Origin: Antiquaquibacter oligotrophicus
Lineage (GTDB): Bacteria; Actinomycetota; Actinomycetes; Actinomycetales; Microbacteriaceae
DNA: 64,000 nt
Direction of reading: 5' to 3'
NCBI RefSeq assembly: GCF_020535405.1
Contig: NZ_CP085036.1
Span: 1,736,001 to 1,800,000 of the forward strand
Made by a program: the position numbers and the translations under genes. Position 1 is the first letter of the stretch; every line of letters starts with the position of its first letter. The notes under the pieces are model-generated. The model was not told where the DNA came from. It did no database searches and saw only the letters and a program-made list of their open reading frames with translations. This document shows positions 1 to 64,000 of the stretch, one piece after another.

Positions 1-377
1 ACACGGCTCTCGGCTTCACCATCAATCCGCTCTTCACTGACCACAACGCGGCGTGCGTCGTGGTCGAGGAGGGTCACAACTACTTCATGATCCTGGTGCG
101 AGAGTTCTTCCAAACCTTCACGGACCTTCCGATCGGCGACCCCGCAGTCGCGCCCTCCGTGTCCACCGCCATCTTTCTCGACACCCGAGAGGCCGTCGAC
201 GCCGCGGTCGCGGCCGGCGTCTCGGCGGGCGGCGCTGAGCCTCGTGCCGCGGCGGATTACGGCTTCATGTATCAGCGACAGCTCACCGACCCCGATGGCA
301 ACCTCATCGAGTTCGGGTGGATGGACCCGGTCGCTGCAGCCCAAGGTCCTGAGGCCTACGCCGCGCCGGAGAGCTGA
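1..377 (+). CDS. VOC (glyoxalase/dioxygenase superfamily) protein, 5' partial
   Basis: The reading frame is open from base 3, so the true start lies outside the window; only the C-terminal part (about 125 residues) is present. It ends with a typical VOC C-terminal strand, residues QLTDPDGNLIEFGWMDP, where the Glu of LIEFGW is the usual metal-ligand position in this fold. The family covers lactoylglutathione lyase-like and uncharacterised small cytosolic proteins, and the specific reaction cannot be told. The next gene, an HxlR-type regulator, starts 7 bases after the stop, so the two are probably co-transcribed. The GTG at base 60 lies inside the conserved domain and is not a credible start. 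Confidence 0.8.
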   Translation, partial: TALGFTINPLFTDHNAACVVVEEGHNYFMILVREFFQTFTDLPIGDPAVAPSVSTAIFLDTREAVDAAVAAGVSAGGAEPRAAADYGFMYQRQLTDPDGNLIEFGWMDPVAAAQGPEAYAAPES

Positions 378-383
378 GAAGGG

Positions 384-1025
384 GTGGCCGCTCGCGACTA
401 TGGACAGTACGGGGGCACCGCGCGCGCTCTCGAACTAGTGGGTGAGCGCTGGGCCCTACTGATCGTTCGAGATCTCCTCGTCGGTCCGCGACGCTACGGC
501 GAACTCTCGGCCGGGCTGCCCCGCATACCTACGAACGTTCTCGCAACGCGGCTCAAGGAACTGCAAGCCGCGGGGGTCATTCGACGCGCGCCGAGGTCTC
601 GCGTGATCATCTACGAGCTCACCGAGTACGGGCGCGAGCTCGAGCCCATCGTGCTCGCCCTCGGCGCCTGGGGTTTTCGAGCCCTCGGCGAACCCAGAGA
701 TGACCAGGTCATCACCCCGGAATCCATGACGATCGACCTGCGCTCGGCTTTCCAGTCATCTGCCGCCGCACTCCTGCCGCCCACCTCATATTCAGCGCAT
801 GTTGGTTCGGCCGATCTGGTACTACGCGTTGACGGTCCTGCCCTCGCCGTCGACGCAGGTTCAGGTCCCGCCGATATCCGATTCGAGGCGGATGCCGGCA
901 TCAGAAGGCTCATTACCGGGGATGTTTCGGCCGATGCTGCCCTTCGCGCGGGGATCGTGCGGGTGATTGAGGGGGATCGATCGTTGATCCACCGATTTGC
1001 GGAGACATTCCGGATCGCCGCCTGA
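384..1025 (+). CDS. HxlR-family winged-helix regulator with C-terminal SCP2-like domain
   Basis: The 213-residue protein begins with an HxlR/MarR-like winged helix (about residues 8-95): the motif ERWALLIVRDLLVGPRRYGEL is followed by LPRIPTNVLATRLKEL as the recognition region. The C-terminal half (about 115-210) resembles the sterol-carrier-like domain often attached to this regulator type and may bind a small ligand. A GTG start at 384 is chosen because it has a GAGAAGGGG Shine-Dalgarno and the protein begins in register with the family. It sits directly behind the VOC gene, which may be its target. The ligand is unknown. Confidence 0.82.
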   Translation: MAARDYGQYGGTARALELVGERWALLIVRDLLVGPRRYGELSAGLPRIPTNVLATRLKELQAAGVIRRAPRSRVIIYELTEYGRELEPIVLALGAWGFRALGEPRDDQVITPESMTIDLRSAFQSSAAALLPPTSYSAHVGSADLVLRVDGPALAVDAGSGPADIRFEADAGIRRLITGDVSADAALRAGIVRVIEGDRSLIHRFAETFRIAA

Positions 1026-1062
1026 TCACGCCGACACCGTCCACGGGTACAGTGGTTTGGAG

Positions 1063-2460
1063 ATGTCGTTCACACGCCGAAGCTTCATCGTTGGTGCTGC
1101 ATCCGGCATGTCGGTGCTGGTTCTCGCAGCATGCACCGACCCGTCTCCAGCGCCCACTCCCTCGCCGACGAGGGAGCCAGAGGTCGTTCCGTCTCCGCGT
1201 TCCTTCTACCGCTCCAACTGGTCGGGCGATGCGTATGCCCGTGGCGCGACCACCTACACGGCCGTCGGTAGCCTGCCCCAGAGCCGGGAGACACTTCGGG
1301 AGCCGATCGACGATCGCATCTTCCTCGCCGGGGAGGCGCTCTCCGACGACCCGGGAACGGTGCGGGGTGCCGTGACCTCCGGCCGTTCGGCGGCCTACCT
1401 GGCGCTCGCCGCGATGGCCCCCGGTGAGCGTATTGCCGTGGTCGGCGCCGGGGCGGCTGGCAGCAGTGCGGCCCGGGTTCTCGTTGCCGGTGGCGCTGAT
1501 GTTGTTGTTGTGGAGGCCCGTGATCGCACGGGTGGTCGCATTGACAGCAACGTTGTCGGGGACGAGTTCTTCGAGTTGGGCGCGTGGCGTCTCGATGAGA
1601 CCGTCGACGGTGGGGTTATCGACGCCGCCCGTCAGGAGGGTGTCGAGTTTGTGCCCGTCCAGGGTGGGTCCGCTTTCGGCGCGGACGGCGCGGATGCCCC
1701 TCTCGAGCAGTCGACGGACGACGCCGTAATCCTGGCCGAAGCCCTTGCCGAGGCATCCGCGTGGGCGCTCGCCCAGGGGGAGGACGTACCGGTCGCCGAC
1801 GCGGTGCGCGAGGGTGTCGATCTGGAGAGCTGGGTGACCGAGGGTGGTCCGACCTCGAGCGAGCTTGCTGACCAGACGCTCCTGTCGATCGCCGCTCTGA
1901 CGGGAGCCGACCCTGGTGTGTTGAGTTCGTGGTTCGACGTGCCGGCCGGTGGACAGTCCGTTGTTCCGGTCGGTCCGCTCTCGGGTTTCATCGATACGGC
2001 CCTCGATGGGATCGACACTGCACTGTCAACGGCGGTGACGGTCATCTCCCGGAGCGACTCCGGCGTGAGTCTGCGCCTGGCGACGGGGGAGTCCCTCTCC
2101 GTGGACCGCGTCATCGTGACCGCGCCTGTCGGCGTGCTCCGCAGCGACGTGCTCCAGTTCGACCCGCTGCTGCCGGTGCGCTACCGGGGTGCCCTGAGCG
2201 CCCTCTCCGTCGGCGACATCGAGCTCATCCGACTCGAATTCGACGCCCCGTTCTGGGATACCGAGGCCGTGTGGTGGGTTCGTGACGACGACGCGGTCGT
2301 TCGTATGTGGGTGAATCTGCTGCCGGCTACCGGGCGTCCGGTGCTGCTGGGTGTTGTGGCCGGTGCGGATGCCGCGGCTCTCGCCGACCTGAGCGACGCC
2401 GCTCTTCGCGAGGCCGCCCTCCGAAGCCTCGCCCCCTTCGCAGTGCAGCCCACCACCTGA
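1063..2460 (+). CDS. Flavin amine oxidase-like lipoprotein, probably 3'-truncated
   Basis: The N-terminus has a twin-arginine signal (TRRSF) and a lipobox (VLAAC), so it is likely exported folded and lipid-anchored. An FAD-binding Rossmann motif follows at about residues 124-155 (VVGAGAAGSSAA, then VVEARDRTGGRI). Before it, at about residues 48-110, lies a segment that resembles the usual C-terminal end of flavin amine oxidases (RIFLAGEALSDDPGTVRGA). The normal C-terminal copy of that segment is missing: the protein stops after LRSLAPFAVQPTT. The last roughly 130 bases are shared antisense with the convergent membrane-protein gene. The start at 1063 is chosen over an upstream GTG because it gives the signal peptide and a GGAG site. 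The gene may be a pseudogene or may work as a permuted enzyme. Confidence 0.7.
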   Translation: MSFTRRSFIVGAASGMSVLVLAACTDPSPAPTPSPTREPEVVPSPRSFYRSNWSGDAYARGATTYTAVGSLPQSRETLREPIDDRIFLAGEALSDDPGTVRGAVTSGRSAAYLALAAMAPGERIAVVGAGAAGSSAARVLVAGGADVVVVEARDRTGGRIDSNVVGDEFFELGAWRLDETVDGGVIDAARQEGVEFVPVQGGSAFGADGADAPLEQSTDDAVILAEALAEASAWALAQGEDVPVADAVREGVDLESWVTEGGPTSSELADQTLLSIAALTGADPGVLSSWFDVPAGGQSVVPVGPLSGFIDTALDGIDTALSTAVTVISRSDSGVSLRLATGESLSVDRVIVTAPVGVLRSDVLQFDPLLPVRYRGALSALSVGDIELIRLEFDAPFWDTEAVWWVRDDDAVVRMWVNLLPATGRPVLLGVVAGADAAALADLSDAALREAALRSLAPFAVQPTT

Positions 2461-3094
2461 CCGGACGCGGCGCCAGGATCACGGCGAGCCCAACCACCAC
2501 GAACACCGCCACGGCGATCGCCGACAGGAGGATGAGTTCGCCCGGGCCATCCGTCTGTCCGGGGTCGAGGAAGTAGTACGGGTACCACCCCGTTGCCGCA
2601 CCGCGGAACAGGGTGATCACACCCCACGTGCCAACGTAACCGAGGACAAACACGAGCACGCGGACGGATGGTCGCGTTCGGGGAGTGAGCACCCAGTCCG
2701 CGATGGCGATCACCGGCAGCACGAAGTGCAGCACGACATCGGACGGCGGGAGGTAGACGGTGACCCCGCGGGCGAGGGACTGCTGAAGGATGGCGGCGAA
2801 CACGATTCCCGCGGTCACGGTGCATGTGAGCACTCCCGCTCGCACCCTGTCGAGGTGCTTCGTGGGCCATCCGCGCAGCGCAAAGACCGCGCTCACCGCG
2901 CTCACGAGCACAAAGGCGATATTGCTTTGGATCGTGAGGTAGGCGACGAAGTTCAGTGGTTCGACCCACCCGATGCCCCACAGGTAGCGGAAGACGAGCG
3001 CCACCGCGCACCCGATTGCCAGGGCGAAACGCGCGGCGGCGACGAGTCGCTGCCAGCGGATGCGCGTGCGGGGTGAGGCAACGGTCGCGAGCAT
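2327..3094 (-). CDS. Pr6Pr family integral membrane protein with aberrant C-terminal extension
   Basis: The 255-residue protein has about six hydrophobic helices spread over residues 20-210. Conserved-looking stretches are FRYLWGIGWVEPLNFVAYLTIQSN and ATGWYPYYFLDP, typical of the Pr6Pr/FAR-17a-like membrane family of actinobacteria, whose function is unknown. The last 45 residues or so are Arg/Pro-rich, show no membrane character, and are simply the antisense of the amine oxidase 3' end. This suggests that the gene lost its own stop codon when flanking DNA was deleted. The start ATG at 3094 precedes the first helix. Confidence 0.72.
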   Translation of the reverse strand: MLATVASPRTRIRWQRLVAAARFALAIGCAVALVFRYLWGIGWVEPLNFVAYLTIQSNIAFVLVSAVSAVFALRGWPTKHLDRVRAGVLTCTVTAGIVFAAILQQSLARGVTVYLPPSDVVLHFVLPVIAIADWVLTPRTRPSVRVLVFVLGYVGTWGVITLFRGAATGWYPYYFLDPGQTDGPGELILLSAIAVAVFVVVGLAVILAPRPVRWWAALRRGRGFGGRPREERRRSGRREPRHPHRPQHPAAPDAR

Positions 3095-3138
3095 GAAGTA
3101 TTCAGGCTAACGGCAGCGACGCCAGTGCAGGGGACGAC

Positions 3139-3173
3139 GAAGGGCCCCGCGACTCGTGGTCGCGAGGCCCTTC
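3139..3173. terminator. Convergent-gene hairpin, probable terminator
   Basis: An inverted repeat with 15-base arms (GAAGGGCC...CGCGAC paired with GTCGCG...GGCCCTTC, one mismatch) and a 5-base loop lies just after the stop of the secreted Asp/Gly-rich protein gene. There is no U-run on either strand, so termination efficiency is uncertain. Confidence 0.55.
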
Positions 3174-3185
3174 ACCTGGGAGGTT

Positions 3186-3701
3186 TTAGTCGAACAGGCC
3201 CTGGATACCAATGGAGCCTGTGATGTCGTCGATGATGCCGTCGACGTCGACGTCGACGAGATCGTCGATGGGCACATCGACCACTCCATCGACGATGTCG
3301 GAAACCGATCCGTCGACCACGTCGCTCACGGAGCTGTCGACGACGTCCGTGACGTCAGCGACATCCGAAATGTCGGTCGAGTTACCACTGCCGATCGCGG
3401 TGTCGTTACCGGAGCCGATGGGTGCAGTGACCTCGTTCCCGTTGCCGACGGAGTTGTCGCCGTTCAGCACGCCGCCGTCCAGAAGGGTTCCGCCGAGTAC
3501 GCTGCCGCCGAGAATGTCCCCACCAAGAATGCCGATGTCGCCGACCTGGGGGGCCACAACGACGGGCACCTCGGTCTGTGTCGCGCTGTTGCGGGTGGTG
3601 GTGTCATCGTCGGCCATGGCCGGTCCGGCGACTCCCACCAGTACAAGTCCGGCCGCAGCCGCTGCCGCACCGAATGCCGTCTTCTTCGTGAACGTGTTCA
3701 T
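3186..3701 (-). CDS. Secreted low-complexity Gly/Asn/Asp-rich repeat protein
   Basis: This is a 171-residue protein of unrecognised family. Residues 1-36 form a Sec signal peptide ending at AGPAMA-D. A Gly/Leu/Ile-rich segment follows at about 55-85 (units like GGDILGGSVLGG), then Gly/Asn/Ser repeats at 85-110 (GSGNDTAIGSGNST). A long alternating Asp-Val/Ile/Ser region runs to residue 165 (DVVDGSVSDIVDG). The mature protein has no Cys and is very acidic. The pattern suggests a beta-solenoid or calcium-binding surface fibre, but that is inference. Start 3701 is chosen for its AAGGAG site and signal peptide; an upstream in-frame extension is arginine-rich and non-coding in character. Confidence 0.75.
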   Translation of the reverse strand: MNTFTKKTAFGAAAAAAGLVLVGVAGPAMADDDTTTRNSATQTEVPVVVAPQVGDIGILGGDILGGSVLGGTLLDGGVLNGDNSVGNGNEVTAPIGSGNDTAIGSGNSTDISDVADVTDVVDSSVSDVVDGSVSDIVDGVVDVPIDDLVDVDVDGIIDDITGSIGIQGLFD

Positions 3702-3914
3702 TGTGGAACTCCTTCTCGATCGTTCCCTCGGGTTGTCCGAGGATGTGAAGGGTCCGGCGCGGGTCGGATTTCGGTTTGGTCTCGTGTGCCGCATTCGGGG
3801 GGTATGCGGATCTCTGATTGCCCTCGATCCGCAGCGGGAAGCGGCAGTCGGCGGATGCTGGCAGTTACCTGGCAACGACCATCCGACGTGGCATCTCGCG
3901 GTGAGCGTGATTCG
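3702..3914. other. Intergenic region between sugar operon end and secreted-protein gene
   Basis: This 213-base gap should hold the promoter of the secreted repeat protein (minus strand). No convincing -35/-10 pair, operator or U-tailed terminator was seen. No short coding frame with a ribosome-binding site was found either. Confidence 0.4.
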
Positions 3915-5555
3915 TTACGCCGGGGTGAGGGCCGTCTCGCCGCACACGTGAACTTCGAGCCCCAACTCGGCGAAGAAGGCCGCTTTGGCGAGCATCGCGC
4001 GATCGGCGGTCTCGGCATCCGGTGCGTACACAACCTGCACGTGGTTGGCCTTGTGGCGTCCCATGAGCTGGTCGCGATCGACACCGTGCAGCACGGCGTT
4101 CATGATCGGCCACTGCGGGTCGGTGGCGTCGAGGCGACGCTGGGTCTCCGCGGCCGGGAGGTCAACGACGTGCCCGCGGCCGATGTCCAGGTGCAGGTGA
4201 TCGTCCATGATGAACACCCGAGACCAGACGATCTCGCCGGGCTTGGAGACACCACTCAGGGTGCCGCCGCCGAGCGGGAAGAACATGGGCGGCTGCCGCA
4301 TGCTGTAGCTCTTGTCGTAGCCACCGTTGTGGCTCGCGGGCACGGAGCCGGAGATCTCGAAAACCCACACGAAGTCGCCGTCGTATTCCTCACCCCACCG
4401 GATGTCGTGAAGGGTGGTCGCCGGGTCGAGCCCCATCGCCGTCCAGATGCGGTTCGTCGCGAGGGCGTCGACCGCGACACCCTCGTCGACTTCGTTGAAG
4501 TGCGGGATGGCGAGGCCCGCGAAGAGCTCGCGCCCGTCCTTCGAGAACACGGGGGGCCGCTCGACATTGTTGAGGAGACCCTCGGCGAGGTCGCTGGCGG
4601 GCACCGTGTCCTTGAGTCCCTGCTGGTACTGGATTCCCACGGCATCCACCCCGTACGTGTCGGAGATGCGCACGGCGGCGATGTACATCCGCAGTTGGCT
4701 GAGCACCTGAGCCTCGGTGAGCTCGGTCGCCTCGTCCGTGCCGAAGTGGAAGGTGAAGCCCGCATCGTCGAGCCACGTCTTGATCGCGGCCGCTTCGTCA
4801 TCCGTCACCGTCGCCATCTCGGCGACGAGCGCGCTCTGCGAGAGCCGCTCCTTGTAGATGCCCAGCGCGTTAAGCATCTCGTCGTCGATGATGGCGTTGT
4901 ACATGCCCATGCAGCCTTCATCGAAGATGCCGATGATGGCCTTCTCGTCGCGGAGTTGGTGCGCGAGCGCCACCCCCAGTTCGACCTCCGGGCTCGACGC
5001 GTCCAGTTCGGGCAGCGGATGCACGTGCGAGGCGTCGTGCTCGATGATCTCGGTGCGCAGCCACGTGTCGAGGCGCTCCCGCGCCCACTCGTCGGTGAAG
5101 TCCTTACTCCACAGGGTCGAGTAGGTGATGCCAGCCTTGGTGAGGCTGCCCGCGAGGTTGAGCAGGCCGACCAGGCCGGGGTAGTCGCCCGCCCAGTTGG
5201 CGACAAGGAGGATGGGCCCCTCGTGGTCGCGGAGGCCCGCGAGCACGTGGTGGCTGTACTGCCAGACGGCCTCGACAACGATGAGCGGGGCATCTTTCGG
5301 CAGGGTCGAGAAGACCTCGATGCCCTTGCGCTGGCTGTCGATGAAGCCGTGACCGGTGACCGGGTCGATGCCGTGCGCTCGCTCCACCTCCCAGCCGAAC
5401 GAGTTCACCGCGGCCGTCAGGTCGGCCTCGAGACGCTGCTGGGTCGGCCAGCACTTCGAGTTCGCGCTCAGCCGGAGGTCGCCGCTGGCCACCGTGTAGA
5501 CCGTGTTCGGGCGGGCTGCTCCCCGCGTGATCGGGGTCGGCAATACGTAGGTCAT
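3915..5555 (-). CDS. L-fucose/L-arabinose isomerase family protein
   Basis: The 546-residue cytosolic protein has the FucI/AraA-type fold, which interconverts aldoses and ketoses using Mn2+. The segment IFDEGCMGMYNAIIDDEMLNALG (about residues 205-228) carries the acidic metal-binding region typical of fucose isomerase-like proteins, and a C-terminal domain with HLHLDIGRGHV follows. It is the last gene of the sugar operon and its ATG overlaps the stop of the ribokinase-like gene by 4 bases, so the two are translationally coupled. An isomerase-then-kinase pair is the usual logic for entry of a rare pentose or hexose. The substrate is not predictable from sequence alone. Confidence 0.82.
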   Translation of the reverse strand: MTYVLPTPITRGAARPNTVYTVASGDLRLSANSKCWPTQQRLEADLTAAVNSFGWEVERAHGIDPVTGHGFIDSQRKGIEVFSTLPKDAPLIVVEAVWQYSHHVLAGLRDHEGPILLVANWAGDYPGLVGLLNLAGSLTKAGITYSTLWSKDFTDEWARERLDTWLRTEIIEHDASHVHPLPELDASSPEVELGVALAHQLRDEKAIIGIFDEGCMGMYNAIIDDEMLNALGIYKERLSQSALVAEMATVTDDEAAAIKTWLDDAGFTFHFGTDEATELTEAQVLSQLRMYIAAVRISDTYGVDAVGIQYQQGLKDTVPASDLAEGLLNNVERPPVFSKDGRELFAGLAIPHFNEVDEGVAVDALATNRIWTAMGLDPATTLHDIRWGEEYDGDFVWVFEISGSVPASHNGGYDKSYSMRQPPMFFPLGGGTLSGVSKPGEIVWSRVFIMDDHLHLDIGRGHVVDLPAAETQRRLDATDPQWPIMNAVLHGVDRDQLMGRHKANHVQVVYAPDAETADRAMLAKAAFFAELGLEVHVCGETALTPA

Positions 5556-6475
5556 GCTGGTTCCTTCTCGGTGTTGGACGCGGCAAGTGCGGCGTCGATC
5601 TCTTCTCGCGTCGGCATGGAACTCGTCGCTCCCGGCCTCGTGACGGCGATGGATGCTGCTGCGGTTCCGCGCTCGATGGCCTCCTCCATCGAGCCGCCTC
5701 CCGCAAGGTGTGCAACGAGCGCGCCCACGAACGTGTCCCCCGCTGCCGTCGTGTCGACGGCAGCGACCGGTCTCGCGGGGAACCTGCGGGCATCCCCTCC
5801 CGCGGAGGAGAGCAGGCAGCCGGCGGAGCCGAGGGTGACGATGACGGCTTTACCGGTGCGGGCACTCAGGCGTTGCGCGGATTCTTGGGGATCGCTGCCC
5901 CCCGCGAGTGCTGCTGCCTCGTGCTCGTTTGCGACGAGGAGGTCGACGGAGCTGAGGAACTCGTCGTCCAGCTCGTGAACGGGCGCGGGGGTGAGCACAA
6001 CAAACGCACCGACTCGCGTGGCGACGAGCGCCGCGCGCCGGACCGTCTCGATGGGCGTTTCCAGTTGCATCACGAGAAAGTCGGCCGCGCCCACGACATG
6101 CTCGTGATGCTCGTCCATTGCAACGTCCGCGTTGGCGCCCGGAACAACAACGATCGAGTTCTCGCCGGACTCGTCGACGCTGATACGCGCGGTGCCGGTG
6201 GGGGTGGATGTCGTCTCGAGCGCTGTCGTGTCGATGCCCTCCTCGACGAGCGCGCGTTCCAGCACTCGACCGAACGGGTCGTCGCCGACAGCACCCGAGA
6301 ACGCGACACGTCCGCCCGCCCGCGCGGCGGCAACGGCCTGATTGAGGCCTTTGCCGCCGGGGACCTCGGTCACGGTGCTCCCGAACACGGTCTCTCCGGG
6401 CGAGGGCAGACGGGGCATCCTCACGACAACGTCAAGGTTGGCGCTGCCGAGCACGAGGATGTTGCTGGTGGACAT
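5552..6475 (-). CDS. Ribokinase-like PfkB carbohydrate kinase
   Basis: This 307-residue PfkB-family kinase has an N-terminal GSANLDVVVRMPRLPSPGE and a GGKGLNQAVAAARAGG substrate-binding signature (about residues 40-56), as in RbsK. The C-terminal catalytic motif is DTTAAGDTF (about 240-248), with the catalytic Asp in place; family members usually read DTTGAGDTF. It transfers phosphate from ATP to a ribose-like sugar. It lies between the DapA-family aldolase (2-base gap) and the isomerase-like gene (4-base overlap). It could be a true ribokinase or a kinase for the ketose made by its neighbour. Confidence 0.85.
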   Translation of the reverse strand: MSTSNILVLGSANLDVVVRMPRLPSPGETVFGSTVTEVPGGKGLNQAVAAARAGGRVAFSGAVGDDPFGRVLERALVEEGIDTTALETTSTPTGTARISVDESGENSIVVVPGANADVAMDEHHEHVVGAADFLVMQLETPIETVRRAALVATRVGAFVVLTPAPVHELDDEFLSSVDLLVANEHEAAALAGGSDPQESAQRLSARTGKAVIVTLGSAGCLLSSAGGDARRFPARPVAAVDTTAAGDTFVGALVAHLAGGGSMEEAIERGTAAASIAVTRPGATSSMPTREEIDAALAASNTEKEPA

Positions 6476-6477
6476 GG

Positions 6478-7347
6478 TTAGCGGTACTGCGAGACGACGC
6501 GTTCGATCTCGGCGATGGCTTCGGCATCCGGAGCCTGGATCGCCATGCGAGTGGTCCCGCCGTTAATACCCAGCGCGGAGTATGCGGCCTTCATGCGACC
6601 CATATCGCCCGCGATGGCGGAGACGACGACATCGACATCCGCCTGCGCCGCGGCGAGAGCGTCGGCATCGCCGGAGTCTGCCGCGGCGGCGAGCGCGCGG
6701 AACGGCTTCGGCAGAACCGAGGAGATTCCCGACACGACACCCTGGGCGCCCGAGCCCGCCGCTGCCGCCAGTTCGCGGTCGGCGCCCGTGTAGAGAAGGA
6801 AGCTCTCGGGAACCGCCGCGCGGTACTCGGCGATGAGTTCGAGTGGCTCCTCGCTCACCTTCGCGCCGACGATGTGAGGCAGGCCAGCGAGGGTAGCCAT
6901 GAGCTCGACGCTCACAAAGTTGCCCGTGCGCTTGCGGTAGACGTACACGTAGACGTCGAGACCGTCGGATGCGACGCTCACGGCGGTGAAGAAGTCGAGG
7001 AGGGCTTCGTCGGTGGAGGGCAGGTAGTACGGCGTGATGACCGCGATCTCCTTGGCACCGAGCGAACGGGCCTGCTCGATGAGCCGCAGCACCTCGTAGA
7101 GGCTCGGCGCACCGACGTGGACGACGACACGCATAGCGGGGGAGAGCACCTCGAGGCTGAGTTTGGTGAGCGCTCCGCGCTCCTCGAAGCTCAAGGCCGG
7201 GAACTCGCCCGTCGTGCCGAGCACGAACGCACCTTCATTGCCCGACGCCGCAACGTACTCGAGGATCTCCCTCGAACCGTCGAGGTCGAGTCCGCCATCG
7301 GCGGTGAAAGCGACCGGAACAGCGGTCAGGATGTCGCGACGTGTCAT
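6478..7347 (-). CDS. DapA/NAL-family (dihydrodipicolinate synthase-like) aldolase
   Basis: This 289-residue class I aldolase has the family signature GTTGEFPALS (about residues 44-53), a YVYRKRTGN segment holding the catalytic Tyr, and the Schiff-base Lys in VGAKVSEE (about 158-165). Members either make dihydrodipicolinate or cleave/form 2-keto-3-deoxy sugar acids and sialic acid. Its place inside a sugar operon argues for a catabolic 2-keto acid aldolase or dehydratase rather than lysine synthesis. It is followed by the kinase after 2 bases and preceded by the SDR gene after 48 bases. Confidence 0.82.
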   Translation of the reverse strand: MTRRDILTAVPVAFTADGGLDLDGSREILEYVAASGNEGAFVLGTTGEFPALSFEERGALTKLSLEVLSPAMRVVVHVGAPSLYEVLRLIEQARSLGAKEIAVITPYYLPSTDEALLDFFTAVSVASDGLDVYVYVYRKRTGNFVSVELMATLAGLPHIVGAKVSEEPLELIAEYRAAVPESFLLYTGADRELAAAAGSGAQGVVSGISSVLPKPFRALAAAADSGDADALAAAQADVDVVVSAIAGDMGRMKAAYSALGINGGTTRMAIQAPDAEAIAEIERVVSQYR

Positions 7348-7395
7348 GTGTTTTTTCTTCTCAATCTTTCGGTGTGGTTACGCGTAGCGGTGCGG

Positions 7396-8118
7396 TTACG
7401 CGTAGGAGGTGTTGGAGGTCGGGGTGATCACGAGTTCGTTGATGCACACTCGCGAGGGGAGCTCGGCGATGTAGCGCACCGCGTCCCCGAGGTCTTCGGA
7501 GGTGAGCATGAGTTCCTGCTCCTCCGCGGTGGGCACCACGGGCCTCGTGTTGAGGATCTCCGTTCGCACCTCGCCGGGGCACAGGTGCGTTGCACGGATG
7601 CCCTGCAAACGTTCTTGTGCGTTGACCGTTTCGACGAGCGCGCCGAGCGCCGTTTTGCTCGTGGAGTATCCGGCGCCGACACCGGGGGCGAAGCGCCATC
7701 CGGCCCAGGACGAGACCACAACGATCAGGCCGTCGCTCTTTCCGCGCATCCCGGGCAGCACCGCGTGGATGACCCGCATCGCACCGGTGAGGTTGACGTC
7801 GACCACGCGGGCGAAGTCCGCGGGGGTCGTGTCGGCCCAGTAGCGGTTGCGCACGTTGGTGCCCGCCGAATAGACGACGATGTCGACAACTCCGTAGTCC
7901 GCCTCGATGCGCGCGTGCGCGTCGACGACACTCTGCTCGTCCGACACGTCGGCGGGCACGGCATGGATGCCGACGCTGGCCACAGCTTCGAGTTCGGAGA
8001 CGCGGCGGCCGGACACAACAACGGTCGCGCCCGCGTCGGCGAGTGCACGCGCCGCACCCGCGCCGATTCCGCTGCCGCCGCCGATAACCCAGGCGACCTT
8101 CCCGTCGAGAGTTGTCAT
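7396..8118 (-). CDS. SDR-family NAD(P)-dependent oxidoreductase
   Basis: This 240-residue classical short-chain dehydrogenase has the cofactor motif IGGGSGIG (residues 12-19, an I/G variant of TGxxxGIG), SAGTN in the NNAG position, and the catalytic Ser-Tyr-Lys as VVSSWAGW...GYSTSK. It probably oxidises or reduces a hydroxyl of the imported sugar, polyol or an aldonate. Its GTG/ATG region overlaps the DhaL gene by 4 bases (8115-8118), showing coupling. A short direct repeat of GGTTACGCGTAG at the 3' end duplicates the last codons and stop. Confidence 0.85.
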   Translation of the reverse strand: MTTLDGKVAWVIGGGSGIGAGAARALADAGATVVVSGRRVSELEAVASVGIHAVPADVSDEQSVVDAHARIEADYGVVDIVVYSAGTNVRNRYWADTTPADFARVVDVNLTGAMRVIHAVLPGMRGKSDGLIVVVSSWAGWRFAPGVGAGYSTSKTALGALVETVNAQERLQGIRATHLCPGEVRTEILNTRPVVPTAEEQELMLTSEDLGDAVRYIAELPSRVCINELVITPTSNTSYA

Positions 8119-8750
8119 GGTGTGGCCTCCAACGCGGCGACGAGTTCGGTGAGGAAGAGCGCGTAGGCGGTGGCACCGGGATCGGCCTGGCCGATGCTGC
8201 GCTCGCCGACCCAGGCGGCACGGCCCTTCTCGGAGCGCAGGCTGGCCGTCTCTTCCACACGAGCGAGCGCCTCGTCGCGCATGGCGGTCGCGACCTCGAC
8301 GGCCGGACGGTCGTCGTCGGCGGCGAGGATCGCGAGGCTCGGCACGAGCGCATCGAGGATCGTCTTGTCGCCGACGACGGCACCACCACGCTCGGCGATG
8401 CGATCGGTGACCGCCTGCGCGATGCGGGAGGCGGTCGCACGATCGACGGCGTCGACTCCCGGCACCGTTCCGGCCGCAGCAAGCAGGCCCCCGCCGACGA
8501 GAGCAGCGAAGGTGGACGGGTTCGCGGTCGCGAACGCCCGTCCCGCGGCGCGGAGGAGGGCATCCATCGGAGCATCGTCGGGCAGTGCCGCAAGAGCCGA
8601 CTGCACGGCCTCACTGCCACTGCGCACCGTGATGCCGAGGTCGCCGTCCCCGAGCGCGGCGTCGAGTTGTCTGAGGGTCTCTTCGTGCGCCGCGAGAGCG
8701 GGGAGAGCTACGGCGAGCAGTTCGCGCACGTCACGGATGGAGGTCGCCAT
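8115..8750 (-). CDS. dhaL: Dihydroxyacetone kinase subunit L (DhaL-like)
   Basis: The 211-residue nucleotide-binding subunit has DAALGDGDLGITV (about residues 31-43, Mg-ADP-binding aspartates), GDKTILDALVP and a C-terminal GERSIGQADPGA motif, all classic for DhaL. It works with DhaK to phosphorylate dihydroxyacetone or related ketoses such as erythrulose. No phosphotransferase DhaM gene is in the window, so either it uses ATP directly or DhaM lies elsewhere. It is separated from dhaK by one base and overlaps the SDR gene by 4 bases. Confidence 0.88.
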   Translation of the reverse strand: MATSIRDVRELLAVALPALAAHEETLRQLDAALGDGDLGITVRSGSEAVQSALAALPDDAPMDALLRAAGRAFATANPSTFAALVGGGLLAAAGTVPGVDAVDRATASRIAQAVTDRIAERGGAVVGDKTILDALVPSLAILAADDDRPAVEVATAMRDEALARVEETASLRSEKGRAAWVGERSIGQADPGATAYALFLTELVAALEATP

Positions 8751-8751
8751 C

Positions 8752-9750
8752 TCAGAACCTCCCGACGAGGGGGCTTGATGCCGGGGCGTCGAGCAGTTCG
8801 GTCAGTTCGTCGTCGAGACGGATGATGCTGATCGAGGCACCGGCCATCTCCAGGCTCGTGGCGTACTCGCCAACGAACGCACGGTGCACGGAGATGCCAC
8901 GCTCCTGCAGGATCTGGTTGGTGCGTCGGTACATCACGTAGAGCTCTTCGAGCGGGGTGGCTCCGAGTCCGTTCACGAGGACGGCCACGCGGTCTCCCGC
9001 TGCGATCTCGCGGTCGTCGAGGATGTGCTCAACGAGTTGGTCGGTGATCGAGTCCGCGCTCTCGAGCGGTCCGCGACTCTGTCCCGTCTCGCCGTGCAGG
9101 CCGATTCCGATTTCCATCTCGCCGTCGGGCAGTTCGAACGTGGGCTTGCCCGCTGCGGGGAGGATCGTCGGTGAGAGCCCGACACCCATGGTTCCGGTCG
9201 CATCTACGGCGGCTTGCGCGATCCGGGCGACGGTATCGAGGTCGTCACCGCGCGAGGCGGAGGCGCCAGCAATCTTGTAGGCGAAGACGATCCCGGCGAC
9301 GCCGCGGCGTGATGCCGCCCGCTCCCGTGAGGCGCTCGCGACGTCGTCGGTTCCGACGACGGTGCGCGTGCGGATCCCCTCGGCGTCGGCGAGATCGGCT
9401 GCGAGGTCGAAGTTGAAGACGTCGCCGCCGTAGTTGCCGTAGAGGTAGAGCACCCCTCGACCCGAGTCGCTCGCGGTGGTGGCGGCGAGTACCTGCTCCG
9501 CGGAGGGCGAGGAGAAGACGTTGCCGACGGCGACTCCGGAGCACAGTCCCGTTCCCACGTATCCGAGGAACAGGGGCAGGTGCCCGCTTCCGCCACCCGT
9601 GACGATGCCGACGGTCCCGTCGGGCGAGCCTGCGCGCACGAGTGCGCGTTTGTCCGGCGATGCGGCGACGAGGCTGGCGCCGTGAGCGAGGAGCAGGCCA
9701 TCGATGACCTCGTCGACGAACGCATCCGGCGAGTTGATGATCTTCTTCAT
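8752..9750 (-). CDS. dhaK: Dihydroxyacetone kinase subunit K (DhaK-like)
   Basis: The 332-residue substrate subunit has GTVGIVTGGGSGHLPLFLGYVG (about residues 45-66) and the His that forms a hemiaminal with the keto substrate in MEIGIGLHGE (about residue 219). These are full-length DhaK hallmarks. The position between ABC permease and DhaL genes implies that a free three- or four-carbon ketose is released or imported and then phosphorylated. Related actinobacterial pairs act on erythrulose, so dihydroxyacetone is not the only candidate. Start ATG at 9750 has the family MKKIINSP opening. Confidence 0.9.
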   Translation of the reverse strand: MKKIINSPDAFVDEVIDGLLLAHGASLVAASPDKRALVRAGSPDGTVGIVTGGGSGHLPLFLGYVGTGLCSGVAVGNVFSSPSAEQVLAATTASDSGRGVLYLYGNYGGDVFNFDLAADLADAEGIRTRTVVGTDDVASASRERAASRRGVAGIVFAYKIAGASASRGDDLDTVARIAQAAVDATGTMGVGLSPTILPAAGKPTFELPDGEMEIGIGLHGETGQSRGPLESADSITDQLVEHILDDREIAAGDRVAVLVNGLGATPLEELYVMYRRTNQILQERGISVHRAFVGEYATSLEMAGASISIIRLDDELTELLDAPASSPLVGRF

Positions 9751-9759
9751 CGCTGGCCG

Positions 9760-10629
9760 TTAGCCCTTGGTCGCGCCGGCCGTGAGGCCGGAGATGACGT
9801 ACTTCTGCGCGAACAGCGCCACGAGCATCACGGGGATCGTGATGATGACGGCGGCAGCCATGAGGCCGCCCCAGTCGACGGAGGCGTAGCTCGTGAAATT
9901 GGAGATCGCGACCGGGAGGGTTCGTGTGCTCTGGTTGGAGAGCACGAGCGCAAACAGGAAGTTGTTCCAACTGAAGATGAACGACAGGATCGCGCTCGTG
10001 GCGAGGCCCGGCAGCGAGAGCGGCAGGACAACACGGATGAAGGCCTCGACCTTGCCGCATCCGTCGATTTGTGCAGCCTCCTCGAGCTCGTTGGGCAGCC
10101 CCTCGAAGAATCCGGTCATGATGGCGACAACGAGCGGCATCGTGACGAAGATGTGCGTGAGGATGAGCACCGTGTAGGTGCCGACGAGCTGCACCTGGCT
10201 GAAGAGGAAGTACCACGGGATCAGCAGGCTCACACCCGGGATCACACGCGCCAGGAGTACAAACGCCGTGGCATTGCGGATCGTGTAGCGGGCGATTCCG
10301 TAGGCCGCGGGCACTCCCAGGATGAGCGCGACAACGGTCGATCCGAAGCCGACGATGAGGCTGTTGAGGATGAACGGCAGGAAGTTCTGGGCGCCGAAGA
10401 CCGTCTCGAAGTTACCGAGCGTCGGAGTGAAGTCGAACGTGCGGCTGGGGGTGACGATGTCGAGGTTGGTTTTGAAGGCTGCCAGGAGCATCCACGCGAG
10501 GGGCGCGATGAAGAGGAGCACAACGAACACGATCGCGATCGTGCGGAAGGTGGGCCCGACCACGCTCTTGCCGCGACGGCGACGCGTGCGAGCGACGGAC
10601 TGCACGCTCGAGTGGGTGATGGCGCTCAT
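9760..10629 (-). CDS. ABC carbohydrate permease, MalG type
   Basis: The 289-residue inner-membrane permease has six predicted helices starting at about residue 27. A binding-protein-dependent transport signature with the EAA loop EEAAQIDGCGKVEAFIRVVLP (about residues 178-198) contacts the ATPase. It pairs with the adjacent MalF-type permease, whose stop overlaps this start by 4 bases. The cognate ATPase is not in the operon, so a shared MsmK/UgpC-like ATPase elsewhere is likely. Confidence 0.9.
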   Translation of the reverse strand: MSAITHSSVQSVARTRRRRGKSVVGPTFRTIAIVFVVLLFIAPLAWMLLAAFKTNLDIVTPSRTFDFTPTLGNFETVFGAQNFLPFILNSLIVGFGSTVVALILGVPAAYGIARYTIRNATAFVLLARVIPGVSLLIPWYFLFSQVQLVGTYTVLILTHIFVTMPLVVAIMTGFFEGLPNELEEAAQIDGCGKVEAFIRVVLPLSLPGLATSAILSFIFSWNNFLFALVLSNQSTRTLPVAISNFTSYASVDWGGLMAAAVIITIPVMLVALFAQKYVISGLTAGATKG

Positions 10630-11564
10630 ACGCGGGTTCCCTTCTTACGCAGAATGGCAAGGACGGCGAGGATGATGATGATGAAGGTGAGGAACAGCAT
10701 CAGGAGTGCTGCGGCGCTGCCGTACTGGGAGTTACCGAAACTCTCGTTATAGGCGAGCATGTTGAGCGTCTCGGCCTCGTTGTTTGAGCCTCCGTTTCGC
10801 CCCTTCGTCGCATAGATGATGTCGAAGGTCTTCATCGCGTCGATCGAGCGGAGGATGGCTGCAGCCCCCAGGGTGGGCATGAGCAGGGGCAGTGTGACGT
10901 GACGGAAGCGCTGCCATGCGTTGGCGCCGTCCACGAGAGCTGCCTCCTCCGGTTCCTCGGGGATCGTCGAGAGCCCGGCGAGGAGGATGAGGATGATCAT
11001 GGGCGTCCACTGCCACACGTCGATGAAGATGATCGTGTTGAGCGCGCTTTCCTTGCCGGACAGCCAGAGCTGGGCGGGAAGGCCGAGGGACTTCATGAGT
11101 ACGTTGGCGAACCCGATGGTGGGCTCGAAGATGAGGAGCCACATCATGCCGACCGCGACGGGGGTAGCAACCAGCGGCAGAAGGATGAAGACGCGTACGA
11201 TGCTCTGTCCGCGGAACGTCTTGCGCAGCAGGAGTGCGATGGCGAGGCCGAAGCCGAGCTCGAGGGTGAGGGCGACCGCTGTGAAGTACGCGGTGCGACC
11301 GACGGCCGGCCAGAAGCGGGTCACATCGGTGAGCCAGTAGGCGTAATTGTCGAATCCGATGAAGTCGAACGGGCGCGTGACGGAGCTCGCGGAGTCCGTC
11401 AGCGAGAGAAAGACCGTGTATCCGATCGGGAAGATGATGAGCAGCGCGACGAACGCGATCGCGGGAGCTGTGAAGATCCACTTGAGGTTGCGGTCGACCC
11501 AGTTCGAGACCGTGTTTGCGACGTGACGCCGAGGCGCGAGCGTCGGCTTTGCGGTGGTAGTCAT
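10626..11564 (-). CDS. ABC carbohydrate permease, MalF/UgpA type
   Basis: This is a 312-residue six-helix permease with a cytoplasmic N-terminal tail. The EAA loop reads PEEAALVDGANAWQRFRHVTLP (about residues 205-226). It forms the translocation pore with the MalG-type partner encoded next. A strong hairpin lies between this gene and the upstream solute-binding protein gene, which fits the common pattern of higher expression for the binding protein. The start ATG at 11564 follows an AAAGACAGAG stretch. Confidence 0.9.
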   Translation of the reverse strand: MTTTAKPTLAPRRHVANTVSNWVDRNLKWIFTAPAIAFVALLIIFPIGYTVFLSLTDSASSVTRPFDFIGFDNYAYWLTDVTRFWPAVGRTAYFTAVALTLELGFGLAIALLLRKTFRGQSIVRVFILLPLVATPVAVGMMWLLIFEPTIGFANVLMKSLGLPAQLWLSGKESALNTIIFIDVWQWTPMIILILLAGLSTIPEEPEEAALVDGANAWQRFRHVTLPLLMPTLGAAAILRSIDAMKTFDIIYATKGRNGGSNNEAETLNMLAYNESFGNSQYGSAAALLMLFLTFIIIILAVLAILRKKGTRV

Positions 11565-11594
11565 CTCTGTCTTTCGAGTGGGGGTGGTGGTGAT

Positions 11595-11630
11595 GGTGCC
11601 GGGCCGTCGGTTCTCCGGCGGCCCGGCACC
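11595..11630 (-). terminator. Intercistronic hairpin between binding protein and permease genes
   Basis: Sixteen-base arms (GGTGCCGGGCCG... with a perfect complementary GGCCCGGCACC end, one G-U wobble) surround a four-base TTCT loop. There is no U-run. Its place directly after the solute-binding protein gene suggests partial termination or mRNA 3'-end protection that sets a high binding-protein to permease ratio. Confidence 0.6.
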
Positions 11631-11654
11631 GGCTGAGCTTTCGCTCTCGGGGTC

Positions 11655-12953
11655 CTACTTCTCCCCGTCGAGGAGCTTCTGGAAGTCCGTCTGCGCCTGC
11701 TTGGCGGAATCGGACACGTTGCCACCTTCGATGGCGACGACCGCGGGTGCACCGACGATTTCGCGCGCCAGTGCTACCTGCTCAAGCTGCGGACGGTCGT
11801 GACCGACGGTGCCCTCGCTGGAGCGCACGATCTCAACGAGACCTGCGGGGAAGCCCGACGTTGCCTCGTCGTCGGCCCACGCCGAGTCGCGAGCCACGGG
11901 GACGGTTGCCTCGCTCAGGAGCTTCTTGCTGTTCTCCTCGTTGGTGACCCACTTGATGAACTCCCACGCGGCATCCTTCTTCTTCGAGAACTCGTTGATG
12001 CCCACCGTCTGCGGAACGATGCTGTAGGGGTGCGATCCCGCGGGACCCGCCGGGAAGCTGCCGTAGGCCACCGTGTCGACGACCGCGCTGTTGGCGGGGT
12101 CGAGGAAGGTGTAGGCCTGGCTGTCGGCGTCGAGGTAGAACGCGGCGTTACCCTGCGCGAAGATCGCGGATGCCTCGGGCCATCCCATGTTGGTGGCTCC
12201 GGGAGGGCCGTAGTCCTTGAGCAGCTTGCCGTAGAACTCGTACGCCTCGATGGCCTCCGGGGTGTCAACGGTCGCGTTGCCGTCTTCGTCCTGGAAGTCG
12301 CCGCCGTAGCTGTAGAGGAAGGAGGAGAACTGGGTGACGAGCGGCACCTTGGCCCCGCGCATGGCGATGCCGTAGAAGCCGTTGTCCGGGTTGTTGAGCT
12401 TGGCGGCGGCCGCCGCCAGCTCATCGAGCGTCGTCGGAACGGGGATGCCCGCCTGCTCGAGCAGGTCGGAGCGGTAGTACATCACGTGACGCTCGGTCAT
12501 GACGGGAACGCCGTAGACGACGCCGTCGAGGGTGACCGCGTCCCGTGCGGACGACTGGAAGTCATCCCAGTCCCACTCGGGGTCGCTCGAAACGTAGTCG
12601 GTCATGTCGGCGAGCCATCCGTTGCGGCTGAATTCCCGCATGACGTCCTGCACCTGGTAGGCGTAAATGTCGAAGTCGCTCGACTGGGCGTTGAGCTTGA
12701 CCTTGAGGGTGTCGTTGAGCTGCTCGTTGCCGTAGAACTCGAGGTTGACCTTGACGCCGGTCTCCTCCTCGTAGTCCACTGCGAGGGTCTCGAGGCCCTT
12801 CGTCCACGGGCTGTTCGCCGCGATGAGGGTGAGCTCGGTGACATCGGCCGATGAGTCGCCGCCCGCAGGCGCGCAGGCGGTCATGCCGGCTCCCAGGGCG
12901 ATCATCAGCGGCACTGCTAAAGCGAGCCGCGTGGCCCGTCGTGATGAGATCAT
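11655..12953 (-). CDS. ABC carbohydrate extracellular solute-binding lipoprotein
   Basis: The 432-residue protein has a lipoprotein signal peptide with lipobox GMTAC (Cys about residue 27). A type 1 solute-binding domain follows: LTLIAANSPWTKGLETLAVDYEEETG near the N-terminus, and YGVPVMTERHVMYYRSDLLEQAGI, the family hinge motif, in the middle. It captures sugar outside the membrane and delivers it to the MalF/MalG pair. Start 12953 is preferred because an AAGGATC site lies 6 bases upstream. The longer frame upstream is not plausible. Confidence 0.9.
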   Translation of the reverse strand: MISSRRATRLALAVPLMIALGAGMTACAPAGGDSSADVTELTLIAANSPWTKGLETLAVDYEEETGVKVNLEFYGNEQLNDTLKVKLNAQSSDFDIYAYQVQDVMREFSRNGWLADMTDYVSSDPEWDWDDFQSSARDAVTLDGVVYGVPVMTERHVMYYRSDLLEQAGIPVPTTLDELAAAAAKLNNPDNGFYGIAMRGAKVPLVTQFSSFLYSYGGDFQDEDGNATVDTPEAIEAYEFYGKLLKDYGPPGATNMGWPEASAIFAQGNAAFYLDADSQAYTFLDPANSAVVDTVAYGSFPAGPAGSHPYSIVPQTVGINEFSKKKDAAWEFIKWVTNEENSKKLLSEATVPVARDSAWADDEATSGFPAGLVEIVRSSEGTVGHDRPQLEQVALAREIVGAPAVVAIEGGNVSDSAKQAQTDFQKLLDGEK

Positions 12954-12999
12954 CACTGATCCTTTCATTTCTGTGGCTGCCGAACTGGTGTATTCGGGT

Positions 13000-13980
13000 C
13001 TAGTTCGCCAGCGCCTTCGGGCGCTGGCCCGAGAAGACGTCGACGATGGCTTGGGCGGTCGACAGACCGATGCGATGGTAGGCCTCGAGGCTGTCAGCTG
13101 CCGCATGAGTGGTGGCAACGACGGTCGGGAACGCCAGGAGCGGGTTGCTCGGGTTCACCGGTTCCGTTTCGAAGACGTCGAGGCCGGCTCCGGCGAGGTG
13201 GCCGGATTCGAGTGCGGAGACGAGGGCGGATTCATCCACGAGTCCACCGCGGCTCGTGTTGAGGAGCACGGTGCCGGGGCGCATCGTAGCGATGAGCTCC
13301 GTGTTGACGATGTGGTGGGTCGAGGGAACGTGGGGTGCGTGCACACTCACGACGTCGACGTCTCGTACGGCTTCTTCGAGTCCGACGAGCTTGACACCCA
13401 ACTCGGCGGCGAGTTCGGGGTCGGCGTACGGGTCGTAGGCGAGGATCTCGGCGTCGAAGCCCGCTAGTCGACGGGCGAAAACGCGAGCGATGGCGCCGAA
13501 GCCGATGAGCCCGAACCGCTTGCCGGTGACCTCGCTGCCGACGTAGCGATCCCAGTTGCCGGAGCGAATGTCGTCGTTCATGGCGGGGATCTTGCGATAC
13601 AGCGAGATGAGGAGGCCGAGGGCGAGTTCGGCGACGGCGATCGCGTTACCACCGGGAGCGTTCACGACGTCGACGCCGTGGCGACGCGCCTCGGCGAGGT
13701 CGATGTTGTCGAGTCCGACTCCCAGCCTCGAGATGATCTTGAGCCGGGGGGCGGCGTCGAACTGTTCGGGGCCGTAGACCTCGACGCCGCAGATCGCGGC
13801 GGAGGCTGTCGGAAGCAGGGGCGCGAGGTCCTCCGCGGTCCAGGGCACGGTGGTCTCGTTCTCCACGAGTGTGAAGCCGTTGTCGAGAAGAAGCTGTCGA
13901 CCCGCGCTGCACAGTTCGGCGTAACGCACCGCTCCCACGATGACGGTGTGGCCGGTGCCGACGGCGGTGGAGATTCCCAT
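13000..13980 (-). CDS. D-isomer-specific 2-hydroxyacid dehydrogenase (SerA-like)
   Basis: This 326-residue NAD-dependent dehydrogenase has its Rossmann motif as LIGFGAIARVFA (about residues 157-168). The third glycine of GxGxxG is Ala, which is unusual. The catalytic Arg lies in LNTSRGGLVDE, the Glu in DVFETEP and the His in ATTHAAAD, so the catalytic triad is intact. It is the first gene of the sugar operon, 46 bases ahead of the binding-protein gene, and probably acts on a sugar-derived 2-keto or 2-hydroxy acid rather than in serine synthesis. Its start faces the divergent alcohol dehydrogenase across an operator-bearing region. Confidence 0.85.
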   Translation of the reverse strand: MGISTAVGTGHTVIVGAVRYAELCSAGRQLLLDNGFTLVENETTVPWTAEDLAPLLPTASAAICGVEVYGPEQFDAAPRLKIISRLGVGLDNIDLAEARRHGVDVVNAPGGNAIAVAELALGLLISLYRKIPAMNDDIRSGNWDRYVGSEVTGKRFGLIGFGAIARVFARRLAGFDAEILAYDPYADPELAAELGVKLVGLEEAVRDVDVVSVHAPHVPSTHHIVNTELIATMRPGTVLLNTSRGGLVDESALVSALESGHLAGAGLDVFETEPVNPSNPLLAFPTVVATTHAAADSLEAYHRIGLSTAQAIVDVFSGQRPKALAN

Positions 13981-14050
13981 GTGCTGCTGGTCGCTTTCCC
14001 GAGGGACGTGCGACCCGGAGGCCGTCTCATCACCATCGATTGAGTACGTA

Positions 14051-14073
14051 TGTCAGTTGTTAACAGTCAACAT
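14051..14073. promoter_or_regulatory. Operator-like site 1 of the sugar island
   Basis: The sequence around GTTGTTAACAGTCAAC contains a TTGTTAACAG near-palindrome. It overlaps a minus-strand TTGACT (14065-14070), a reasonable -35 element for the dehydrogenase-led operon. The last 15 bases match a segment beside the GntR gene at 12 of 15 positions, suggesting one regulator for both. Confidence 0.5.
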
Positions 14074-14118
14074 ACACACCCTCGAATAGCTCGTCAATCT
14101 TTTGTGGTCACTTTCTGG

Positions 14119-14135
14119 TAACTGTTAACAGCAAC
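14119..14135. promoter_or_regulatory. Operator-like site 2 of the sugar island
   Basis: A perfect ten-base palindrome CTGTTAACAG (14122-14131) followed by CAAC lies 20 bases ahead of the alcohol dehydrogenase start. It shares GTTAACAG with site 1. The position fits repression of the plus-strand gene by the GntR/FCD regulator. Confidence 0.5.
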
Positions 14136-14151
14136 GATCGAAGGAGATCCC

Positions 14152-15189
14152 ATGAAAGCCGCACGTATCACCGGCCCAGCGACCATCGGAATCATCGAGA
14201 GTGCGCCTCCCGCGCCTCGTGATGAAGAAGTGCTGGTCGAGCCCGTTTTTGTTGGTCTCTGTGGTTCGGACCTCAGCTACTTTCGGAAGGGCGCGAATGG
14301 CTCATTCGTCATTCGGGAGCCCCTCACCATCGGCCACGAGATCGTCGGACGTGTCGTGAGTGCGGGCAAGGACTCGTATGGCGACTACCGTGCGGGCGAT
14401 CGTGTTGCGGTGCATCCCGTGTGGCCGACACCCCTGCCGGGGGGCTCTGAGGTTCCCGAGTACCTCGTCGCGGAGAAGCCGCACTTCCTCGGAAGCGCAA
14501 GCACCACTCCGCACACTCAGGGTGGCCTCGTCGAACTGCTCGCCGTGCGGGGAGAGCGACTTCGACGCATTCCTGACCGACTTCCCCTCGAGCGGGCCGC
14601 TCTCGCCGAGCCACTCTCCGTCGTGCTGCACGCACTCGACCGGCACACCGGTGGCTTCGACGGCGCTCGTGTTCTCGTCTGCGGAGCGGGCCCCATCGGC
14701 CTCCTCGCCGCCGTCGCGCTGAAGCACGGAGGAGCAGCACGAGTGGGGATGACCGACCTTCACACGCGGCCACTCGAGGTCGCCCGCGCCGTAGGCGCCG
14801 ATGTCGTCTACCGCGTCGGCGACGAGGGCAACTCCGTCCCCGAGGCGCAGTTCGACATCGCCATCGAGGCAACCGGAGCCCCGGCATCCCTCGACGCGTC
14901 TCTCCGCGCCCTTCGCCCCGGCGGTGTTCTCATCCAGCTCGGGATGCTCGCTGCCGGAGGCATCACGGCGGATCTCGCCCAGGTTGTGGTCAAGGAGCTC
15001 ACCGTGCTGGGGACACACCGGTTCCTGGGTGAACTCGATGCCGCGATCGCACTTCTCGCCGATGCGCCCGAGTGTGACGCCATCGTCACGCACGTGGTCG
15101 CCCTCGATCAGATCGAGGACGCGCTCGCGCTCGCCGGCGACGGTGCGACGAGTTCGAAGGTGCTCGTGTCGATCGCGGCCGTTAGCTGA
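14152..15189 (+). CDS. Medium-chain alcohol dehydrogenase, L-idonate 5-dehydrogenase-like
   Basis: This 345-residue GroES/Rossmann dehydrogenase has catalytic-zinc ligands visible as Cys in FVGLCGSDLSYF (about residue 37) and His-Glu in TIGHEIVG (about 63-64). The cofactor motif is VLVCGAGPIGLLAAV (about 178-192). It lacks the four-cysteine structural-zinc lobe: the corresponding region near residue 90 reads VHPVWPTPLPGGSEVPEY, with no Cys. It resembles sugar-acid or polyol dehydrogenases such as IdnD. AAGGAGAT provides a good ribosome-binding site. It is divergent from the catabolic operon and probably co-regulated with it. Confidence 0.82.
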   Translation: MKAARITGPATIGIIESAPPAPRDEEVLVEPVFVGLCGSDLSYFRKGANGSFVIREPLTIGHEIVGRVVSAGKDSYGDYRAGDRVAVHPVWPTPLPGGSEVPEYLVAEKPHFLGSASTTPHTQGGLVELLAVRGERLRRIPDRLPLERAALAEPLSVVLHALDRHTGGFDGARVLVCGAGPIGLLAAVALKHGGAARVGMTDLHTRPLEVARAVGADVVYRVGDEGNSVPEAQFDIAIEATGAPASLDASLRALRPGGVLIQLGMLAAGGITADLAQVVVKELTVLGTHRFLGELDAAIALLADAPECDAIVTHVVALDQIEDALALAGDGATSSKVLVSIAAVS

Positions 15190-15874
15190 CGTCGACGGGG
15201 ACGGACTCGTCGAGGTCTGCCTGGCGTTCGATTACGTCACGAATGTGACGTTTGGCCTTCAACAGGTGGTTGTGAAGTCGTCGCACCGCGGCATCCGCGT
15301 CGCCCGTGCGGACGATGTCCAGGAACTCCTGGTGGTCGACGACCGCTGCGTGCATGTCGGGGGTGTTGCTCATCTCCAGCAGCACCTCGAAGGTGCGCTG
15401 GTACGGGCGCCACGCTTCGGCGAGCCTGCGGTGACCCGAGAGGCGGTAGAAGCTCGTGTGAAATTCCATGTCGGCTTCGTCGAATCGCTCGTGGTCACCG
15501 GCATCCGCCGCGACCGCCATCGTGTCGACGAGCCGCTGCACGGCATCCCACCCTTTGGCGCTGGCCCTTTCGACGGCGAGGCGCAGTGCCATCGATTCGA
15601 GGTTCTCGCGCAGCGAGTACAGCTCCTCAATGTCGGGCAGGCCGAGGAAGCTCACAAAGAGACGCTTGCGGCGATTCTCGACGAGACCTTCACTCTCGAG
15701 CTGGCGGAGCGCGTCGCGCACCGGCCCGCGGCTCACGTCAAAACGAGCGGCGATGTTGTCTTCAGCGAGGTGAGTGCCGTCAGGAATCGCACCGGAGATG
15801 ATGTCGATGCGCAGGCGCTGTGAGATCTGCTCGCCGAGACCGAGCGGGCGAAGAGTGCGCATGGGAGCGTCCAC
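15182..15874 (-). CDS. GntR-family regulator, FadR/FCD subgroup
   Basis: The 230-residue protein has an N-terminal winged helix (about 15-75; motif LAEDNIAARFDVSRGPVRDALRQLESEGLV) and an FCD ligand domain (about 80-215) with metal-site residues in DADMEFHTSFYRLSGH and a late His-rich helix. FCD regulators usually sense sugar acids or organic acids. The GTG start at 15874 lies just after AAGGAGG; an ATG twelve bases in is an alternative. The gene is convergent with the alcohol dehydrogenase and overlaps it by 8 bases. It is the obvious candidate regulator of the island. Confidence 0.87.
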   Translation of the reverse strand: MDAPMRTLRPLGLGEQISQRLRIDIISGAIPDGTHLAEDNIAARFDVSRGPVRDALRQLESEGLVENRRKRLFVSFLGLPDIEELYSLRENLESMALRLAVERASAKGWDAVQRLVDTMAVAADAGDHERFDEADMEFHTSFYRLSGHRRLAEAWRPYQRTFEVLLEMSNTPDMHAAVVDHQEFLDIVRTGDADAAVRRLHNHLLKAKRHIRDVIERQADLDESVPVDVS

Positions 15875-15885
15875 CGGCCTCCTTC

Positions 15886-15909
15886 GTAAACAGTTGACAT
15901 CTAATTATA
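15886..15909 (-). promoter_or_regulatory. GntR promoter with overlapping operator-like site 3
   Basis: A minus-strand TATAAT (complement of 15904-15909) gives a -10 element whose start point would fall near 15897. The motif GTAAACAGTTGACAT (15886-15900) covers that start point and resembles operator-like site 1, so autorepression is likely. No clear -35 hexamer was seen. Confidence 0.5.
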
Positions 15910-15944
15910 GATGAGGACTCATTGGATACGGGGGAGCCGCGGTG

Positions 15945-16067
15945 TCAGCCCGACGGATTCTCGGTGGGGGTGCCATCCGGATCCGTGCCCGTCTCCGGGT
16001 CGACCTCGGCCGGTGGAACCGGCTCACTGGTCGGGGTGGTGGAACCTGTCGTATCTGTGTGATTCAT
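15945..16067 (-). CDS. Small Thr/Pro/Glu-rich hypothetical protein (40 aa)
   Basis: This is a short frame starting MNHTDTTGST and ending PTENPSG, made almost only of Thr, Pro, Glu, Asp, Gly and Ser and probably unstructured. GGAAGGAC lies at a suitable distance before the ATG. It follows the AI-2E transporter gene on the same strand after a 70-base gap. No family is recognised and translation is not certain. Confidence 0.45.
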   Translation of the reverse strand: MNHTDTTGSTTPTSEPVPPAEVDPETGTDPDGTPTENPSG

Positions 16068-16137
16068 GGTTTGTCCTTCCTTGCGCGTCGTAGAACCGTA
16101 CGTCGCCGCGAGGGCGCCCACGAGGGCTTGACAACCC

Positions 16138-17283
16138 TCAGGCGGGTTCGCGACCGACGCGCTTGCGCCGCCGCGGCGGCACCACCACCACGGCATCCGG
16201 TTCTCGCCACACCTTGACGATCGCCCAGGCCACCGCCGCGATCGGCACCGAGAGCACCGCACCGATGATGCCACCGAGGATGGTGCCAGCGGTGAGGGCG
16301 ACAAGGATGACGAGCGGATGCAGCTTGAGCGATTGCGCCATGACGACCGGTTGGAGGAAGTTGCCCTCGAGCTGGTTCACGGCGATCACGATGATGAGCA
16401 CGATGAGTGCTGCTCCAGGGCCGTTGGCCACAAGCGCCACCAGCGCCGCGAGAGCGCCGGCCACGGTTGCACCCACGATCGGGATGAACGCGCCGATGAA
16501 GACGATGACGGCGAGCGGCAGAGCTAGGGGAACACCGAGGATCGCCAGTCCGATGCCGATTCCGAGGGCATCAACGAACGCGATGATCGCGGTCCCGCGC
16601 ACGTACCCTCCCAGGGTTGCAACCGCCGTGTCGCCAACACGCTCGCCGCGGGCACGCCGCAACGGGGTGAGCGGCTTGAGGAAAAACGCCCAGATGCGAT
16701 CGCCGTCCTTCATGAAGAAGAACAGGATCACGACCGTCAGCACCGCCCCCGTGATGATCTCTCCCGCGAGGGTCACTCCGGCGAGCGCGCCCGTGCCGAA
16801 CTGGCTGCTCGTGACGAAGTCGACGAGGGCCTGGCGGGCATCCTCGATCTGCCCGGCGTCTATCGGCAGTGGGCCGTTGAGGAGGAAGTCCTGAACCTGG
16901 TCGAGACCGTCGAGCGCTGAGCTTGCCAGTGCCTCCCACTGACCGCGCACCGCGAACACGATGAGGGTGACGATGCCCCCGAAAACGAGGATGCCGAGCA
17001 CGAGAGTAATCCAGGTGGCGACGGCCGACGGCAGTCCTCGGCGGCGCATCCAGCTGAGCAACGGCGCGGCCGCTGACGCGATGATGACGGCGAGGAGCAC
17101 GGGGATGACAACGAGTTTGAGTTGCACGAGGGCGAACACGATGACACTCGCGAGCGCGAGGATGAGGAGGATCTGCCCGCTGCGCAGCCCGAGTCGTCCC
17201 ACGTGATCGGTGAGGAGGGCGGTCAACGTCGGTCGAGTGACGTCGGTCTCGATGGTTGTGGCGTCGATCTTCTTGCGTCTCAC
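16138..17283 (-). CDS. AI-2E family (YdiK/PerM-like) transporter
   Basis: The 381-residue membrane protein has about eight helices in two groups (residues 35-125 and 170-365), separated by an amphipathic linker (residues 120-165). The family signature region GAFIPIVGATVAGALAAL (about 263-280) and LEGNFLQPVVMAQSLKLHPL (about 305-325) is present. Members are putative autoinducer-2 exporters or ion transporters, and the substrate here is unknown. A basic C-terminal tail follows. It is monocistronic apart from the possible small downstream frame. Confidence 0.88.
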   Translation of the reverse strand: MRRKKIDATTIETDVTRPTLTALLTDHVGRLGLRSGQILLILALASVIVFALVQLKLVVIPVLLAVIIASAAAPLLSWMRRRGLPSAVATWITLVLGILVFGGIVTLIVFAVRGQWEALASSALDGLDQVQDFLLNGPLPIDAGQIEDARQALVDFVTSSQFGTGALAGVTLAGEIITGAVLTVVILFFFMKDGDRIWAFFLKPLTPLRRARGERVGDTAVATLGGYVRGTAIIAFVDALGIGIGLAILGVPLALPLAVIVFIGAFIPIVGATVAGALAALVALVANGPGAALIVLIIVIAVNQLEGNFLQPVVMAQSLKLHPLVILVALTAGTILGGIIGAVLSVPIAAVAWAIVKVWREPDAVVVVPPRRRKRVGREPA

Positions 17284-17392
17284 TATCGCTCCCTCGGGGT
17301 CGCTCGATTAGAGCATGCCCTAGAGCACCCGTGCCGGGCCTTGACACGGCGGGCGTTTGTGTCAACCGGCAATCTCTCGCGTTTGCTGACGG

Positions 17393-17398
17393 TACAGT
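17393..17398 (+). promoter_or_regulatory. Leaderless -10 element of the PAP2 gene
   Basis: TACAGT ends 6 bases before the ATG at 17405, which would place the transcription start at or next to the start codon. No Shine-Dalgarno is present, supporting leaderless translation. Confidence 0.5.
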
Positions 17399-17404
17399 CG
17401 CACG

Positions 17405-18052
17405 ATGATGAGGAGTACTCCGACGGCCGGTTCACGCGGTCTCACGGTGACCGGACTCATCGGCATCCTTGTGGTGGTCGTGTCCGCCCTGCTGCTCGGA
17501 GTGTCCGGTGGCGGTGCGACAGGTATCGACATTGTCTGGTTCGACGTGCTCGCCGCTCACCGGTGGCAGCCCCTCGAGTCCGCAGCGCTCGCGTTGAACT
17601 ACGTCGGCGGAACACTCTCGATGACCATCGTGACGATTGTGGTCGTGGTGGTGCTCCTCGTCCTTCGCCGAGTGCGTGAGGCCATCGTCATCGGTGGGAG
17701 TGTCGCCATCGCGACTGCGATCTCGACCATGATCAAGCTGTCGTTGGGCAGGCCGCGCCCGCCCGGGGCGCTCGCCGAGGTGGAGACGAGTTCCTTCCCC
17801 TCCGGCCATACGACGGCTGCTGCAGCGTTGACGATTGCGGTCGCGTTGCTCGTCGACCGGCTCTGGATGTGGGTGCTCGCCGTCGCGTGGGTGCTCGCGA
17901 TGGCGTTCAGTCGCACCTACCTGCTTGTGCACTGGGCGACGGATGTCACGGCCGGTGCCATTCTCGGTGCATCCGTCGCCCTCGTGGTGTTTGCCGCGGT
18001 GCAGGGGTTGCTCGCGCGGCGGGCCCGAGTCACACCGTCGGCTGCGGTTTAG
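17405..18052 (+). CDS. PAP2-family lipid phosphatase
   Basis: The 215-residue integral membrane protein has the three-part phosphatase signature: KLSLGRPRPPG (about 110-120), SSFPSGHTTAA (about 129-139) and SRTYLLVHWATDV (about 169-181). These hold the catalytic histidines and phosphate-binding Arg/Lys. It probably dephosphorylates phosphatidate or undecaprenyl pyrophosphate at the outer face of the membrane. The start is either ATG of the ATGATG pair; the first is used because of the upstream TACAGT element. The 3' end overlaps the convergent glycosyltransferase by 23 bases. Confidence 0.88.
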   Translation: MMRSTPTAGSRGLTVTGLIGILVVVVSALLLGVSGGGATGIDIVWFDVLAAHRWQPLESAALALNYVGGTLSMTIVTIVVVVVLLVLRRVREAIVIGGSVAIATAISTMIKLSLGRPRPPGALAEVETSSFPSGHTTAAAALTIAVALLVDRLWMWVLAVAWVLAMAFSRTYLLVHWATDVTAGAILGASVALVVFAAVQGLLARRARVTPSAAV

Positions 18053-19325
18053 CGATCAGGTCGAGCACAACACGCTCGAGACCGTCGAGGCCCGCCGAGT
18101 CACGGATGTCGGCTCCGATTGCAGCGCTCGCGTTGCGGTACGACGGGGTGGCAAGCACGGTGCGGACGGCCTCGCGGATGCGTTCCGGGCTTGGCCGGTC
18201 GCTGCGCAGGTTGATGCCGGCGCCCGACCACTGCACACGCGCGCTCACCTCGGTTTTGTCTTCGGTCATGCCGGCGACGATGAGTGGCACGCCGTTTTCC
18301 ATGGCGTAGTGGACGCCACCGTATCCGCCGTTGGTGATGTAGACGTCGGTGAGGGGCAGCAGTTTGTCGTAGGGAAGGTACGTGGCGGCTCGAGCATTCG
18401 CCGGCAGAGCGAGGCCATCGAGTGCCCGGCCGCCGGTGCTCACGACAACGAGCACGGGCTCGTCGGCGAGTGCCGCGAGGGTTGGCTCGATGAGTGCGCT
18501 CAGGTCCTGGTTGGCCACGGTGCCCTGTGTCACGTGCACAACGTGCTGGGCGGCCGCGACATCCGGCCACCATTCGGGCAGATCGCCTTCGCTTGCTGTC
18601 GTGCGCCCCATGGGGCCGACGAAGTGGACGGTCTCGGGGAGGTCGCTGCGCGGGTACTCGAATGAGGGCACCGTGAATTGCACGATCGCGTCGGCCATAC
18701 TCGGCCAGTTGAGCACGAAGGTCGTGAGCTGTTTACCGGTGATGCGCTGCGCCATCTCGACGGCGGCGGTCTGCAGCGGGGCGAAGATGACCTTCTCGGC
18801 GAGCAGTCGCATCACACGGTTGCGGAGTCGGCCGATCGCGCCGGGTCGCGGGGGGATGCCGAGGCCGAACGGTGCGGTGTCGACGCTGGTGATGCCGAGC
18901 GGGATGATGCCGAGGTTGACGATCGCGGGGCGCTTGTCGCGCGGGCGCTGGAGGAGGGCCAGCGCACCGATGAACATGCTCTCGACGAGCACCGCGTCGG
19001 TGGACTCAGCCGCGACCGCTTCATCAACGGCGGCGACCTGAAGGGGGCCAGGCTCGATGAAGATGTGCTCGAGGTCGTAGCGGATGCCCGCCGGACCCTT
19101 GAGGCCGACGCGGCCCGGGAAGGCCGCGTCCATGTTGCGGTCGTCGTAGTCGGCGCCGGAGGGGAGCCCGATCCACGTGGCACCGGTCGCTTCGACGGCG
19201 GCGCGATAGCGGGTGCCGGTGAGGAACCGAACTCGGTGGCCGCGGCTGACGAGGAAGCGGGAGACGGACAGGAGGGGAAGCACGTGCCCGTGAACGGGTG
19301 TGCTGCAGATGAGGAAGGAAGACAT
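18030..19325 (-). CDS. GT1-family (UGT/MGT-like) glycosyltransferase
   Basis: The 431-residue GT-B enzyme has an N-terminal acceptor domain opening with CSTPVHGHVLPLL (His about 12, the usual catalytic base) and a C-terminal donor domain with HVTQGTVANQDL and TNGGYGGVHYAMENGVPLI, the UGT nucleotide-sugar signature. It resembles macrolide or flavonoid glycosyltransferases that modify small hydrophobic acceptors and sometimes confer drug tolerance. A TetR regulator is divergently transcribed, consistent with induction by the acceptor. The acceptor is unknown. Confidence 0.87.
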   Translation of the reverse strand: MSSFLICSTPVHGHVLPLLSVSRFLVSRGHRVRFLTGTRYRAAVEATGATWIGLPSGADYDDRNMDAAFPGRVGLKGPAGIRYDLEHIFIEPGPLQVAAVDEAVAAESTDAVLVESMFIGALALLQRPRDKRPAIVNLGIIPLGITSVDTAPFGLGIPPRPGAIGRLRNRVMRLLAEKVIFAPLQTAAVEMAQRITGKQLTTFVLNWPSMADAIVQFTVPSFEYPRSDLPETVHFVGPMGRTTASEGDLPEWWPDVAAAQHVVHVTQGTVANQDLSALIEPTLAALADEPVLVVVSTGGRALDGLALPANARAATYLPYDKLLPLTDVYITNGGYGGVHYAMENGVPLIVAGMTEDKTEVSARVQWSGAGINLRSDRPSPERIREAVRTVLATPSYRNASAAIGADIRDSAGLDGLERVVLDLIAKPQPTV

Positions 19326-19408
19326 GGTGACCTTTGGACAGAGAACGTTGCGGGGTAGACTGTTGGCTACACCGCAAGAGTATTACTTACACCGTGAGGA
19401 AAGTCAAT
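19326..19408. promoter_or_regulatory. Divergent promoter region, glycosyltransferase/TetR
   Basis: An 83-base gap between divergent starts carries a direct repeat TACACCG (19368-19374 and 19388-19394) separated by an AT-richer AAGAGTATTACT stretch. This is the probable TetR operator area, but no good palindrome was seen. Confidence 0.4.
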
Positions 19409-20029
19409 ATGCGAGCATACGAATCGCCCCTTCGTAGTGCCCAGGCCGCGCAAACCCGCACCAGGATTCTCGAGGCGGCGGGAGCTCTGTTCGCGGAGGC
19501 CGGATATTCCGGGACGTCACTCGCCCAGATCGCCGCGCGTGCCGGCGTCTCGGTCGAGACGGTCAAGCTTCACGGGCCCAAAAGTTCGCTGCTCATCGCC
19601 GCCTTCGATCAAGCGTTCACCGGGCAGGAAGGCGAGGGCGCGATCCACGAGCGAGACCTCGGCCGGGAACTCGCGGCGGCCCCCGATGACGCGCTTCTCG
19701 AGGGCTACATCGGTTTCATCGCCGAGGCCAACGTCCGAGCCAGCGAACTGTGGCTCACCGTGCAAACCGCCGCTCTCTCCGACCCCGCTATCCGGGCAGC
19801 GCACGACGCGGTCCAGTCGAGGAGGCGCTCCGACTTCGACCAGTCCATCGTTCTTTTCCGCGAGCGCGGTCTGCTGCACTCGACGCGTCCGCCCGGCGAA
19901 CTCGCCGCCGCGCTCTCGTTCCTCGTGTCCCCGTCGAGCTACCTCGAACTCGTCGTCGGCTCGGGGTGGACCCTTCAGACGTACAAGGAGTGGTTGGCCG
20001 ACACGATTCGCCGCGTCATCCTGAACTGA
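19409..20029 (+). CDS. TetR/AcrR-family regulator
   Basis: The 206-residue protein has an N-terminal helix-turn-helix (about 12-60): [40 protein letters not shown]. The recognition helix ends with [11 protein letters not shown] rather than the usual VYxHFxSKxxL, so the DNA contacts may differ. The C-terminal part is an all-helical ligand domain. GTGAGGAAAG precedes the ATG. It is divergent from the GT1 glycosyltransferase, its likely target. Confidence 0.87.
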
Positions 20030-20105
20030 GGGAACTTTTCCCAGCAACTCGGTGTTGACTCCAACGAGGGCCGCAGCCAGCGGCTCACCCAAGGAGCGAA
20101 ACCCC

Positions 20106-20561
20106 ATGACCACCACCTATCGCAAAGATCCTGACGCGGTCGCGAACCTCACGCCGGAGCAGTACGCGGTCACCCAGCAGGACGCGACGGAGCCCGCCTT
20201 CCGCAACGAGTTTTGGAACAACCACGACGACGGCATCTACGTCGACGTCGTCTCCGGCGAGCCCCTCTTCTCGTCGACCGACAAGTTCGACAGCGGCTCG
20301 GGCTGGCCGAGCTTCACTCGTCCCATCGATCCCGCCAACGTCGTCCGCAACGAGGACCGCAGTTACGGGATGGTGCGCACCGAGGTGCGTTCGTCTGGCG
20401 GCGACAGCCACCTCGGCCATCTCTTCCCGGATGGGCCACGCGACCAGGGCGGATTGCGCTACTGCATCAACTCGGCGGCACTTCGGTTCATCCCGGTGGA
20501 CCAGCTCGAGACCGAGGGCTACGGTGACTTCCGCAGCCTGTTCACTACGAAGGAGGCCTGA
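20106..20561 (+). CDS. msrB: Peptide-methionine (R)-S-oxide reductase MsrB
   Basis: The 151-residue enzyme reduces the R epimer of methionine sulfoxide. Seen: [20 protein letters not shown] (about 49-68), HLGHLFPDG and the catalytic Cys in [11 protein letters not shown] (about 122). The two CxxC zinc pairs found in many MsrB proteins are absent (VSGEPLF has Ser instead), so this is the zinc-free type. Start 20106 has CAAGGAG upstream. The stop is 2 bases before msrA, forming an operon for repair of oxidised proteins. Confidence 0.93.
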
Positions 20562-20563
20562 TC

Positions 20564-21070
20564 ATGGCGACCGAGACAGCGATTCTTGCCGGCGGATGTT
20601 TCTGGGGAGCCCAGCAGCTCCTGCGCCGCCGCCCGGGAGTCATCTCCACCCGCGTCGGCTACTCCGGCGGCGACACCCCCAACGCGACCTACCGCAACCA
20701 CGGCGACCACGCCGAGGCGGTCGAGATCGAGTTCGACCCCGAGGTGATCTCCTACCGCGACATCCTGGAGTTCTTCTTCCAGATCCACGACCCGTCGACG
20801 AAGGACCGTCAGGGCAACGACATCGGTCGTAGCTACCGCTCCGCGATCTACTACGAGAACGAGGAGCAGAAGCGTGTCGCCCTCGACACGATCGCCGACG
20901 TCGACGCGTCAGGTCTGTGGCCCGGCAAGGTCGTCACCGAGGTCGAGCCAGCGGGCGACTTCTGGCAGGCCGAGGAGGAGCACCAGGACTACCTCGAGAA
21001 GTACCCGAACGGCTACACATGCCACTACGTTCGCCCGAACTGGAAGCTGCCGCAGCGCCAGTCCGCCTGA
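20564..21070 (+). CDS. msrA: Peptide-methionine (S)-S-oxide reductase MsrA
   Basis: The 168-residue enzyme reduces the S epimer. The catalytic motif [11 protein letters not shown] (Cys about residue 12) and [19 protein letters not shown] near the C-terminus are standard. A C-terminal Cys in YTCHY may act as the resolving residue. It is translated from a gene beginning 2 bases after msrB and ending just ahead of a strong U-tailed terminator, so the msrBA unit is self-contained. Confidence 0.94.
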
Positions 21071-21082
21071 CGATGACCGTCG

Positions 21083-21117
21083 AAAATGCCCGCCGAACTG
21101 GATTCGGCGGGCATTTT
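21083..21117 (+). terminator. Rho-independent terminator of msrBA
   Basis: Perfect 14-base arms (AAAATGCCCGCCGA with its complement) enclose a 7-base loop and end in TTTTT. The symmetrical A/T flanks mean it can also serve the convergent XRE gene. Confidence 0.88.
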
Positions 21118-21121
21118 TGTG

Positions 21122-21997
21122 TCACACGCGGGATCCGCGCCCGTCTCCCGCCTGAGCGGTCGCAGCCCAGCTGGCGAGCAGACCGAGGGCCTCGCGGGAA
21201 CGGCTCGCGGGTTCGGTCGAGTACACAAAAAGCGTCTGGTGTTGGTCACCGGGGAGCGACAGGGACTCGTACTGCACGGTGAGGTCGCCGACGATCGGAT
21301 GCCGCAGCCGCTTCGATCCGTAGGTGCGCTGGAACACGCGGTGCTCCCCCCACCACTGGCGAAACTCGGGGCTCGCCTCGGCGAGCGCGGAGACGAGTTC
21401 CTGGGTTGCACGGTCATCCGGATCGTTTCCCGCCTCGAGCCGAAGGCTCTCCACGGCGGCCCTCGCTTGTACGTCCCAGTCGAGGAAGAGCTGCCGCGCG
21501 TCGTCGCTCAGGAGCATCCACTTCGCGTAGTTGCGGTCGGCAGCGGGCATCCTGTCGAAATCGACGAACAGGGCCCTTGCGAGTCGGTTGCTCGCGAGCA
21601 CATCCGATCGTCGTCCGAGCACGATGGCCGGCTGCCCTTCGAGCGAGTCGAGAAACTGGTGGAGGGCTGGGCGCACTCGTTGAACGGGAGAGACCCGACG
21701 GGTTCGCGCGAGCGGCGAGTGCCCGATGAGATCGCGAAGGTGTGAGCGGCCAGCATCATCCAGCCCGAGCGCGTCCGCAATCGCGTCGACGACACTCTCG
21801 GAGGGAACGATGCGCCGACCCTGTTCGAGGCGCGCGTAGTAATCGGCGGAGACGCCAGCCAGCACCGCAACTTCCTCGCGGCGCAGTCCAGGGACGCGGC
21901 GAATCCGGCCGTCGGCGGGGAGTCCCGTCCCTGCGGGGTCCACCGCAGCACGTGCGCGCCGCAAGAAGTCGGCGAGTTCGCGATTGGTGTCTGCCAT
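21122..21997 (-). CDS. XRE-type helix-turn-helix regulator with MmyB-like domain
   Basis: The 291-residue protein has an N-terminal HTH (about 25-85; LRREEVAVLAGVSADYYARLEQGR) and a MmyB-like ligand-binding C-terminal domain (about 110-280; motifs DVLASNRLARALF, DWDVQARAAVESLRLEAG, HPIVGDLTVQYESLSLPGDQ). Such regulators commonly sit divergent from an SDR gene that they control, exactly as here. Start 21997 is used because it opens with MADTNRELADFLRRAR; an in-frame extension upstream has no domain character and runs into the SDR gene. Confidence 0.88.
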   Translation of the reverse strand: MADTNRELADFLRRARAAVDPAGTGLPADGRIRRVPGLRREEVAVLAGVSADYYARLEQGRRIVPSESVVDAIADALGLDDAGRSHLRDLIGHSPLARTRRVSPVQRVRPALHQFLDSLEGQPAIVLGRRSDVLASNRLARALFVDFDRMPAADRNYAKWMLLSDDARQLFLDWDVQARAAVESLRLEAGNDPDDRATQELVSALAEASPEFRQWWGEHRVFQRTYGSKRLRHPIVGDLTVQYESLSLPGDQHQTLFVYSTEPASRSREALGLLASWAATAQAGDGRGSRV

Positions 21998-22147
21998 GGT
22001 CCGATTCTCGCTCAGCTCCGCCGTTCCGTGCCTGGGTCGCTCAGTCCTAGTCAGCCGCGACCTCGTCACGAGAGGGCTCGGGGTGGCCCTCCGGACGGCC
22101 ACCGACGGTCCAACACTGGAATCACGGATTTCGAGAAAGGACACACC
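21998..22147. promoter_or_regulatory. Divergent promoter region, XRE regulator/SDR
   Basis: A 150-base region between divergent starts contains a hairpin GGTGGCC...GGCCACC (22082-22103) and GAGAAAGGACAC as SDR ribosome-binding site. No confident operator was identified. Confidence 0.35.
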
Positions 22148-23008
22148 ATGACCTACCCCACCACTCACCCAGCAACCTGGTTCGTGACCGGCGCCTCGCG
22201 CGGACTCGGTCTCGAACTGGTCCGGCAGATCCTCGACAGGGGCGACAACGTGACGGCGACAAGCAGGTCGGCCGAGCGCCTCGTCGCGGCGCTCGATGGC
22301 AGCGACACCTCGCGCCTGCTCGCCCTCGAGGTGGACCTTCGCGACGAGCAGGCCGTCTCGGCGGCGATCACCGCCACGATCGAGCGTTTCGGCGACCTCG
22401 ACGTTGTCGTCAACAATGCCGGCTACGGCTTCCTTGCCGCGGTCGAAGAGGTGACGGATGCCCAGGCCAGGGACATGTTCGACGTGCAGCTCTTCGGTGC
22501 CTGGAACGTGCTCCGCTCGGCGCTGCCCACCTTCCGCGCGAAGCGCAGCGGACACATCATCAACGTCTCGTCGATCGTCGGTCTTGTCGCGTTCCCCGGG
22601 TGGGGCCTCTACGCCGCAGGCAAGTTCGCCATCGAGGGGCTGAGTGCCTCGCTCGCCGGCGAAGTCGCGGGCCTCGGTATCGACGTGACGATCGTCGAGC
22701 CCGGGTACCTTCGTACCGACTTCCTCAAGCCCGTGTCGCTCGGTGTCGCGAGCACCGAGATTGAGGGCTACGAGGCGATCCGCGAGATGACGGCAGCGCA
22801 CCAGGCGATGCCGGGCACGCAGCTCGGTGACCCCGTGCGGGCGGCGGCAGCCATCGTCGACGTCGCGGTGTCGGGCGCCGCGCCGCTGCACCAGCTCCTC
22901 GGATCGGATTCCTACGCAATCGCGACGGGCGCGCTGAAGGGCCTCGCTGAAGAGTTCGAGGCCGGCCACGCGCGCGCGATCACCACGGACATCCCCGGTG
23001 TGAACTAG
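22148..23008 (+). CDS. SDR-family oxidoreductase
   Basis: This is a 286-residue classical SDR with cofactor motif TGASRGLG (14-21), NNAGYG (about 88-93), and the catalytic Ser in INVSSIVGLVAF and Tyr-Lys in YAAGKFAIEG. It resembles the broad group of MmyB-regulated oxidoreductases in actinobacteria and its substrate is unknown. Start 22148 has GAGAAAGG upstream. It is divergent from the XRE regulator. Confidence 0.88.
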   Translation: MTYPTTHPATWFVTGASRGLGLELVRQILDRGDNVTATSRSAERLVAALDGSDTSRLLALEVDLRDEQAVSAAITATIERFGDLDVVVNNAGYGFLAAVEEVTDAQARDMFDVQLFGAWNVLRSALPTFRAKRSGHIINVSSIVGLVAFPGWGLYAAGKFAIEGLSASLAGEVAGLGIDVTIVEPGYLRTDFLKPVSLGVASTEIEGYEAIREMTAAHQAMPGTQLGDPVRAAAAIVDVAVSGAAPLHQLLGSDSYAIATGALKGLAEEFEAGHARAITTDIPGVN

Positions 23009-23033
23009 TCACGAGCATCCGCGGGGTCGGCTC

Positions 23034-24041
23034 TCAGGAGCCGGCCCCGTCGGGTGTGATGACAACGAGAGGCGCATCGGCTGGTACTTCGATTTTCGGG
23101 AACCGCGAGCGATAGGCCCCGGATGCCCGCTCCCACCCCGCGGAACCACCCGGCACCACCTGCCCGACGCCCGCCAGCCACACCCCGTCGCGGAGCACCT
23201 CGACGGCGGCGGGATCGCGGAGGTTGCGCCACCACTTTTTGGTCTCGTGCTTGCTCGGCCACACGACGTACTCGTTGTCCAGCGGCGCGTACTGCACGGG
23301 CAGCTCGTGCACTGCTCCCGTGCGGCGCCCCCGCACGCGCAGTCCGATGAGGGTGGGGCCGAGCATCCGGTGTACGCGCGACTCGAGGAGCGTCAGTGTC
23401 GCGCGGCCGGAGGCCGACTCGCCCGCGACGAGAGGAGCGGCGAGTCCGCTCACGAGTCCGAGGAGAGCACCCGCTGCGGCTCCCGTGGCGCTCGCCGTGA
23501 TGATGATCGCGGCTGGCGCCCAACTCTCGTCTGGCGCGGTCGCACCCGCGAAGATGATGACCATGGCGGGTGCCCACGCCGCAGCCGAGATCCCCACCCA
23601 CCGCCACGGGTAGGGGGCTTTCCTGCGTAACACGAAGGATTGTCCCGTACCCAGTACCGCGCCCATGATCGCCCCGAGCAGCAGTGCACCACCGAGGATG
23701 ACCCACCACGGCGGTCCATCTCCCGAACCGCCCGCGAGCTGCGACGGCACGGATGCTGCGGCCCAGCCCACTCCGGCGATCGCGACAGTGACGATGGCCC
23801 ACGCCGCGGCGCTCGCGCCCGGCAGCCAGCGCCGCAGGACAACACCTTGCAGCACCCCCAGGGCGGTTCCTTCGACGAGTCCTCCCGCGACGATGATGAA
23901 CAGTGCGAGCCAGGGTGACGGGACGGTCGCGGCGAGAAGTGCCGCGGTGGCTGCAGCCGTCATGCCGATCGTCTCCGCGAGAGTGCACGCCGCGACCCAC
24001 CTCCCCAGTGGCAGGACGCGGCGTGCGTCCGAACCCGTCAC
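23034..24041 (-). CDS. Membrane protein fused to F420H2/nitroreductase-like domain
   Basis: This 335-residue two-part protein has about six or seven hydrophobic helices at residues 10-210 (for example LFIIVAGGLVEGTALGVLQGVVL). The C-terminal domain at about 215-335 contains IGLRVRGRRTGAVHELPVQYAP and KKWWRNLRDPAAVEVL, typical of the deazaflavin-dependent nitroreductase (Ddn/DUF385) fold. The GTG start at 24041 forms a GTGA overlap with the stop of the PNPOx-like gene, so they are translationally coupled. The fusion suggests membrane-linked F420 or flavin chemistry. No F420 biosynthesis genes are in the window. Confidence 0.68.
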   Translation of the reverse strand: MTGSDARRVLPLGRWVAACTLAETIGMTAAATAALLAATVPSPWLALFIIVAGGLVEGTALGVLQGVVLRRWLPGASAAAWAIVTVAIAGVGWAAASVPSQLAGGSGDGPPWWVILGGALLLGAIMGAVLGTGQSFVLRRKAPYPWRWVGISAAAWAPAMVIIFAGATAPDESWAPAAIIITASATGAAAGALLGLVSGLAAPLVAGESASGRATLTLLESRVHRMLGPTLIGLRVRGRRTGAVHELPVQYAPLDNEYVVWPSKHETKKWWRNLRDPAAVEVLRDGVWLAGVGQVVPGGSAGWERASGAYRSRFPKIEVPADAPLVVITPDGAGS

Positions 24042-24436
24042 CGACGGAAGAGGCGACCTGTCACGCCTGTCGGTCGGATCCGGAGATAGGTGCGCCCCAG
24101 TCCCGGGGCCCAGGCCCACACGGGTTCTGCGCTCGCGGTGCGGATCTCGTCGGCATCTGCCACCACCTCGGCGACACCGGTCACGACGACACTCCACGCG
24201 CCGAGGGAGTTGACGTCGTCGACCTCGAACGCGACGTGGGGGTTGAGGAGGATGTCATCGACCTTGGTGCCGTGTTCCGTGCGGACGAGGATTCCGTCGT
24301 CGTCGGCGAGGAAGTTCACGGGAAAGACGTCGGGATGATTGTCGACGCTCACGGCGAGGCGTCCGAAACTCTTGCTGCGGAGGCGGCTCCACGATTCCTG
24401 CTCGTCGAGCACAGACGTGTGCGTTGGGGAAACCAT
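24038..24436 (-). CDS. Pyridoxamine 5'-phosphate oxidase-family protein
   Basis: This 132-residue split-barrel flavin- or F420-binding protein shows GRLAVSVDNHPDVFPVNFLADDDGILVRT (about 25-53) and HVAFEVDDVNSLGAWSVVVTG (about 67-87), both typical of the PNPOx-like family that includes DosR-regulon members of mycobacteria. It is coupled by a 4-base overlap to the membrane/nitroreductase fusion. A DosR-box-like sequence lies 37-50 bases upstream of its start. Confidence 0.85.
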   Translation of the reverse strand: MVSPTHTSVLDEQESWSRLRSKSFGRLAVSVDNHPDVFPVNFLADDDGILVRTEHGTKVDDILLNPHVAFEVDDVNSLGAWSVVVTGVAEVVADADEIRTASAEPVWAWAPGLGRTYLRIRPTGVTGRLFRR

Positions 24437-24472
24437 GGTGTGCAGTCTTGCGGGGTCGCTCGCGGGTTCGAA

Positions 24473-24486
24473 GGGTCGAAGGTCCC
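24473..24486. promoter_or_regulatory. DosR-box-like site upstream of PNPOx gene
   Basis: GGGTCGAAGGTCCC matches the 14-base core GGGACTWWAGTCCC of the mycobacterial DosR consensus at 11 positions. It is 37-50 bases upstream of the PNPOx start and shares 12 of 14 bases with the site before the sensor kinase gene. Confidence 0.5.
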
Positions 24487-24493
24487 GTCGAGA

Positions 24494-26359
24494 TTAGCCG
24501 CGCGCCATCGCAGTTGGTGTGTCGGTTGCGCGCGCGTCTCGCGCAGCCAGGACTCGACGCCCCGCTCGCAGACTGTTCAGGATCGCGATCACATCGATGA
24601 CTTCCTGAAGGCTCGCCCCGATGATCGCCGGCAGCACTCCGGTTGTGGCCACGAGCATGAGTGCAACACTCAGCCCGATCCCGATTCCGATGCTCTGGTA
24701 GGCGATTCGGATGGTGCGCTGCGCGAGAGCCATGACGTCGGCCGCGCGACCGATGTCCTCAACGAGGATGACGGCGTCGGCCGATTCGCTTGCTGCCGTG
24801 GCGCCTCGAGCGCCCATCGCGATGCCGACATCGGCCGCGGCAAGAACGGGTGCATCGTTGACTCCGTCGCCGACCATCATGACGGGGCGCGGCTCGAGTC
24901 GGCTCACGGCCTCGACCTTTCCCGCCGGGAGCAGGGCAGAGCGCACCTCGTCCACACCCGTCAGCTCGGCGATGCGTTCCGCGGTCTCCTGGGCGTCACC
25001 GGTGAGCATGACGGTGCGGCGAATGCCCAGCCCACGCAACCGTCGCAGGGTGGCGGATGCCTCGGGCCGAACCTCATCGGAGAGCACAATCCTCCCCAGC
25101 AGCCGGCCGTCGCGGGAGACGTAGACCGCGGTCTCGCCCGGCGCGAGCGGAGGGAACGTGTCATCCGCTCCGGGGTCGACGAATGACCGTTTGCCGGCAC
25201 GCACCTCGTGCTCCGCGACCGTTCCCCGCACACCTTCCGCGACAACTTCGGTGACCCCGGCAGCGCCGAGCACCGGCAGTCCTCGTCGGTTGCTCTCCGC
25301 CACAATTGCGGTGGCGAGCACGTGCACGGAGTCTTCCTCGACGGCCGCACCGGCTGCCACCAGATCGTCGTCGGTTCCGTGCACGGCCTCCACACGATCC
25401 ACCTCGGGTGTTCCCCGCGTCAGGGTGCCGGTTTTGTCGAATGCAGCGCTTCGTGCTCGCGCGAGTTGCTCGAGCACGCCGCCGCCCTTCACGATGACGC
25501 CCTCGCTCGCCGACCTGCTCATCCCGGCGATGAACGCAACGGGGGTGGCGATAAGGAGTGGGCACGGTGTGGCGACGACGAGTACCTCCGCGAAGCGGGA
25601 CGGCTCCCCCGAGACGAGCCACGCGATCCCTCCGATCGCGAAGGCGACAAGCGTGAAGGGAGCAGCGACGCGGTCGGCAAGTCGCACGAAGGGCGCCTTG
25701 CTGTCGGCCGCGGATCGAACCAGGTCGACGATGGTTTGATACTGGCTGTCGGCAGCCGTGGCCGCCGCGCGGAGCCGCACGAGGGCTCCGCCGTTGACGA
25801 CCCCGCTCAGTACGGTGTCGCCGCCGACACGCGTGACGGGCAGGCTCTCACCCGTGATGGACGACTCGTCGAACGACGCCCGGTCGCTGAGGATGATGCC
25901 GTCGACGGGCACGACCTCGCCCGGTCGTACCTCGAGTTCATCGCCGACGCTGACCGCGTCGACGGGGATATCGCCTCGAGCAGCGTGAGCCATGACGGGG
26001 GCGCGCTTGAGGAGAGCGCTCAGTTCGCTCCGTGCCCGGTGGGCAGCGTAATCTTCGAGCGCCTCACCACCGGTGAGCATGAGTACAACAACGAGTGCCG
26101 CCCAATAGTCACCGAGGGCCACCGTGCTCGCGATCGCGGCGACCGCGAGGATGTCGATTCCCCAACTGCCGGAGCGCAGCGAGCGCACCATGGCCACGGC
26201 GCTGCGCGCGGCGACGAGTACAGCGAACGCGCTCTCAATCCAGCGCACGACCGGGGATGCCGGGGTGGCGGTGAGCACCAGTGCGGTGAGCCCCACGACA
26301 ACGGTGGCGCTTACCCACGGGTAGCGCAGCGCGAGTGTTCCCACCCGCCGCCAGGTCAT
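24494..26359 (-). CDS. Heavy-metal P1B-type ATPase
   Basis: This 621-residue pump has the TGES actuator loop (FDESSITGESLPV), the transmembrane metal motif TPCPLLIATP, the phosphorylation site FDKTGTLT and the hinge GDGVNDAP. There is no N-terminal CxxC metal-binding domain. The usual Ser-x-His-Pro nucleotide motif reads SVHVLATAI, keeping His but losing Pro. A TPC motif is less common than CPC or SPC, so the metal cannot be assigned. It is translationally coupled (4-base overlap) to the downstream-oriented USP operon that is divergent from a DosS-like kinase. Confidence 0.87.
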   Translation of the reverse strand: MTWRRVGTLALRYPWVSATVVVGLTALVLTATPASPVVRWIESAFAVLVAARSAVAMVRSLRSGSWGIDILAVAAIASTVALGDYWAALVVVLMLTGGEALEDYAAHRARSELSALLKRAPVMAHAARGDIPVDAVSVGDELEVRPGEVVPVDGIILSDRASFDESSITGESLPVTRVGGDTVLSGVVNGGALVRLRAAATAADSQYQTIVDLVRSAADSKAPFVRLADRVAAPFTLVAFAIGGIAWLVSGEPSRFAEVLVVATPCPLLIATPVAFIAGMSRSASEGVIVKGGGVLEQLARARSAAFDKTGTLTRGTPEVDRVEAVHGTDDDLVAAGAAVEEDSVHVLATAIVAESNRRGLPVLGAAGVTEVVAEGVRGTVAEHEVRAGKRSFVDPGADDTFPPLAPGETAVYVSRDGRLLGRIVLSDEVRPEASATLRRLRGLGIRRTVMLTGDAQETAERIAELTGVDEVRSALLPAGKVEAVSRLEPRPVMMVGDGVNDAPVLAAADVGIAMGARGATAASESADAVILVEDIGRAADVMALAQRTIRIAYQSIGIGIGLSVALMLVATTGVLPAIIGASLQEVIDVIAILNSLRAGRRVLAARDARATDTPTAMARG

Positions 26360-27138
26360 GCGCGCGCGATCAGGACGGGCGAGTTGAGGTTCAGCAACAC
26401 CTCGTGGGTGGTCGACCCGAGGTAACCGGCTCTGGCGGTGTCGGCGCGTGTCGCTCCGAGGACGAGCAATCCGGCGGATCGGCTCGCGTCGAGTAGCGCC
26501 TCCGCGGGGCGCCGTCGCGACACGCGGCGGCGAATGACCAGTGCCGGATGGATGTCCGCTGCCAGGGCCGCGGCATCCGCGAGGAGACGTTGCCCTCCGT
26601 CGCCGGGCGCTGCGTTCACGAGCGACAGCTCATTGCCCACGTGGGCTGCCTCCTGGGCCCCTCGCGTCACGGCCACCTCCCACGGTGTTCCTTCGGCAAC
26701 CCCCACAACGACCCCGCGCCGTGCGGTCACGGGTGTGTCGGGGATGACCGCGACAGAACTCGTGGCTGTCGAGGCTACAACCACGCTCCGCGTTCCGAGA
26801 ACCCTTCCCGAGAGGTAGCCGGTCTTGTGGGTTCCCACCACGAGCAGGTCTCCGGGTTCGGCAGACACGGCGAGCTCCCACGCCGTGCTGCCCTGGCGGA
26901 TGCTGGTCGTGATCGGTGCATCGGGGGCACACCGTCGGGCGACCTCGAGTGCGTCCGCGAGGAGGCCGTTCGCGCCGCGCCGGGCATCGTCCGCGTAATC
27001 CTCACCAAGCTGGCCCCATTCGCCGTCGACAACGTGGACGAGTTCGAGGGCTTCATGGTCGCGTGCGGAGCGTTTTGCCGCCCACGTGATGGCTGCTCGA
27101 CTGGGTCCCGAGCCGTCGACGCCGACCCTGATGGTCAT
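26356..27138 (-). CDS. Tandem universal stress protein (UspA) 2
   Basis: The 260-residue protein has two UspA-like domains (about 1-130 and 138-258). The ATP-binding pattern is seen as VVGTHKTGYLSGRVLG (about 100-115) in the first half and LVLGATRADTARAGYLGSTTHEVL in the second. The first half keeps the G-x2-G-x9-G spacing only approximately. It overlaps the neighbouring USP gene and the P-type ATPase gene by 4 bases each, forming one transcript. Tandem USPs are typical DosR-regulon members in mycobacteria. Confidence 0.87.
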   Translation of the reverse strand: MTIRVGVDGSGPSRAAITWAAKRSARDHEALELVHVVDGEWGQLGEDYADDARRGANGLLADALEVARRCAPDAPITTSIRQGSTAWELAVSAEPGDLLVVGTHKTGYLSGRVLGTRSVVVASTATSSVAVIPDTPVTARRGVVVGVAEGTPWEVAVTRGAQEAAHVGNELSLVNAAPGDGGQRLLADAAALAADIHPALVIRRRVSRRRPAEALLDASRSAGLLVLGATRADTARAGYLGSTTHEVLLNLNSPVLIARA

Positions 27139-27986
27139 AGAAGCTCCTCGTCAAGGATCTCGGGAAGAACGGTGATGGGTCCGCCGGGTGCCGGCACGAC
27201 GAGAACGGGTGCCGGCAGGTTGAGGATGACGTCGTGGCTCGTCGAGCCGAGGATGAGACTTCCGAGGGCTCCGCGGCCGTGCGTCCCCACGATGACCAGG
27301 CCGGAGCTGCGGCCACGGTCGACGATGGCCTCGGCGGCCGATCCCGACTCCAGGGCGAGCTCGACGGGCACACCCGGATGGGCACGACGAACTCGATCGG
27401 CGGCATTCTCGGCGACCTCTTTTGTCACGTCGTAGAACTCGGCGGCGACCGCGCGGTCGTGACCGAACGCCTCGGTCCACGAGGTGACGATCGTGAGCGC
27501 TCCACCGCGGTGCGCAGCCTCACGCCCGGCGCGATCGAGTGCGCGGTCTGCCGTCTCGTCGTCCGTCCACCCGACCACCACGTCACTCGGGCCGTCGACC
27601 CACCCGCGCGGCACAACCGCAACGGTGCACTGAGCCCTGCCCGCGATGCGCAGCGCGAGTGTTCCGAGCACCACACCCGATACGGCACCCACCGGTGTCG
27701 ACTCGACGACCAGGAGGTCGGCACGTCGAGACACCGAAAGGAGAACGTCGGCGACCGGTCCGCGCCGCACGCTCACGGTTACCGGGACCTCCGGCACTCT
27801 GGCGCGGGTGACACCGGCGATGCGTTCGAGTGCACGTCGAGCCTCGTCGGGGGCGCCCCGGCGCGGCAACACCGTGAGGATCTCGAGCGTCATCGCCGTC
27901 TCCCGGGCTCGAACGATGGCCCACTCCAGTGCGGAATGCTCGTTGCCGTGCCGTTCGGTGTTCACGGCGACTATGACCTTGTCCAT
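27135..27986 (-). CDS. Tandem universal stress protein (UspA) 1
   Basis: This 283-residue double-domain USP has a first domain (about 1-125) with the degenerate VVESTPVGAVSGVVLG. The second domain (about 138-272) has the full ATP-binding signature IVGTHGRGALGSLILGSTSHDVI. It is first in the minus-strand operon, divergent from the DosS-like sensor. The start is preceded by GGAGGTGGAGG. A DosR-box-like site lies 56-69 bases upstream. Confidence 0.9.
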   Translation of the reverse strand: MDKVIVAVNTERHGNEHSALEWAIVRARETAMTLEILTVLPRRGAPDEARRALERIAGVTRARVPEVPVTVSVRRGPVADVLLSVSRRADLLVVESTPVGAVSGVVLGTLALRIAGRAQCTVAVVPRGWVDGPSDVVVGWTDDETADRALDRAGREAAHRGGALTIVTSWTEAFGHDRAVAAEFYDVTKEVAENAADRVRRAHPGVPVELALESGSAAEAIVDRGRSSGLVIVGTHGRGALGSLILGSTSHDVILNLPAPVLVVPAPGGPITVLPEILDEELL

Positions 27987-28041
27987 CCTCCACCTCCACG
28001 TTCGGTTGTGTCAGACTGGCTCCGTTCGGCTCGGCGCGGCA

Positions 28042-28055
28042 GAGCCGAAGGTCCC
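28042..28055. promoter_or_regulatory. DosR-box-like site between USP operon and dosS-like gene
   Basis: GAGCCGAAGGTCCC matches the DosR core consensus at 10 of 14 positions and shares CGAAGGTCCC with the site at 24473-24486. It lies in the 104-base divergent promoter region, so it could serve the USP operon, the kinase gene, or both. Confidence 0.45.
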
Positions 28056-28090
28056 GCGCCCTGGGGGCGCATCCGCAGGAGGTCGCGATA

Positions 28091-29773
28091 GTGGATGACG
28101 CGGAAGGCCTGACTTTTCCGGACGGCCCTCGAACCGAACTGGATTCGTCGCTCGCACGGCTCGTCCAGTCGGCTCAGGAGGTGCTCGCCACCCAGGGTCG
28201 GCTCCGCAACCTCCTGAAGGCCACACGGTCTGTTGCCGGCGAGATCGAACTTGCGGCCGTGCTCCGCACGATCGTGGAGGCCGCCGTCGATCTTGTCGGT
28301 GCCCGGTACGGCGCCGTCGGTGTCATCGGTCCCGACGGGATGCTGGAGCAATTCATCCACGTCGGGATGCCCGACGACCTCGTGGCCCACATCGGTCACC
28401 TTCCCCAAGGTCACGGGCTCCTCGGCGCCCTGATCGAAGAACAGCAACCCATCCGGCTGCCCGATATCGCGGCAGACCCACGCTCGAGCGGCTTCCCGGC
28501 CGGGCATCCGCCCATGACGACCTTTCTCGGTGTCCCCATTCGCGTACGAGGCGAGACGTACGGAAACCTCTACCTCGCCGAGCACGAGGGTGGTCCGTTC
28601 AGTGCAGAGGACGAGGAGTTGCTCGTGGCGCTCGCGGCAACGGCCGGTGCCGCCATCGATCACGCCCGATTGTTCGACGAGAGTAGACGGCGCGAGCGGT
28701 GGACCGCGGCATCGGCGGAAGTGACCGCGGCCCTTCTGTCGGATGATTCGGAGCAATCCCTCGCGGTGCTCGCCGATCGGGTGGCCCTGCTTGCCGACGC
28801 GGACACGGTGTGTGTTGTCCTTCCGGCCGCGGAGGGGCGATTGCGGGTCGACGTCGTCCGCGGCGACGCTGCTGACACGCTCGTCGGCCTAGTGTTCGCC
28901 GCCGACGGCACACTCGCCGGTCGCGCGCAGGAGAGCGGTCACCCCCACCTCACCGATGTCGGCGACCCGCTGGATCCGCTGGCCCTCGGCCCGACGATGG
29001 CGCTGCCGATTGCGATTCCGGGCGAGCGTGGCGGGGTGCTCACGGTCTCTCGCGCCGCGGGTCGACCGCGGTTCGCGACGAGTGATCTCACGCTCGCCGC
29101 GGATTTTGCCGCGCAAGCGAGTGTGGGGCTTCGGCTTGCGAGCGCGCAGGCCGACCGCCGCACGATCGCGATGCTCGAGGACCGTTCGCGCATCGCGCGC
29201 GATCTCCACGACAACGTCATTCAGCGCCTCTTTGCTGCCGGACTTTCGCTACAGGCGCTCGCCGGGAGTGTCGACGGCGCGACTCGCGCGCGACTCGCCG
29301 AGCAAGTGGATGCCCTCGATGCCGCTATTGCCGACATCCGCACGGCGATCTTCACCATGACCTCGAGCAACGCCGACGAGCGTCCGTCGCTGCGCCACCG
29401 CGTCATCGACCTCATGGGGGAGTTGGGGGAGGCCTTTCCCGAATCACCGCGTCTGACGTTCTCCGGTGCGGTTGATCTTCTGGTCACGCAGGACCTCGCA
29501 GACGATATGGTCGCCGTTCTGCGGGAAGCGCTGAGCAATGCGGCGCGCCACGCAGAGGCGAACGACGTGTGGGTGCGTATCTCTGCCCTCGATGGCGTCG
29601 CGAGTGTTGTGGTCGAGGACGACGGAGTTGGAATACCCGCGACCTTGCAACGTTCCAGCGGTACGGCGAACCTCGATGCTCGTGCGCGTTCGCGCGGCGG
29701 AGAGTTCACGCTGGGCACGCGGGAGCCGCGCGGTAGCGTGGTGCGATGGGCAGTCCCCCTGGAGGGCGAATGA
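28091..29773 (+). CDS. DosS/DevS-like GAF-domain sensor histidine kinase
   Basis: The 560-residue kinase has GAF-A (about 55-190), GAF-B (about 205-350), a HisKA_3 dimerisation region with the phospho-acceptor His373 in RIARDLHDNVIQRLF, and a HATPase domain (about 440-560; VEDDGVGIP). GAF-A contains GHPPMTTFLGVPIRVRGE. Its His139 and Tyr161 align, with identical 22-residue spacing, with the heme ligand His149 and distal Tyr171 of M. tuberculosis DosS. It is therefore likely a heme-based O2/NO/CO or redox sensor. The GTG start has AGGAGG upstream. The stop overlaps the response regulator start. Confidence 0.85.
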   Translation: MDDAEGLTFPDGPRTELDSSLARLVQSAQEVLATQGRLRNLLKATRSVAGEIELAAVLRTIVEAAVDLVGARYGAVGVIGPDGMLEQFIHVGMPDDLVAHIGHLPQGHGLLGALIEEQQPIRLPDIAADPRSSGFPAGHPPMTTFLGVPIRVRGETYGNLYLAEHEGGPFSAEDEELLVALAATAGAAIDHARLFDESRRRERWTAASAEVTAALLSDDSEQSLAVLADRVALLADADTVCVVLPAAEGRLRVDVVRGDAADTLVGLVFAADGTLAGRAQESGHPHLTDVGDPLDPLALGPTMALPIAIPGERGGVLTVSRAAGRPRFATSDLTLAADFAAQASVGLRLASAQADRRTIAMLEDRSRIARDLHDNVIQRLFAAGLSLQALAGSVDGATRARLAEQVDALDAAIADIRTAIFTMTSSNADERPSLRHRVIDLMGELGEAFPESPRLTFSGAVDLLVTQDLADDMVAVLREALSNAARHAEANDVWVRISALDGVASVVVEDDGVGIPATLQRSSGTANLDARARSRGGEFTLGTREPRGSVVRWAVPLEGE

Positions 29774-30405
29774 TTCGTGTGTTCCTCGTCGACGATCACG
29801 AGATCGTGCGTCGCGGTGTCGCCGACCTCATCAACGCAGGGAACGACCTCGAGGTGGTTGGCGAGGCCTCGACCGTGCGCGAGGCGAAGGGGCGGATCGC
29901 GGCGACAAGGCCCGACGTCGCCGTTCTCGATGTGCAGCTCCCCGACGGCAACGGGGTCGACCTCTGCCGAGACGTCCGTTCGGCAGACCCGACCGTGCAG
30001 TGCCTCATGCTCACAGCCTTTGCCGACGACGAAGCGAGCCGCACCGCCGTCCTTGCCGGTGCTGCTGGCTACGTTTTGAAGGACATCCGAGGTCAGGGTC
30101 TTCTCGATGGCATCAGGCGTGTCGCTCGAGGCGAACGTCTCGTGACGGCGGCGACCACCAAACGTGTTGTCGAGCACGCGACCGAGAAGGCGGCGGCGAC
30201 AACGGTCGATCTCAGTTTGCGCGAACAGCAGGTGCTCCGGCTCATCGCCGATGGCCTCACCAACCGGCAGATCGGCGAGCGGCTGGAGTTGGCGGAGAAA
30301 ACCGTCAAGAACTACGTGTCGGGGCTCCTCGCCAAGCTGGGGATGGAGCGCCGCACCCAGGCCGCCGTCTACGGTGCACGGCAGCGCAGCGACGACGCAC
30401 GGTAA
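29770..30405 (+). CDS. DosR/DevR-like NarL-family response regulator
   Basis: The 211-residue regulator has a receiver domain (1-120) with acidic pocket Asp8-Asp9, phospho-acceptor Asp54 (VLDVQLPDGNG) and Lys104 region YVLKDIRG. The LuxR-type HTH (about 145-205) contains LAEKTVKNYVSGLLAKLGME, almost identical to the DosR recognition region. The ATG at 29770 overlaps the kinase stop by 4 bases and has GGAGGGCG in front. It should bind the nearby box-like sites and activate the USP, ATPase and PNPOx genes under low oxygen, by analogy. Confidence 0.87.
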   Translation: MIRVFLVDDHEIVRRGVADLINAGNDLEVVGEASTVREAKGRIAATRPDVAVLDVQLPDGNGVDLCRDVRSADPTVQCLMLTAFADDEASRTAVLAGAAGYVLKDIRGQGLLDGIRRVARGERLVTAATTKRVVEHATEKAAATTVDLSLREQQVLRLIADGLTNRQIGERLELAEKTVKNYVSGLLAKLGMERRTQAAVYGARQRSDDAR

Positions 30406-30422
30406 CCGTGGTCGCTCGGCAC

Positions 30423-30428
30423 TAGCAT
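30423..30428 (+). promoter_or_regulatory. Leaderless -10 element of the DyP gene
   Basis: TAGCAT ends 6 bases before the ATG, with no Shine-Dalgarno between, so the DyP mRNA probably begins at the start codon. Confidence 0.5.
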
Positions 30429-30434
30429 TCGAGC

Positions 30435-31388
30435 ATGACGAGCGAATCGGCGTGGGCCCGCACCCCCATTCAGCCGCAATCCGTTGACGCACCGCTCTCC
30501 CGTTCGGCGGTCTTCCTCACCCTCACGCTGAGTGGCCACCCCGACGCGGCGGCACGGGCGCGTTCCGTGCTCGGCGATCTCGGCGGACTCGTGCGCGCGG
30601 TGGGATTCCGTGATCTCGGGGCGCACTTGTCGTGCGTCGCAGCGATCGGCTCGGAGGTGTGGGATGCCGTCACCGGCCTGCCTCGGCCGGTGCAGCTTCA
30701 TCCGTTCCCCGCCGTCGTTGGGCCAGCCCACACGGCACCATCGACCCCCGGCGACCTCTTTTTTCACATCCGGGCCGAGCGCGACGACTTCTGTTTCGAA
30801 CTCGAGCGCCTCATCCTCGACAAACTCGGTAATGCCGTACAGGTCGCCGACGAGACGGTGGGTTTTCGCTACTTCGACTCGCGCGACCTTCTCGGTTTCG
30901 TCGACGGTACCGAAAACCCCACGGGCTCGGGCATGCGCGAGTGGGCGCTCGTCGCCGACGGCGACCCGGATCACGCGGGCGGAAGCTACGTTGTCGTGCA
31001 GAAATACCTCCACGACCTGGCCGCGTGGAACGCGCTCAGTACCGAGACGCAGGAGAAGATCATCGGGCGCACGAAGGCCGACAACGTGGAGCTCGACGAC
31101 CTCCCGCGCAAGTCGCACAAGGACCTCGCGACGATCGTCGATGACGATGGCGTCGAGCACGACATCCTGCGCGACAACATGCCGTTCGGCAGGCCGGGTG
31201 CCGGCGAGTTCGGCACCTACTTCATCGGCTACTCGAAGGACGTGTGGGTGACGGAGCGGATGATCAGCGCGATGTTCCTCGGTGACCCTCCCGGTTCGTA
31301 CGATCGCATCCTCGATGTCTCGCACGCCGTCACGGGTGCGACTTTTTTCGCACCGTCGAACGACGTCCTGGAGTCCTTCGGCGACTAG
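30435..31388 (+). CDS. DyP-type heme peroxidase
   Basis: This is a 317-residue cytosolic B-type dye-decolorising peroxidase without a signal peptide. The catalytic Asp lies in LGFVDGTENPTG (about residues 153-164), and DNMPFGRPGAGEFGTYFIGYSKD (about 244-266) supplies the conserved distal Arg. These enzymes oxidise phenolics or dyes with H2O2 and are often packed in encapsulins, but no encapsulin gene is adjacent. It is monocistronic and convergent with the MFS gene, overlapping it by 4 bases. Confidence 0.92.
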   Translation: MTSESAWARTPIQPQSVDAPLSRSAVFLTLTLSGHPDAAARARSVLGDLGGLVRAVGFRDLGAHLSCVAAIGSEVWDAVTGLPRPVQLHPFPAVVGPAHTAPSTPGDLFFHIRAERDDFCFELERLILDKLGNAVQVADETVGFRYFDSRDLLGFVDGTENPTGSGMREWALVADGDPDHAGGSYVVVQKYLHDLAAWNALSTETQEKIIGRTKADNVELDDLPRKSHKDLATIVDDDGVEHDILRDNMPFGRPGAGEFGTYFIGYSKDVWVTERMISAMFLGDPPGSYDRILDVSHAVTGATFFAPSNDVLESFGD

Positions 31389-32983
31389 TTCGCGGCTGCC
31401 CTGGTGAGGTGCTCGACCTCGACGGGAGCCGTCGAGAACGCCTTCGCCGCGGCGATGAGCTCATCGTCGGCCTCGGTCGATCGCACATCGTGCTGCGCGA
31501 GGTGTTCCCGCCAGCTGCCAAGCCAGAACGCCTCGACCACAACACCGGGTCGTTCTCGGTCGTCGAACGCCTGCCATTGCCTGGCTCCCGTCCGTCGCCT
31601 GCTGCGTCCCAGGCGTTCGAGCGCGGAGAAGAACTCCCGGCGCGAGGCGGCGGGCACCGTGTAGCGCACGAGAACGAGGGTCGGGGCATCCTCGTCGATC
31701 GGCTCCTGATCGACCATGGGCACGTCGGTGAGCGGCAGGGGCACCGATGCCCTGCCCTTGTCTGCGGTGGAGAGGAACGGCCAGAACACCTGGCTGAGCG
31801 CAACCAGCAGCACGAGACCACCCGCGACGAGGGACGCCGTCGTCACCCCGATGAGAGCCGCCCCGGCACCCGCGAGCGCAGACCCCGCTGCCGTCGACCC
31901 AAAGAGCACGATCTGGTAGATCGAGAGTCCTCGAGTACGCACCCACACCGGGAGGAAGGACTGCACCGCGCCGTTGAGGCTCGCGAGCACGGCGATCCAC
32001 GCGAGACCCATGATGACGAGCACCACCACCGTGATAGCCAGCACGTCCACCGCGGCGATCGCCGCGAGGCCGAGTCCGAAGACGACGGATGCCACGAGCA
32101 CGGTGCTGTTTATGCCTATCCGCCGCACCACCGGCGTGAGCACAAATGCACCAGCGATCGATCCGCCACCGATCGCGGTCAGAAGCAGGCCGTACCCACC
32201 GGAGTCGAGGCCCAGCGGTCCACTCGCGATGAGCGGAAGGAGGGCGAACAACGCCGAGGCGGGCACGATGAACAGTCCGAGTCTCAGGAGGATGCGCCGC
32301 ACCACCCCCGAGTTCGCCACATACCGCAGTCCCGCCCGGAGGCCATCGACGAACGGCTCGACCCGCTGCTCCGGCGGATGGTAGCCACGCCAGAACACAA
32401 CAACGAGCAGGAAAAAGGCAAACGTAGCGGCGTTCAGTGCGAAGACGAAGGGAACACCGAGACCAGCGATGGCGACGCCCGCAATGGCGGGACCGAGAGC
32501 CCGCGCGATGTTGACGGAGATCGAGCTGAGGCTCGCGGCCTGCGGGATGAGGGCACGCGGCACGATGTCCGGCACGATCGCCTGATACGCGGGCAGCTGC
32601 ACCGCAGACGCGGCGCCGAGAAGAAAGGTGAGCCCCAAGAGCAGAGCGGGTGTCATCGCGCCCGTGGCGGTGAGCACGGTGAGCACGAGACCGATCACCA
32701 CCTGCGCGGCCTGGACGACGATGAGCAGACTGCGGCGGTTCACGAACTCCCCGAGCACACCGGCAGGGATGCCGAGCAAGAGGATGGGAGCCGCGGACGC
32801 GCTCTGAACGAGTGCGATCACGATCGGCGAACTGTTGTTCTCGACGAGGAACCATTGCGCTCCGACCGTCTGCATCCAACTGCCGATGTTGGAGACAAGT
32901 GCCGCGATCCACAGGGCTCGGAACGCCGAGACACGCAGCGGAGCGAACGCCGAACCGGCCTGCTCGGAGCTCGTGCTCGTCAT
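31385..32983 (-). CDS. MFS exporter with C-terminal ABM-like domain
   Basis: This 532-residue protein has twelve predicted helices at about 15-415, with an MFS-3/EntS-like opening FRALWIAALVSNIGSWMQTVG. A hydrophilic C-terminal domain (about 440-525; VRYTVPAASRREFFSALERLGRSRRRTGARQW) resembles the antibiotic biosynthesis monooxygenase/dimeric alpha-beta barrel fold. Start 32983 lies 6 bases after a minus-strand CATACT, suggesting a leaderless mRNA. The longer frame upstream is antisense to psuG and not used. It is a probable drug or siderophore-type exporter of unknown substrate. Confidence 0.85.
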   Translation of the reverse strand: MTSTSSEQAGSAFAPLRVSAFRALWIAALVSNIGSWMQTVGAQWFLVENNSSPIVIALVQSASAAPILLLGIPAGVLGEFVNRRSLLIVVQAAQVVIGLVLTVLTATGAMTPALLLGLTFLLGAASAVQLPAYQAIVPDIVPRALIPQAASLSSISVNIARALGPAIAGVAIAGLGVPFVFALNAATFAFFLLVVVFWRGYHPPEQRVEPFVDGLRAGLRYVANSGVVRRILLRLGLFIVPASALFALLPLIASGPLGLDSGGYGLLLTAIGGGSIAGAFVLTPVVRRIGINSTVLVASVVFGLGLAAIAAVDVLAITVVVLVIMGLAWIAVLASLNGAVQSFLPVWVRTRGLSIYQIVLFGSTAAGSALAGAGAALIGVTTASLVAGGLVLLVALSQVFWPFLSTADKGRASVPLPLTDVPMVDQEPIDEDAPTLVLVRYTVPAASRREFFSALERLGRSRRRTGARQWQAFDDRERPGVVVEAFWLGSWREHLAQHDVRSTEADDELIAAAKAFSTAPVEVEHLTRAAAN

Positions 32984-33043
32984 CGTCCCAGTATGCGCGA
33001 TGGGGGGTTCGTGGCGCGGGCCTGACGCCCAGGCGTCGGCACC

Positions 33044-33049
33044 TAGCAT
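33044..33049 (+). promoter_or_regulatory. -10 element of psuG-psuK
   Basis: TAGCAT followed by six G residues and the ATG; transcription would begin at the start codon. The G-run could mimic a Shine-Dalgarno but is too close to act as one. Confidence 0.5.
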
Positions 33050-33055
33050 GGGGGG

Positions 33056-33967
33056 ATGACCACCCCCTTCCTCCTCTCCGACGAGGTGTCCGCAGCCCTC
33101 GACGCCGGCCGACCGGTCGTGGCACTCGAATCGACGATCATCTCGCACGGCCTGCCGCGCCCGCGCAACCACGAGGCCGCCATCGAGTTTGAAAACATCC
33201 TCCGTGAGGCGGATGTCACACCAGCGACGATCGCGGTGCTCGACGGGGTTCCCCGCATCGGCCTCGACGCCGTCGGTGTCCGCCGCATCGCGGAGGAGGA
33301 ACTCGCCAAGGCGAGTGTGCGCGACCTGCCCATCATCGCGGCGGCGCGCTCGAGTGCCGCCACGACGGTGGCTGCCACCTCCCACCTGGCCTCGCTCGCG
33401 GGCATCCGTGTCTTCGCAACGGGAGGGCTCGGCGGTGTTCACCGTGGCGCGTCGGAGAGCTTCGACGAGTCGGCCGATATCTCCACCCTCGCGGTGACCC
33501 CCATCACGGTCGTGAGTGCGGGGGTGAAATCGGTGCTCGATATCGCCGCGACACTCGAGCGCCTCGAAACCCTGAGTGTCCCCGTGATCGGATTCGGCAC
33601 ACGGATCTTCCCGAGCTTCTGGTTGCGAGAGTCCGAGTTCGAACTGGACTGGGCGGTCAACGATGCAGCAGAGGTTGCCGCGATCATGAAAGCGCAGGAT
33701 GAGCTCGGCCACGGTCAGGGCATCGTTGTCGCCAACCCGATCCCGCTCGACCAGCAGTGGGACCCGGCAGAGCACGACCGTATCCTCGCGGACGCCCTCG
33801 CCCTCGCCGACGAGGCAGGTGTCACGGGCAAGGCGGTGACCCCGTTCCTCCTGTTGAAGATCGTGGAACTCTCGGAGGGTCGCAGCCTCGAGGTCAACCT
33901 CGATCTCGCCCGCAACAACGTGCGGGTCGCCGGTCAGATCGCCACGGCCTGGTCCGCGCTCCGCTGA
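33056..33967 (+). CDS. psuG: Pseudouridine-5'-phosphate glycosidase
   Basis: The 303-residue enzyme splits pseudouridine 5'-phosphate into uracil and ribose 5-phosphate. Signature stretches are VVALESTIISHGLPRPRN (about 21-38), FATGGLGGVHRGA (about 120-132) and the Mn/catalytic region FDESADIS...VSAGVKSVLD with the Schiff-base Lys. It is full length for the family and followed after one base by a PfkB kinase, the standard pseudouridine catabolic pair. The freed uracil could be salvaged by the upp gene product further along the window. Confidence 0.94.
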   Translation: MTTPFLLSDEVSAALDAGRPVVALESTIISHGLPRPRNHEAAIEFENILREADVTPATIAVLDGVPRIGLDAVGVRRIAEEELAKASVRDLPIIAAARSSAATTVAATSHLASLAGIRVFATGGLGGVHRGASESFDESADISTLAVTPITVVSAGVKSVLDIAATLERLETLSVPVIGFGTRIFPSFWLRESEFELDWAVNDAAEVAAIMKAQDELGHGQGIVVANPIPLDQQWDPAEHDRILADALALADEAGVTGKAVTPFLLLKIVELSEGRSLEVNLDLARNNVRVAGQIATAWSALR

Positions 33968-33968
33968 C

Positions 33969-34841
33969 ATGGCAACCCGTTCGCGGATCATCTGCTTCGG
34001 CGATGTGATCGACGATGTCGTGGTGATCCCGAACGGTGCGCTGCGCGAAGACACCGACACACCGTCGACCATTCGTTTTGTGGCTGGCGGTTCAGCGGCG
34101 AACACGGCGGCGTGGCTCGGCGAACTCGGAGCAGACGTCGACCTCGTCGCGAGTGTCGGCGAGGGCGACGCGGCCCGCCACGCTGCCGCACTGGGCGGAG
34201 TGAGAACTCATCTCACCGAGCGGGCGGGGCTTCCCACGGGCACCATCGTTGTGCTCGTCGACGGGGAACGGCGTCACATGCTCACCGAGCGGGGAGCCAA
34301 TACCGCCCTCGATCCCGCGACGGTCACGGATGCCCTCCTCGACGACGCGGCTGTGCTCCACATCACCGGCCACACCCTCCTCAATCCGCTCGCCCTCGGC
34401 GACCTCGTGGACCGCGCGGGTCGCGCCGGCGTCGCGGTCTCGGTGTCACCCGGTTCTGCCGGGTTTCTTCAGGACATCGGGGTGGCGCGGTTTCTCGAGG
34501 CGTTTGCCGGAGCATCCATCGTGTTCGCGAGCCTCGATGAGGGTCGCGTCATCACCGGACTCGTGGAGCCGGCCGAGGTCGCTGCGGCACTCCCGTTCCC
34601 TCACGTCGTGCTGACCCTCGGCAGGGACGGGGTTCTGGCAGGGGTCGACGAGCACCTCCGAGTGCCGGCGGTGCGGGCATCCGCCGTCGACCCGACGGGC
34701 GCCGGTGACGCATTTTGCGCCGGGTACCTCGCCGAGTGGGTCGCGTCGGGGAATGTGCACGCTGCGGCGATCGCGGGTACACAAACGGCGGCTCGAGCCG
34801 TCGAGACGGTGGGGGCGAGGCCGCTCAGTTCGCGGCCTTGA
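33969..34841 (+). CDS. psuK: PfkB-family kinase, probable pseudouridine kinase
   Basis: This 290-residue PfkB kinase opens with ICFGDVIDDVVVIPNGALREDTD and has GGSAANTAAWLGELG (about 40-54) and the catalytic DPTGAGDAF (about 240-248). It directly follows psuG, so phosphorylation of pseudouridine is the natural role; this rests on context because PfkB kinases are hard to tell apart. The 3' end overlaps the convergent photolyase gene by 17 bases. Confidence 0.85.
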   Translation: MATRSRIICFGDVIDDVVVIPNGALREDTDTPSTIRFVAGGSAANTAAWLGELGADVDLVASVGEGDAARHAAALGGVRTHLTERAGLPTGTIVVLVDGERRHMLTERGANTALDPATVTDALLDDAAVLHITGHTLLNPLALGDLVDRAGRAGVAVSVSPGSAGFLQDIGVARFLEAFAGASIVFASLDEGRVITGLVEPAEVAAALPFPHVVLTLGRDGVLAGVDEHLRVPAVRASAVDPTGAGDAFCAGYLAEWVASGNVHAAAIAGTQTAARAVETVGARPLSSRP

Positions 34842-36174
34842 CCGCCTCGTAGGCCGCAAGCGCGTCCTTGCGGCTCTCCTTCAGATCCACGATGGGATCC
34901 GGGTAGTCCGGTGTGCCGTATTCCGGCACCCAGCGGCGAATGTAGTCGGCATCCGGGTCGAACTTGGCGGCCTGGAGTTCGGGATTGAACACGCGGAAAT
35001 ACGGCGCGGCATCCGCGCCAGACCCCGCAACCCACTGCCAGCTCCCCGGGTTGTTGGCCTCGTCGGCGTCGACGAGGGTGTCCCAGAACCACTCCTCACC
35101 GATGCGCCAATCGACGAGCAGATTCTTGATGAGCAGGCTCGCGGCGACCATCCGGACACGGTTGTGCATATAGCCGGTGTGCCAGAGTTCGCGCATACCG
35201 GCGTCGACGAGCGGGATGCCCGTCCTGCCGTGATGCCACGCGTCGAGGGTCTCGTCGTCGGGCTCCGACCACCCGAAGGCGTCGAACGCTGGCCGGAAAT
35301 TCTTCGTCGCGAGGTCTGGCCAGTGGTACAGGAGGTTCCAGTTGAACTCGCGCCAACCGACCTCGCGCAGATACCCGGCCGACTTCGGGGAGCGACCCTT
35401 CACGCTGTGCCACAACTGGTAGGGGCTGATCTCCCCGAAGCGAAGGTGCGGCGAGAGCCGACTCGTCGCGGGAACGGCGGGTTCGTCACGTCGGTCGTAC
35501 TGATCGAGGCCGTTCTCGAGGAAGTCGGCGAGGCGCGCCTGGGCACCGAGCTCACCGGGCGTCCAGGTCTCGCGTAGACCGCCGGCCCAATCGGGACGGG
35601 TCGGGAGCAGGCGCCATTCGTCGAGGTCCTCAGACAGGATGCCGAGACCGACGTCGGCGGGTCCCCTGATCGCGCTCAGATCGGGCTCGGGGAGGGGCAT
35701 CCTCACGTCCCGTTCCAGACTCGCGCGCCAGAACGGCGTGAAGACGCGGTAGGGGGAGCCGTCCGAGGTCGTGATCGTCCACGGCTCGACGAGGAGATTC
35801 GCGGCGAAGCTCGTCGCCTCGCGACCGCCCTCGCGGAGTCGGGCCTTGAGGCGGGCATCCACCTCCCTGCTGGAGGAATAGCGCCGGTTCCAGAAGACGG
35901 CTTCCGCATCGACCTCGTCGGCGAGTGTCGCGAGAACCTCGTCTCCGGCTCCGCGTCGCAACACGAGTGAACCGCCAAGGCGCTCGTTGATGGCAGCAAG
36001 AGAATGGTGCAACCACCATGTGCTGGCGGCCCCGAGGGTGCGGACTTCGGGGCTGACCTCGTCCAAGACGTACACCACGATGACGTCGCCGCCGTGGCCG
36101 ACCGCGGCGTCGAGCGCGGGGTTGTCGGCGAGCCGAAGGTCGTCACGTAGCCAGACGATCGAGGTGCCCGTCAC
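34825..36174 (-). CDS. Deoxyribodipyrimidine photolyase (cryptochrome/photolyase family)
   Basis: The 449-residue enzyme has an N-terminal antenna-binding Rossmann domain (WLRDDLRLADNPAL) and a C-terminal FAD domain with TSRLSPHLRFGEISPYQLW, WREFNWNLLYHWP, HNRVRMVAASLLIKNLL and NNPGSWQWVAGSG, all CPD photolyase class I marks. It repairs UV-made pyrimidine dimers using light. The GTG start at 36174 makes a GTGA overlap with the MarR gene stop, so the two are translationally coupled; an upstream in-frame ATG is less likely. Confidence 0.92.
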   Translation of the reverse strand: MTGTSIVWLRDDLRLADNPALDAAVGHGGDVIVVYVLDEVSPEVRTLGAASTWWLHHSLAAINERLGGSLVLRRGAGDEVLATLADEVDAEAVFWNRRYSSSREVDARLKARLREGGREATSFAANLLVEPWTITTSDGSPYRVFTPFWRASLERDVRMPLPEPDLSAIRGPADVGLGILSEDLDEWRLLPTRPDWAGGLRETWTPGELGAQARLADFLENGLDQYDRRDEPAVPATSRLSPHLRFGEISPYQLWHSVKGRSPKSAGYLREVGWREFNWNLLYHWPDLATKNFRPAFDAFGWSEPDDETLDAWHHGRTGIPLVDAGMRELWHTGYMHNRVRMVAASLLIKNLLVDWRIGEEWFWDTLVDADEANNPGSWQWVAGSGADAAPYFRVFNPELQAAKFDPDADYIRRWVPEYGTPDYPDPIVDLKESRKDALAAYEAVKAAN

Positions 36175-36614
36175 GAGGGGGCGCCCCCGTTGCGGAGCTT
36201 GTCGCACAGCTGTGTGAGCGTCTCGAGTTCGTCGGACGAGAGTGAACTGCCCACCCGGCGCTGGATGGAGTCGGCATGCTGGACGGCCACCGAGAGGAAG
36301 AGCTCATATCCCGCGTCCGTGAGATGTGCCACCGTCCCGCGGCCGTCGCCCGGATCGGATTCCTTGCTCACGAGGCCGCGCGCCGCGAGGCGGTCGACCA
36401 GTCGGCTGACGCTCGGCTGGGAGAGGAGCAGATGTTTGTTGAGATCACGGATGCGCAACCGGCGTCCCGGCCACCGGCTCAGGTTGAACAGTACGTCGTA
36501 CTCGGTGAACGAGATTTCATCGGACGGAAACTCGGCGTTCAGTTCACGTAGCACCGCGACTTGCGCGCGGAAGAGCGCTTCCCACGCAGCGACGGATGCG
36601 GCTCGTTCGCTCAC
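36171..36614 (-). CDS. MarR-family regulator
   Basis: The 147-residue protein has a winged helix (about 35-115): FTEYDVLFNLSRWPGRRLRIRDL, then LLSQPSVSRLVDRLAARGLV as recognition helix and DGRGTVAHLTDAGYEL as wing. Start GTG at 36614 is chosen because a minus-strand TAGAGT (36622-36627) ends 7 bases upstream, fitting a leaderless mRNA; a GTG at 36644 is the longer alternative. It is the first gene in an operon with the photolyase, suggesting regulated photorepair or shared stress control. Confidence 0.85.
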   Translation of the reverse strand: MSERAASVAAWEALFRAQVAVLRELNAEFPSDEISFTEYDVLFNLSRWPGRRLRIRDLNKHLLLSQPSVSRLVDRLAARGLVSKESDPGDGRGTVAHLTDAGYELFLSVAVQHADSIQRRVGSSLSSDELETLTQLCDKLRNGGAPS

Positions 36615-36720
36615 CCTCACCACTCTAGATTGCGCCGGTGTCACTGGAGTAGACAGCTCGCGCTAAAGTATTCATGTTTTCGGCCGTAGGGGACGCGGTC
36701 ACCGCCATCAAGGGGGTGAT

Positions 36721-39108
36721 ATGCGTCTGCGCCCGCAGAACGAGTACATGGCACGACCCGAGCTCGACGCGGTCTTCGACCGGGTGAAGTCCTTCGCGGT
36801 CCTGGAAGCGTCCCGCGGGAGTGGCAAGACCGCCGCCATCCGCGAGTGGACATCGCGTCGACCGGACCACGTGTTCGTCGAGGATGCCGCGGATCAGGCT
36901 GTCGCACTTCGTGCCGAACGAGCGCTCTCGAACGGCGCGACCATCGTCATCGATCAATTCGAGCGAGCTCCGCTGGGCCTCGCTCACGAGCTGCTTGACC
37001 TCCGCGCGCGCCATCCGCGAGGGCGAGTTATCGTCGCGGGGCGGTCCGTCGGTGTACTCGCGGATCGTGTCATCCGGGTCCGACACGGCATCGAACGCAT
37101 CCCGCCAGAAGTCCTCGATCTCACCGATGCTCAGATCGAGGTGATCGTGGGCTTGCGTCCGGCGGCCGCTCAGGCGGACGCTCTTCGGCTTCCCCTCGTC
37201 TGCCTCACCGCTGGCAGTCTCGTGGCCGAAGAGGGAATGGACATCCTCGAGGCGACCGATCTCGCAACCGACGCCGCCCTGCGTGAAGCGCTCGACGGGT
37301 TCGGCGCCGTCGTGCAGCGCGCCGTCGAGCGAGCGGCAATCCCCGTCGAACTCCCCGAGCAACCGCAGCACCCGCCAGGAGGATTCGACTTCGCCGACTA
37401 TCGCGAACTCATCAACGAACTCACGCGACGTGGCCTCGGCACGCGACAGGATGCCACGTTCCGTTTCGCGCCGGCCTGGCGTAGGGCGCTCAACACGCGC
37501 CTGCGCCGTGCCGCGCCCGTTGAGTTCCGTCGTGCTCATGCCGCTGCGGCCACCTCCGTCGCTTCCGCGCATCCTCTCCGCGCTCTCGACCACTACCTCG
37601 CGGCTGGGCAACTCGAGGAAGCGGCAGCGCACGCGCGTGAGCATTGGCTGGAACTCTCTGTTCTTCGCCCCATCGACACACTCGGTGTGCTGGACGGCGC
37701 GGCGCGACCGGCCGTCCTGCGCTCGACAACACTCGCAGCGCTCGCCGCGAGTGCCACAGAAGCCAGCGGCGACCACCCCGGGGCGGAAGCGTGGTGGCGG
37801 GCGGCTATCCAGCTCGGAGGCCGAGCGAAGCCGCCGGGCACTCGCCGTGGATCCCGCCGAGACCGAGCGTGGGCGATATTCGTCCGGGCGAGAGCGCTGC
37901 GCGGGCTCTCCGCATTCTCGGCCGCCGCGACGGCGGCGCGCGAGGGGATGACACTACTGGACCCCTCGCGATTGCTTCCGTCGCGGGGCTCCACGGCTGC
38001 AGTGATGATGACCGAATTCGCGCTCGCGCTTCTTCACGATGGCCACGTCGATGCGGCCCGCTCTTCACTGCATCTCGCAGCCACCCTCGCTCCAACGGGC
38101 TCTGCTGGCTGGTACTCGGCCCGAGCTCTCGGAGCGGCCCTCGTTGCCTTCTGCGGCGACACCCGACGCGCACGCCGTGACCTTGATGAGATCGATAGTC
38201 ATCTGATCGACCGCACACTGTCGACGACGTCCATCGGTGGTTGGGAGAGATTCGCGCGAGCCGTGATGCTCGCTGACGACGGAGATCGCGAGGCCGCTCT
38301 GGTCGAGATGGCGCGCGCTCGCGCGTTGGCGACACCCGATGCGGCTGCCTTCATCGAGGTCGGTCGAATGCTCGTGCAGTACGTGAGCGGGCATCCCGAA
38401 CACGCCACCGACATCGGATCCGCGGAAAGGTTCCGTTCTGATTTCGTGGAGGCGGCCTATCGCTGGAATCGAGCCTGGGCCTTCCTCGCTACCGGCCGCG
38501 TGAGACTCGCCCGGGCCATGATCGACGGATTCGACCCTCGACTGGTGTCCACCGTTCTCCTTCGCGCGGTCGACCTGAGGATCGCCGGGCGTGATGGTGA
38601 CGCACTCGCGCGCCTGACTCCGCTGCTCACTCAGCCTCAGGACGAGATGCTGCTTCGCCCCCTTGCTGCGGGCCTTGCGCTCCTCGTTGCGGTCGCTGTC
38701 GATCTCGACGAGGAGGACGTGGCAGCCAGCGCTCTGAATCGACTCGACGAACTCCACACCGTATTCGGTTCTGGCGTGCCCGGCCATCTGCTTCGCGAGC
38801 GGGATGTACACGCCGTCACGGCGCGGATTCCGCGGAGCCGGAGCATTCTCGAACGTATGCTCCCGGCTGGAGCGCGACCGGTCTCGGTGATCGTCGCGCC
38901 GGCGGCCCTCACCACCGCCCAAGAACGCGTTCTGAGTGCGCTCGCCGAGGAGTCTTCTGTGCCCGAGATCGCCTCACGCCTTTCCCTCTCCCGCAACACC
39001 GTGAAGTCTCATTTGCGCGCGATCTATCGATCCCTCGGCGCACGCGATCGTCAGGATGCCCTGAGACGCGCAGCACGAATCGGCCTTCTCACGCTTCCCG
39101 TCGACTGA
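36721..39108 (+). CDS. Large ATP-binding LuxR-family (LAL/MalT-like) regulator
   Basis: The 795-residue protein has an N-terminal AAA/NTPase part with Walker A ASRGSGKT (about 30-37) and a Walker B-like ATIVIDQFE (about 74-82). A long helical, TPR-like middle (about 270-690) and a C-terminal LuxR HTH (about 730-790; LTTAQERVLSALAE...IASRLSLSRNTVKSHLRAIYRSLGA) follow. Such LAL regulators sense ligands through the TPR region. GGGGGTGAT precedes the ATG. The gene lies just upstream of, and on the same strand as, the giant surface-protein gene, its likely target. Confidence 0.87.
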   Translation: MRLRPQNEYMARPELDAVFDRVKSFAVLEASRGSGKTAAIREWTSRRPDHVFVEDAADQAVALRAERALSNGATIVIDQFERAPLGLAHELLDLRARHPRGRVIVAGRSVGVLADRVIRVRHGIERIPPEVLDLTDAQIEVIVGLRPAAAQADALRLPLVCLTAGSLVAEEGMDILEATDLATDAALREALDGFGAVVQRAVERAAIPVELPEQPQHPPGGFDFADYRELINELTRRGLGTRQDATFRFAPAWRRALNTRLRRAAPVEFRRAHAAAATSVASAHPLRALDHYLAAGQLEEAAAHAREHWLELSVLRPIDTLGVLDGAARPAVLRSTTLAALAASATEASGDHPGAEAWWRAAIQLGGRAKPPGTRRGSRRDRAWAIFVRARALRGLSAFSAAATAAREGMTLLDPSRLLPSRGSTAAVMMTEFALALLHDGHVDAARSSLHLAATLAPTGSAGWYSARALGAALVAFCGDTRRARRDLDEIDSHLIDRTLSTTSIGGWERFARAVMLADDGDREAALVEMARARALATPDAAAFIEVGRMLVQYVSGHPEHATDIGSAERFRSDFVEAAYRWNRAWAFLATGRVRLARAMIDGFDPRLVSTVLLRAVDLRIAGRDGDALARLTPLLTQPQDEMLLRPLAAGLALLVAVAVDLDEEDVAASALNRLDELHTVFGSGVPGHLLRERDVHAVTARIPRSRSILERMLPAGARPVSVIVAPAALTTAQERVLSALAEESSVPEIASRLSLSRNTVKSHLRAIYRSLGARDRQDALRRAARIGLLTLPVD

Positions 39109-39395
39109 TTTGCCAAAACTTCACCCCGGCTTTCACCCCGGGTGGCGTCGGTCGCGACGTACCGCGAACATCCCCGTCACTTCGCGGAATTTTGCCACCC
39201 CGTTACCACCTAACACCCCGCACCACGCAGCCTGGTTCCCCCGACTGGGGGGTTTCAAAGTCGTCTCCCAGGCATCGCCCACTGACGCCTGCTTGAGGTT
39301 CATTCGCATCCCCCGGACACTTCTCACGTCCGCACCCGACAAGCGGACCGACCTCGCGCGATCCGACGCGCAGCGAGGCGTGTGAGGAGTTCACC
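39109..39395 (+). other. Long untranslated region before giant surface-protein gene 1
   Basis: This 287-base gap contains a repeated TTCACCCCGG (around 39119-39142), a C-run/G-run hairpin CCCCCGACTGGGGG near 39237-39251 followed by GTTT, and a GAGGAG ribosome-binding site. The hairpin could end the LuxR transcript or act in the surface-gene leader. No small gene or obvious operator was seen. Confidence 0.4.
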
Positions 39396-42300
39396 ATGTC
39401 CAGACAATCCGCCAACTTGAGCCGCCGCGTTCGTGTGCGCGCCGCCGTCGCAACGATCGTGTCGGCCGCGCTCGTCTTCGCTGTGCCAAGCGTCGCCAGC
39501 GCCGATCCGGTCATCACGAGTCTGTCCGGCACCGTGACCCTCGACACCAACGCGAACGGCGCCATAGACGCGACAACCGCCGAGGGCACCGCCGAGCCTG
39601 GCCTCGGTGGAGTGCAGATCGATGTCGTGTGCGTTGCGACCGGCACGAGCATCCTCACGACGACGTCGGATGCCGCGGGCGCGTGGTCTTTCGCTGACAT
39701 CGACCTCGGCCCCACGTGCGCCGATGGCAATGTGCGCGTGAAGGCGGAGGTCGCGGACACTCGCTACTCCATCACCGACGCTGCGGGCAGCAACCAGACA
39801 CCACGCACGGCCGACGAGCAGGTCGGCCTCTCCGCGCCGATGACCCTCGCATCCGGCAGCACAACCGTGGTCGACACCCTTGTGCGCCCCGATTGGTACC
39901 TGAACCTCACACTCCCCGCCGACTCCGCACTGGGCGGCCCCGCCGTCTACACCGGCACAACCCCGTTCGACTCGGTATGTCCCCAGGCCGGCAACGACTG
40001 CGCCATCGATGACGACGTCGTGCGTACGGCCGACCTCGTGACCTTCACGTGGGCAGTGGCGGGTTCCAGTCTCGATGACCTGTCGGAGAACCTCGAGGCG
40101 GTCATCCTCGAGCAGACCATCGAGCTGCACGACGGCGCCCTCGCCAACTTCGTCCGTATCCCCGCACGCTGCAAGCCCGCCGGTGGCGGTGGCGCGTCAC
40201 CCGTGAGTGTCATCATCGATCAGGACGGCACCGTCATCCCCGAGGGCCAGCCAGCCCCCGCAGGCACGACCTCGGTGACCCTCCGTTGCAACCTCGGCGA
40301 GTGGACCCAGACTGGGGACGCCGTCACGATCCAGCCGGTCGTCAAGATCTCCGCGGAGTCGCCCAACGGCTCCTCCTTCGACACGATCGCGCGCGCCTAC
40401 GCGGTCGACCCCGAGGCAACGGATGTCCCGACCGCCGTTCCCACGGCCGAGTACCCGTACGGACCCATCGACATCACCGCCGCCCCGGCGTACGAGATCG
40501 AGAAGAAGGGCTTCTTCAACCAGGACGAGGGCACCGGAGATATTGGTCGCGGGCCAGAGCCCGGCTACTACACGTATGCGGTCATCCAGATCAAGACCAA
40601 CAAACGCGTGGGAGTCGAGGCGTTCGAGCAGCCGGTCACCATGACCGAGGATGTTTTCGCGCTCCTCGGCGACGGCATCAATCCGTACCCCGGATTCGAA
40701 TACGCCATCACGAACTGCATGCCCAACCCGAACGGGTGGTACGGCACGGTGGGCGGCAATGCCCCGTCGTGGGGTGACTTCGGCCCCGGCTGGACTGTCT
40801 CGAACTCGGGCTCCTGCACCATGGCCCGCACGGACCCGTCCGACCTTACGAGCGACTACTCGATGACGCTCGACAACATCGACCTCAGCGGCACGACCTA
40901 CCCTCAGTGGGCTGCCGGCAACATCGATCTGTCGGCGGGGCCGTACTACGTGGCCTCCTATCGCATCCAGATCTTCATCCCCCTCGCCTCCATCGAGAAC
41001 GCGGACGGCGACCCGGACAACGAGTCCGGGAGCCTTGCCCTCTTCAATCGTGTCGGCGACTTCGATCCCGACGGCATCTCGGGAGCGAGCAACTTCGGCG
41101 ACGGACGCGAACCGGGATGGTGCGAACCGGAGTCGGTGGATGGCATCGCGATCACCGATCCCGAGATGCCCTTCTGCGACCCGTCCGGGACGAACACGTC
41201 GACGCCGACCAAGTCTGACAACGTCATCGGCCCGACGTACTTCCAAAAGCTGCCACCGGGCTACGGCTTCACGAAGTATTTCCTCAACCACAGCGACCTT
41301 TATGCACCGCAGTGGAATCTCCTTCCCGGATTGACGTCGCCGCACGCGGGCGACGCGCAGATGCAGCCGGGGCAAGTGGTCGACACCCACTTTGACTTCG
41401 TGCCAACGCAGGGACTTGCCCCCGCTACGAACGGCCGCATGTGCGACGTTTTCGACAACTCGATGGCCGTCCTGGTGCCCTCGGAGGAGACCGTCAACGG
41501 AGGAACGGGAGACATTTGGGCTTGGCTCTCGCCCGATGATGGAAAGGTTCCGGACCGCGCGGCCTGGAATGCCAAGTGGATCATCGAGTTCGCACACTTC
41601 GACATTGCCACCGACGATCCTCTTTCCGGCGGTTTCGATTCGACTACGGGCCGCTACGTCGGAAACTGGGCCGCTCAGGCCGCCGTTCGCTGCGACGACG
41701 ACGCACCGGAAGACGGATGGTTCGTCGACCCCACCGCCGTTCCTGGCGGCATCGACGAGGTAAACGCGATTCGAGTGCGCCCCGGAATCGACCCGGACAC
41801 GGGCGAAGAGACGCTGCTCCCTGTCGGCTTCAACAACCGCCTGGACTTCGGTATCCGTATCCGATCGCAGTTCCACGGGGGTCCGAACGACGGAGAAGAC
41901 CTCCCGTCGGGTGCTGTTCTCGCGAACTTCGGCGCCGTCCGTTCTGACGAAGTGAACGGAGGGGCCTGGACTGGCAGGGCTTACTCGCCGTCACCGGAGA
42001 ACGGCCACGGGGACGGGGATCGCGTCACCATTTCGCGGGCGACCCTCGCCTTGCAGAAGCAGACCATCACGGTCGACGGCATCGGCGACGGAGCCGCAGC
42101 GGCTGGCAACACGGGCAACGCGGTCGCTGGCAATCCGATCGTGTGGGAGATCCTCGCGAGCGTCAACGGCACGAGCGAAGAGCCTGCACCCGTCGACAAC
42201 CTCCAGATCGTCGATGTGTTACCGAACTACGCTGACTACGACCCCGATTGCACTGCGGACATCGCCGGGGGAACTCCCGCGGATATCGTCCAGTACGACA

Positions 42301-45185
42301 CCCCGTCGGCCGGTCAGACCACACTCACCTGGAACCTCGGCGAGTGGCTCCCGAATACCCCCGTGCCGAACCGTCGCATTTGCACGGTGAGCGATCCGCT
42401 GGCACCGCAAGGCACCGCTCTCGTGAACACCGCGACCATCCAGTACCAGGGGTCTCCGACGCGACCGAGCGACCAGCACACGGTCACACTCGAGCAGACC
42501 GGCGAGCTCAAGCTGCGCAAGACGGTGGATGCCCCGCTCGACGTTCTCAACGACGATCAGCGCTACACGATGTCGCTGCAGAACTTCAGCCAGACGCTCA
42601 CGGTGGGCGCACCGACGTTCATCGAGGTCTTCCCGTTCAACGGTGACGCCACCCCGCTCGGTGGGGTGAACCGCTCGCCGGCCTCCGACTTCGAAGGCTC
42701 GCTCGAGCTCATCGAGGCGCCGACGGCGGAGAACATGACGGGCGGTGCCTACTCCGGCACGTTCTACTACTCGATCCAGAACCCGGCGACCATTCACCAG
42801 GATCTGAACCAGGATGCCCAGAACACCTGGCTCACCGAAGGTGAACTGCTCGGCGACTTCTCGAATGTCACCGCGATCAAGTTCGTCGGCGACGCGGACC
42901 TCACCCCGATCTCGGGGCTTGCCACGAGCGGCGTCACGATCAGGTTCGGGCTGCAGGCCGGCGACACGAGTAACCCGTTCTCGGAGGATGCGAACGCCGC
43001 CGGTGATCTCTACTCCGACCGCTTCACAGCGTTCACCGAAAGCTTCCAGTCGGCGGGTGGCGACTACCAGATCCTCGCCTCGAACCGCGTGACCGTTCGT
43101 ACGGTCTCGCATTCGGTGGGCGACCTCGTTTTCGAGGATCGCGACGGTGACGGCGCGTACACGGAGGAGCGCGATCGACTCGTGCCCGACGGCGTCACGG
43201 TGAACCTCTACTACGAGGGAATGGACGGTGACGTGCTCGTGGCCACAACGACCACGACCGACGGCACGTACCTCTTCACCGAGCTTCCCCCGGGCGATTA
43301 CCACGTCGAGATCCCGGCAAGCGAGTTTGGTGCCGGAGGCCTCCTCGAGGGCTACTCGATCACGAGTGCCCCTGCCGCTGGTGCTGGCGAAGTCGCAGTC
43401 GATGAGAACGACGACGTCTCGCACGACGCTATCGGAGGTCCGGGAGGCTCGATCGTCTCGAACACGTTCACGCTCTCGGCATCCGTCGATCCGCAGACGT
43501 CCGCCGTTAGCGGGGACGAACCGACGGGCGAGAACATCCACGGCATCGTCGACCCGACGACAACCGACCCGTTCTCTAACCTCTCCATCGATCTCGCCCT
43601 CCAGCAGGCGCCGGGCATCGACATCGAGAAAGAGGTATGCACCCTGGCCGACAACTCGTGCGACCCGGAAGCAGCACTCGGCGAGGGCGGCTGGTCGGTC
43701 GACGGCGTCGCAGGCGTCGGGCCGGACACGGAGACGACCCAGCGCCCCTACGGTTCGGCCGTGCTCTGGCGCATCATCGTCACCAACACGGGAGACCAGT
43801 ACCTCGAGGGTGTCGAAGTCACGGACGAAGTGACGCCGGAGTGCGCGGCGACGGAGGAGGATGTCGCGGCCTTCGCGGACTTCGCCCCCGGAGCATCCGA
43901 GAGTTGGACGTGCGAGACCGCGTCAATCACGGCCAACATCACGCCCAACACCGCGACCGTGGAAGGCACTCCGACCGGCGGTGGTACAACCCTCACCGAT
44001 GTCGACACCGCCAACGCGACCACAGCGGGATCGCTCGTGATCAACAAGGTCGTCACCGGCCCGGGTCTCGAGGAGTTCGGTTCCGGACCGTTCACATTTG
44101 ACGTGGTCTGCACGTTCAACGGCGGCACCGTCTACGACGATCAACTCACGCTCTCGCTCGAGGGGGAGGCGACAACCGTCACGAGCGACCCGATCACGGG
44201 TCTGCCGCTCGGCTCCTCGTGTGTGGTCACCGAGACGGACAACGGCGGTGCGGATGCCACTCCTGCGCCGGTGACCGTGGAGATCGTCGACAACGACCAG
44301 CAGAACACGGTGATCGCCGAGCTCACGAACGCCTTCTCCGTTGGCTACCTCGAGCTCGCCAAGGTGCTCGACGGCACGGCGGCCGAATGGGATTACGTCG
44401 CGGACCTCGAGTTCGAGGTTCTCGTCACGTGCCAACTCGAGTCGACCGACGATGAAGGGGAACCGGTGCTCGGCACCGTCCACTCGGGCACCGTGGTCAT
44501 CCGGGGCGGCGAGACCATCGCCATCGAGGATGCCGAGGGTAATCCGATTCCGCTTCCCATCGGCACGCACTGTTTCGCCGAGGAGACCTCGACGGGTGGT
44601 GCGACGGAGGTGAACGTCGATGCTGATTCCTACGAGAGTGCTGTTGTCGTCGGCGCGAGTGAAGACGAGCAGCAGCTCGAGATCACGGCAACCAACACCT
44701 TCGACATCGCCGAGATCCGAGTGACCAAGCGCGTGACCGGCAACGGAGCTGCTGGACCGTACTCGTTCGAGCTCACCTGCCTCACGGCTGACGGGGAACC
44801 GTTCCCGCTCGATCCGGCGGATGCGGAGTTCACGCTGTCCCACGGTCAGACGCGGGTCATCGAGGTCTTGCACGGCGTCGAGTGCATGGCGGCGGAGCTG
44901 GACGCGCCGACGGATGCCACGGTCATCCTGCACGACACGGATGCCGAGAGCTCGGGCGGCGACAGCGACGGAATCGTCCTCGCCGATTCGGAGAAGCCCC
45001 ACGAGATCACGATCACCAACCGCTTCCCGGCGTTGTCGGCCGATGGCCCCCAGCACGAGCTGGGCCACACCGGTGGGGGAGTGAACCCGACGCTCCTCCT
45101 GGGGGGTGTCGCGCTTCTTCTCGGTGCGCTCATCGTGTTCATCGGAAGGCGTCGTCGCGGGGAGGTCGGCGGTATGCGGAACTAG
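39396..45185 (+). CDS. Giant cell-wall-anchored surface protein 1 (SdrD-B and DUF5979-like repeats)
   Basis: The 1929-residue protein has an N-terminal signal peptide (about 1-36, ending VPSVASA-DP). An SdrD B-like module at about 43-160 and a large Trp/Tyr-containing adhesin-like region (170-890) follow. Next come DUF11-like modules (900-1230), a second SdrD B-like module from about 1238 (GDLVFEDRDGDG), a DUF11-like module from about 1407 and three DUF5979-like domains near 1545, 1647 and 1770. The C-terminus has LGHTGG (about 1888), a hydrophobic helix and RRRR, a sorting signal close to the LAxTG type. Isopeptide-stabilised stalk modules suggest adhesion. It is downstream of a LAL regulator. 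Confidence 0.82.
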   Translation: MSRQSANLSRRVRVRAAVATIVSAALVFAVPSVASADPVITSLSGTVTLDTNANGAIDATTAEGTAEPGLGGVQIDVVCVATGTSILTTTSDAAGAWSFADIDLGPTCADGNVRVKAEVADTRYSITDAAGSNQTPRTADEQVGLSAPMTLASGSTTVVDTLVRPDWYLNLTLPADSALGGPAVYTGTTPFDSVCPQAGNDCAIDDDVVRTADLVTFTWAVAGSSLDDLSENLEAVILEQTIELHDGALANFVRIPARCKPAGGGGASPVSVIIDQDGTVIPEGQPAPAGTTSVTLRCNLGEWTQTGDAVTIQPVVKISAESPNGSSFDTIARAYAVDPEATDVPTAVPTAEYPYGPIDITAAPAYEIEKKGFFNQDEGTGDIGRGPEPGYYTYAVIQIKTNKRVGVEAFEQPVTMTEDVFALLGDGINPYPGFEYAITNCMPNPNGWYGTVGGNAPSWGDFGPGWTVSNSGSCTMARTDPSDLTSDYSMTLDNIDLSGTTYPQWAAGNIDLSAGPYYVASYRIQIFIPLASIENADGDPDNESGSLALFNRVGDFDPDGISGASNFGDGREPGWCEPESVDGIAITDPEMPFCDPSGTNTSTPTKSDNVIGPTYFQKLPPGYGFTKYFLNHSDLYAPQWNLLPGLTSPHAGDAQMQPGQVVDTHFDFVPTQGLAPATNGRMCDVFDNSMAVLVPSEETVNGGTGDIWAWLSPDDGKVPDRAAWNAKWIIEFAHFDIATDDPLSGGFDSTTGRYVGNWAAQAAVRCDDDAPEDGWFVDPTAVPGGIDEVNAIRVRPGIDPDTGEETLLPVGFNNRLDFGIRIRSQFHGGPNDGEDLPSGAVLANFGAVRSDEVNGGAWTGRAYSPSPENGHGDGDRVTISRATLALQKQTITVDGIGDGAAAAGNTGNAVAGNPIVWEILASVNGTSEEPAPVDNLQIVDVLPNYADYDPDCTADIAGGTPADIVQYDTPSAGQTTLTWNLGEWLPNTPVPNRRICTVSDPLAPQGTALVNTATIQYQGSPTRPSDQHTVTLEQTGELKLRKTVDAPLDVLNDDQRYTMSLQNFSQTLTVGAPTFIEVFPFNGDATPLGGVNRSPASDFEGSLELIEAPTAENMTGGAYSGTFYYSIQNPATIHQDLNQDAQNTWLTEGELLGDFSNVTAIKFVGDADLTPISGLATSGVTIRFGLQAGDTSNPFSEDANAAGDLYSDRFTAFTESFQSAGGDYQILASNRVTVRTVSHSVGDLVFEDRDGDGAYTEERDRLVPDGVTVNLYYEGMDGDVLVATTTTTDGTYLFTELPPGDYHVEIPASEFGAGGLLEGYSITSAPAAGAGEVAVDENDDVSHDAIGGPGGSIVSNTFTLSASVDPQTSAVSGDEPTGENIHGIVDPTTTDPFSNLSIDLALQQAPGIDIEKEVCTLADNSCDPEAALGEGGWSVDGVAGVGPDTETTQRPYGSAVLWRIIVTNTGDQYLEGVEVTDEVTPECAATEEDVAAFADFAPGASESWTCETASITANITPNTATVEGTPTGGGTTLTDVDTANATTAGSLVINKVVTGPGLEEFGSGPFTFDVVCTFNGGTVYDDQLTLSLEGEATTVTSDPITGLPLGSSCVVTETDNGGADATPAPVTVEIVDNDQQNTVIAELTNAFSVGYLELAKVLDGTAAEWDYVADLEFEVLVTCQLESTDDEGEPVLGTVHSGTVVIRGGETIAIEDAEGNPIPLPIGTHCFAEETSTGGATEVNVDADSYESAVVVGASEDEQQLEITATNTFDIAEIRVTKRVTGNGAAGPYSFELTCLTADGEPFPLDPADAEFTLSHGQTRVIEVLHGVECMAAELDAPTDATVILHDTDAESSGGDSDGIVLADSEKPHEITITNRFPALSADGPQHELGHTGGGVNPTLLLGGVALLLGALIVFIGRRRRGEVGGMRN

Positions 45186-45193
45186 CCGACCAG

Positions 45194-45228
45194 GCGGGCC
45201 GTTCGATTATCGGGATCGGACGGCCCGC
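45194..45228. terminator. Bidirectional hairpin terminator
   Basis: Fourteen-base arms (GCGGGCCGT...CGAT with its complement, one G-U) and a 7-base loop lie between the convergent surface protein 1 and SDR genes. It is GC-rich with no long U-run. Confidence 0.6.
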
Positions 45229-45236
45229 TGTTCCGT

Positions 45237-46049
45237 TCAGCCGGCGGCAACCGGCCCAGGGTTGGACGCCGCACGAGCTCGTGATGCCGCGTTGAGGATC
45301 ATCCGCTCGGAGAGCGGCAGCAGGGCGAGGAGTCGTGCCATGGCCCGGTTCCTTGGGCCGGAGATGGCCACGAGCGGCGTGCGGCGTCGATCGAGCGCGG
45401 TCAGGGCCGTCGCCACAACATCCGCCGGGGTCTCGAAGGACGTTCCGGTCTCGACCATCCCCGCCGTCTGCCAGAACTCGGTGCGTGTTGCCCCCGGCAC
45501 GAGGGTGAGCACCTTGACGGGTTCGTCGCGCACCTCGTAGGCAATCGCCGACGTGAAACGGTGCACGAAGGTTTTCGATGCTGCGTAGACGGCAAGGCCG
45601 GGGATGGGCTGCAGAGCTGCCATACTCGCCACGTTCACGAGCACCCCGTTGCCGGAGGCGATGAGGTCGGGGAGGAACTCGCGCGTGAGGTCTACGAGCG
45701 CGCTGATGTTGACGGCGATCTGATCGTGGACAACATCCGGGGCGGCAGAGAGCAGTGATGAGCTAGACCCGAGTCCGGCGTTGTTGACAAGCATGGTGAT
45801 GCGGATGCCGCGCTCCTCGAGAGCGCGACGCAGCGCCGCAGCGGGGTGCGGTTCGGCCAGGTCGAGCGGCACGATCGTGACCTTGCTCCCGTGGTCGCTC
45901 TCCAGTCGATGGCGGAGTTCCTCGAGTCGATCGTGACGTCGGGCAACGAGCACGAGATCTGCTCCCCGCGCGGCAAGGTCGACGGCGAACTGGGCCCCTA
46001 CTCCTGAACTCGCCCCCGTGATCAGGGCGGTCGATGTGCTGTAGTCCAT
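45237..46049 (-). CDS. SDR-family oxidoreductase (DltE/YqjQ-like)
   Basis: This 270-residue SDR has cofactor motif TGASSGVG (about 11-18), NNAGLG (about 89-94), the catalytic Ser in NVASMAALQPIPG and Tyr-Lys in YAASKTFVHRFT. Start 46049 (MDYSTSTALITG) has GAGGAG upstream. It is divergent from a TetR regulator across a perfect palindrome, so it is probably induced when that repressor binds its ligand. The substrate is unknown. Confidence 0.87.
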   Translation of the reverse strand: MDYSTSTALITGASSGVGAQFAVDLAARGADLVLVARRHDRLEELRHRLESDHGSKVTIVPLDLAEPHPAAALRRALEERGIRITMLVNNAGLGSSSSLLSAAPDVVHDQIAVNISALVDLTREFLPDLIASGNGVLVNVASMAALQPIPGLAVYAASKTFVHRFTSAIAYEVRDEPVKVLTLVPGATRTEFWQTAGMVETGTSFETPADVVATALTALDRRRTPLVAISGPRNRAMARLLALLPLSERMILNAASRARAASNPGPVAAG

Positions 46050-46078
46050 AGGTCTCCTCGTATCTGGTCGATTGGTGA

Positions 46079-46110
46079 ACACATGTTAACCACACCTGGT
46101 TAACATGTGT
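46079..46110. promoter_or_regulatory. Palindromic TetR operator
   Basis: A perfect 13-base inverted repeat, ACACATGTTAACC and its complement, with a 6-base spacer, lies midway between the divergent SDR and TetR starts. Each arm contains GTTAAC. This is a clear two-promoter operator candidate. Confidence 0.75.
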
Positions 46111-46124
46111 CAACCGGGGGTACG

Positions 46125-46730
46125 ATGGGGGTGATGAATGCAACAGCGGGTCAGGCTGCCCGCCGTGAGGGCGACCAGCTACGCGGTGAGTTGCTCGCCG
46201 CGGCGGCGGCGCTCGCATCCGGCCCCCATCCCGTCGCGATCCCCTCGCTGAGAGCGGTGGCTCGGGCGTGTTCGGTCTCGGCGGCTGCCGTCTATCGGCA
46301 CTTTCCCTCTCAGCACGCGCTCATGCACGCGGTGCTGCAGGAAGAGTACGGACGATTCGAGCGGGTTGTTCTCGCGCAGGACGACCCCAACGGGAGCCCC
46401 CGCGCGCGGTTGAGAGCACTGTCTCTCGCGTACGTGCGGTGGGGCCTAGACAATCCCGGCATGTACCAGCTGCTCTTCGAGAGCGCGGACCAGTTGCCCC
46501 CAGAAGCGGCGTTCCACAGTGCTTCCACAGAACTCTACGATCGGATGTTCGCGCTCATCGATGCGCTTGACCTGAGCATCCGGACCGCACACAGGACGCC
46601 CCGCGATGTCGCGGTTGATCGCCTCGCGATCGGCCTCCACGGGATTGTGTCGCTCGCCATTCACAAGGCGGGCACACGCTGGACGGTGCCGATCGAGGAG
46701 CTGGTGGAGGACTTTCTCCCGGCGTCATAG
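46125..46730 (+). CDS. TetR-family regulator with WHG-like C-terminal domain
   Basis: The 201-residue protein has an HTH (about 15-70; PSLRAVARACSVSAAAVYRHFPSQHALMHAVLQ) and a C-terminal domain resembling the TetR_C WHG group (about 85-195; YVRWGLDNPGMYQLLFES). ATG 46125 is used because GGGGG lies 4 bases upstream; 46134 is an alternative. It is divergent from the SDR gene, with the palindromic operator between them, so autoregulation is likely. Confidence 0.87.
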   Translation: MGVMNATAGQAARREGDQLRGELLAAAAALASGPHPVAIPSLRAVARACSVSAAAVYRHFPSQHALMHAVLQEEYGRFERVVLAQDDPNGSPRARLRALSLAYVRWGLDNPGMYQLLFESADQLPPEAAFHSASTELYDRMFALIDALDLSIRTAHRTPRDVAVDRLAIGLHGIVSLAIHKAGTRWTVPIEELVEDFLPAS

Positions 46731-46763
46731 GCCCCGGACGGATGCGGAGCCGTTAACAGGATT

Positions 46764-46797
46764 GAGGGTCGGTTTCCGAGGCGGGAAACCGACCCTC
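46764..46797 (+). terminator. Terminator-like hairpin after TetR gene
   Basis: Perfect 14-base arms, GAGGGTCGGTTTCC with its complement, and a 6-base loop lie 34 bases after the TetR stop. Only a weak TCCCTT tail follows. Confidence 0.65.
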
Positions 46798-46873
46798 TCC
46801 CTTGCACCAAGAGTGTCCTGCAATCACATTCCGCTGAAGCTGCCACAGCAAACAACTTCTGCTCTATGAATGT

Positions 46874-46913
46874 ATAACGGAACGGTAACGCTGTCTAGTT
46901 ACCATTCCGTTAT
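46874..46913 (+). terminator. AT-richer hairpin with U-run ahead of surface protein 2
   Basis: Sixteen-base arms (ATAACGGAACGGTAAC with its near complement, one mismatch) and an 8-base loop end in TATTTTTCC. It is a textbook intrinsic terminator lying 136 bases before the next gene. Together with the hairpin at 46764 it fills most of the 318-base gap 46731-47048; the remaining sequence should hold the surface gene promoter, not identified. Confidence 0.65.
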
Positions 46914-47048
46914 TTTTCCTGCGAGTTCGCCGAGTGGCTGACTCGCGAAATTTTTCCTCGCATATCGCGTCATGGATCGCGCTTCTATGCCTCTCATCTC
47001 TGTCCCCACTTTTGCGGACTCGAGTACCGACCGCTACGGAAGCACCTC

Positions 47049-50000
47049 ATGAACATCACCTCTCTCACAACCATTTCTCCCTCGCGATGGGCCGCCGCGC
47101 TCCTCTCCCTTGCCCTCGCCACCGGCTTCGTAGCGGCTACGGCCGCTCCCGTTTCGGCCGCCACGGGCTCCGTCGACAGCCCGTCGATAACAGTGGCTTC
47201 GGACGGCGACAAGACGGTGTCGCCCGTCCTCGACAACGACCTCCACAACGGCATCGTCGGCACAAACGACTCCGTGTGCTTCACGTGGGCAGTCTCGTCG
47301 GCGGGGCTCACGGACGGTACGTTCGCGCAGGCCCTTCCCGCGGGCTGGGCCTGGACCGAGGCATCCCTCGTCACACTCGTGAGCGACAGCGACCTCTACA
47401 CGAGTAGCTATGCGATCACCGGTGACGTGGCCACGGGGCAGACCCTCACCGCCACGATCACGATCCCGCCGGGTTCGACCATCCTTCAGCTGGGACCGTT
47501 GTGTGCTGTGCCGACATCCAATGCGACGGTCGGAAACTACACGCCCACCCTCGTGGTGACCGACGGGGTGGGAGAGACGACGGTGACGGCGGACCCGATC
47601 GAGGTCGTCGGCACGCCGAAGATGGATGTGTCGAAGTTCCTCTATCGCAGCCAGGGCAACGCCCAACACGACTTCGGCTCGGGTCAAGAACTCGGGTCGT
47701 ACATCGACTTCCGCATCGTCATCCAACAGCCGCTCGGGGCGCCGAGCTACGGCTCCCTTGCGACGGACTTTCCGGATCCCTTCACGATCAACGACGATTT
47801 CACGCTCTCCCTCCCGCTCTCAGCTCCGCACATCGAGCTGATCGAGGCGACGAACGGCACACCGACGCTCTCGGGCACCGACATCGTGGTGACCGGTGCC
47901 ACCGGTGTGGGTGACGTGCCGTGGGGTGTCACGGTCCGCATGTGGTTCCGCGCCTCCGAGCTTCCCGCGCCCACCGATGAGCCGGCCTTCGTGAGCGTCG
48001 ACAACACGGCGTCGGTTGATGAAGGATTCACCGACGAAGATCCATCGAACAACACGGGCACGGGAAGCCTTCAGGAGCCGATTGTCGGTGGTATCAACGC
48101 GACGACCGGCAAGGAAATCTACGTCGCGCTCGACGCCGACAATCCCGTCCTCGGTGTTGACCCTTCCGGCTCGGCTGCGCATGCGAACGTGACGAGCGGA
48201 ATCGTGAGCCCCGGAGCTGTGATCTTCTCGCGGTCCTACCTCCAGCTCACGACGCGCCTCACCGGCGAGGTTGTTCCCGCCACCAACGCGATCAACTACG
48301 ACTTCTGGGATCCGACCCAGCAGCAGCTCCACGGAACCGACGGCGACATCTACGTCGGCGGTGCCGGGGGCCCGGAGCTTCCGGCATCCGAGGTCGAGAT
48401 CACCTACACCACGCAGGATGGAACCTCCGTGGATCCCGCCACACTGACATGGTTCTCACGAAGCGACCCCGCCTTCGACGTCACGACCGTGCGGGGCATT
48501 CGGATTCGATACATCGGTGACGGCACGAGTCACCAGTACACCCAGCCCTGGTATGTGGCGAGTGTCCCCTTCGATGTTGTGGAGTTGCCGAATCGAACGG
48601 TGCCCGACACGGCGAAGTTCTACGCCGACGAGGCGGAGAACCCGCCATTCTGGACCCGCTTCGTGACGACCTCCACCAATGTGTTGAGCCTCGCGAAGTC
48701 GGTCGACAAGCCGGCGATCGCTTCCGGCAGCTCCCTGACCTACACAATGAACCCTGCGGTCAACACTCCCCTCGGGGGCCAGCCGTCCGAGGTCACGGGG
48801 CTTATCGTCACCGACACACTGCCCACGTCGATCGTGTCCGTCGACGTCTCCGGCGTTGACCCCGACTGGAGTGTTTCGCAGACGCCCGGCGACCCAGGGC
48901 CCGATGGCATCCCCGGCACGAGCGACGACGTCTCGGGCATTGTTCTCGTCTTCAGCTACCTCCCCGGCGGCGGCGCGGTCACCACGGGCCAGTCCCTCGC
49001 ACCGATCGTGTTCTCGGCGACGAGCTCGGCGCTTCGTCCCGCGTCCGGCACGATCATCAACTCCGCGGTGATCTTCGCGAACGAGACAGCTCAGGCCGAG
49101 ATCGCTCGTACCGCCACCGCCGTCACGACGGTCGGCCAGGCAGATGTGCTCGGTAAATCGAAGGTCGCCGACGACCCGCAGATCGAGGTTCGCGACCCGC
49201 AGGTCTCGTGGACGAACTCGTGGTTCAACTTCCAGTCAGAGGCGCAGGGTCTCACCCACTTTGTTGACGTTCTGCCGTACAACGGCGATGGACGCGGCAC
49301 CTCGTTCACGGGGACGGCGACACTCGCAAGCGCCACGATCCTCGGAGCCGACGCGGCGAGCTACACCCTCGAGTACACAACCGACGCGCCGGGCTCGATC
49401 GGTGCGGCACCCGCAACCGGGACCACGTGGCTCCCGGCACCGGCTGGCGGTGATTTCAGCGGAATCTCGGGCGTGACTGCGCTCCGAGCGAGTGTTCCGG
49501 TGTTCCTCAACGGTGAAGCCGGTCTCGGCGGCATGCGCGTTGTTCTTGACGTCGTAGGTCAGTCCGACGGCGACATCTACGCCAATACCCTCACCGGGCG
49601 CGTGAACATCGACCTGGCGGACCCCGTCGCGGGCAACCCGTTCCCGGAGGGCAACCCGGTGATCGTTGAGGTGGTCGCGAGCGACATCTCGGGAACGGTG
49701 TGGAGCGACGAGAACGGCAACGGCGCGGATGACGGCGAGCCCGGCATCCCCGGTGTGACGGTCTCGCTTCTCAACGCCGACGGCACTCCCGTTCTCGCCG
49801 CCGACGGCACCACCCCGGTCACGACCGTGACAGACGCGAATGGCTACTACGTCTTCGAGGACTACCACTCCGGCCAGTACCGCGTTGTAGTGCAGCCGCC
49901 GACCGGGGGCACCAACACCTACGACCTCGACGGCACTCTCGACAGCGACTCGGGTGATGTCGAACTCGGAGTCGACACCGTGCTCACCGACGTCGACTTC

Positions 50001-51152
50001 GGGTACCAGTTCTTCGGTGGTCTCGTCATCAACAAGGTGATTGCTGGGCCAGGAGGCGAGGCGTTCGGCGCCGGGCCCTTCGTGTTCGAGGTGGTGTGCA
50101 CCTTCGACGGTGAGATCGTTCTCACCGACACAGTCACCCTGACACCCGCCGAGGGTGCCGCCGCGGTGACGAGCGAGATCATCGACGGCCTTCCGGCCGG
50201 CGCGAGCTGCACGGTCACCGAGACCGACAACGGCGGAGCGGATGCGACCCCAGCCCCTGTCATCGTCGAGATCGGGGCGACGAGCACCGTGACCGCAGAA
50301 CTCACCAACCACTTCTCGCAGGGAATCGTCGAGGTCACCAAGGTCCTCGAGGGGGATGCTGCGGAATCGGATGCCGTGGCAGACCTCGAGTTCGAGGTGC
50401 TCGTCACCTGTCAGATCGAGACCACGAACGACGGCGGTGAGACGATCATCGGAACGCTGTACTCCGGCACGGCAACCCTTCGAGGTGGAGAGACGGTGCC
50501 CGTCGTTGATGCCGACGGTGACCCGGTCCTCCTGCCGCTCGGCGCGCACTGCTTCGGCGAGGAGACCGAGACACGCGGGGCAGACAGTGCCGTTGTCGAT
50601 TACACGTCCTTCGATGACGCGGCGATCGTCGGGTCGAGTGACACCGAGCAGACCCTCACGATCACGGCGACCAACACGTTCGACTTCGTCGACATCACCG
50701 TTCGCAAGATCGTGAAGGGCGCCGGTTTGCCCGGACCGTTCACGTTCGAACTCGACTGCACGCGGGAAGGTGACCCCTATCCGTTGGCTGCGGATGACGC
50801 GGCGTTCACACTCTCGCACGGTCAGTCACGCACCATCCAGGTCCTCGCGGGCACCGTGTGTGCGGTGACGGAGACCAATGTGCCGTCGGGAGTCATCGTT
50901 ACGACCGTGGACACCGACGACACCACGACCGGCGGAACCACCGACGGTGTTGTCATCGCGAACCCCCAGGGGCACACGATCACCGTCACCAACACCTACC
51001 CGGTCGTGTCCGGAACCGGCGGCAACGGTCTCGCGTTCACGGGAAGCTCACTCATCGTCGGGCCGCTCGTCATTGGCGGCATCGTCATGGTTGTCGGCAC
51101 TGCGCTGGTGTTGCTCGCTCTGAGAGGGCGTCGAGCGCGCGACGCGCAGTAG
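47049..51152 (+). CDS. Giant cell-wall-anchored surface protein 2 (SdrD-B and DUF5979-like repeats)
   Basis: The 1367-residue protein has a signal peptide (about 1-38, ending APVSA-AT) and DUF11-like modules (about 100-350). An isopeptide-type module from about 544 (LAKSVDKPAIASGSSLTY) and an SdrD B-like module from about 877 (SGTVWSDENGNGADDGEPG) follow. Three DUF5979-like domains near 990, 1091 and 1212 come next. The C-terminal LAFTG (about 1327), membrane helix and RRAR tail form a sorting signal for an LAxTG-type (class E) sortase. The last third is clearly paralogous to surface protein 1 (both contain VTETDNGGADATPAP). No sortase gene is in the window. Confidence 0.83.
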   Translation: MNITSLTTISPSRWAAALLSLALATGFVAATAAPVSAATGSVDSPSITVASDGDKTVSPVLDNDLHNGIVGTNDSVCFTWAVSSAGLTDGTFAQALPAGWAWTEASLVTLVSDSDLYTSSYAITGDVATGQTLTATITIPPGSTILQLGPLCAVPTSNATVGNYTPTLVVTDGVGETTVTADPIEVVGTPKMDVSKFLYRSQGNAQHDFGSGQELGSYIDFRIVIQQPLGAPSYGSLATDFPDPFTINDDFTLSLPLSAPHIELIEATNGTPTLSGTDIVVTGATGVGDVPWGVTVRMWFRASELPAPTDEPAFVSVDNTASVDEGFTDEDPSNNTGTGSLQEPIVGGINATTGKEIYVALDADNPVLGVDPSGSAAHANVTSGIVSPGAVIFSRSYLQLTTRLTGEVVPATNAINYDFWDPTQQQLHGTDGDIYVGGAGGPELPASEVEITYTTQDGTSVDPATLTWFSRSDPAFDVTTVRGIRIRYIGDGTSHQYTQPWYVASVPFDVVELPNRTVPDTAKFYADEAENPPFWTRFVTTSTNVLSLAKSVDKPAIASGSSLTYTMNPAVNTPLGGQPSEVTGLIVTDTLPTSIVSVDVSGVDPDWSVSQTPGDPGPDGIPGTSDDVSGIVLVFSYLPGGGAVTTGQSLAPIVFSATSSALRPASGTIINSAVIFANETAQAEIARTATAVTTVGQADVLGKSKVADDPQIEVRDPQVSWTNSWFNFQSEAQGLTHFVDVLPYNGDGRGTSFTGTATLASATILGADAASYTLEYTTDAPGSIGAAPATGTTWLPAPAGGDFSGISGVTALRASVPVFLNGEAGLGGMRVVLDVVGQSDGDIYANTLTGRVNIDLADPVAGNPFPEGNPVIVEVVASDISGTVWSDENGNGADDGEPGIPGVTVSLLNADGTPVLAADGTTPVTTVTDANGYYVFEDYHSGQYRVVVQPPTGGTNTYDLDGTLDSDSGDVELGVDTVLTDVDFGYQFFGGLVINKVIAGPGGEAFGAGPFVFEVVCTFDGEIVLTDTVTLTPAEGAAAVTSEIIDGLPAGASCTVTETDNGGADATPAPVIVEIGATSTVTAELTNHFSQGIVEVTKVLEGDAAESDAVADLEFEVLVTCQIETTNDGGETIIGTLYSGTATLRGGETVPVVDADGDPVLLPLGAHCFGEETETRGADSAVVDYTSFDDAAIVGSSDTEQTLTITATNTFDFVDITVRKIVKGAGLPGPFTFELDCTREGDPYPLAADDAAFTLSHGQSRTIQVLAGTVCAVTETNVPSGVIVTTVDTDDTTTGGTTDGVVIANPQGHTITVTNTYPVVSGTGGNGLAFTGSSLIVGPLVIGGIVMVVGTALVLLALRGRRARDAQ

Positions 51153-51176
51153 CGACCGCGGGAGGGTAATCCCGCG

Positions 51177-51217
51177 CACCGGGGTCGACCTCCATCGGGG
51201 TGAGGTCGATCCCGGTG
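51177..51217 (+). terminator. Terminator-like hairpin after surface protein 2
   Basis: Sixteen-base arms (CACCGGGGTCGACCTC with its complement, one G-U) and a 9-base loop lie 24 bases after the stop codon. No U-run follows. Confidence 0.55.
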
Positions 51218-51265
51218 TCGTGTCGCGCGGGCGACATTCGCGCTGAGCGGGAAGAATCGAGCGTC

Positions 51266-52210
51266 ATGGGCAAGCACGTCATAGCGGTCCCCGACGGGGG
51301 GATGCGGGAGCGTCTCAGCGCCGTCGACTCGAGCGCGACCTACATCGTGTGGGAGGCGGGGGGCGAGCAGCCACCGACGACTCCGGACCTCCTCGTGCTG
51401 CCCTACCTCATCACCGCCGACTACCTGTCCAGACTCGATGGCGCAGGGGTCGCCCTCGTCCAGTCCCAGATGCTCGGCTTCGACGGAATCGCCTCGTACC
51501 TTCCGCCGGGAGTCACCTACTGCAACGCCGTGGGGGTGCACGAGGCATCCACGGCGGAACTCGCGCTCGCACTCGTGCTTGCGGCGCAGCGCGGGATCCC
51601 CGAGGCCCTCTCCGACCAGTCGGACGGCCTCTGGAACCACGTTCGCACCCCGGGTCTGGCGGGCAAATCCGTTGTACTCGTCGGCGTGGGTGGTGTCGGC
51701 CGCGCGATCACGACGCGACTCGCACCGTTCGACCCGGAGTTGCACCGCTTCGCCCGCACCGAACGCACGGACGAGTTCGGCCTCGTGCAGCCCATGGGCA
51801 AGCTGCCGGATGCCCTCGCCTCCGCTGACATCGTCATCCTCGCCATGCCCCTCGACGACACGACCCGGGGTCTCGCCGATGCGGCGTTCCTTGCGCGGAT
51901 GAAGGATGGGGCGCTACTCGTCAACGTCTCCCGCGGCCCCGTCGTCGTGACCGACGACCTCGTGCGCGAGACCTCGGAGGGCAGGTTGCGGGCGGCGCTC
52001 GACGTTGTTGATCCCGAGCCACTTCCTGTCGGGCATCCATTGTGGGCATCCCCGGGTGTCATCATCACTCCGCATGGCGGCGGCGACACCGACGCCATGA
52101 CGGCGCGAATAGACCGCGTGGTGCTCGAGCAATCACGACGCCTCGCCGCCGGTGAACCTCCGGCGAACGCAGTGCTCGGCCCAGGGGCCGAACACGCGCG
52201 GCGAGCCTAG
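51266..52210 (+). CDS. D-isomer-specific 2-hydroxyacid dehydrogenase
   Basis: The 314-residue enzyme has NAD motif VVLVGVGGVGRAI (about 137-149), the catalytic Arg in LVNVSRGPVVV, the Glu of DVVDPEPLP and the His of ITPHGGGD. The N-terminal lid is short. It resembles phosphoglycerate or glyoxylate/hydroxypyruvate reductase-like proteins; the substrate is unknown. It is monocistronic, and its 3' end overlaps the convergent winged-helix gene by 4 bases. Start 51266 opens MGKHVIAVPDGG; the upstream GTG frame overlaps the terminator. Confidence 0.86.
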   Translation: MGKHVIAVPDGGMRERLSAVDSSATYIVWEAGGEQPPTTPDLLVLPYLITADYLSRLDGAGVALVQSQMLGFDGIASYLPPGVTYCNAVGVHEASTAELALALVLAAQRGIPEALSDQSDGLWNHVRTPGLAGKSVVLVGVGGVGRAITTRLAPFDPELHRFARTERTDEFGLVQPMGKLPDALASADIVILAMPLDDTTRGLADAAFLARMKDGALLVNVSRGPVVVTDDLVRETSEGRLRAALDVVDPEPLPVGHPLWASPGVIITPHGGGDTDAMTARIDRVVLEQSRRLAAGEPPANAVLGPGAEHARRA

Positions 52211-52896
52211 AAGAAGTCGGGACTCGGAGTGGAGGCCTGACGGATCGACACGTCCGCGTGGCGGTCGAAGCGGTATCCGACCCCGCGAACGGTGCGCACG
52301 ATGTCTTCGTAGTCGCCGAGCTTCGCGCGGAGGCGACGAACGTGGACGTCGATCGTGCGCTCGTTGGGGATCTCGTCGTCGCCGACAGCCCAGAGCGAGG
52401 AGATGAGCTCCGAGCGGTCGATCGTACGACCTTCGCGCAGCACGAGGTACTGCAGAAGCTCGAACTCCTTGTAGGTGAGGGCAGCGACGTCCCCGTCGAG
52501 CACAACACGCTTGCGGGAGATGTCGATGACAACTCCTGTGCGGTGCTTGGGACTCGGTGCCTCTTCCTCCGTGTGGCGGTGGCGTGCGAGCGCGGCCGGG
52601 TCGTGGAGGGCGAGCCGAACGACATCGACGTCGCGACCACCGGCACCGACGGGTGCGAGGGCGACGGCGGCGTGCGTCTCGATCGTGGGGACGGCCTCGT
52701 GGAGGACCCCCTTGATCTTCTCGACGAGGGCGCCGAGCGAGGTTCCGGCAGCTGCTGCCGTCGCCTCGTCGATGCCGACGTAGACGACGAAGCCTCGTGC
52801 CTCGGTGCCGGAGGGCACGGCGCGCAGTCGGGGTGCGGCAGGCACGGTGGGGGTGGTGATCGCCTCGGGGGCGCGGTCAATGGTGGCAATAGACAT
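52207..52896 (-). CDS. Winged-helix (OmpR/PhoB-type) regulator with non-receiver N-terminus
   Basis: The 229-residue protein has a C-terminal trans_reg_C domain (about 130-215): LTYKEFELLQYLVLREGRTIDRSELISSLW and NERTIDVHVRRLRAKLGDYEDIVRTVRGVGYRF are standard. The N-terminal part (about 1-115) is not a receiver: it has no phospho-Asp pocket, and instead FVVYVGIDEATAAAAGTSLGALVEKIKGVL forms a conserved-looking alpha/beta unit. It may sense something other than phosphorylation. Start 52896 has AAGGATC upstream. It is not paired with a kinase gene here. Confidence 0.83.
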   Translation of the reverse strand: MSIATIDRAPEAITTPTVPAAPRLRAVPSGTEARGFVVYVGIDEATAAAAGTSLGALVEKIKGVLHEAVPTIETHAAVALAPVGAGGRDVDVVRLALHDPAALARHRHTEEEAPSPKHRTGVVIDISRKRVVLDGDVAALTYKEFELLQYLVLREGRTIDRSELISSLWAVGDDEIPNERTIDVHVRRLRAKLGDYEDIVRTVRGVGYRFDRHADVSIRQASTPSPDFF

Positions 52897-53180
52897 GTGC
52901 TTGTGATCCTTGAGCTGGAGGTGAAGGGCCCCTGATGATGGGGTTGTGATCCTTCGGGGTACTGCGGGTGGAGCTACAGGTCTGGCCGTGATGAGGGCGC
53001 AGACCCGGGAGTCACGTCGATGGTGACTCGGCGGCGGGCTTTTTTAAGCCCCAGAGCCGATTACGCACACATTCGACAACACATGGACGCGCTGAAACCC
53101 ATCACCTCGGAGGTGGTCAGGGCATACGCGCGAACAGTCATGCAGAGAACTATTGCACAGAGTCGCCGCTAGAACAAGAA
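52897..53180. other. Structured 284-base leader/intergenic region
   Basis: The region contains an 11-base direct repeat TTGTGATCCTT (52901-52911 and 52944-52954); the proximal copy supplies the Shine-Dalgarno of the winged-helix gene. Two hairpins follow: GAGTCAC/GTGACTC (53009-53029) and GGGCTT-TTTT-AAGCCC (53036-53051). No gene was found. It may be a long 5' leader or a small RNA locus. Confidence 0.45.
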
Positions 53181-53813
53181 TCAGACGGTGCCGTAGAGGC
53201 GGTCTCCTGCATCCCCGAGCCCCGGCACGATGTATCCGACCTCGTTGAGCTTCTCGTCGAGTGCTCCGAGAACGATCGTGACATCGCGACCTTCTGTGGC
53301 TTTCTCGACAGCGGCGAGGCCCTCGGGGGCTCCGAGCAGGCAGACGGCCGTGACATCCACCGCGCCACGCTCGAAGAGGTACTCGATCGCGGCAATGAGT
53401 GAGCCGCCCGTCGCGAGCATGGGATCGAGCACGAAGCACTGACGGTTCGAGAGGTCATCGGGGAGTCGCTCGGCGTAGATGTCAGGTTGGAGGGTCTCCT
53501 CGTTGCGCACCATCCCGAGGAATCCGACCTCGGCTGTCGGGATGAGCTTCACCATTCCCTCGAGCATGCCGAGCCCGGCGCGAAGGATGGGGACGACGAG
53601 CGGGCGGGGGTCGCTGATGGCGAGACCCGTGGTCTGAGCCACGGGTGTCTGGATCGTCACCTCCGTGGTGCGCACACCGCGCGTCGCCTCGTAGGCGAGG
53701 AGGGTGACGAGTTCCTCCGCGAGAGCACGGAAGGTAGGCGACGGCGTGGTTCGATCCCGCAGCACCGTGAGCTTGTGCGTGATGAGCGGGTGGTCGGCAA
53801 CGTGGACTCGCAT
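53181..53813 (-). CDS. upp: Uracil phosphoribosyltransferase
   Basis: The 210-residue enzyme converts uracil and PRPP to UMP in pyrimidine salvage. Family marks are [17 protein letters not shown] near the N-terminus, [13 protein letters not shown] (about 72-84), the PRPP loop DPMLATGGS (about 129-137) and the C-terminal [10 protein letters not shown]. It is full length. A minus-strand TAGATT (53820-53825) ends 6 bases before the ATG, so the transcript is probably leaderless. It is divergent from tadA. Confidence 0.95.
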
Positions 53814-53827
53814 AGGCTCAATCTACT

Positions 53828-54283
53828 GTGAACGCGCTCTACGCCGACTGGATGGGCCTCGCCATCGCCGAGGCGGAACTCACGCGCGGCACCGGGGACG
53901 TGCCCGTCGGGGCTGTTGTGGTGGATGCCGCGGGCACCGTGCTCGGCGCGGGTCGCAACAGACGCGAACTCGACGCCGACCCCACAGCGCACGCCGAACT
54001 CGTTGCGATTCGTGCCGCGGCAGCGCGACTCGGTTCCTGGCGGCTCGACGAGGCAACCCTTGTTGTCACGCTCGAGCCGTGCACCATGTGCGCGGGAGCG
54101 ATTCTCCAGTCACGCATCCCGCGAGTGGTGTTCGGCGCGTGGGACGAGAAGGCGGGTGCTGCCGGCAGCACCTACGACCTCCTGAGGGACCGCCGCCTAC
54201 CGCACCGTGTCGAGGTGGTGCCGGGCATCCGTGCCGCCGAGGCCGCCGACCTGCTCGCGACGTTTTTCGAGGAGCGCCGTTAG
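53828..54283 (+). CDS. tadA: tRNA-specific adenosine deaminase TadA
   Basis: The 151-residue zinc deaminase makes inosine at the wobble base of tRNA-Arg. Zinc and catalytic residues are the HAE motif in PTAHAELVAI (about 57-59) and EPCTMCAGAI (about 86-95). The GTG start at 53828 is chosen because it opens at the family position; the shared 14-base gap with upp means the divergent promoters overlap. Its 3' end overlaps the FMN reductase gene by 4 bases. Confidence 0.92.
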   Translation: MNALYADWMGLAIAEAELTRGTGDVPVGAVVVDAAGTVLGAGRNRRELDADPTAHAELVAIRAAAARLGSWRLDEATLVVTLEPCTMCAGAILQSRIPRVVFGAWDEKAGAAGSTYDLLRDRRLPHRVEVVPGIRAAEAADLLATFFEERR

Positions 54284-54864
54284 ACGGACGCCGGATGCTC
54301 GGCGCGCTCCGTGACCTCCGGGTGGATGTGTCGGATGAGGGGAACCGCTCGCTCGACAACGCGCTCCACACGCTCGCGCAACGAATCGCTTGCGATGCGG
54401 TAGTCGACAAAGTCGCTCTCCACGCCGTACACACCGAGTGGCAGGGTCACCGCCTGGAAGAACGAGAACAGCGGTCGCAGGTGGTGCTCAAGGATGAGGG
54501 AATGGCGTTCACTGCCGCCCGTGGCGGCGAGAAGCACGGGTGTGCCCTCGAGCGCTCGCTGGTCGACGAGATCGAACAGGTGCTTGAACAGGCCGGAGAA
54601 CGCCGCACGGTAGACCGGACTCACAACGACCAGCAGCTCGGCCGATTCGATCTCGCGCAGAGCGGTCTCGAGCTGTGGGCCAACGGTGGATCGCGACAGC
54701 GATCCGGCGAGCGTCGGTGCCAGATCGGTGAGGGAGATCGAGGTCGTGGTGATGTCGAGCTTCTCGCCGAGCTCCTCGACGATGGCGTCGAGGAGCGCCT
54801 GCGACTTCGACGGCAGCTGCAGGCTGCCGCACACCGCGACAACTTTGAGTGGTCTGGCGCTCAT
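54280..54864 (-). CDS. NADPH-dependent FMN reductase (SsuE/MsuE-like)
   Basis: The 194-residue flavodoxin-fold enzyme has VVAVCGSLQLPSKSQALLDAIVEEL (P-loop-like FMN site, about 8-32) and SPVYRAAFSGLFKHLFDLVDQRAL (about 81-104), typical of the two-component monooxygenase reductases. It is coupled by a 4-base overlap to the LLM monooxygenase gene and should supply it with reduced FMN. Confidence 0.87.
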   Translation of the reverse strand: MSARPLKVVAVCGSLQLPSKSQALLDAIVEELGEKLDITTTSISLTDLAPTLAGSLSRSTVGPQLETALREIESAELLVVVSPVYRAAFSGLFKHLFDLVDQRALEGTPVLLAATGGSERHSLILEHHLRPLFSFFQAVTLPLGVYGVESDFVDYRIASDSLRERVERVVERAVPLIRHIHPEVTERAEHPASV

Positions 54865-56357
54865 CGTGGTGTGTCGCTCGCGACGAGATCCGATTCGCCC
54901 TGCAGCTGTGCGAGGACATCGTCCTCGGCGGCGAAGGGTGATGGGAGGCTCCCGGTCGCCGCCGAGGCGCCGTCTGTGTGCGCGCCGCGGTACTGGGCTG
55001 CGGGATGGTCATCGGCGACGAGTCCCGTCGGAGCGCCCGAGAGGTGCGAACGCAGCGTGCCATCCGACTCGACGGGGTAGTCGTCCCACACCCGTCCCCG
55101 GCGTTGCAGCTCCGGCACGACGTACTCGACAAAGTCCTCGAAGGTGCCGGGCGTGATGGCGTAGGCGAGGTTGAAGCCGTCGAGACCGCCCACCTCGATC
55201 CAGCGCTCGAGCTCGTCGGCGATCGTTTCGGGTCCCCCCACGATCACCTTGCCGAGCCCGCCGATCGCGAGATACGCCGCGACGTCGCGCGGCGTCCACT
55301 TCTTGTCGGGGTCTGCCGTAGTGAACATGGCGAGCACGCTGCGCAGCGAGTCGTTGTCCACGTACTCGAGCGGAACGTCGGGGTCGAGCGTCGAGAAGTC
55401 GATACCCGTCCACCCGCCCGCGAGGGCAAGGCCCCCCTCGAGGCTCGCGTAGGAAGCCAACTCGTCGTACTTGGCCCGAGCCGCGTCATCCGTCTCCGCC
55501 GTGACGACCGTGAGCAGGGTGAGGATCTTGACCGAATCGCGCGAGCGGCCCTGCGCCTCCGCGCGGTCCCGGATGTCATCGGTGATCGGCCGCGCCTGCT
55601 CCGGGCTCGTCGCGATGATAAAGAGCGCCTCGCCGTGTTTGGCGGCGAAATCACGGCCGCGGCTCGACGCACCCGCCTGGTAGATGACCGGCGTGCGTTG
55701 CGGCGACGGTTCGCTCAGATGGATGCCCGGCACGGTGAAGTACTCCCCGTCGTGCTGGATCGGGTGCACCTTGGTGGGGTCGGTGTAGACGCCGCGCTCG
55801 CGGTCCTTAACAACGGCGCCGTCCTCCCACGATCCCTCCCATAGCTTGTAGGTCACGTCGAGGAACTCGTCGGCGAGGCCGTAACGGTCATCGTGTTTGA
55901 TCTGCTTCTGCAGGCCGAGGTTGCGTGCGGCGCTGTCGAGGTAACTCGTCACGACGTTGATACCGACTCGCCCTCCCGTGAGCTGATCGAGGGTGCTGAA
56001 CTTGCGCGCGAGGAGGTAGGGCTGCTCGTAGGTGACGGCGACCGTGACGCCGAATCCGAGTCTGTTCGTGACGGCCGCCATCGCTGGCACCTGGAACAGC
56101 GGGTCGTTCACGGGAACCTGATCCGCGTCGATGAACGACGCTGCCGCCGTGCCGCGGTAAAGGTCGTAGAGCCCGACGACGTCGGCGATGAACACGGCGT
56201 CGAACTTGCCGCGCTCGAGCGTGCGTGCGAGGTCCTGCCAGTAGCCGAGCGTGTTGTACTGGTCGGCACGATTGTCGGGGTGGCGCCAGAGCCCCGGATT
56301 CTGGTGTGTAACGCACGTCATGTCGAATGCGTTGAGAACGATGCGCGAAGAAGTCAT
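54861..56357 (-). CDS. LLM-class FMN-dependent monooxygenase (NtaA/SnaA/DszA family)
   Basis: The 498-residue TIM-barrel monooxygenase has the family opening NAFDMTCVTHQNPGLWRHP, ERGKFDAVFIADVVGLYD, GRVGINVVTSYLDSAARNLG and YQAGASSRGRDFAAKHGEALF. Relatives oxidise sulfonates, nitrilotriacetate or dibenzothiophene sulfone. Start 56357 (MTSSRIVLNAF) lies 6 bases after a minus-strand GACAGT and has no good Shine-Dalgarno. It is followed directly by its FMN reductase, giving a complete two-component system. No transporter or sulfur-regulation gene is adjacent. Confidence 0.86.
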   Translation of the reverse strand: MTSSRIVLNAFDMTCVTHQNPGLWRHPDNRADQYNTLGYWQDLARTLERGKFDAVFIADVVGLYDLYRGTAAASFIDADQVPVNDPLFQVPAMAAVTNRLGFGVTVAVTYEQPYLLARKFSTLDQLTGGRVGINVVTSYLDSAARNLGLQKQIKHDDRYGLADEFLDVTYKLWEGSWEDGAVVKDRERGVYTDPTKVHPIQHDGEYFTVPGIHLSEPSPQRTPVIYQAGASSRGRDFAAKHGEALFIIATSPEQARPITDDIRDRAEAQGRSRDSVKILTLLTVVTAETDDAARAKYDELASYASLEGGLALAGGWTGIDFSTLDPDVPLEYVDNDSLRSVLAMFTTADPDKKWTPRDVAAYLAIGGLGKVIVGGPETIADELERWIEVGGLDGFNLAYAITPGTFEDFVEYVVPELQRRGRVWDDYPVESDGTLRSHLSGAPTGLVADDHPAAQYRGAHTDGASAATGSLPSPFAAEDDVLAQLQGESDLVASDTPR

Positions 56358-56449
56358 GCGACCACTGTCGGCGCGGGCATCCGCACCCGCAAGGTCTCCC
56401 GTCACACAGCAACACGGGGCGTCATCGTGTTACGACAAGCGACGAAGTG

Positions 56450-56815
56450 TTACCCCCAGAACACGGCAACAAGCACGTTGATGAGTGCGAGCCCTCCTGC
56501 GGCGTGGAAGAACGGCTTGACCCGCCTACCGCGCTTCTGAGCCCGATAGGCGAGGATCGCCGCGACGAGAACGGCGAGTGCGATGACGAGCTTGACGGCG
56601 ATCTTCACGTACACGAGCTCGAAGTTTCGGTCGACGCCGTAGTACGGGATGAAGCCGGCCAGAGCGATACCGGAAACGAGTTGCACGATCGCGCCGACGA
56701 GCACGGGCACGACAGCGAAGTCCGAGTTCTTACGCATCTGCACGAGGAACGTGCCGACGATGACCGCCATGCCCAGAAGGTGTGCGGTCAGGAGGATCGA
56801 GTGGAGGATGTCCAT
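56450..56815 (-). CDS. Small four-helix membrane protein
   Basis: The 121-residue integral membrane protein has four hydrophobic helices (about 4-24, 33-54, 68-90, 103-120). MDILHSILLTAHLLGMAVIVGTFLVQMR at the start and the conserved-looking RAQKRGRRVKPFFHAAGGLALINVLVAV at the end are of the type annotated as hypothetical or DUF2269-like in related actinobacteria. Function is unknown. It stands alone between the monooxygenase and CDF genes. Confidence 0.68.
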   Translation of the reverse strand: MDILHSILLTAHLLGMAVIVGTFLVQMRKNSDFAVVPVLVGAIVQLVSGIALAGFIPYYGVDRNFELVYVKIAVKLVIALAVLVAAILAYRAQKRGRRVKPFFHAAGGLALINVLVAVFWG

Positions 56816-56857
56816 ACCCCCATGGTGCCCGCTCGTGGGGCCGCGCCGCCAGGGGCT

Positions 56858-57820
56858 TTAGTCGATGCCCTTGATGACGATCGCGTCCGTCGACGGGTTG
56901 CCCTCGCCGGGGGCGTGGTAGACGTCCGGCTCGAGGTAGATGACGCGGGCGACGGGAACCGCGGAGCGGATGGCCGTCTCCAGGTCGTCGATGGCGTGCG
57001 CGACGTCACTGAGTCGATCCTTGGGCGAGAAGGCGATCTTCGCGGCGACCATGAGCTCGTCGGGTCCGAGGTAGAGCGTCTTCATGTGGATGAGTGACTC
57101 CACGCGGGAGTCGGAGTTGATGACCTCGCGGATGCGGGTGTCGTCCTCCGGGTTCGCGCCCTCGCCGACCAGGAGACTCTTCGTCTCGATGCCGAGGATG
57201 ATCGCGACCGCGACCAGCAGAGCACCAATTGCCAGCGTGCCGATGGCGTCCCACGTGCCGTCGCCCGTGAGGATCGTCAACCCGACGCCGATGAACGCGA
57301 AGGTCAGACCGAGGAGGGCAGCGACATCCTCGAGCAGCACAACGGGGAGTTCCGGTTGTTTCGCGCGTCGTACGAACTGCACCCAGCTCTGCCGTCCGCG
57401 AGTGCGGTTGGACTCACGAACGGCGGTGCGGAGGGAGAAGGACTCGAGCACGATCGCGATCGAGAGCACGAGGATGGGCAGCCACGGCACCTCTAGCGGG
57501 TGCGGATGCTGAAGCTTCTCGATTCCCTCGTAAATAGAGAACACACCACCGACCGAGAAGAGGATGATCGCGACGACGAACGCGTAGACGTACCGCTCAC
57601 GCCCGTAGCCGAAGGGGTGCTCTTTGTCGGCGCGGCGCCGCGACTGACGGCCGCCGAGGAGGAGAAGCAACTGGTTGCCTGAGTCGGCGACGGAGTGGAC
57701 ACCCTCTGCGAGCATGGCGCTCGAGCCGGAGAAGGCGAACGCGACAAATTTGGTGATCGCGATGCCCGTGTTGGCCAGTAGCGCGGCGATGACTGCGCGT
57801 GTTCCGCCTTCGGTGCTCAT
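56858..57820 (-). CDS. Cation diffusion facilitator (CDF) family transporter
   Basis: The 320-residue protein has six helices with metal-site residues HSVADSGNQ in helix 2 (His-Asp) and the matching DVAALLGL in helix 5, followed by a C-terminal cytoplasmic domain (about 215-300; RVESLIHMKTLYLGPDELMVAAKIAF). It probably exports Zn2+, Fe2+ or Mn2+ by proton exchange. Start 57820 has AGGGG upstream; a longer in-frame extension has no membrane or domain character. It is divergent from proC. Confidence 0.88.
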   Translation of the reverse strand: MSTEGGTRAVIAALLANTGIAITKFVAFAFSGSSAMLAEGVHSVADSGNQLLLLLGGRQSRRRADKEHPFGYGRERYVYAFVVAIILFSVGGVFSIYEGIEKLQHPHPLEVPWLPILVLSIAIVLESFSLRTAVRESNRTRGRQSWVQFVRRAKQPELPVVLLEDVAALLGLTFAFIGVGLTILTGDGTWDAIGTLAIGALLVAVAIILGIETKSLLVGEGANPEDDTRIREVINSDSRVESLIHMKTLYLGPDELMVAAKIAFSPKDRLSDVAHAIDDLETAIRSAVPVARVIYLEPDVYHAPGEGNPSTDAIVIKGID

Positions 57821-57859
57821 GCCCCTGATCCCGTCATGAGCCAATCCTAGGATGGTGCC

Positions 57860-58684
57860 ATGAGCTCTCTCCCCTCGATCGCGATTATCGGTGCAGGTTC
57901 GATGGGGGGCGCCATTCTCGGTGGACTTGTCGCCCCGACGGTGACGGTGGACGGCGGCATCCGGGTGACCAATCGTACCGAGGCGAAAGCGGCGACCGTG
58001 CGCCACGAGGGTGTTGAGTCGTTTGCGCTCGAGACGGATGCCGACGCCAACCTCCGGGCCGTGCGCGGGGCACGCGTGGTGCTTGTCGGGGTGAAGCCCG
58101 CGATGGTGCGCGACACCCTCATCGAGATCGCTCCGGCTCTCGAGCCCGACGCGATCGTGGTGAGTGTCGCGGCGGGGGTGACGACGGCGACGATGGAGTC
58201 GGTTGTGCCTGGCTCGGTTATCAGAGCGATGCCGAACACGCCGGCCCTCGTTGGGCGGGCCGTGACCGGGCTCTCACACGGCTCACGGTCGTCCGACGAC
58301 GATATGGCTCTCGTGCGGGCCGTTTTTGAGACGGTCGGCACCGTGGTGGAAGTGCCGGAGGCGAAGATCGACGCGCTCAGCACGGTGTCTGGGTCTGGGC
58401 CGGCCTACGTGTTCCTGCTCGTGGAGGAGTTCACGCGCGCGGCGGAGGGGCTCGGGTTCTCCCCGGAACAGGCATCACTCCTGGTGAGCGAAACTTTCCT
58501 CGGAGCGATGCAGCTGCTCGCCGCGTCGGATGACACCCCCGAGGAGCTGCGTCGCAAGGTGACGAGCCCGAAGGGCACAACCGAGCGCGCCATCGCCGTG
58601 CTGCAGGAGGCGGACCTCGAGTCGTTGTTCGCTCGCGCCACGGCGGCAGCCCTCGCTCGCGCCAAAGAACTCGCTGCGAGCTAG
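57860..58684 (+). CDS. proC: Pyrroline-5-carboxylate reductase
   Basis: The 274-residue enzyme makes proline from pyrroline-5-carboxylate. The NAD(P) motif IIGAGSMGGAILGGLV (about 8-23) and the C-terminal signature VSGSGPAYVFLLVEEF...SPKGTTERAI are complete. TAGGAT (57848-57853) ends 6 bases before the ATG, a leaderless pattern. With the small HTH and bS22 genes further along, it recalls the conserved actinobacterial order around Rv0500. Confidence 0.95.
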   Translation: MSSLPSIAIIGAGSMGGAILGGLVAPTVTVDGGIRVTNRTEAKAATVRHEGVESFALETDADANLRAVRGARVVLVGVKPAMVRDTLIEIAPALEPDAIVVSVAAGVTTATMESVVPGSVIRAMPNTPALVGRAVTGLSHGSRSSDDDMALVRAVFETVGTVVEVPEAKIDALSTVSGSGPAYVFLLVEEFTRAAEGLGFSPEQASLLVSETFLGAMQLLAASDDTPEELRRKVTSPKGTTERAIAVLQEADLESLFARATAAALARAKELAAS

Positions 58685-58700
58685 CCGCGACCGGGCCCGG

Positions 58701-59372
58701 CTAGCTCGATTGCGAGGCGAACTTCTCGATCTGCGCCGACTGCCCGCTCACGATGATGAGGTCGTGGTTGGAGACGATCGTGTCGGGTGTCGCGTACGTG
58801 AAGTCCTGCCCGGGCGATTTCACGCCGACGACCGTAATACCGAACTTCTTGCGCACGTGTGACTCGGCGAGGCTCATGCCGCGGATTGACTTCGGCGGGT
58901 ACATCTTGACGATCGCGAAGTCGTTTTCGAACTCGATGAAGTCGAGCATCCGGCCGCTGACAAGGTGCGCGACGCGCTCGCCGGCCTCCGCTTCGGGGTA
59001 GATGACGTGGTTCGCTCCGATGCGGGCGAGGATCTTGCCGTGTGACTGGCTGATCGCCTTCGCCCAGATCTGCGGGATCTTGAGATCGACGAGGTTCGCG
59101 GTGATGAGCACACTCGCCTCGACGGACGATCCGACCGCGACAACGGCGATCGCGAAATCCTGCGCACCCACCTGACGGAGGGCGTCGATGCTCCTGGCGT
59201 CCGTTTGGACGGCGTGTGTCACACGTTCTGACCACTTCTGCACGAGACCCAGGTCCTCATCGATGGCGAGGACCTCTCGATCCAGCCGCTGCAGTTGGCC
59301 CGCTGTCGCAGCGCCGAAACGTCCGAGTCCGATGACGAGCACCGGTGCGTCGTGGGGGATCTTCTCAACCAA
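58701..59372 (-). CDS. Trk/Ktr potassium uptake regulatory protein TrkA
   Basis: The 223-residue cytosolic gating subunit has an RCK-N domain with NAD motif VIGLGRFGAATAGQL (about 13-27) and an RCK-C domain (about 140-220; MSLAESHVRKKFGITVVGVKSPG). The TTG start at 59372 overlaps the TrkH stop and has GAGAGG 7 bases ahead; no in-frame ATG or GTG fits better. It binds the membrane subunit encoded just upstream and couples nucleotide state to K+ uptake. Confidence 0.88.
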   Translation of the reverse strand: MVEKIPHDAPVLVIGLGRFGAATAGQLQRLDREVLAIDEDLGLVQKWSERVTHAVQTDARSIDALRQVGAQDFAIAVVAVGSSVEASVLITANLVDLKIPQIWAKAISQSHGKILARIGANHVIYPEAEAGERVAHLVSGRMLDFIEFENDFAIVKMYPPKSIRGMSLAESHVRKKFGITVVGVKSPGQDFTYATPDTIVSNHDLIIVSGQSAQIEKFASQSS

Positions 59373-60789
59373 CGATGGGCCTCTCTTCCGGTCGTCTGAA
59401 CAACCTCGGGTGCTGGCTCGCGGCAAGCGCCGCGGCCAGAGTCACGGTGCCGATGCGACCGAAAAACATGGTCGCGGCTAGGATGTACTGCGCTGAATCC
59501 GTCGTCGACGCTGTGAACCCGGTCGTGAGACCACACGTAGCGAACGCGCTGATCACGTCGAAGAGCACATAGTCGAGGGTCGAGTCGGTGAGCAGCAGGA
59601 TGAGGATGCACGATGCCGCAACGGTCGTCGCACCCCACAGCACAACACTCACCGCGAGTCGTAGCACGTCGCCCGGAATGCGGCGGTCGTACGCCTCCAT
59701 GTCGCTGTGTCCGCGAGCTTCGGCGAAAGCGGCGAGGAAGAGTATCGCGAGGGTTGTGACCTTGATGCCGCCTGCCGTGGAGGCAGACCCTCCGCCGATG
59801 AACATGAGCATGTCGGTGACGAGAAGGCTTGCGGAGTCGAGTTGAGCGATGTCGACGGTGGAGAAACCGCCGGATCTGGCCATCGATGACAGGAAGAAGC
59901 TCTGGAGCACCCGTTGGCCCGGGTCCATCGGCCCAAACGTTCTCGGGTTGTTGTACTCCAGTACGAAGTAGGCGAAGGCGCCGAGCACGAGCAGCAACGC
60001 GAAGGTAAGGATGGTGATCTTGACGTGGAGGGACCAACGCCGGGGGTGGCGCAGGTTTTTGGTCAGAACGTAGATCACCGGGAATCCGATCGCGCCGAGA
60101 ACCACGCCGAGCATCAGAACGGTCAGAAACCACGGGTCATCGGCGTAGGGCGTGAGACCGTCCGATGTCGGCAGGAAGCCCGTATTCGTGAACGCCATCG
60201 CCGACAGGTACACGGACTGCCACGCCGCGTCGAGCACGGGGACACCCTGGATGAGCATCCGAGGGAACAGGAGGAGCGCGACGGCTAGCTCGATGATGAG
60301 CGCGCTCACGGCGACCGTGAGGAGGAGGCTGCCGGTCTCGCCGAGTCGCACCGCCTGGCCCTCAGAGATCGGCCCCTTGTGAATCCGGAGGGGGTTCGCG
60401 TCCCCCGCGGCGAGCAACTTCTGTCGCAGGCCCAAGCGGCGGCTGATCACGAGACCGAGGATGCTCGCGAGCGTGAGAACACCGATGCCACCGATCTCCA
60501 CGCCAATGAAGACGAGAACGTGGCCGAAGGGGGACCAGTATGTCGCCATGTCGACCGTCGAGAGTCCCGTGACGCAAATAACGGACACGGCCGTGAAGAG
60601 AGCGTCAACGAGGGGAGCGGGGCGCCCCGTGCTCGTCGCGATCGGAAGTGAGAAGAGGAGAGTGAAGATGAGCACGAAGCTCGTGAAGATTGTGATGGCG
60701 AAGCGTGCAGGGGTCGCGGCGGCGAACGAATCGATGCCGTCGCGAAGGCGCGCATAGATGCTCGTCCGCATCGCGGGCTCAACTCGCAT
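59365..60789 (-). CDS. Trk/Ktr potassium transporter membrane subunit TrkH
   Basis: The 474-residue protein has four M1-P-M2 repeats. Selectivity-filter segments include VICVTGLSTVD (first, about 73-83), MAFTNTGFLP, SMARSGGFSTVDI and FATCGLTTGFT. It moves K+ (with H+ or Na+) inward. Start 60789 has GAAGGG upstream; a longer frame to 61032 is antisense to the ArsR gene. It forms an operon with trkA (8-base overlap). Confidence 0.9.
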   Translation of the reverse strand: MRVEPAMRTSIYARLRDGIDSFAAATPARFAITIFTSFVLIFTLLFSLPIATSTGRPAPLVDALFTAVSVICVTGLSTVDMATYWSPFGHVLVFIGVEIGGIGVLTLASILGLVISRRLGLRQKLLAAGDANPLRIHKGPISEGQAVRLGETGSLLLTVAVSALIIELAVALLLFPRMLIQGVPVLDAAWQSVYLSAMAFTNTGFLPTSDGLTPYADDPWFLTVLMLGVVLGAIGFPVIYVLTKNLRHPRRWSLHVKITILTFALLLVLGAFAYFVLEYNNPRTFGPMDPGQRVLQSFFLSSMARSGGFSTVDIAQLDSASLLVTDMLMFIGGGSASTAGGIKVTTLAILFLAAFAEARGHSDMEAYDRRIPGDVLRLAVSVVLWGATTVAASCILILLLTDSTLDYVLFDVISAFATCGLTTGFTASTTDSAQYILAATMFFGRIGTVTLAAALAASQHPRLFRRPEERPIVG

Positions 60790-60852
60790 GTCGGTGCCCT
60801 TCTCGCACGAGTGGCAATGGTACTCGCGTGAGTGCGCCGCTAGCCTGATCCA

Positions 60853-61323
60853 ATGGCGGATATCTTCGACGTGATTTCGGATGCGACCAGACGCGACATC
60901 CTCGGAGCGCTTCTCGCGCGCTACGTCTCGAGCGATTCGGAGACGGGTGAGATCAGTGTCGGCGATCTCGTCGAGGTGCTGGGTCTCAGCCAACCCACGG
61001 TGTCCAAGCACCTCAAAGTCTTGCGCGACCACGGACTGGTGTCAGTGCGGGAAGAAGGACAGCACCGCTACTACCGCCTTGACTCCACTCCTCTCGAGAT
61101 CGTCGAAGACTGGCTCATCCCCTATTTGAGCGCCGACTTCGACGACGAGATCGACGCGGAGGAGCTCGGTGCTGCGACCGCCTACACGGCATGGGCGGGG
61201 TCCGAAGTGGGGTCAACACTCGGTCGCCGGGCCGCCGAGGGGGCTCATCGTGCACGCCAGGTCGTTGATCAGGTCGGCAAGCGCCTTCCCGCGCCTCCGT
61301 GGCGCGGCCGCGATCGCGCCTGA
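60853..61323 (+). CDS. ArsR-family winged-helix regulator
   Basis: The 156-residue protein has an HTH (about 5-85; SDATRRDILGALL, LGLSQPTVSKHLKVLRDHGLV, REEGQHRYYRLD). A C-terminal tail rich in Ala and acidic residues (about 95-155) carries no CxC metal site, so it may not be a metal sensor. TAGCCT (60841-60846) ends 6 bases before ATG: probably leaderless. It is divergent from trkH and could regulate it. Confidence 0.86.
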   Translation: MADIFDVISDATRRDILGALLARYVSSDSETGEISVGDLVEVLGLSQPTVSKHLKVLRDHGLVSVREEGQHRYYRLDSTPLEIVEDWLIPYLSADFDDEIDAEELGAATAYTAWAGSEVGSTLGRRAAEGAHRARQVVDQVGKRLPAPPWRGRDRA

Positions 61324-61426
61324 AAACGGCTCAGGCGTGGGGTGGACAGCGGGTAACACCAGCCCCTAGTGTTACCGATTAGCACTCCAGTCACACGGGG
61401 CGCAGGAGTCAGAAGGATCACAGCCG

Positions 61427-61621
61427 ATGTCACAGGACCTGTCCGACGTGCGTTTTCTCACGGTCGCCGAGGTGGCCGAGATGATGCGCGTCTCGAACAT
61501 GACCGTGTACCGGCTCGTTCACGCCGGCGAACTGCCAGCTGTGCGTTTCGGTCGGTCCTTCCGCATCCCGGAGTCTGCTGTCGCCGCGGCGATCGAAACG
61601 CCCATAGCCGACGTCGGCTGA
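61427..61621 (+). CDS. Small MerR-like/excisionase-type DNA-binding protein
   Basis: The 64-residue protein is essentially one winged HTH: FLTVAEVAEMMRVSNMTVYRLVHAGELPAVRFGRSFRIPESAV. It resembles BldC and Rv0500A-type proteins, conserved in actinobacteria between proC and the bS22 gene. There are no phage or integrase genes nearby, so it is a chromosomal regulator and not an excisionase. The bS22 gene follows after about 107 bases, with its own promoter-like TACACT. Confidence 0.85.
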   Translation: MSQDLSDVRFLTVAEVAEMMRVSNMTVYRLVHAGELPAVRFGRSFRIPESAVAAAIETPIADVG

Positions 61622-61728
61622 ACGGCCCGGGCACTCCCACCGGCGAAACCCGGTACACTAAACGCTTGTCCTGTCCACGGTTCTGAAGCGAACCGTCACA
61701 AGTTCACTCAGAACGGTAGAGGTTCCTT

Positions 61729-61827
61729 ATGGGTTCAGTCATCAAGAAGCGCCGCAAGCGGATGGCCAAGAAGAAGCACCGCAAGCTGCTGCGCAAGACG
61801 CGTCACCAGCGTCGCAACAAGAAGTAA
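61729..61827 (+). CDS. Small ribosomal protein bS22 (AURKAIP1/COX24 domain)
   Basis: The 32-residue, Lys/Arg-rich protein begins [19 protein letters not shown] and ends RRNKK. It matches the actinobacterial 30S protein bS22 (M. smegmatis numbering, located near the decoding centre) and the AURKAIP1/COX24 domain. It is too short for routine gene calling. GGTAGAGG precedes the ATG. Its place after the small HTH gene and before a SerB-like HAD gene agrees with the conserved actinobacterial order. Confidence 0.92.
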
Positions 61828-61828
61828 T

Positions 61829-62572
61829 TCAGCGGCTCTGCCGCTTCACGTAACGTTTCGCCTCTCGGATGCTCGACCGCTTGAGCGGCAGCACCTCCCA
61901 GCCCTTCTCGCGCGCGTGCGCAAGGAGCTTCGCGTCCGCGTTGATGACGATGCGATTACCGACCGCCGTGAGCAAGGGAATGTCGTTGCTCGAATCCGAG
62001 TAGGCCCAACAGAGTTCGAGGTCGGCACCCCGGGCATCCGCGAAGGCCGTCGCTACGACCGCCTTCTCTTCGCCGTGAAGGACATGGCCGTCGAGGTCCC
62101 CCGTGAAGACGCCATCGAGCGCTTCGACCTTGGTGCCGATCGCGCCGGTCAACCCCAAGCGTGACGCAATCACGTCGGCGACCAACTGCGGAGTCGCCGT
62201 GATGAGCCACACCTCGTGGCCCTTGGCGAGATGCTCACGCGCGAGCGCGACGGTCTCCGGCCAGAGCTTGGGGGCGATGTCGCGATCGTAAATATCGTGG
62301 GCGAGGGTGACGAGTCCCTCCTCGGTGTGACCCGTCACCAGACCGAGCGCCCGCTCCTTCGCCGTGACGAGATGATTCCGGTTCTCTCCGACGGCGAGAA
62401 AGCGGAACTGATGCCACGCGAATACGGCGATGTCACGCCACGAGATGAGACCGCGCCGCCACGCCTCACGGCCGACGTAGAAGACACTCGCGCCCCTCAT
62501 GAGTGTGTTGTCGACGTCGAAGAATGCGATCACAGGGGTGTCGCTGGCGTCGTTGTCGGCGAGATCGGGCAT
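61829..62572 (-). CDS. HAD-IB family hydrolase (SerB-like)
   Basis: The 247-residue phosphatase has motif I AFFDVDNTLMRG (about 16-27, nucleophile Asp then Asp), motif II in VWLITATPQLVAD and motif III/IV in CWAYSDSSNDIPLL. The basic tail SSIREAKRYVKRQSR may aid membrane or RNA contact. Relatives include SerB1-like and CDP-archaeol/lysophosphatidic-type phosphatases. It is convergent with bS22 (1-base gap) and divergent from a glutaredoxin gene. The start is taken at 62572 (MPDLAD); upstream sequence is the divergent promoter. Confidence 0.88.
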   Translation of the reverse strand: MPDLADNDASDTPVIAFFDVDNTLMRGASVFYVGREAWRRGLISWRDIAVFAWHQFRFLAVGENRNHLVTAKERALGLVTGHTEEGLVTLAHDIYDRDIAPKLWPETVALAREHLAKGHEVWLITATPQLVADVIASRLGLTGAIGTKVEALDGVFTGDLDGHVLHGEEKAVVATAFADARGADLELCWAYSDSSNDIPLLTAVGNRIVINADAKLLAHAREKGWEVLPLKRSSIREAKRYVKRQSR

Positions 62573-62630
62573 CCCTACCAGTCTGACAGATGGGGGCGGG
62601 TGCGCCCGCGCCGCGGCTAGGGTTGAGGTC

Positions 62631-62885
62631 GTGCCCGTACGTGTGACGCTGCTCTCCAAGCCCGGTTGTCACCTGTGCGATGCGGCCCGGGATGCCGTGA
62701 ACGAGGTCATCGCGCGGGCGGGGGTCGAGGCATCCGTCGACGAGGTCAACATCCTCGACGACGCGGCACTCAACCAACGTTATTGGGACGAGATCCCCGT
62801 GGTTCTCATCGAGGATCGCGTGCACACCATTTGGCGAGTGGACCCCGATCGCTTCGCCGCAGCACTCAAGGAGCACTCAGAATGA
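62631..62885 (+). CDS. Glutaredoxin-family protein (DUF836-like)
   Basis: The 84-residue thioredoxin-fold protein has redox motif CHLC in SKPGCHLCDAARDAV (about 8-22) and the cis-Pro region DEIPVVLIEDRVHTIWRVDP. The GTG start at 62631 lies 7 bases after TAGGGT (62618-62623), a leaderless pattern. Its stop overlaps the Dabb gene by 4 bases. A homologue occurs near serB1 in mycobacteria (Rv0508). Confidence 0.86.
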   Translation: MPVRVTLLSKPGCHLCDAARDAVNEVIARAGVEASVDEVNILDDAALNQRYWDEIPVVLIEDRVHTIWRVDPDRFAAALKEHSE

Positions 62886-63181
62886 TCAAGCACATCGTCG
62901 TGTGGAAGCTCGCCGCAACCGATGACTCGGCCAAAGCCGAAGCGACCGAGGAAATCCGCGCTGTTCTCACCCCACTCGTCGACGTCATCGAGGGACTGCG
63001 GACGCTCACGGTGCACGCCAACGAGGCCTACTTCGACATGAACTGGGACGTCGTGCTGCTCTCGGAGTTCGACTCCTTCGAGGCGCTCGCCGAATACCAG
63101 GTTCACCCGCAGCACGTGGCTGCGGCAGCGGTTGTGCACAGCCACACGACGCAGCGCGCCGGCGTCGATATCGAGGTCTGA
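62882..63181 (+). CDS. Dabb (stress-responsive alpha/beta barrel) family protein
   Basis: The 99-residue dimeric barrel protein opens MIKHIVVWKL and has YQVHPQHVAAAAVV near the end, both typical. Function in bacteria is unknown; related proteins are small cyclases or stress-induced factors. ATG 62882 forms ATGA with the glutaredoxin stop, so it is coupled. Confidence 0.86.
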   Translation: MIKHIVVWKLAATDDSAKAEATEEIRAVLTPLVDVIEGLRTLTVHANEAYFDMNWDVVLLSEFDSFEALAEYQVHPQHVAAAAVVHSHTTQRAGVDIEV

Positions 63182-63184
63182 GGC

Positions 63185-63469
63185 TCAGCTCGCGATGTCG
63201 ATGGGGCCGGTGAGCCGGTTCTTGAGGGCGTCGCGCTCCGCAGCCAGCGACGCGATCGTCGAGGCCTCGAGCGTTTCCATACCCGTGAACGGGTTGGGCA
63301 TCCCGCTCTTTTCGAGCACGGCGGCCGCGTAAGCGTCCGCTGCCGCCGCCACCTTCGCGCTTGCTCGCTGCGACTTCTTGAGTGAGACCGCGGGACCCCC
63401 GACGACCTCGGCGTGCTTCTTCAGAGCCTTCTTGAGCTCTTTGAGTGCCGAATCGATCTTCTTGGACAT
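63185..63469 (-). CDS. Lys/Ala-rich hypothetical protein
   Basis: This is a 94-residue protein without a recognised family. It has an N-terminal basic helix (KKIDSALKELKKALKKHAEVV), an Ala-rich middle helix and a C-terminal part with NPFTGMETLEASTIASLAAERDALKNRL; the last segment looks like a coiled coil. No Cys, no signal peptide. It is convergent with the Dabb gene (3-base gap). Cytosolic, possibly nucleic-acid-binding because of its basic helix, but that is inference. Confidence 0.6.
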   Translation of the reverse strand: MSKKIDSALKELKKALKKHAEVVGGPAVSLKKSQRASAKVAAAADAYAAAVLEKSGMPNPFTGMETLEASTIASLAAERDALKNRLTGPIDIAS

Positions 63470-63528
63470 GCGCCCATCATGCACCACCCGAGTGAACGAC
63501 CACGAGGGTGAACTTTCAGGTGCGTGCC

Positions 63529-63708
63529 CTAACTTTCGTCGACGACCTCGGCGGAGGCAGCTGCGGTGCGAACGGCATCAATGCCGCCCATGGCGCTCGC
63601 CTTCGCCGTGTAGCCCTCGGACGTTGCGATGACCTCGCCGTTGCCGGCCTTGAGAACGAAGCGGAACTCGCCCCGAGCGTCCTTCGAAATCACAAACTTT
63701 GCGGCCAT
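63529..63708 (-). CDS. DUF1508 (YegP-like) small protein
   Basis: The 59-residue protein starts MAAKFVISKDARGEFRFVLK and contains NGEVIATSEGYTAKASAMGGIDAVR, the repeat unit of DUF1508/YegP proteins. One repeat copy is present, so it may act as a dimer. AAGGGATCC lies before the ATG. Function is unknown; the family is stress-linked in some bacteria. Confidence 0.85.
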   Translation of the reverse strand: MAAKFVISKDARGEFRFVLKAGNGEVIATSEGYTAKASAMGGIDAVRTAAASAEVVDES

Positions 63709-63785
63709 GATGGATCCCTTTCACCTGCGGATGGTGCCGCCAGGCTAGGGTTGCCGGAGTCCCGAAATCTACGGGTGAGTGTCCT

Positions 63786-64000
63786 CTATTTCGCGGGTTC
63801 GTCCGCCATGATCGCGAGGATCTGCGACGCGTCGCCCCACACGCCGGGGGAGTCGTACGGGCGGTCGGGGAAGGCACCGTACTCGAGGGTGATCGGCAGA
63901 TTGTTGTCGGTGATGAAAGTCTCCACCCGCTCGGCGAGGGTGAGCGGTACGCCGCTACTGCAGTTGATGATTCCCGTGACGTCCGAACGCGCGCTCACGG
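63786..64000 (-). CDS. NAD(P)-dependent epimerase/dehydratase family protein, 3' part
   Basis: About the last 70 residues of a minus-strand gene that runs off the window edge. The stretch INCSSGVPLTLAERVETFI and PYDSPGVWGDASQIL fits the C-terminal end of RmlD/epimerase-like nucleotide-sugar enzymes (the GxxxLxE substrate-binding end). A GTG at 63998 is only the first in-frame codon in view and not a real start. The Rossmann domain is outside the window, so the reaction is open. Confidence 0.65.
   Translation of the reverse strand, partial: VSARSDVTGIINCSSGVPLTLAERVETFITDNNLPITLEYGAFPDRPYDSPGVWGDASQILAIMADEPAK

Follow-up and report, generated by a model that had tools for sequence, protein, structure and literature searches.

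A DosT/DosR-like two-component system with a predicted regulon extending to cytochrome bd in Antiquaquibacter oligotrophicus

Gene content of the locus and its two-component system

The window analyzed here is a 64,000-nucleotide stretch (bases 1736001–1800000) of the 2.9-Mb single-contig genome of Antiquaquibacter oligotrophicus, and window features are numbered from its first base. On the plus strand, domain profiles and homolog alignment identified a DosS/DosT-like sensor kinase (28091..29773) with two GAF domains (GAF-A and GAF-B), a HisKA_3 domain containing the phospho-His, His373, and a HATPase domain, the domain set of the DosS and DosT kinases. It overlaps a DosR/DevR-like response regulator of the NarL/FixJ type (29770..30405, plus) by an ATGA, as read by eye. 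On the minus strand lie two tandem-Usp universal stress proteins, USP-a (27135..27986) and USP-b (26356..27138), each with two stretches matching PF00582, followed by a P1B-type heavy-metal ATPase of the Cd/Zn type (24494..26359; TIGR01512, 486 bits against a cut-off of 313.5; TIGR01525 also above its cut-off); USP-a overlaps USP-b, and USP-b the ATPase, by 4 bases each. Of the five Usp-domain matches found genome-wide, four sit in this locus. The pump known from the DosR regulon, CtpF, is P2-type, whereas the ATPase here is P1B. A 57-base gap separates the ATPase from a PNPOx-fold flavin/F420-binding protein (24038..24436, minus; PF12900, 1.4e-25), and a Ddn-like membrane protein whose C-terminal domain is of the deazaflavin/F420 type (23034..24041, minus; scanned as 23034–24086) comes next, its GTG start lying inside the PNPOx stop (GTGA overlap, read by eye). 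The domain profiles thus agree with the initial annotation on the kinase, the regulator, the two tandem Usp-Usp proteins, the P1B ATPase, and the PNPOx-fold protein. The gene that it called a nitroreductase-like fusion, the Ddn-like one, is also present, but that label is weak because PF04075 barely passed (23 bits, cut-off 22) and TIGR00026 fell below its cut-off (31 versus 46.35 bits). No Acg model matched the Ddn-like protein in the profile search; the hallmarks of the mycobacterial DosR regulon are hspX, fdxA, tgs1, and Acg-type nitroreductases. Downstream of the regulator is a DyP peroxidase gene (30435–31388), which was absent near the kinase from 40 stretches of the family and 75 named ones and is therefore not counted as part of the locus.

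The best PDB match of the regulator was DevR (3c3w, 7.4e-64). It has the NarL/FixJ architecture with the recognition helix of DevR: the stretch LAEKTVKNYVSxLLAKLGMERRTQAAV differs from DevR at x only, so the DosR-type helix noted at the outset is nearly letter-identical. For the kinase, the solved relatives ranking best in a PDB search were the DosT and DosS heme domains, and over 112 aligned residues its GAF-A domain is 57% identical to DosT and 51% to DosS. His139 and Tyr161, initially proposed as DosS-type heme-ligand residues, align with DosS His149 and Tyr171 and have the same spacing. The NCBIfam equivalogs MadS (84.7 bits, cut-off 500) and MadR (168.3 bits, cut-off 300) were not reached by the kinase and the regulator, respectively. 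Among named records, the nearest relatives that match the kinase over nearly its full length include proteins of Leifsonia sp. SCN 70-46 (62% identity), Salinibacterium sp. ACE_ACT13 (61%), and an unclassified actinobacterial bin (61%), a set consistent with membership in Microbacteriaceae. Taken together, these comparisons confirm, at the level of sequence, that the kinase and the regulator are relatives of DosS/DosT and DosR.

In DosS, His149 is the heme ligand and Tyr171 reads the bound ligand, and the Glu87 (DosS) versus Gly85 (DosT) site has been suggested as a difference between the two sensors, although the biochemistry is disputed (PMC4082495). The corresponding residue here is Gly77, the DosT state, and Glu87, Asp90, and Thr169 of DosS are replaced by Gly, Gly, and Asn, the same as in DosT. 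At four other DosS/DosT difference positions named in PMC4082495, the kinase is DosS-like once (Val98) and resembles neither three times. We collected 107 distinct homologs by similarity to this kinase; position 77 is Gly in 104, Ala in two, and Glu in none of the 106 that cover it, and the phospho-His is kept in all 103 that cover it (4 of 107 do not). A Gly at DosS position 87 points to stable O2 binding, with the caveat that the meaning of this residue is disputed (PMC4082495). We predict that the kinase is a DosT-like O2 sensor that carries heme.

Candidate boxes, their conservation, and promoter geometry

Two DosR/OsdR-type boxes were predicted in the window, neither assigned to a strand: box 1 (GGGTCGAAGGTCCC / GGGACCTTCGACCC, 24473..24486) lies upstream of the PNPOx gene, in the 57-base gap, and box 2 (GAGCCGAAGGTCCC / GGGACCTTCGGCTC, 28042..28055) between USP-a and the kinase. 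Box 1 is the sole perfect GGGNCNWWNGTCCC of the genome among the matches listed, and box 2 is one base short of the strict pattern. The initial annotation had matched them to the DosR core at 11 and 10 of 14 positions. Those matches stand (the second by inspection), but they do not exceed chance, since a search of the window with the M. tuberculosis core alone, allowing up to 3 mismatches, gave 2 matches versus 3.64 expected (not significant). The M. tuberculosis core was dropped as the sole box criterion because its matches were no better than chance.

A closer counterpart is the box of OsdK/OsdR, a Streptomyces coelicolor system (SCO0203/SCO0204) described in 2016, for which PMC5069765 gives the consensus AGGGCCGATCGGCCCT and a predicted site, AGGGACCTTCGGCCCC, at narG2 and the usp gene SCO0167. 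Reversed, this site agrees with each window box at 13 of 14 positions. With a matrix built from the 25 predicted OsdR sites in Table 1 of PMC5069765, the boxes come 7th and 8th among 63,985 window positions; with one built from 90 boxes of relatives, own genome left out, they come 1st and 4th. The two matrices disagree on the top-ranked window position. Judged by these letters, the predicted window box is nearer to the Streptomyces OsdR box than to that of M. tuberculosis. The boxes are credible because of this agreement with a predicted OsdR site and because they are conserved upstream of relatives' genes. Two further window positions, 14003 and 59921, outscore box 2 with the relatives' matrix and were rejected because they have no downstream −10-like element; the latter lies within a gene that by eye resembles a Trk-type transporter.

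Conservation was examined by footprinting in the family. A kinase homolog at E ≤ 1e-60 was found in 66 of the 199 genomes searched, own included. For the first set, a stretch of up to 20 kb surrounding a near-full-length kinase homolog was taken from each of 40 genomes. In every one of these stretches the kinase is followed by a regulator homolog, and in 27 of them a divergent usp gene begins no more than 400 bp away from the kinase. The strict pattern GGGNCN4GTCCC was scanned on either strand from −300 to +90 of each gene start, with gene starts and the class of other genes defined by tblastn ends and a custom ORF caller. The initial annotation had named a lack of box enrichment at the corresponding genes of relatives as a refuting outcome, and the scan came out in favour of the regulon: strict boxes precede 17/40 kinase, 31/59 USP, and 12/30 PNPOx genes, versus 31/437 other genes, and none was found upstream of the regulator (0/42) or P1B (0/7) genes of this set. 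The control pattern gave 1/40, 1/59, 1/30, 4/437, 1/42, and 0/7 in the same order. The GGG...CCC palindrome is kept at usp, kinase, and PNPOx genes, and 23 of the 40 relatives have no strict box at the kinase. In a second set of named records, which partly overlaps the first and leaves out the weak matches L202–L206, strict boxes precede 23/80 kinase, 30/91 USP, 10/46 PNPOx, 7/18 P1B, and 4/66 regulator genes; the control pattern was found at two regulator genes and at no kinase, USP, PNPOx, or P1B gene. P1B homologs adjoin USP, regulator, or PNPOx genes and boxes in named relatives, and in L127 (Leifsonia) and L128 the P1B ATPase follows a usp gene whose promoter carries a box.

Alignment of the gene-facing sides of strict boxes at usp, PNPOx, and cydA genes (61 sequences, own genome not among them) revealed a −10-like element with A at offset 24, T at 28, and G at 29–30. 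A further 37 promoters came from named records that share no kinase sequence with the first set; 17 of them have both A24 and T28, versus 37 of 166 control sides, which include some true promoters (p = 0.004). Both window promoters have this element exactly at the conserved offset on the minus strand: AAGACT (24444..24449; AAGACTG with the next base), 23 nt after box 1 and facing PNPOx, and CAGTCT (28013..28018; CAGTCTG), 23 nt after box 2 and facing USP-a. The element facing the kinase gene is incomplete, with A24 present and T28 absent. The fixed −10 spacing would put the start site about 42 bp beyond the box centre, and from this geometry we infer an activator that overlaps the −35 region.

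Genome-wide, the strict box with one mismatch is not enriched (113 matches versus 132 for the control), and the box combined with the −10 element, at up to one mismatch, gave 7 matches versus 6. The sole perfect combination in the genome is the PNPOx promoter (24444–24486), and the usp-a promoter is among the one-mismatch combinations. The box core CGAAGGTCCC occurs in 7 copies, versus 1 for the control. Before a flavodoxin-like gene at about 275,115 stand two box-like sequences in tandem, which deviate from the strict pattern by one and two bases, and by reading, the second of them has A24, T28, G29, and G30 downstream; the flavodoxin gene is probably part of the predicted regulon. A weaker candidate box precedes a short-chain dehydrogenase gene at about 2,040,954. 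Most sites in the candidate stretches examined lie inside called genes and were discarded. Also discarded was the site at 1877288, which lies between the ends of two convergent genes within an inverted repeat resembling the stem of a terminator. Two intergenic candidates, at 2086815 and 1450728, precede a 323-aa gene with no Pfam match and a 302-aa gene, respectively.

Cytochrome bd genes and the box

Outside the window, the core CGAAGGTCCC recurs in a box 110 bp upstream of the single cydA gene of the genome (1811479); cydB and a fused cydDC-type ABC exporter come after that gene. This box is one base off the strict pattern, and its −10 element keeps T28, not A24. A BlaI-family gene is divergent from cydA, and TTCTAC/GTAGAA repeats adjoin the box. 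From 77 box-flanking ORFs of relatives with no tblastn match to the window genes, 72 were aligned (five long or duplicate ones left out), and the counts come from 25 of 42 families: at least nine are cydA, at least five Usp, at least four phosphoketolase, at least three BON, at least three BlaI-like, at least two pyruvate formate-lyase, and at least one acetate kinase; alcohol dehydrogenase (ADH) genes were also among relatives' box-flanking ORFs. Not every such ORF is a target, since each box can flank two ORFs. The own phosphoketolase gene (728702–729796) has no box, the best score being 3.4 in 12 kb.

We then compared 104 cydA upstream regions, own included, from copies found in 153 genomes. 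A strict box precedes 10 of the 13 copies that lie within kinase stretches, 4 of 41 elsewhere in kinase-positive genomes, and 1 of 49 where the genome is kinase-negative; here, lying outside a kinase stretch means outside the 20 kb fetched around the kinase and some kinase loci were never fetched; the control pattern was found at none of the 104. A looser search (E ≤ 1e-30) of the 49 kinase-negative genomes found a clear kinase relative only in G137, the one with the boxed cydA (two pieces, 6.6e-57 and 1.3e-52); G176 has a 27%-identical kinase match and an unboxed cydA. With G137 moved to the kinase-positive group, all 15 strictly boxed copies belong to genomes with a kinase relative (15/55 versus 0/48, p = 3e-5, a rough value because the copies share ancestry). 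Three congeners have neither the kinase nor a cydA box. The link is lineage-dependent, because 37 of the 41 copies outside kinase stretches in kinase-positive genomes, among them that of G026, only about 2 kb from its kinase, have no strict box. Collectively, these results indicate that the predicted regulon reaches beyond the window to cytochrome bd.

Proposed regulation, alternatives, and comparison with known systems

The initial annotation proposed a compact, hypoxia- and NO-responsive DosS/DosR-like regulon outside mycobacteria. The compact regulon is supported by sequence and by footprinting in relatives, its gas response and DNA binding being predictions and its label as a dormancy regulon putative; the placement outside mycobacteria is correct but not new, OsdKR having been described in 2016 (PMC5069765). 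Very likely, a DosS/DosT-DosR-type system runs a low-oxygen regulon comprising the window genes and cyd, and this reading best accounts for the homology, residues, boxes, spacing, conservation, and co-occurrence described above. Low O2, and probably NO and CO as well, would be sensed by heme on His139 of GAF-A, and Tyr161 would read the ligand; when O2 is lost, the kinase would phosphorylate the regulator. A regulator dimer would then bind the palindrome GGGNCNWWNGNCCC, centred about 42 bp before the transcription start and overlapping the −35 region, and recruit RNA polymerase to a −10 of the form nAnnnTG. The predicted targets are the usp-usp-P1B ATPase genes, the PNPOx and Ddn-like genes, the cydAB-cydDC bd-oxidase operon, and probably the flavodoxin gene, a content that fits low-oxygen respiration and stress survival.

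The alternative that survives best accepts the DosSR homology and the same boxes but has GAF-A respond to another ligand, to redox state, or to protein contacts instead of sensing gas through heme. It would suit homolog L075, which lacks the His/Tyr pair yet keeps boxes, and L077, which has lost the heme-ligand His as well, and also position 79, which is mostly Ile, Val, or Leu in the homologs versus His or Arg in DosS and DosT. We consider it unlikely, given that His139 is conserved in 105, Tyr161 in 106, and Gly77 in 104 of the 107 homologs and that relatives' box-flanking genes include low-oxygen enzymes. Considerably less probable is that the boxes belong to another regulator, such as the BlaI-like repressor beside cydA or another LuxR-type protein, and lie near the DosSR genes incidentally. 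The divergent BlaI-family gene and the TTCTAC/GTAGAA repeats at cydA would fit such a regulator; by eye, no TTCTAC repeats were seen at the window promoters, and against it stand the 13/14 agreement with a published predicted OsdR site, the 17 of 40 relatives whose kinase gene itself has a strict box, and the confinement of the 15 strictly boxed cydA copies to genomes with a kinase relative. Least probable of all are chance GC-rich palindromes, which the DosR-core matches and the one-mismatch genome counts, neither above chance, would allow but which the enrichment over the control pattern in both footprinting sets largely refutes; the fixed −10 spacing and the single perfect box-plus-−10 combination also speak against them.

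The DosS/DosT-DosR reading can be set against three known systems. The M. tuberculosis system (DevRS) shares the GAF-GAF-HisKA_3 kinase with His/Tyr heme residues, the near-identical recognition helix, and USP genes in the regulon; it differs in its box centre (TCGAAG/CCGAAG, versus ACTWWAGT here), and here one kinase, DosT-like at position 87, was found in the genome. Actinobacterial cytochrome bd operons likewise combine cydA and cydB with a fused cydDC-type ABC exporter, whereas the operon here adds a DosR-type box and the neighbouring BlaI-family gene. OsdKR resembles the present system as a DevR/DosT-like pair amid USP genes with a palindromic box, and predicted sites lie at its USP and PNPOx (SCO0214) promoters (PMC5069765). 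In contrast, the Streptomyces regulon has nitrate reductase, pyruvate phosphate dikinase, and development genes, and the main text of PMC5069765 contains neither 'cyd' nor 'cytochrome', whereas here boxes stand at cyd and at the usp-P1B operon. For Streptomyces, DosR-like regulation beyond mycobacteria is established. Among the open-licence papers listed, none was seen to report a DosR-type regulon in Microbacteriaceae or one with cyd there; the DosR passages of PMC3388012 concern mycobacterial motifs, and the main text of PMC10034137, on DosRS of M. abscessus, does not contain 'cyd'. The link of bd oxidase to a DosR-type system looks like a new variant.

What emerges is a small DosR-type regulon in an environmental lineage, with two predicted boxes in the window, one at cyd, and probably one at flavodoxin. 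It predicts a direct link from a DosT-like O2 sensor to cytochrome bd, whereas in mycobacteria the review PMC7719681 places cydAB under other regulators, SenX3/RegX3 and CRP. It also bears on the ancestral role of DosR before its fame as a dormancy switch. More tentatively, and with rather more doubt than conviction, we suggest that the DosR-type system of Microbacteriaceae may be a direct low-oxygen energy switch (cytochrome bd; in relatives, phosphoketolase/acetate kinase, pyruvate formate-lyase, and alcohol dehydrogenase; plus USPs and a metal pump), that mycobacterial dormancy may be a specialised offshoot of this older respiratory switch, and that cydA boxes may have been gained and lost with the kinase. 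In a CO study, cyd and dos were induced side by side (PMC8125079).

Region upstream of cydA

Divergent from cydA (cytochrome bd) is a gene of the BlaI/penicillinase-repressor family, which lies outside the window at genome positions 1810912–1811463 (L109:4912–5463, in a separate stretch of the same genome). Repeated TTCTAC/GTAGAA motifs adjoin the DosR-type box, and on this sequence arrangement it is possible that cytochrome bd is under a second control.

Other box-like sequences and the gene after the regulator

Two abutting box-like sequences are located upstream of a flavodoxin-like gene at genome position about 275,115 (L122:2514–2620, likewise beyond the window), and the second of them has a well-placed −10-like element. 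A further box-like palindrome (window 14003–14016) lies in the intergenic region that separates a divergent pair of genes, both judged dehydrogenase-like by eye, and the −10-like element is absent there. After the regulator gene comes a DyP-type peroxidase gene (window 30435–31388); such a gene was not found at this position among the fetched stretches of relatives.

The system in congeners and family relatives

A search at E ≤ 1e-15 did not find a DosS-like kinase in the three congeners G082, G145, and G197, and the system is therefore patchy within the genus. In one family relative (locus L075), the kinase homolog has lost three GAF-A heme-pocket residues together, with the heme-ligand His replaced by Leu, Tyr by Phe, and Gly by Ala, yet the boxes are retained at this locus; this homolog offers a natural variant for comparison. 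Across the 40 stretches around kinase homologs in relatives (L038–L077), the box-flanking ORFs also include phosphoketolase, pyruvate formate-lyase, acetate kinase, and ADH, as well as transhydrogenase/alanine-dehydrogenase-like and BON-domain genes.
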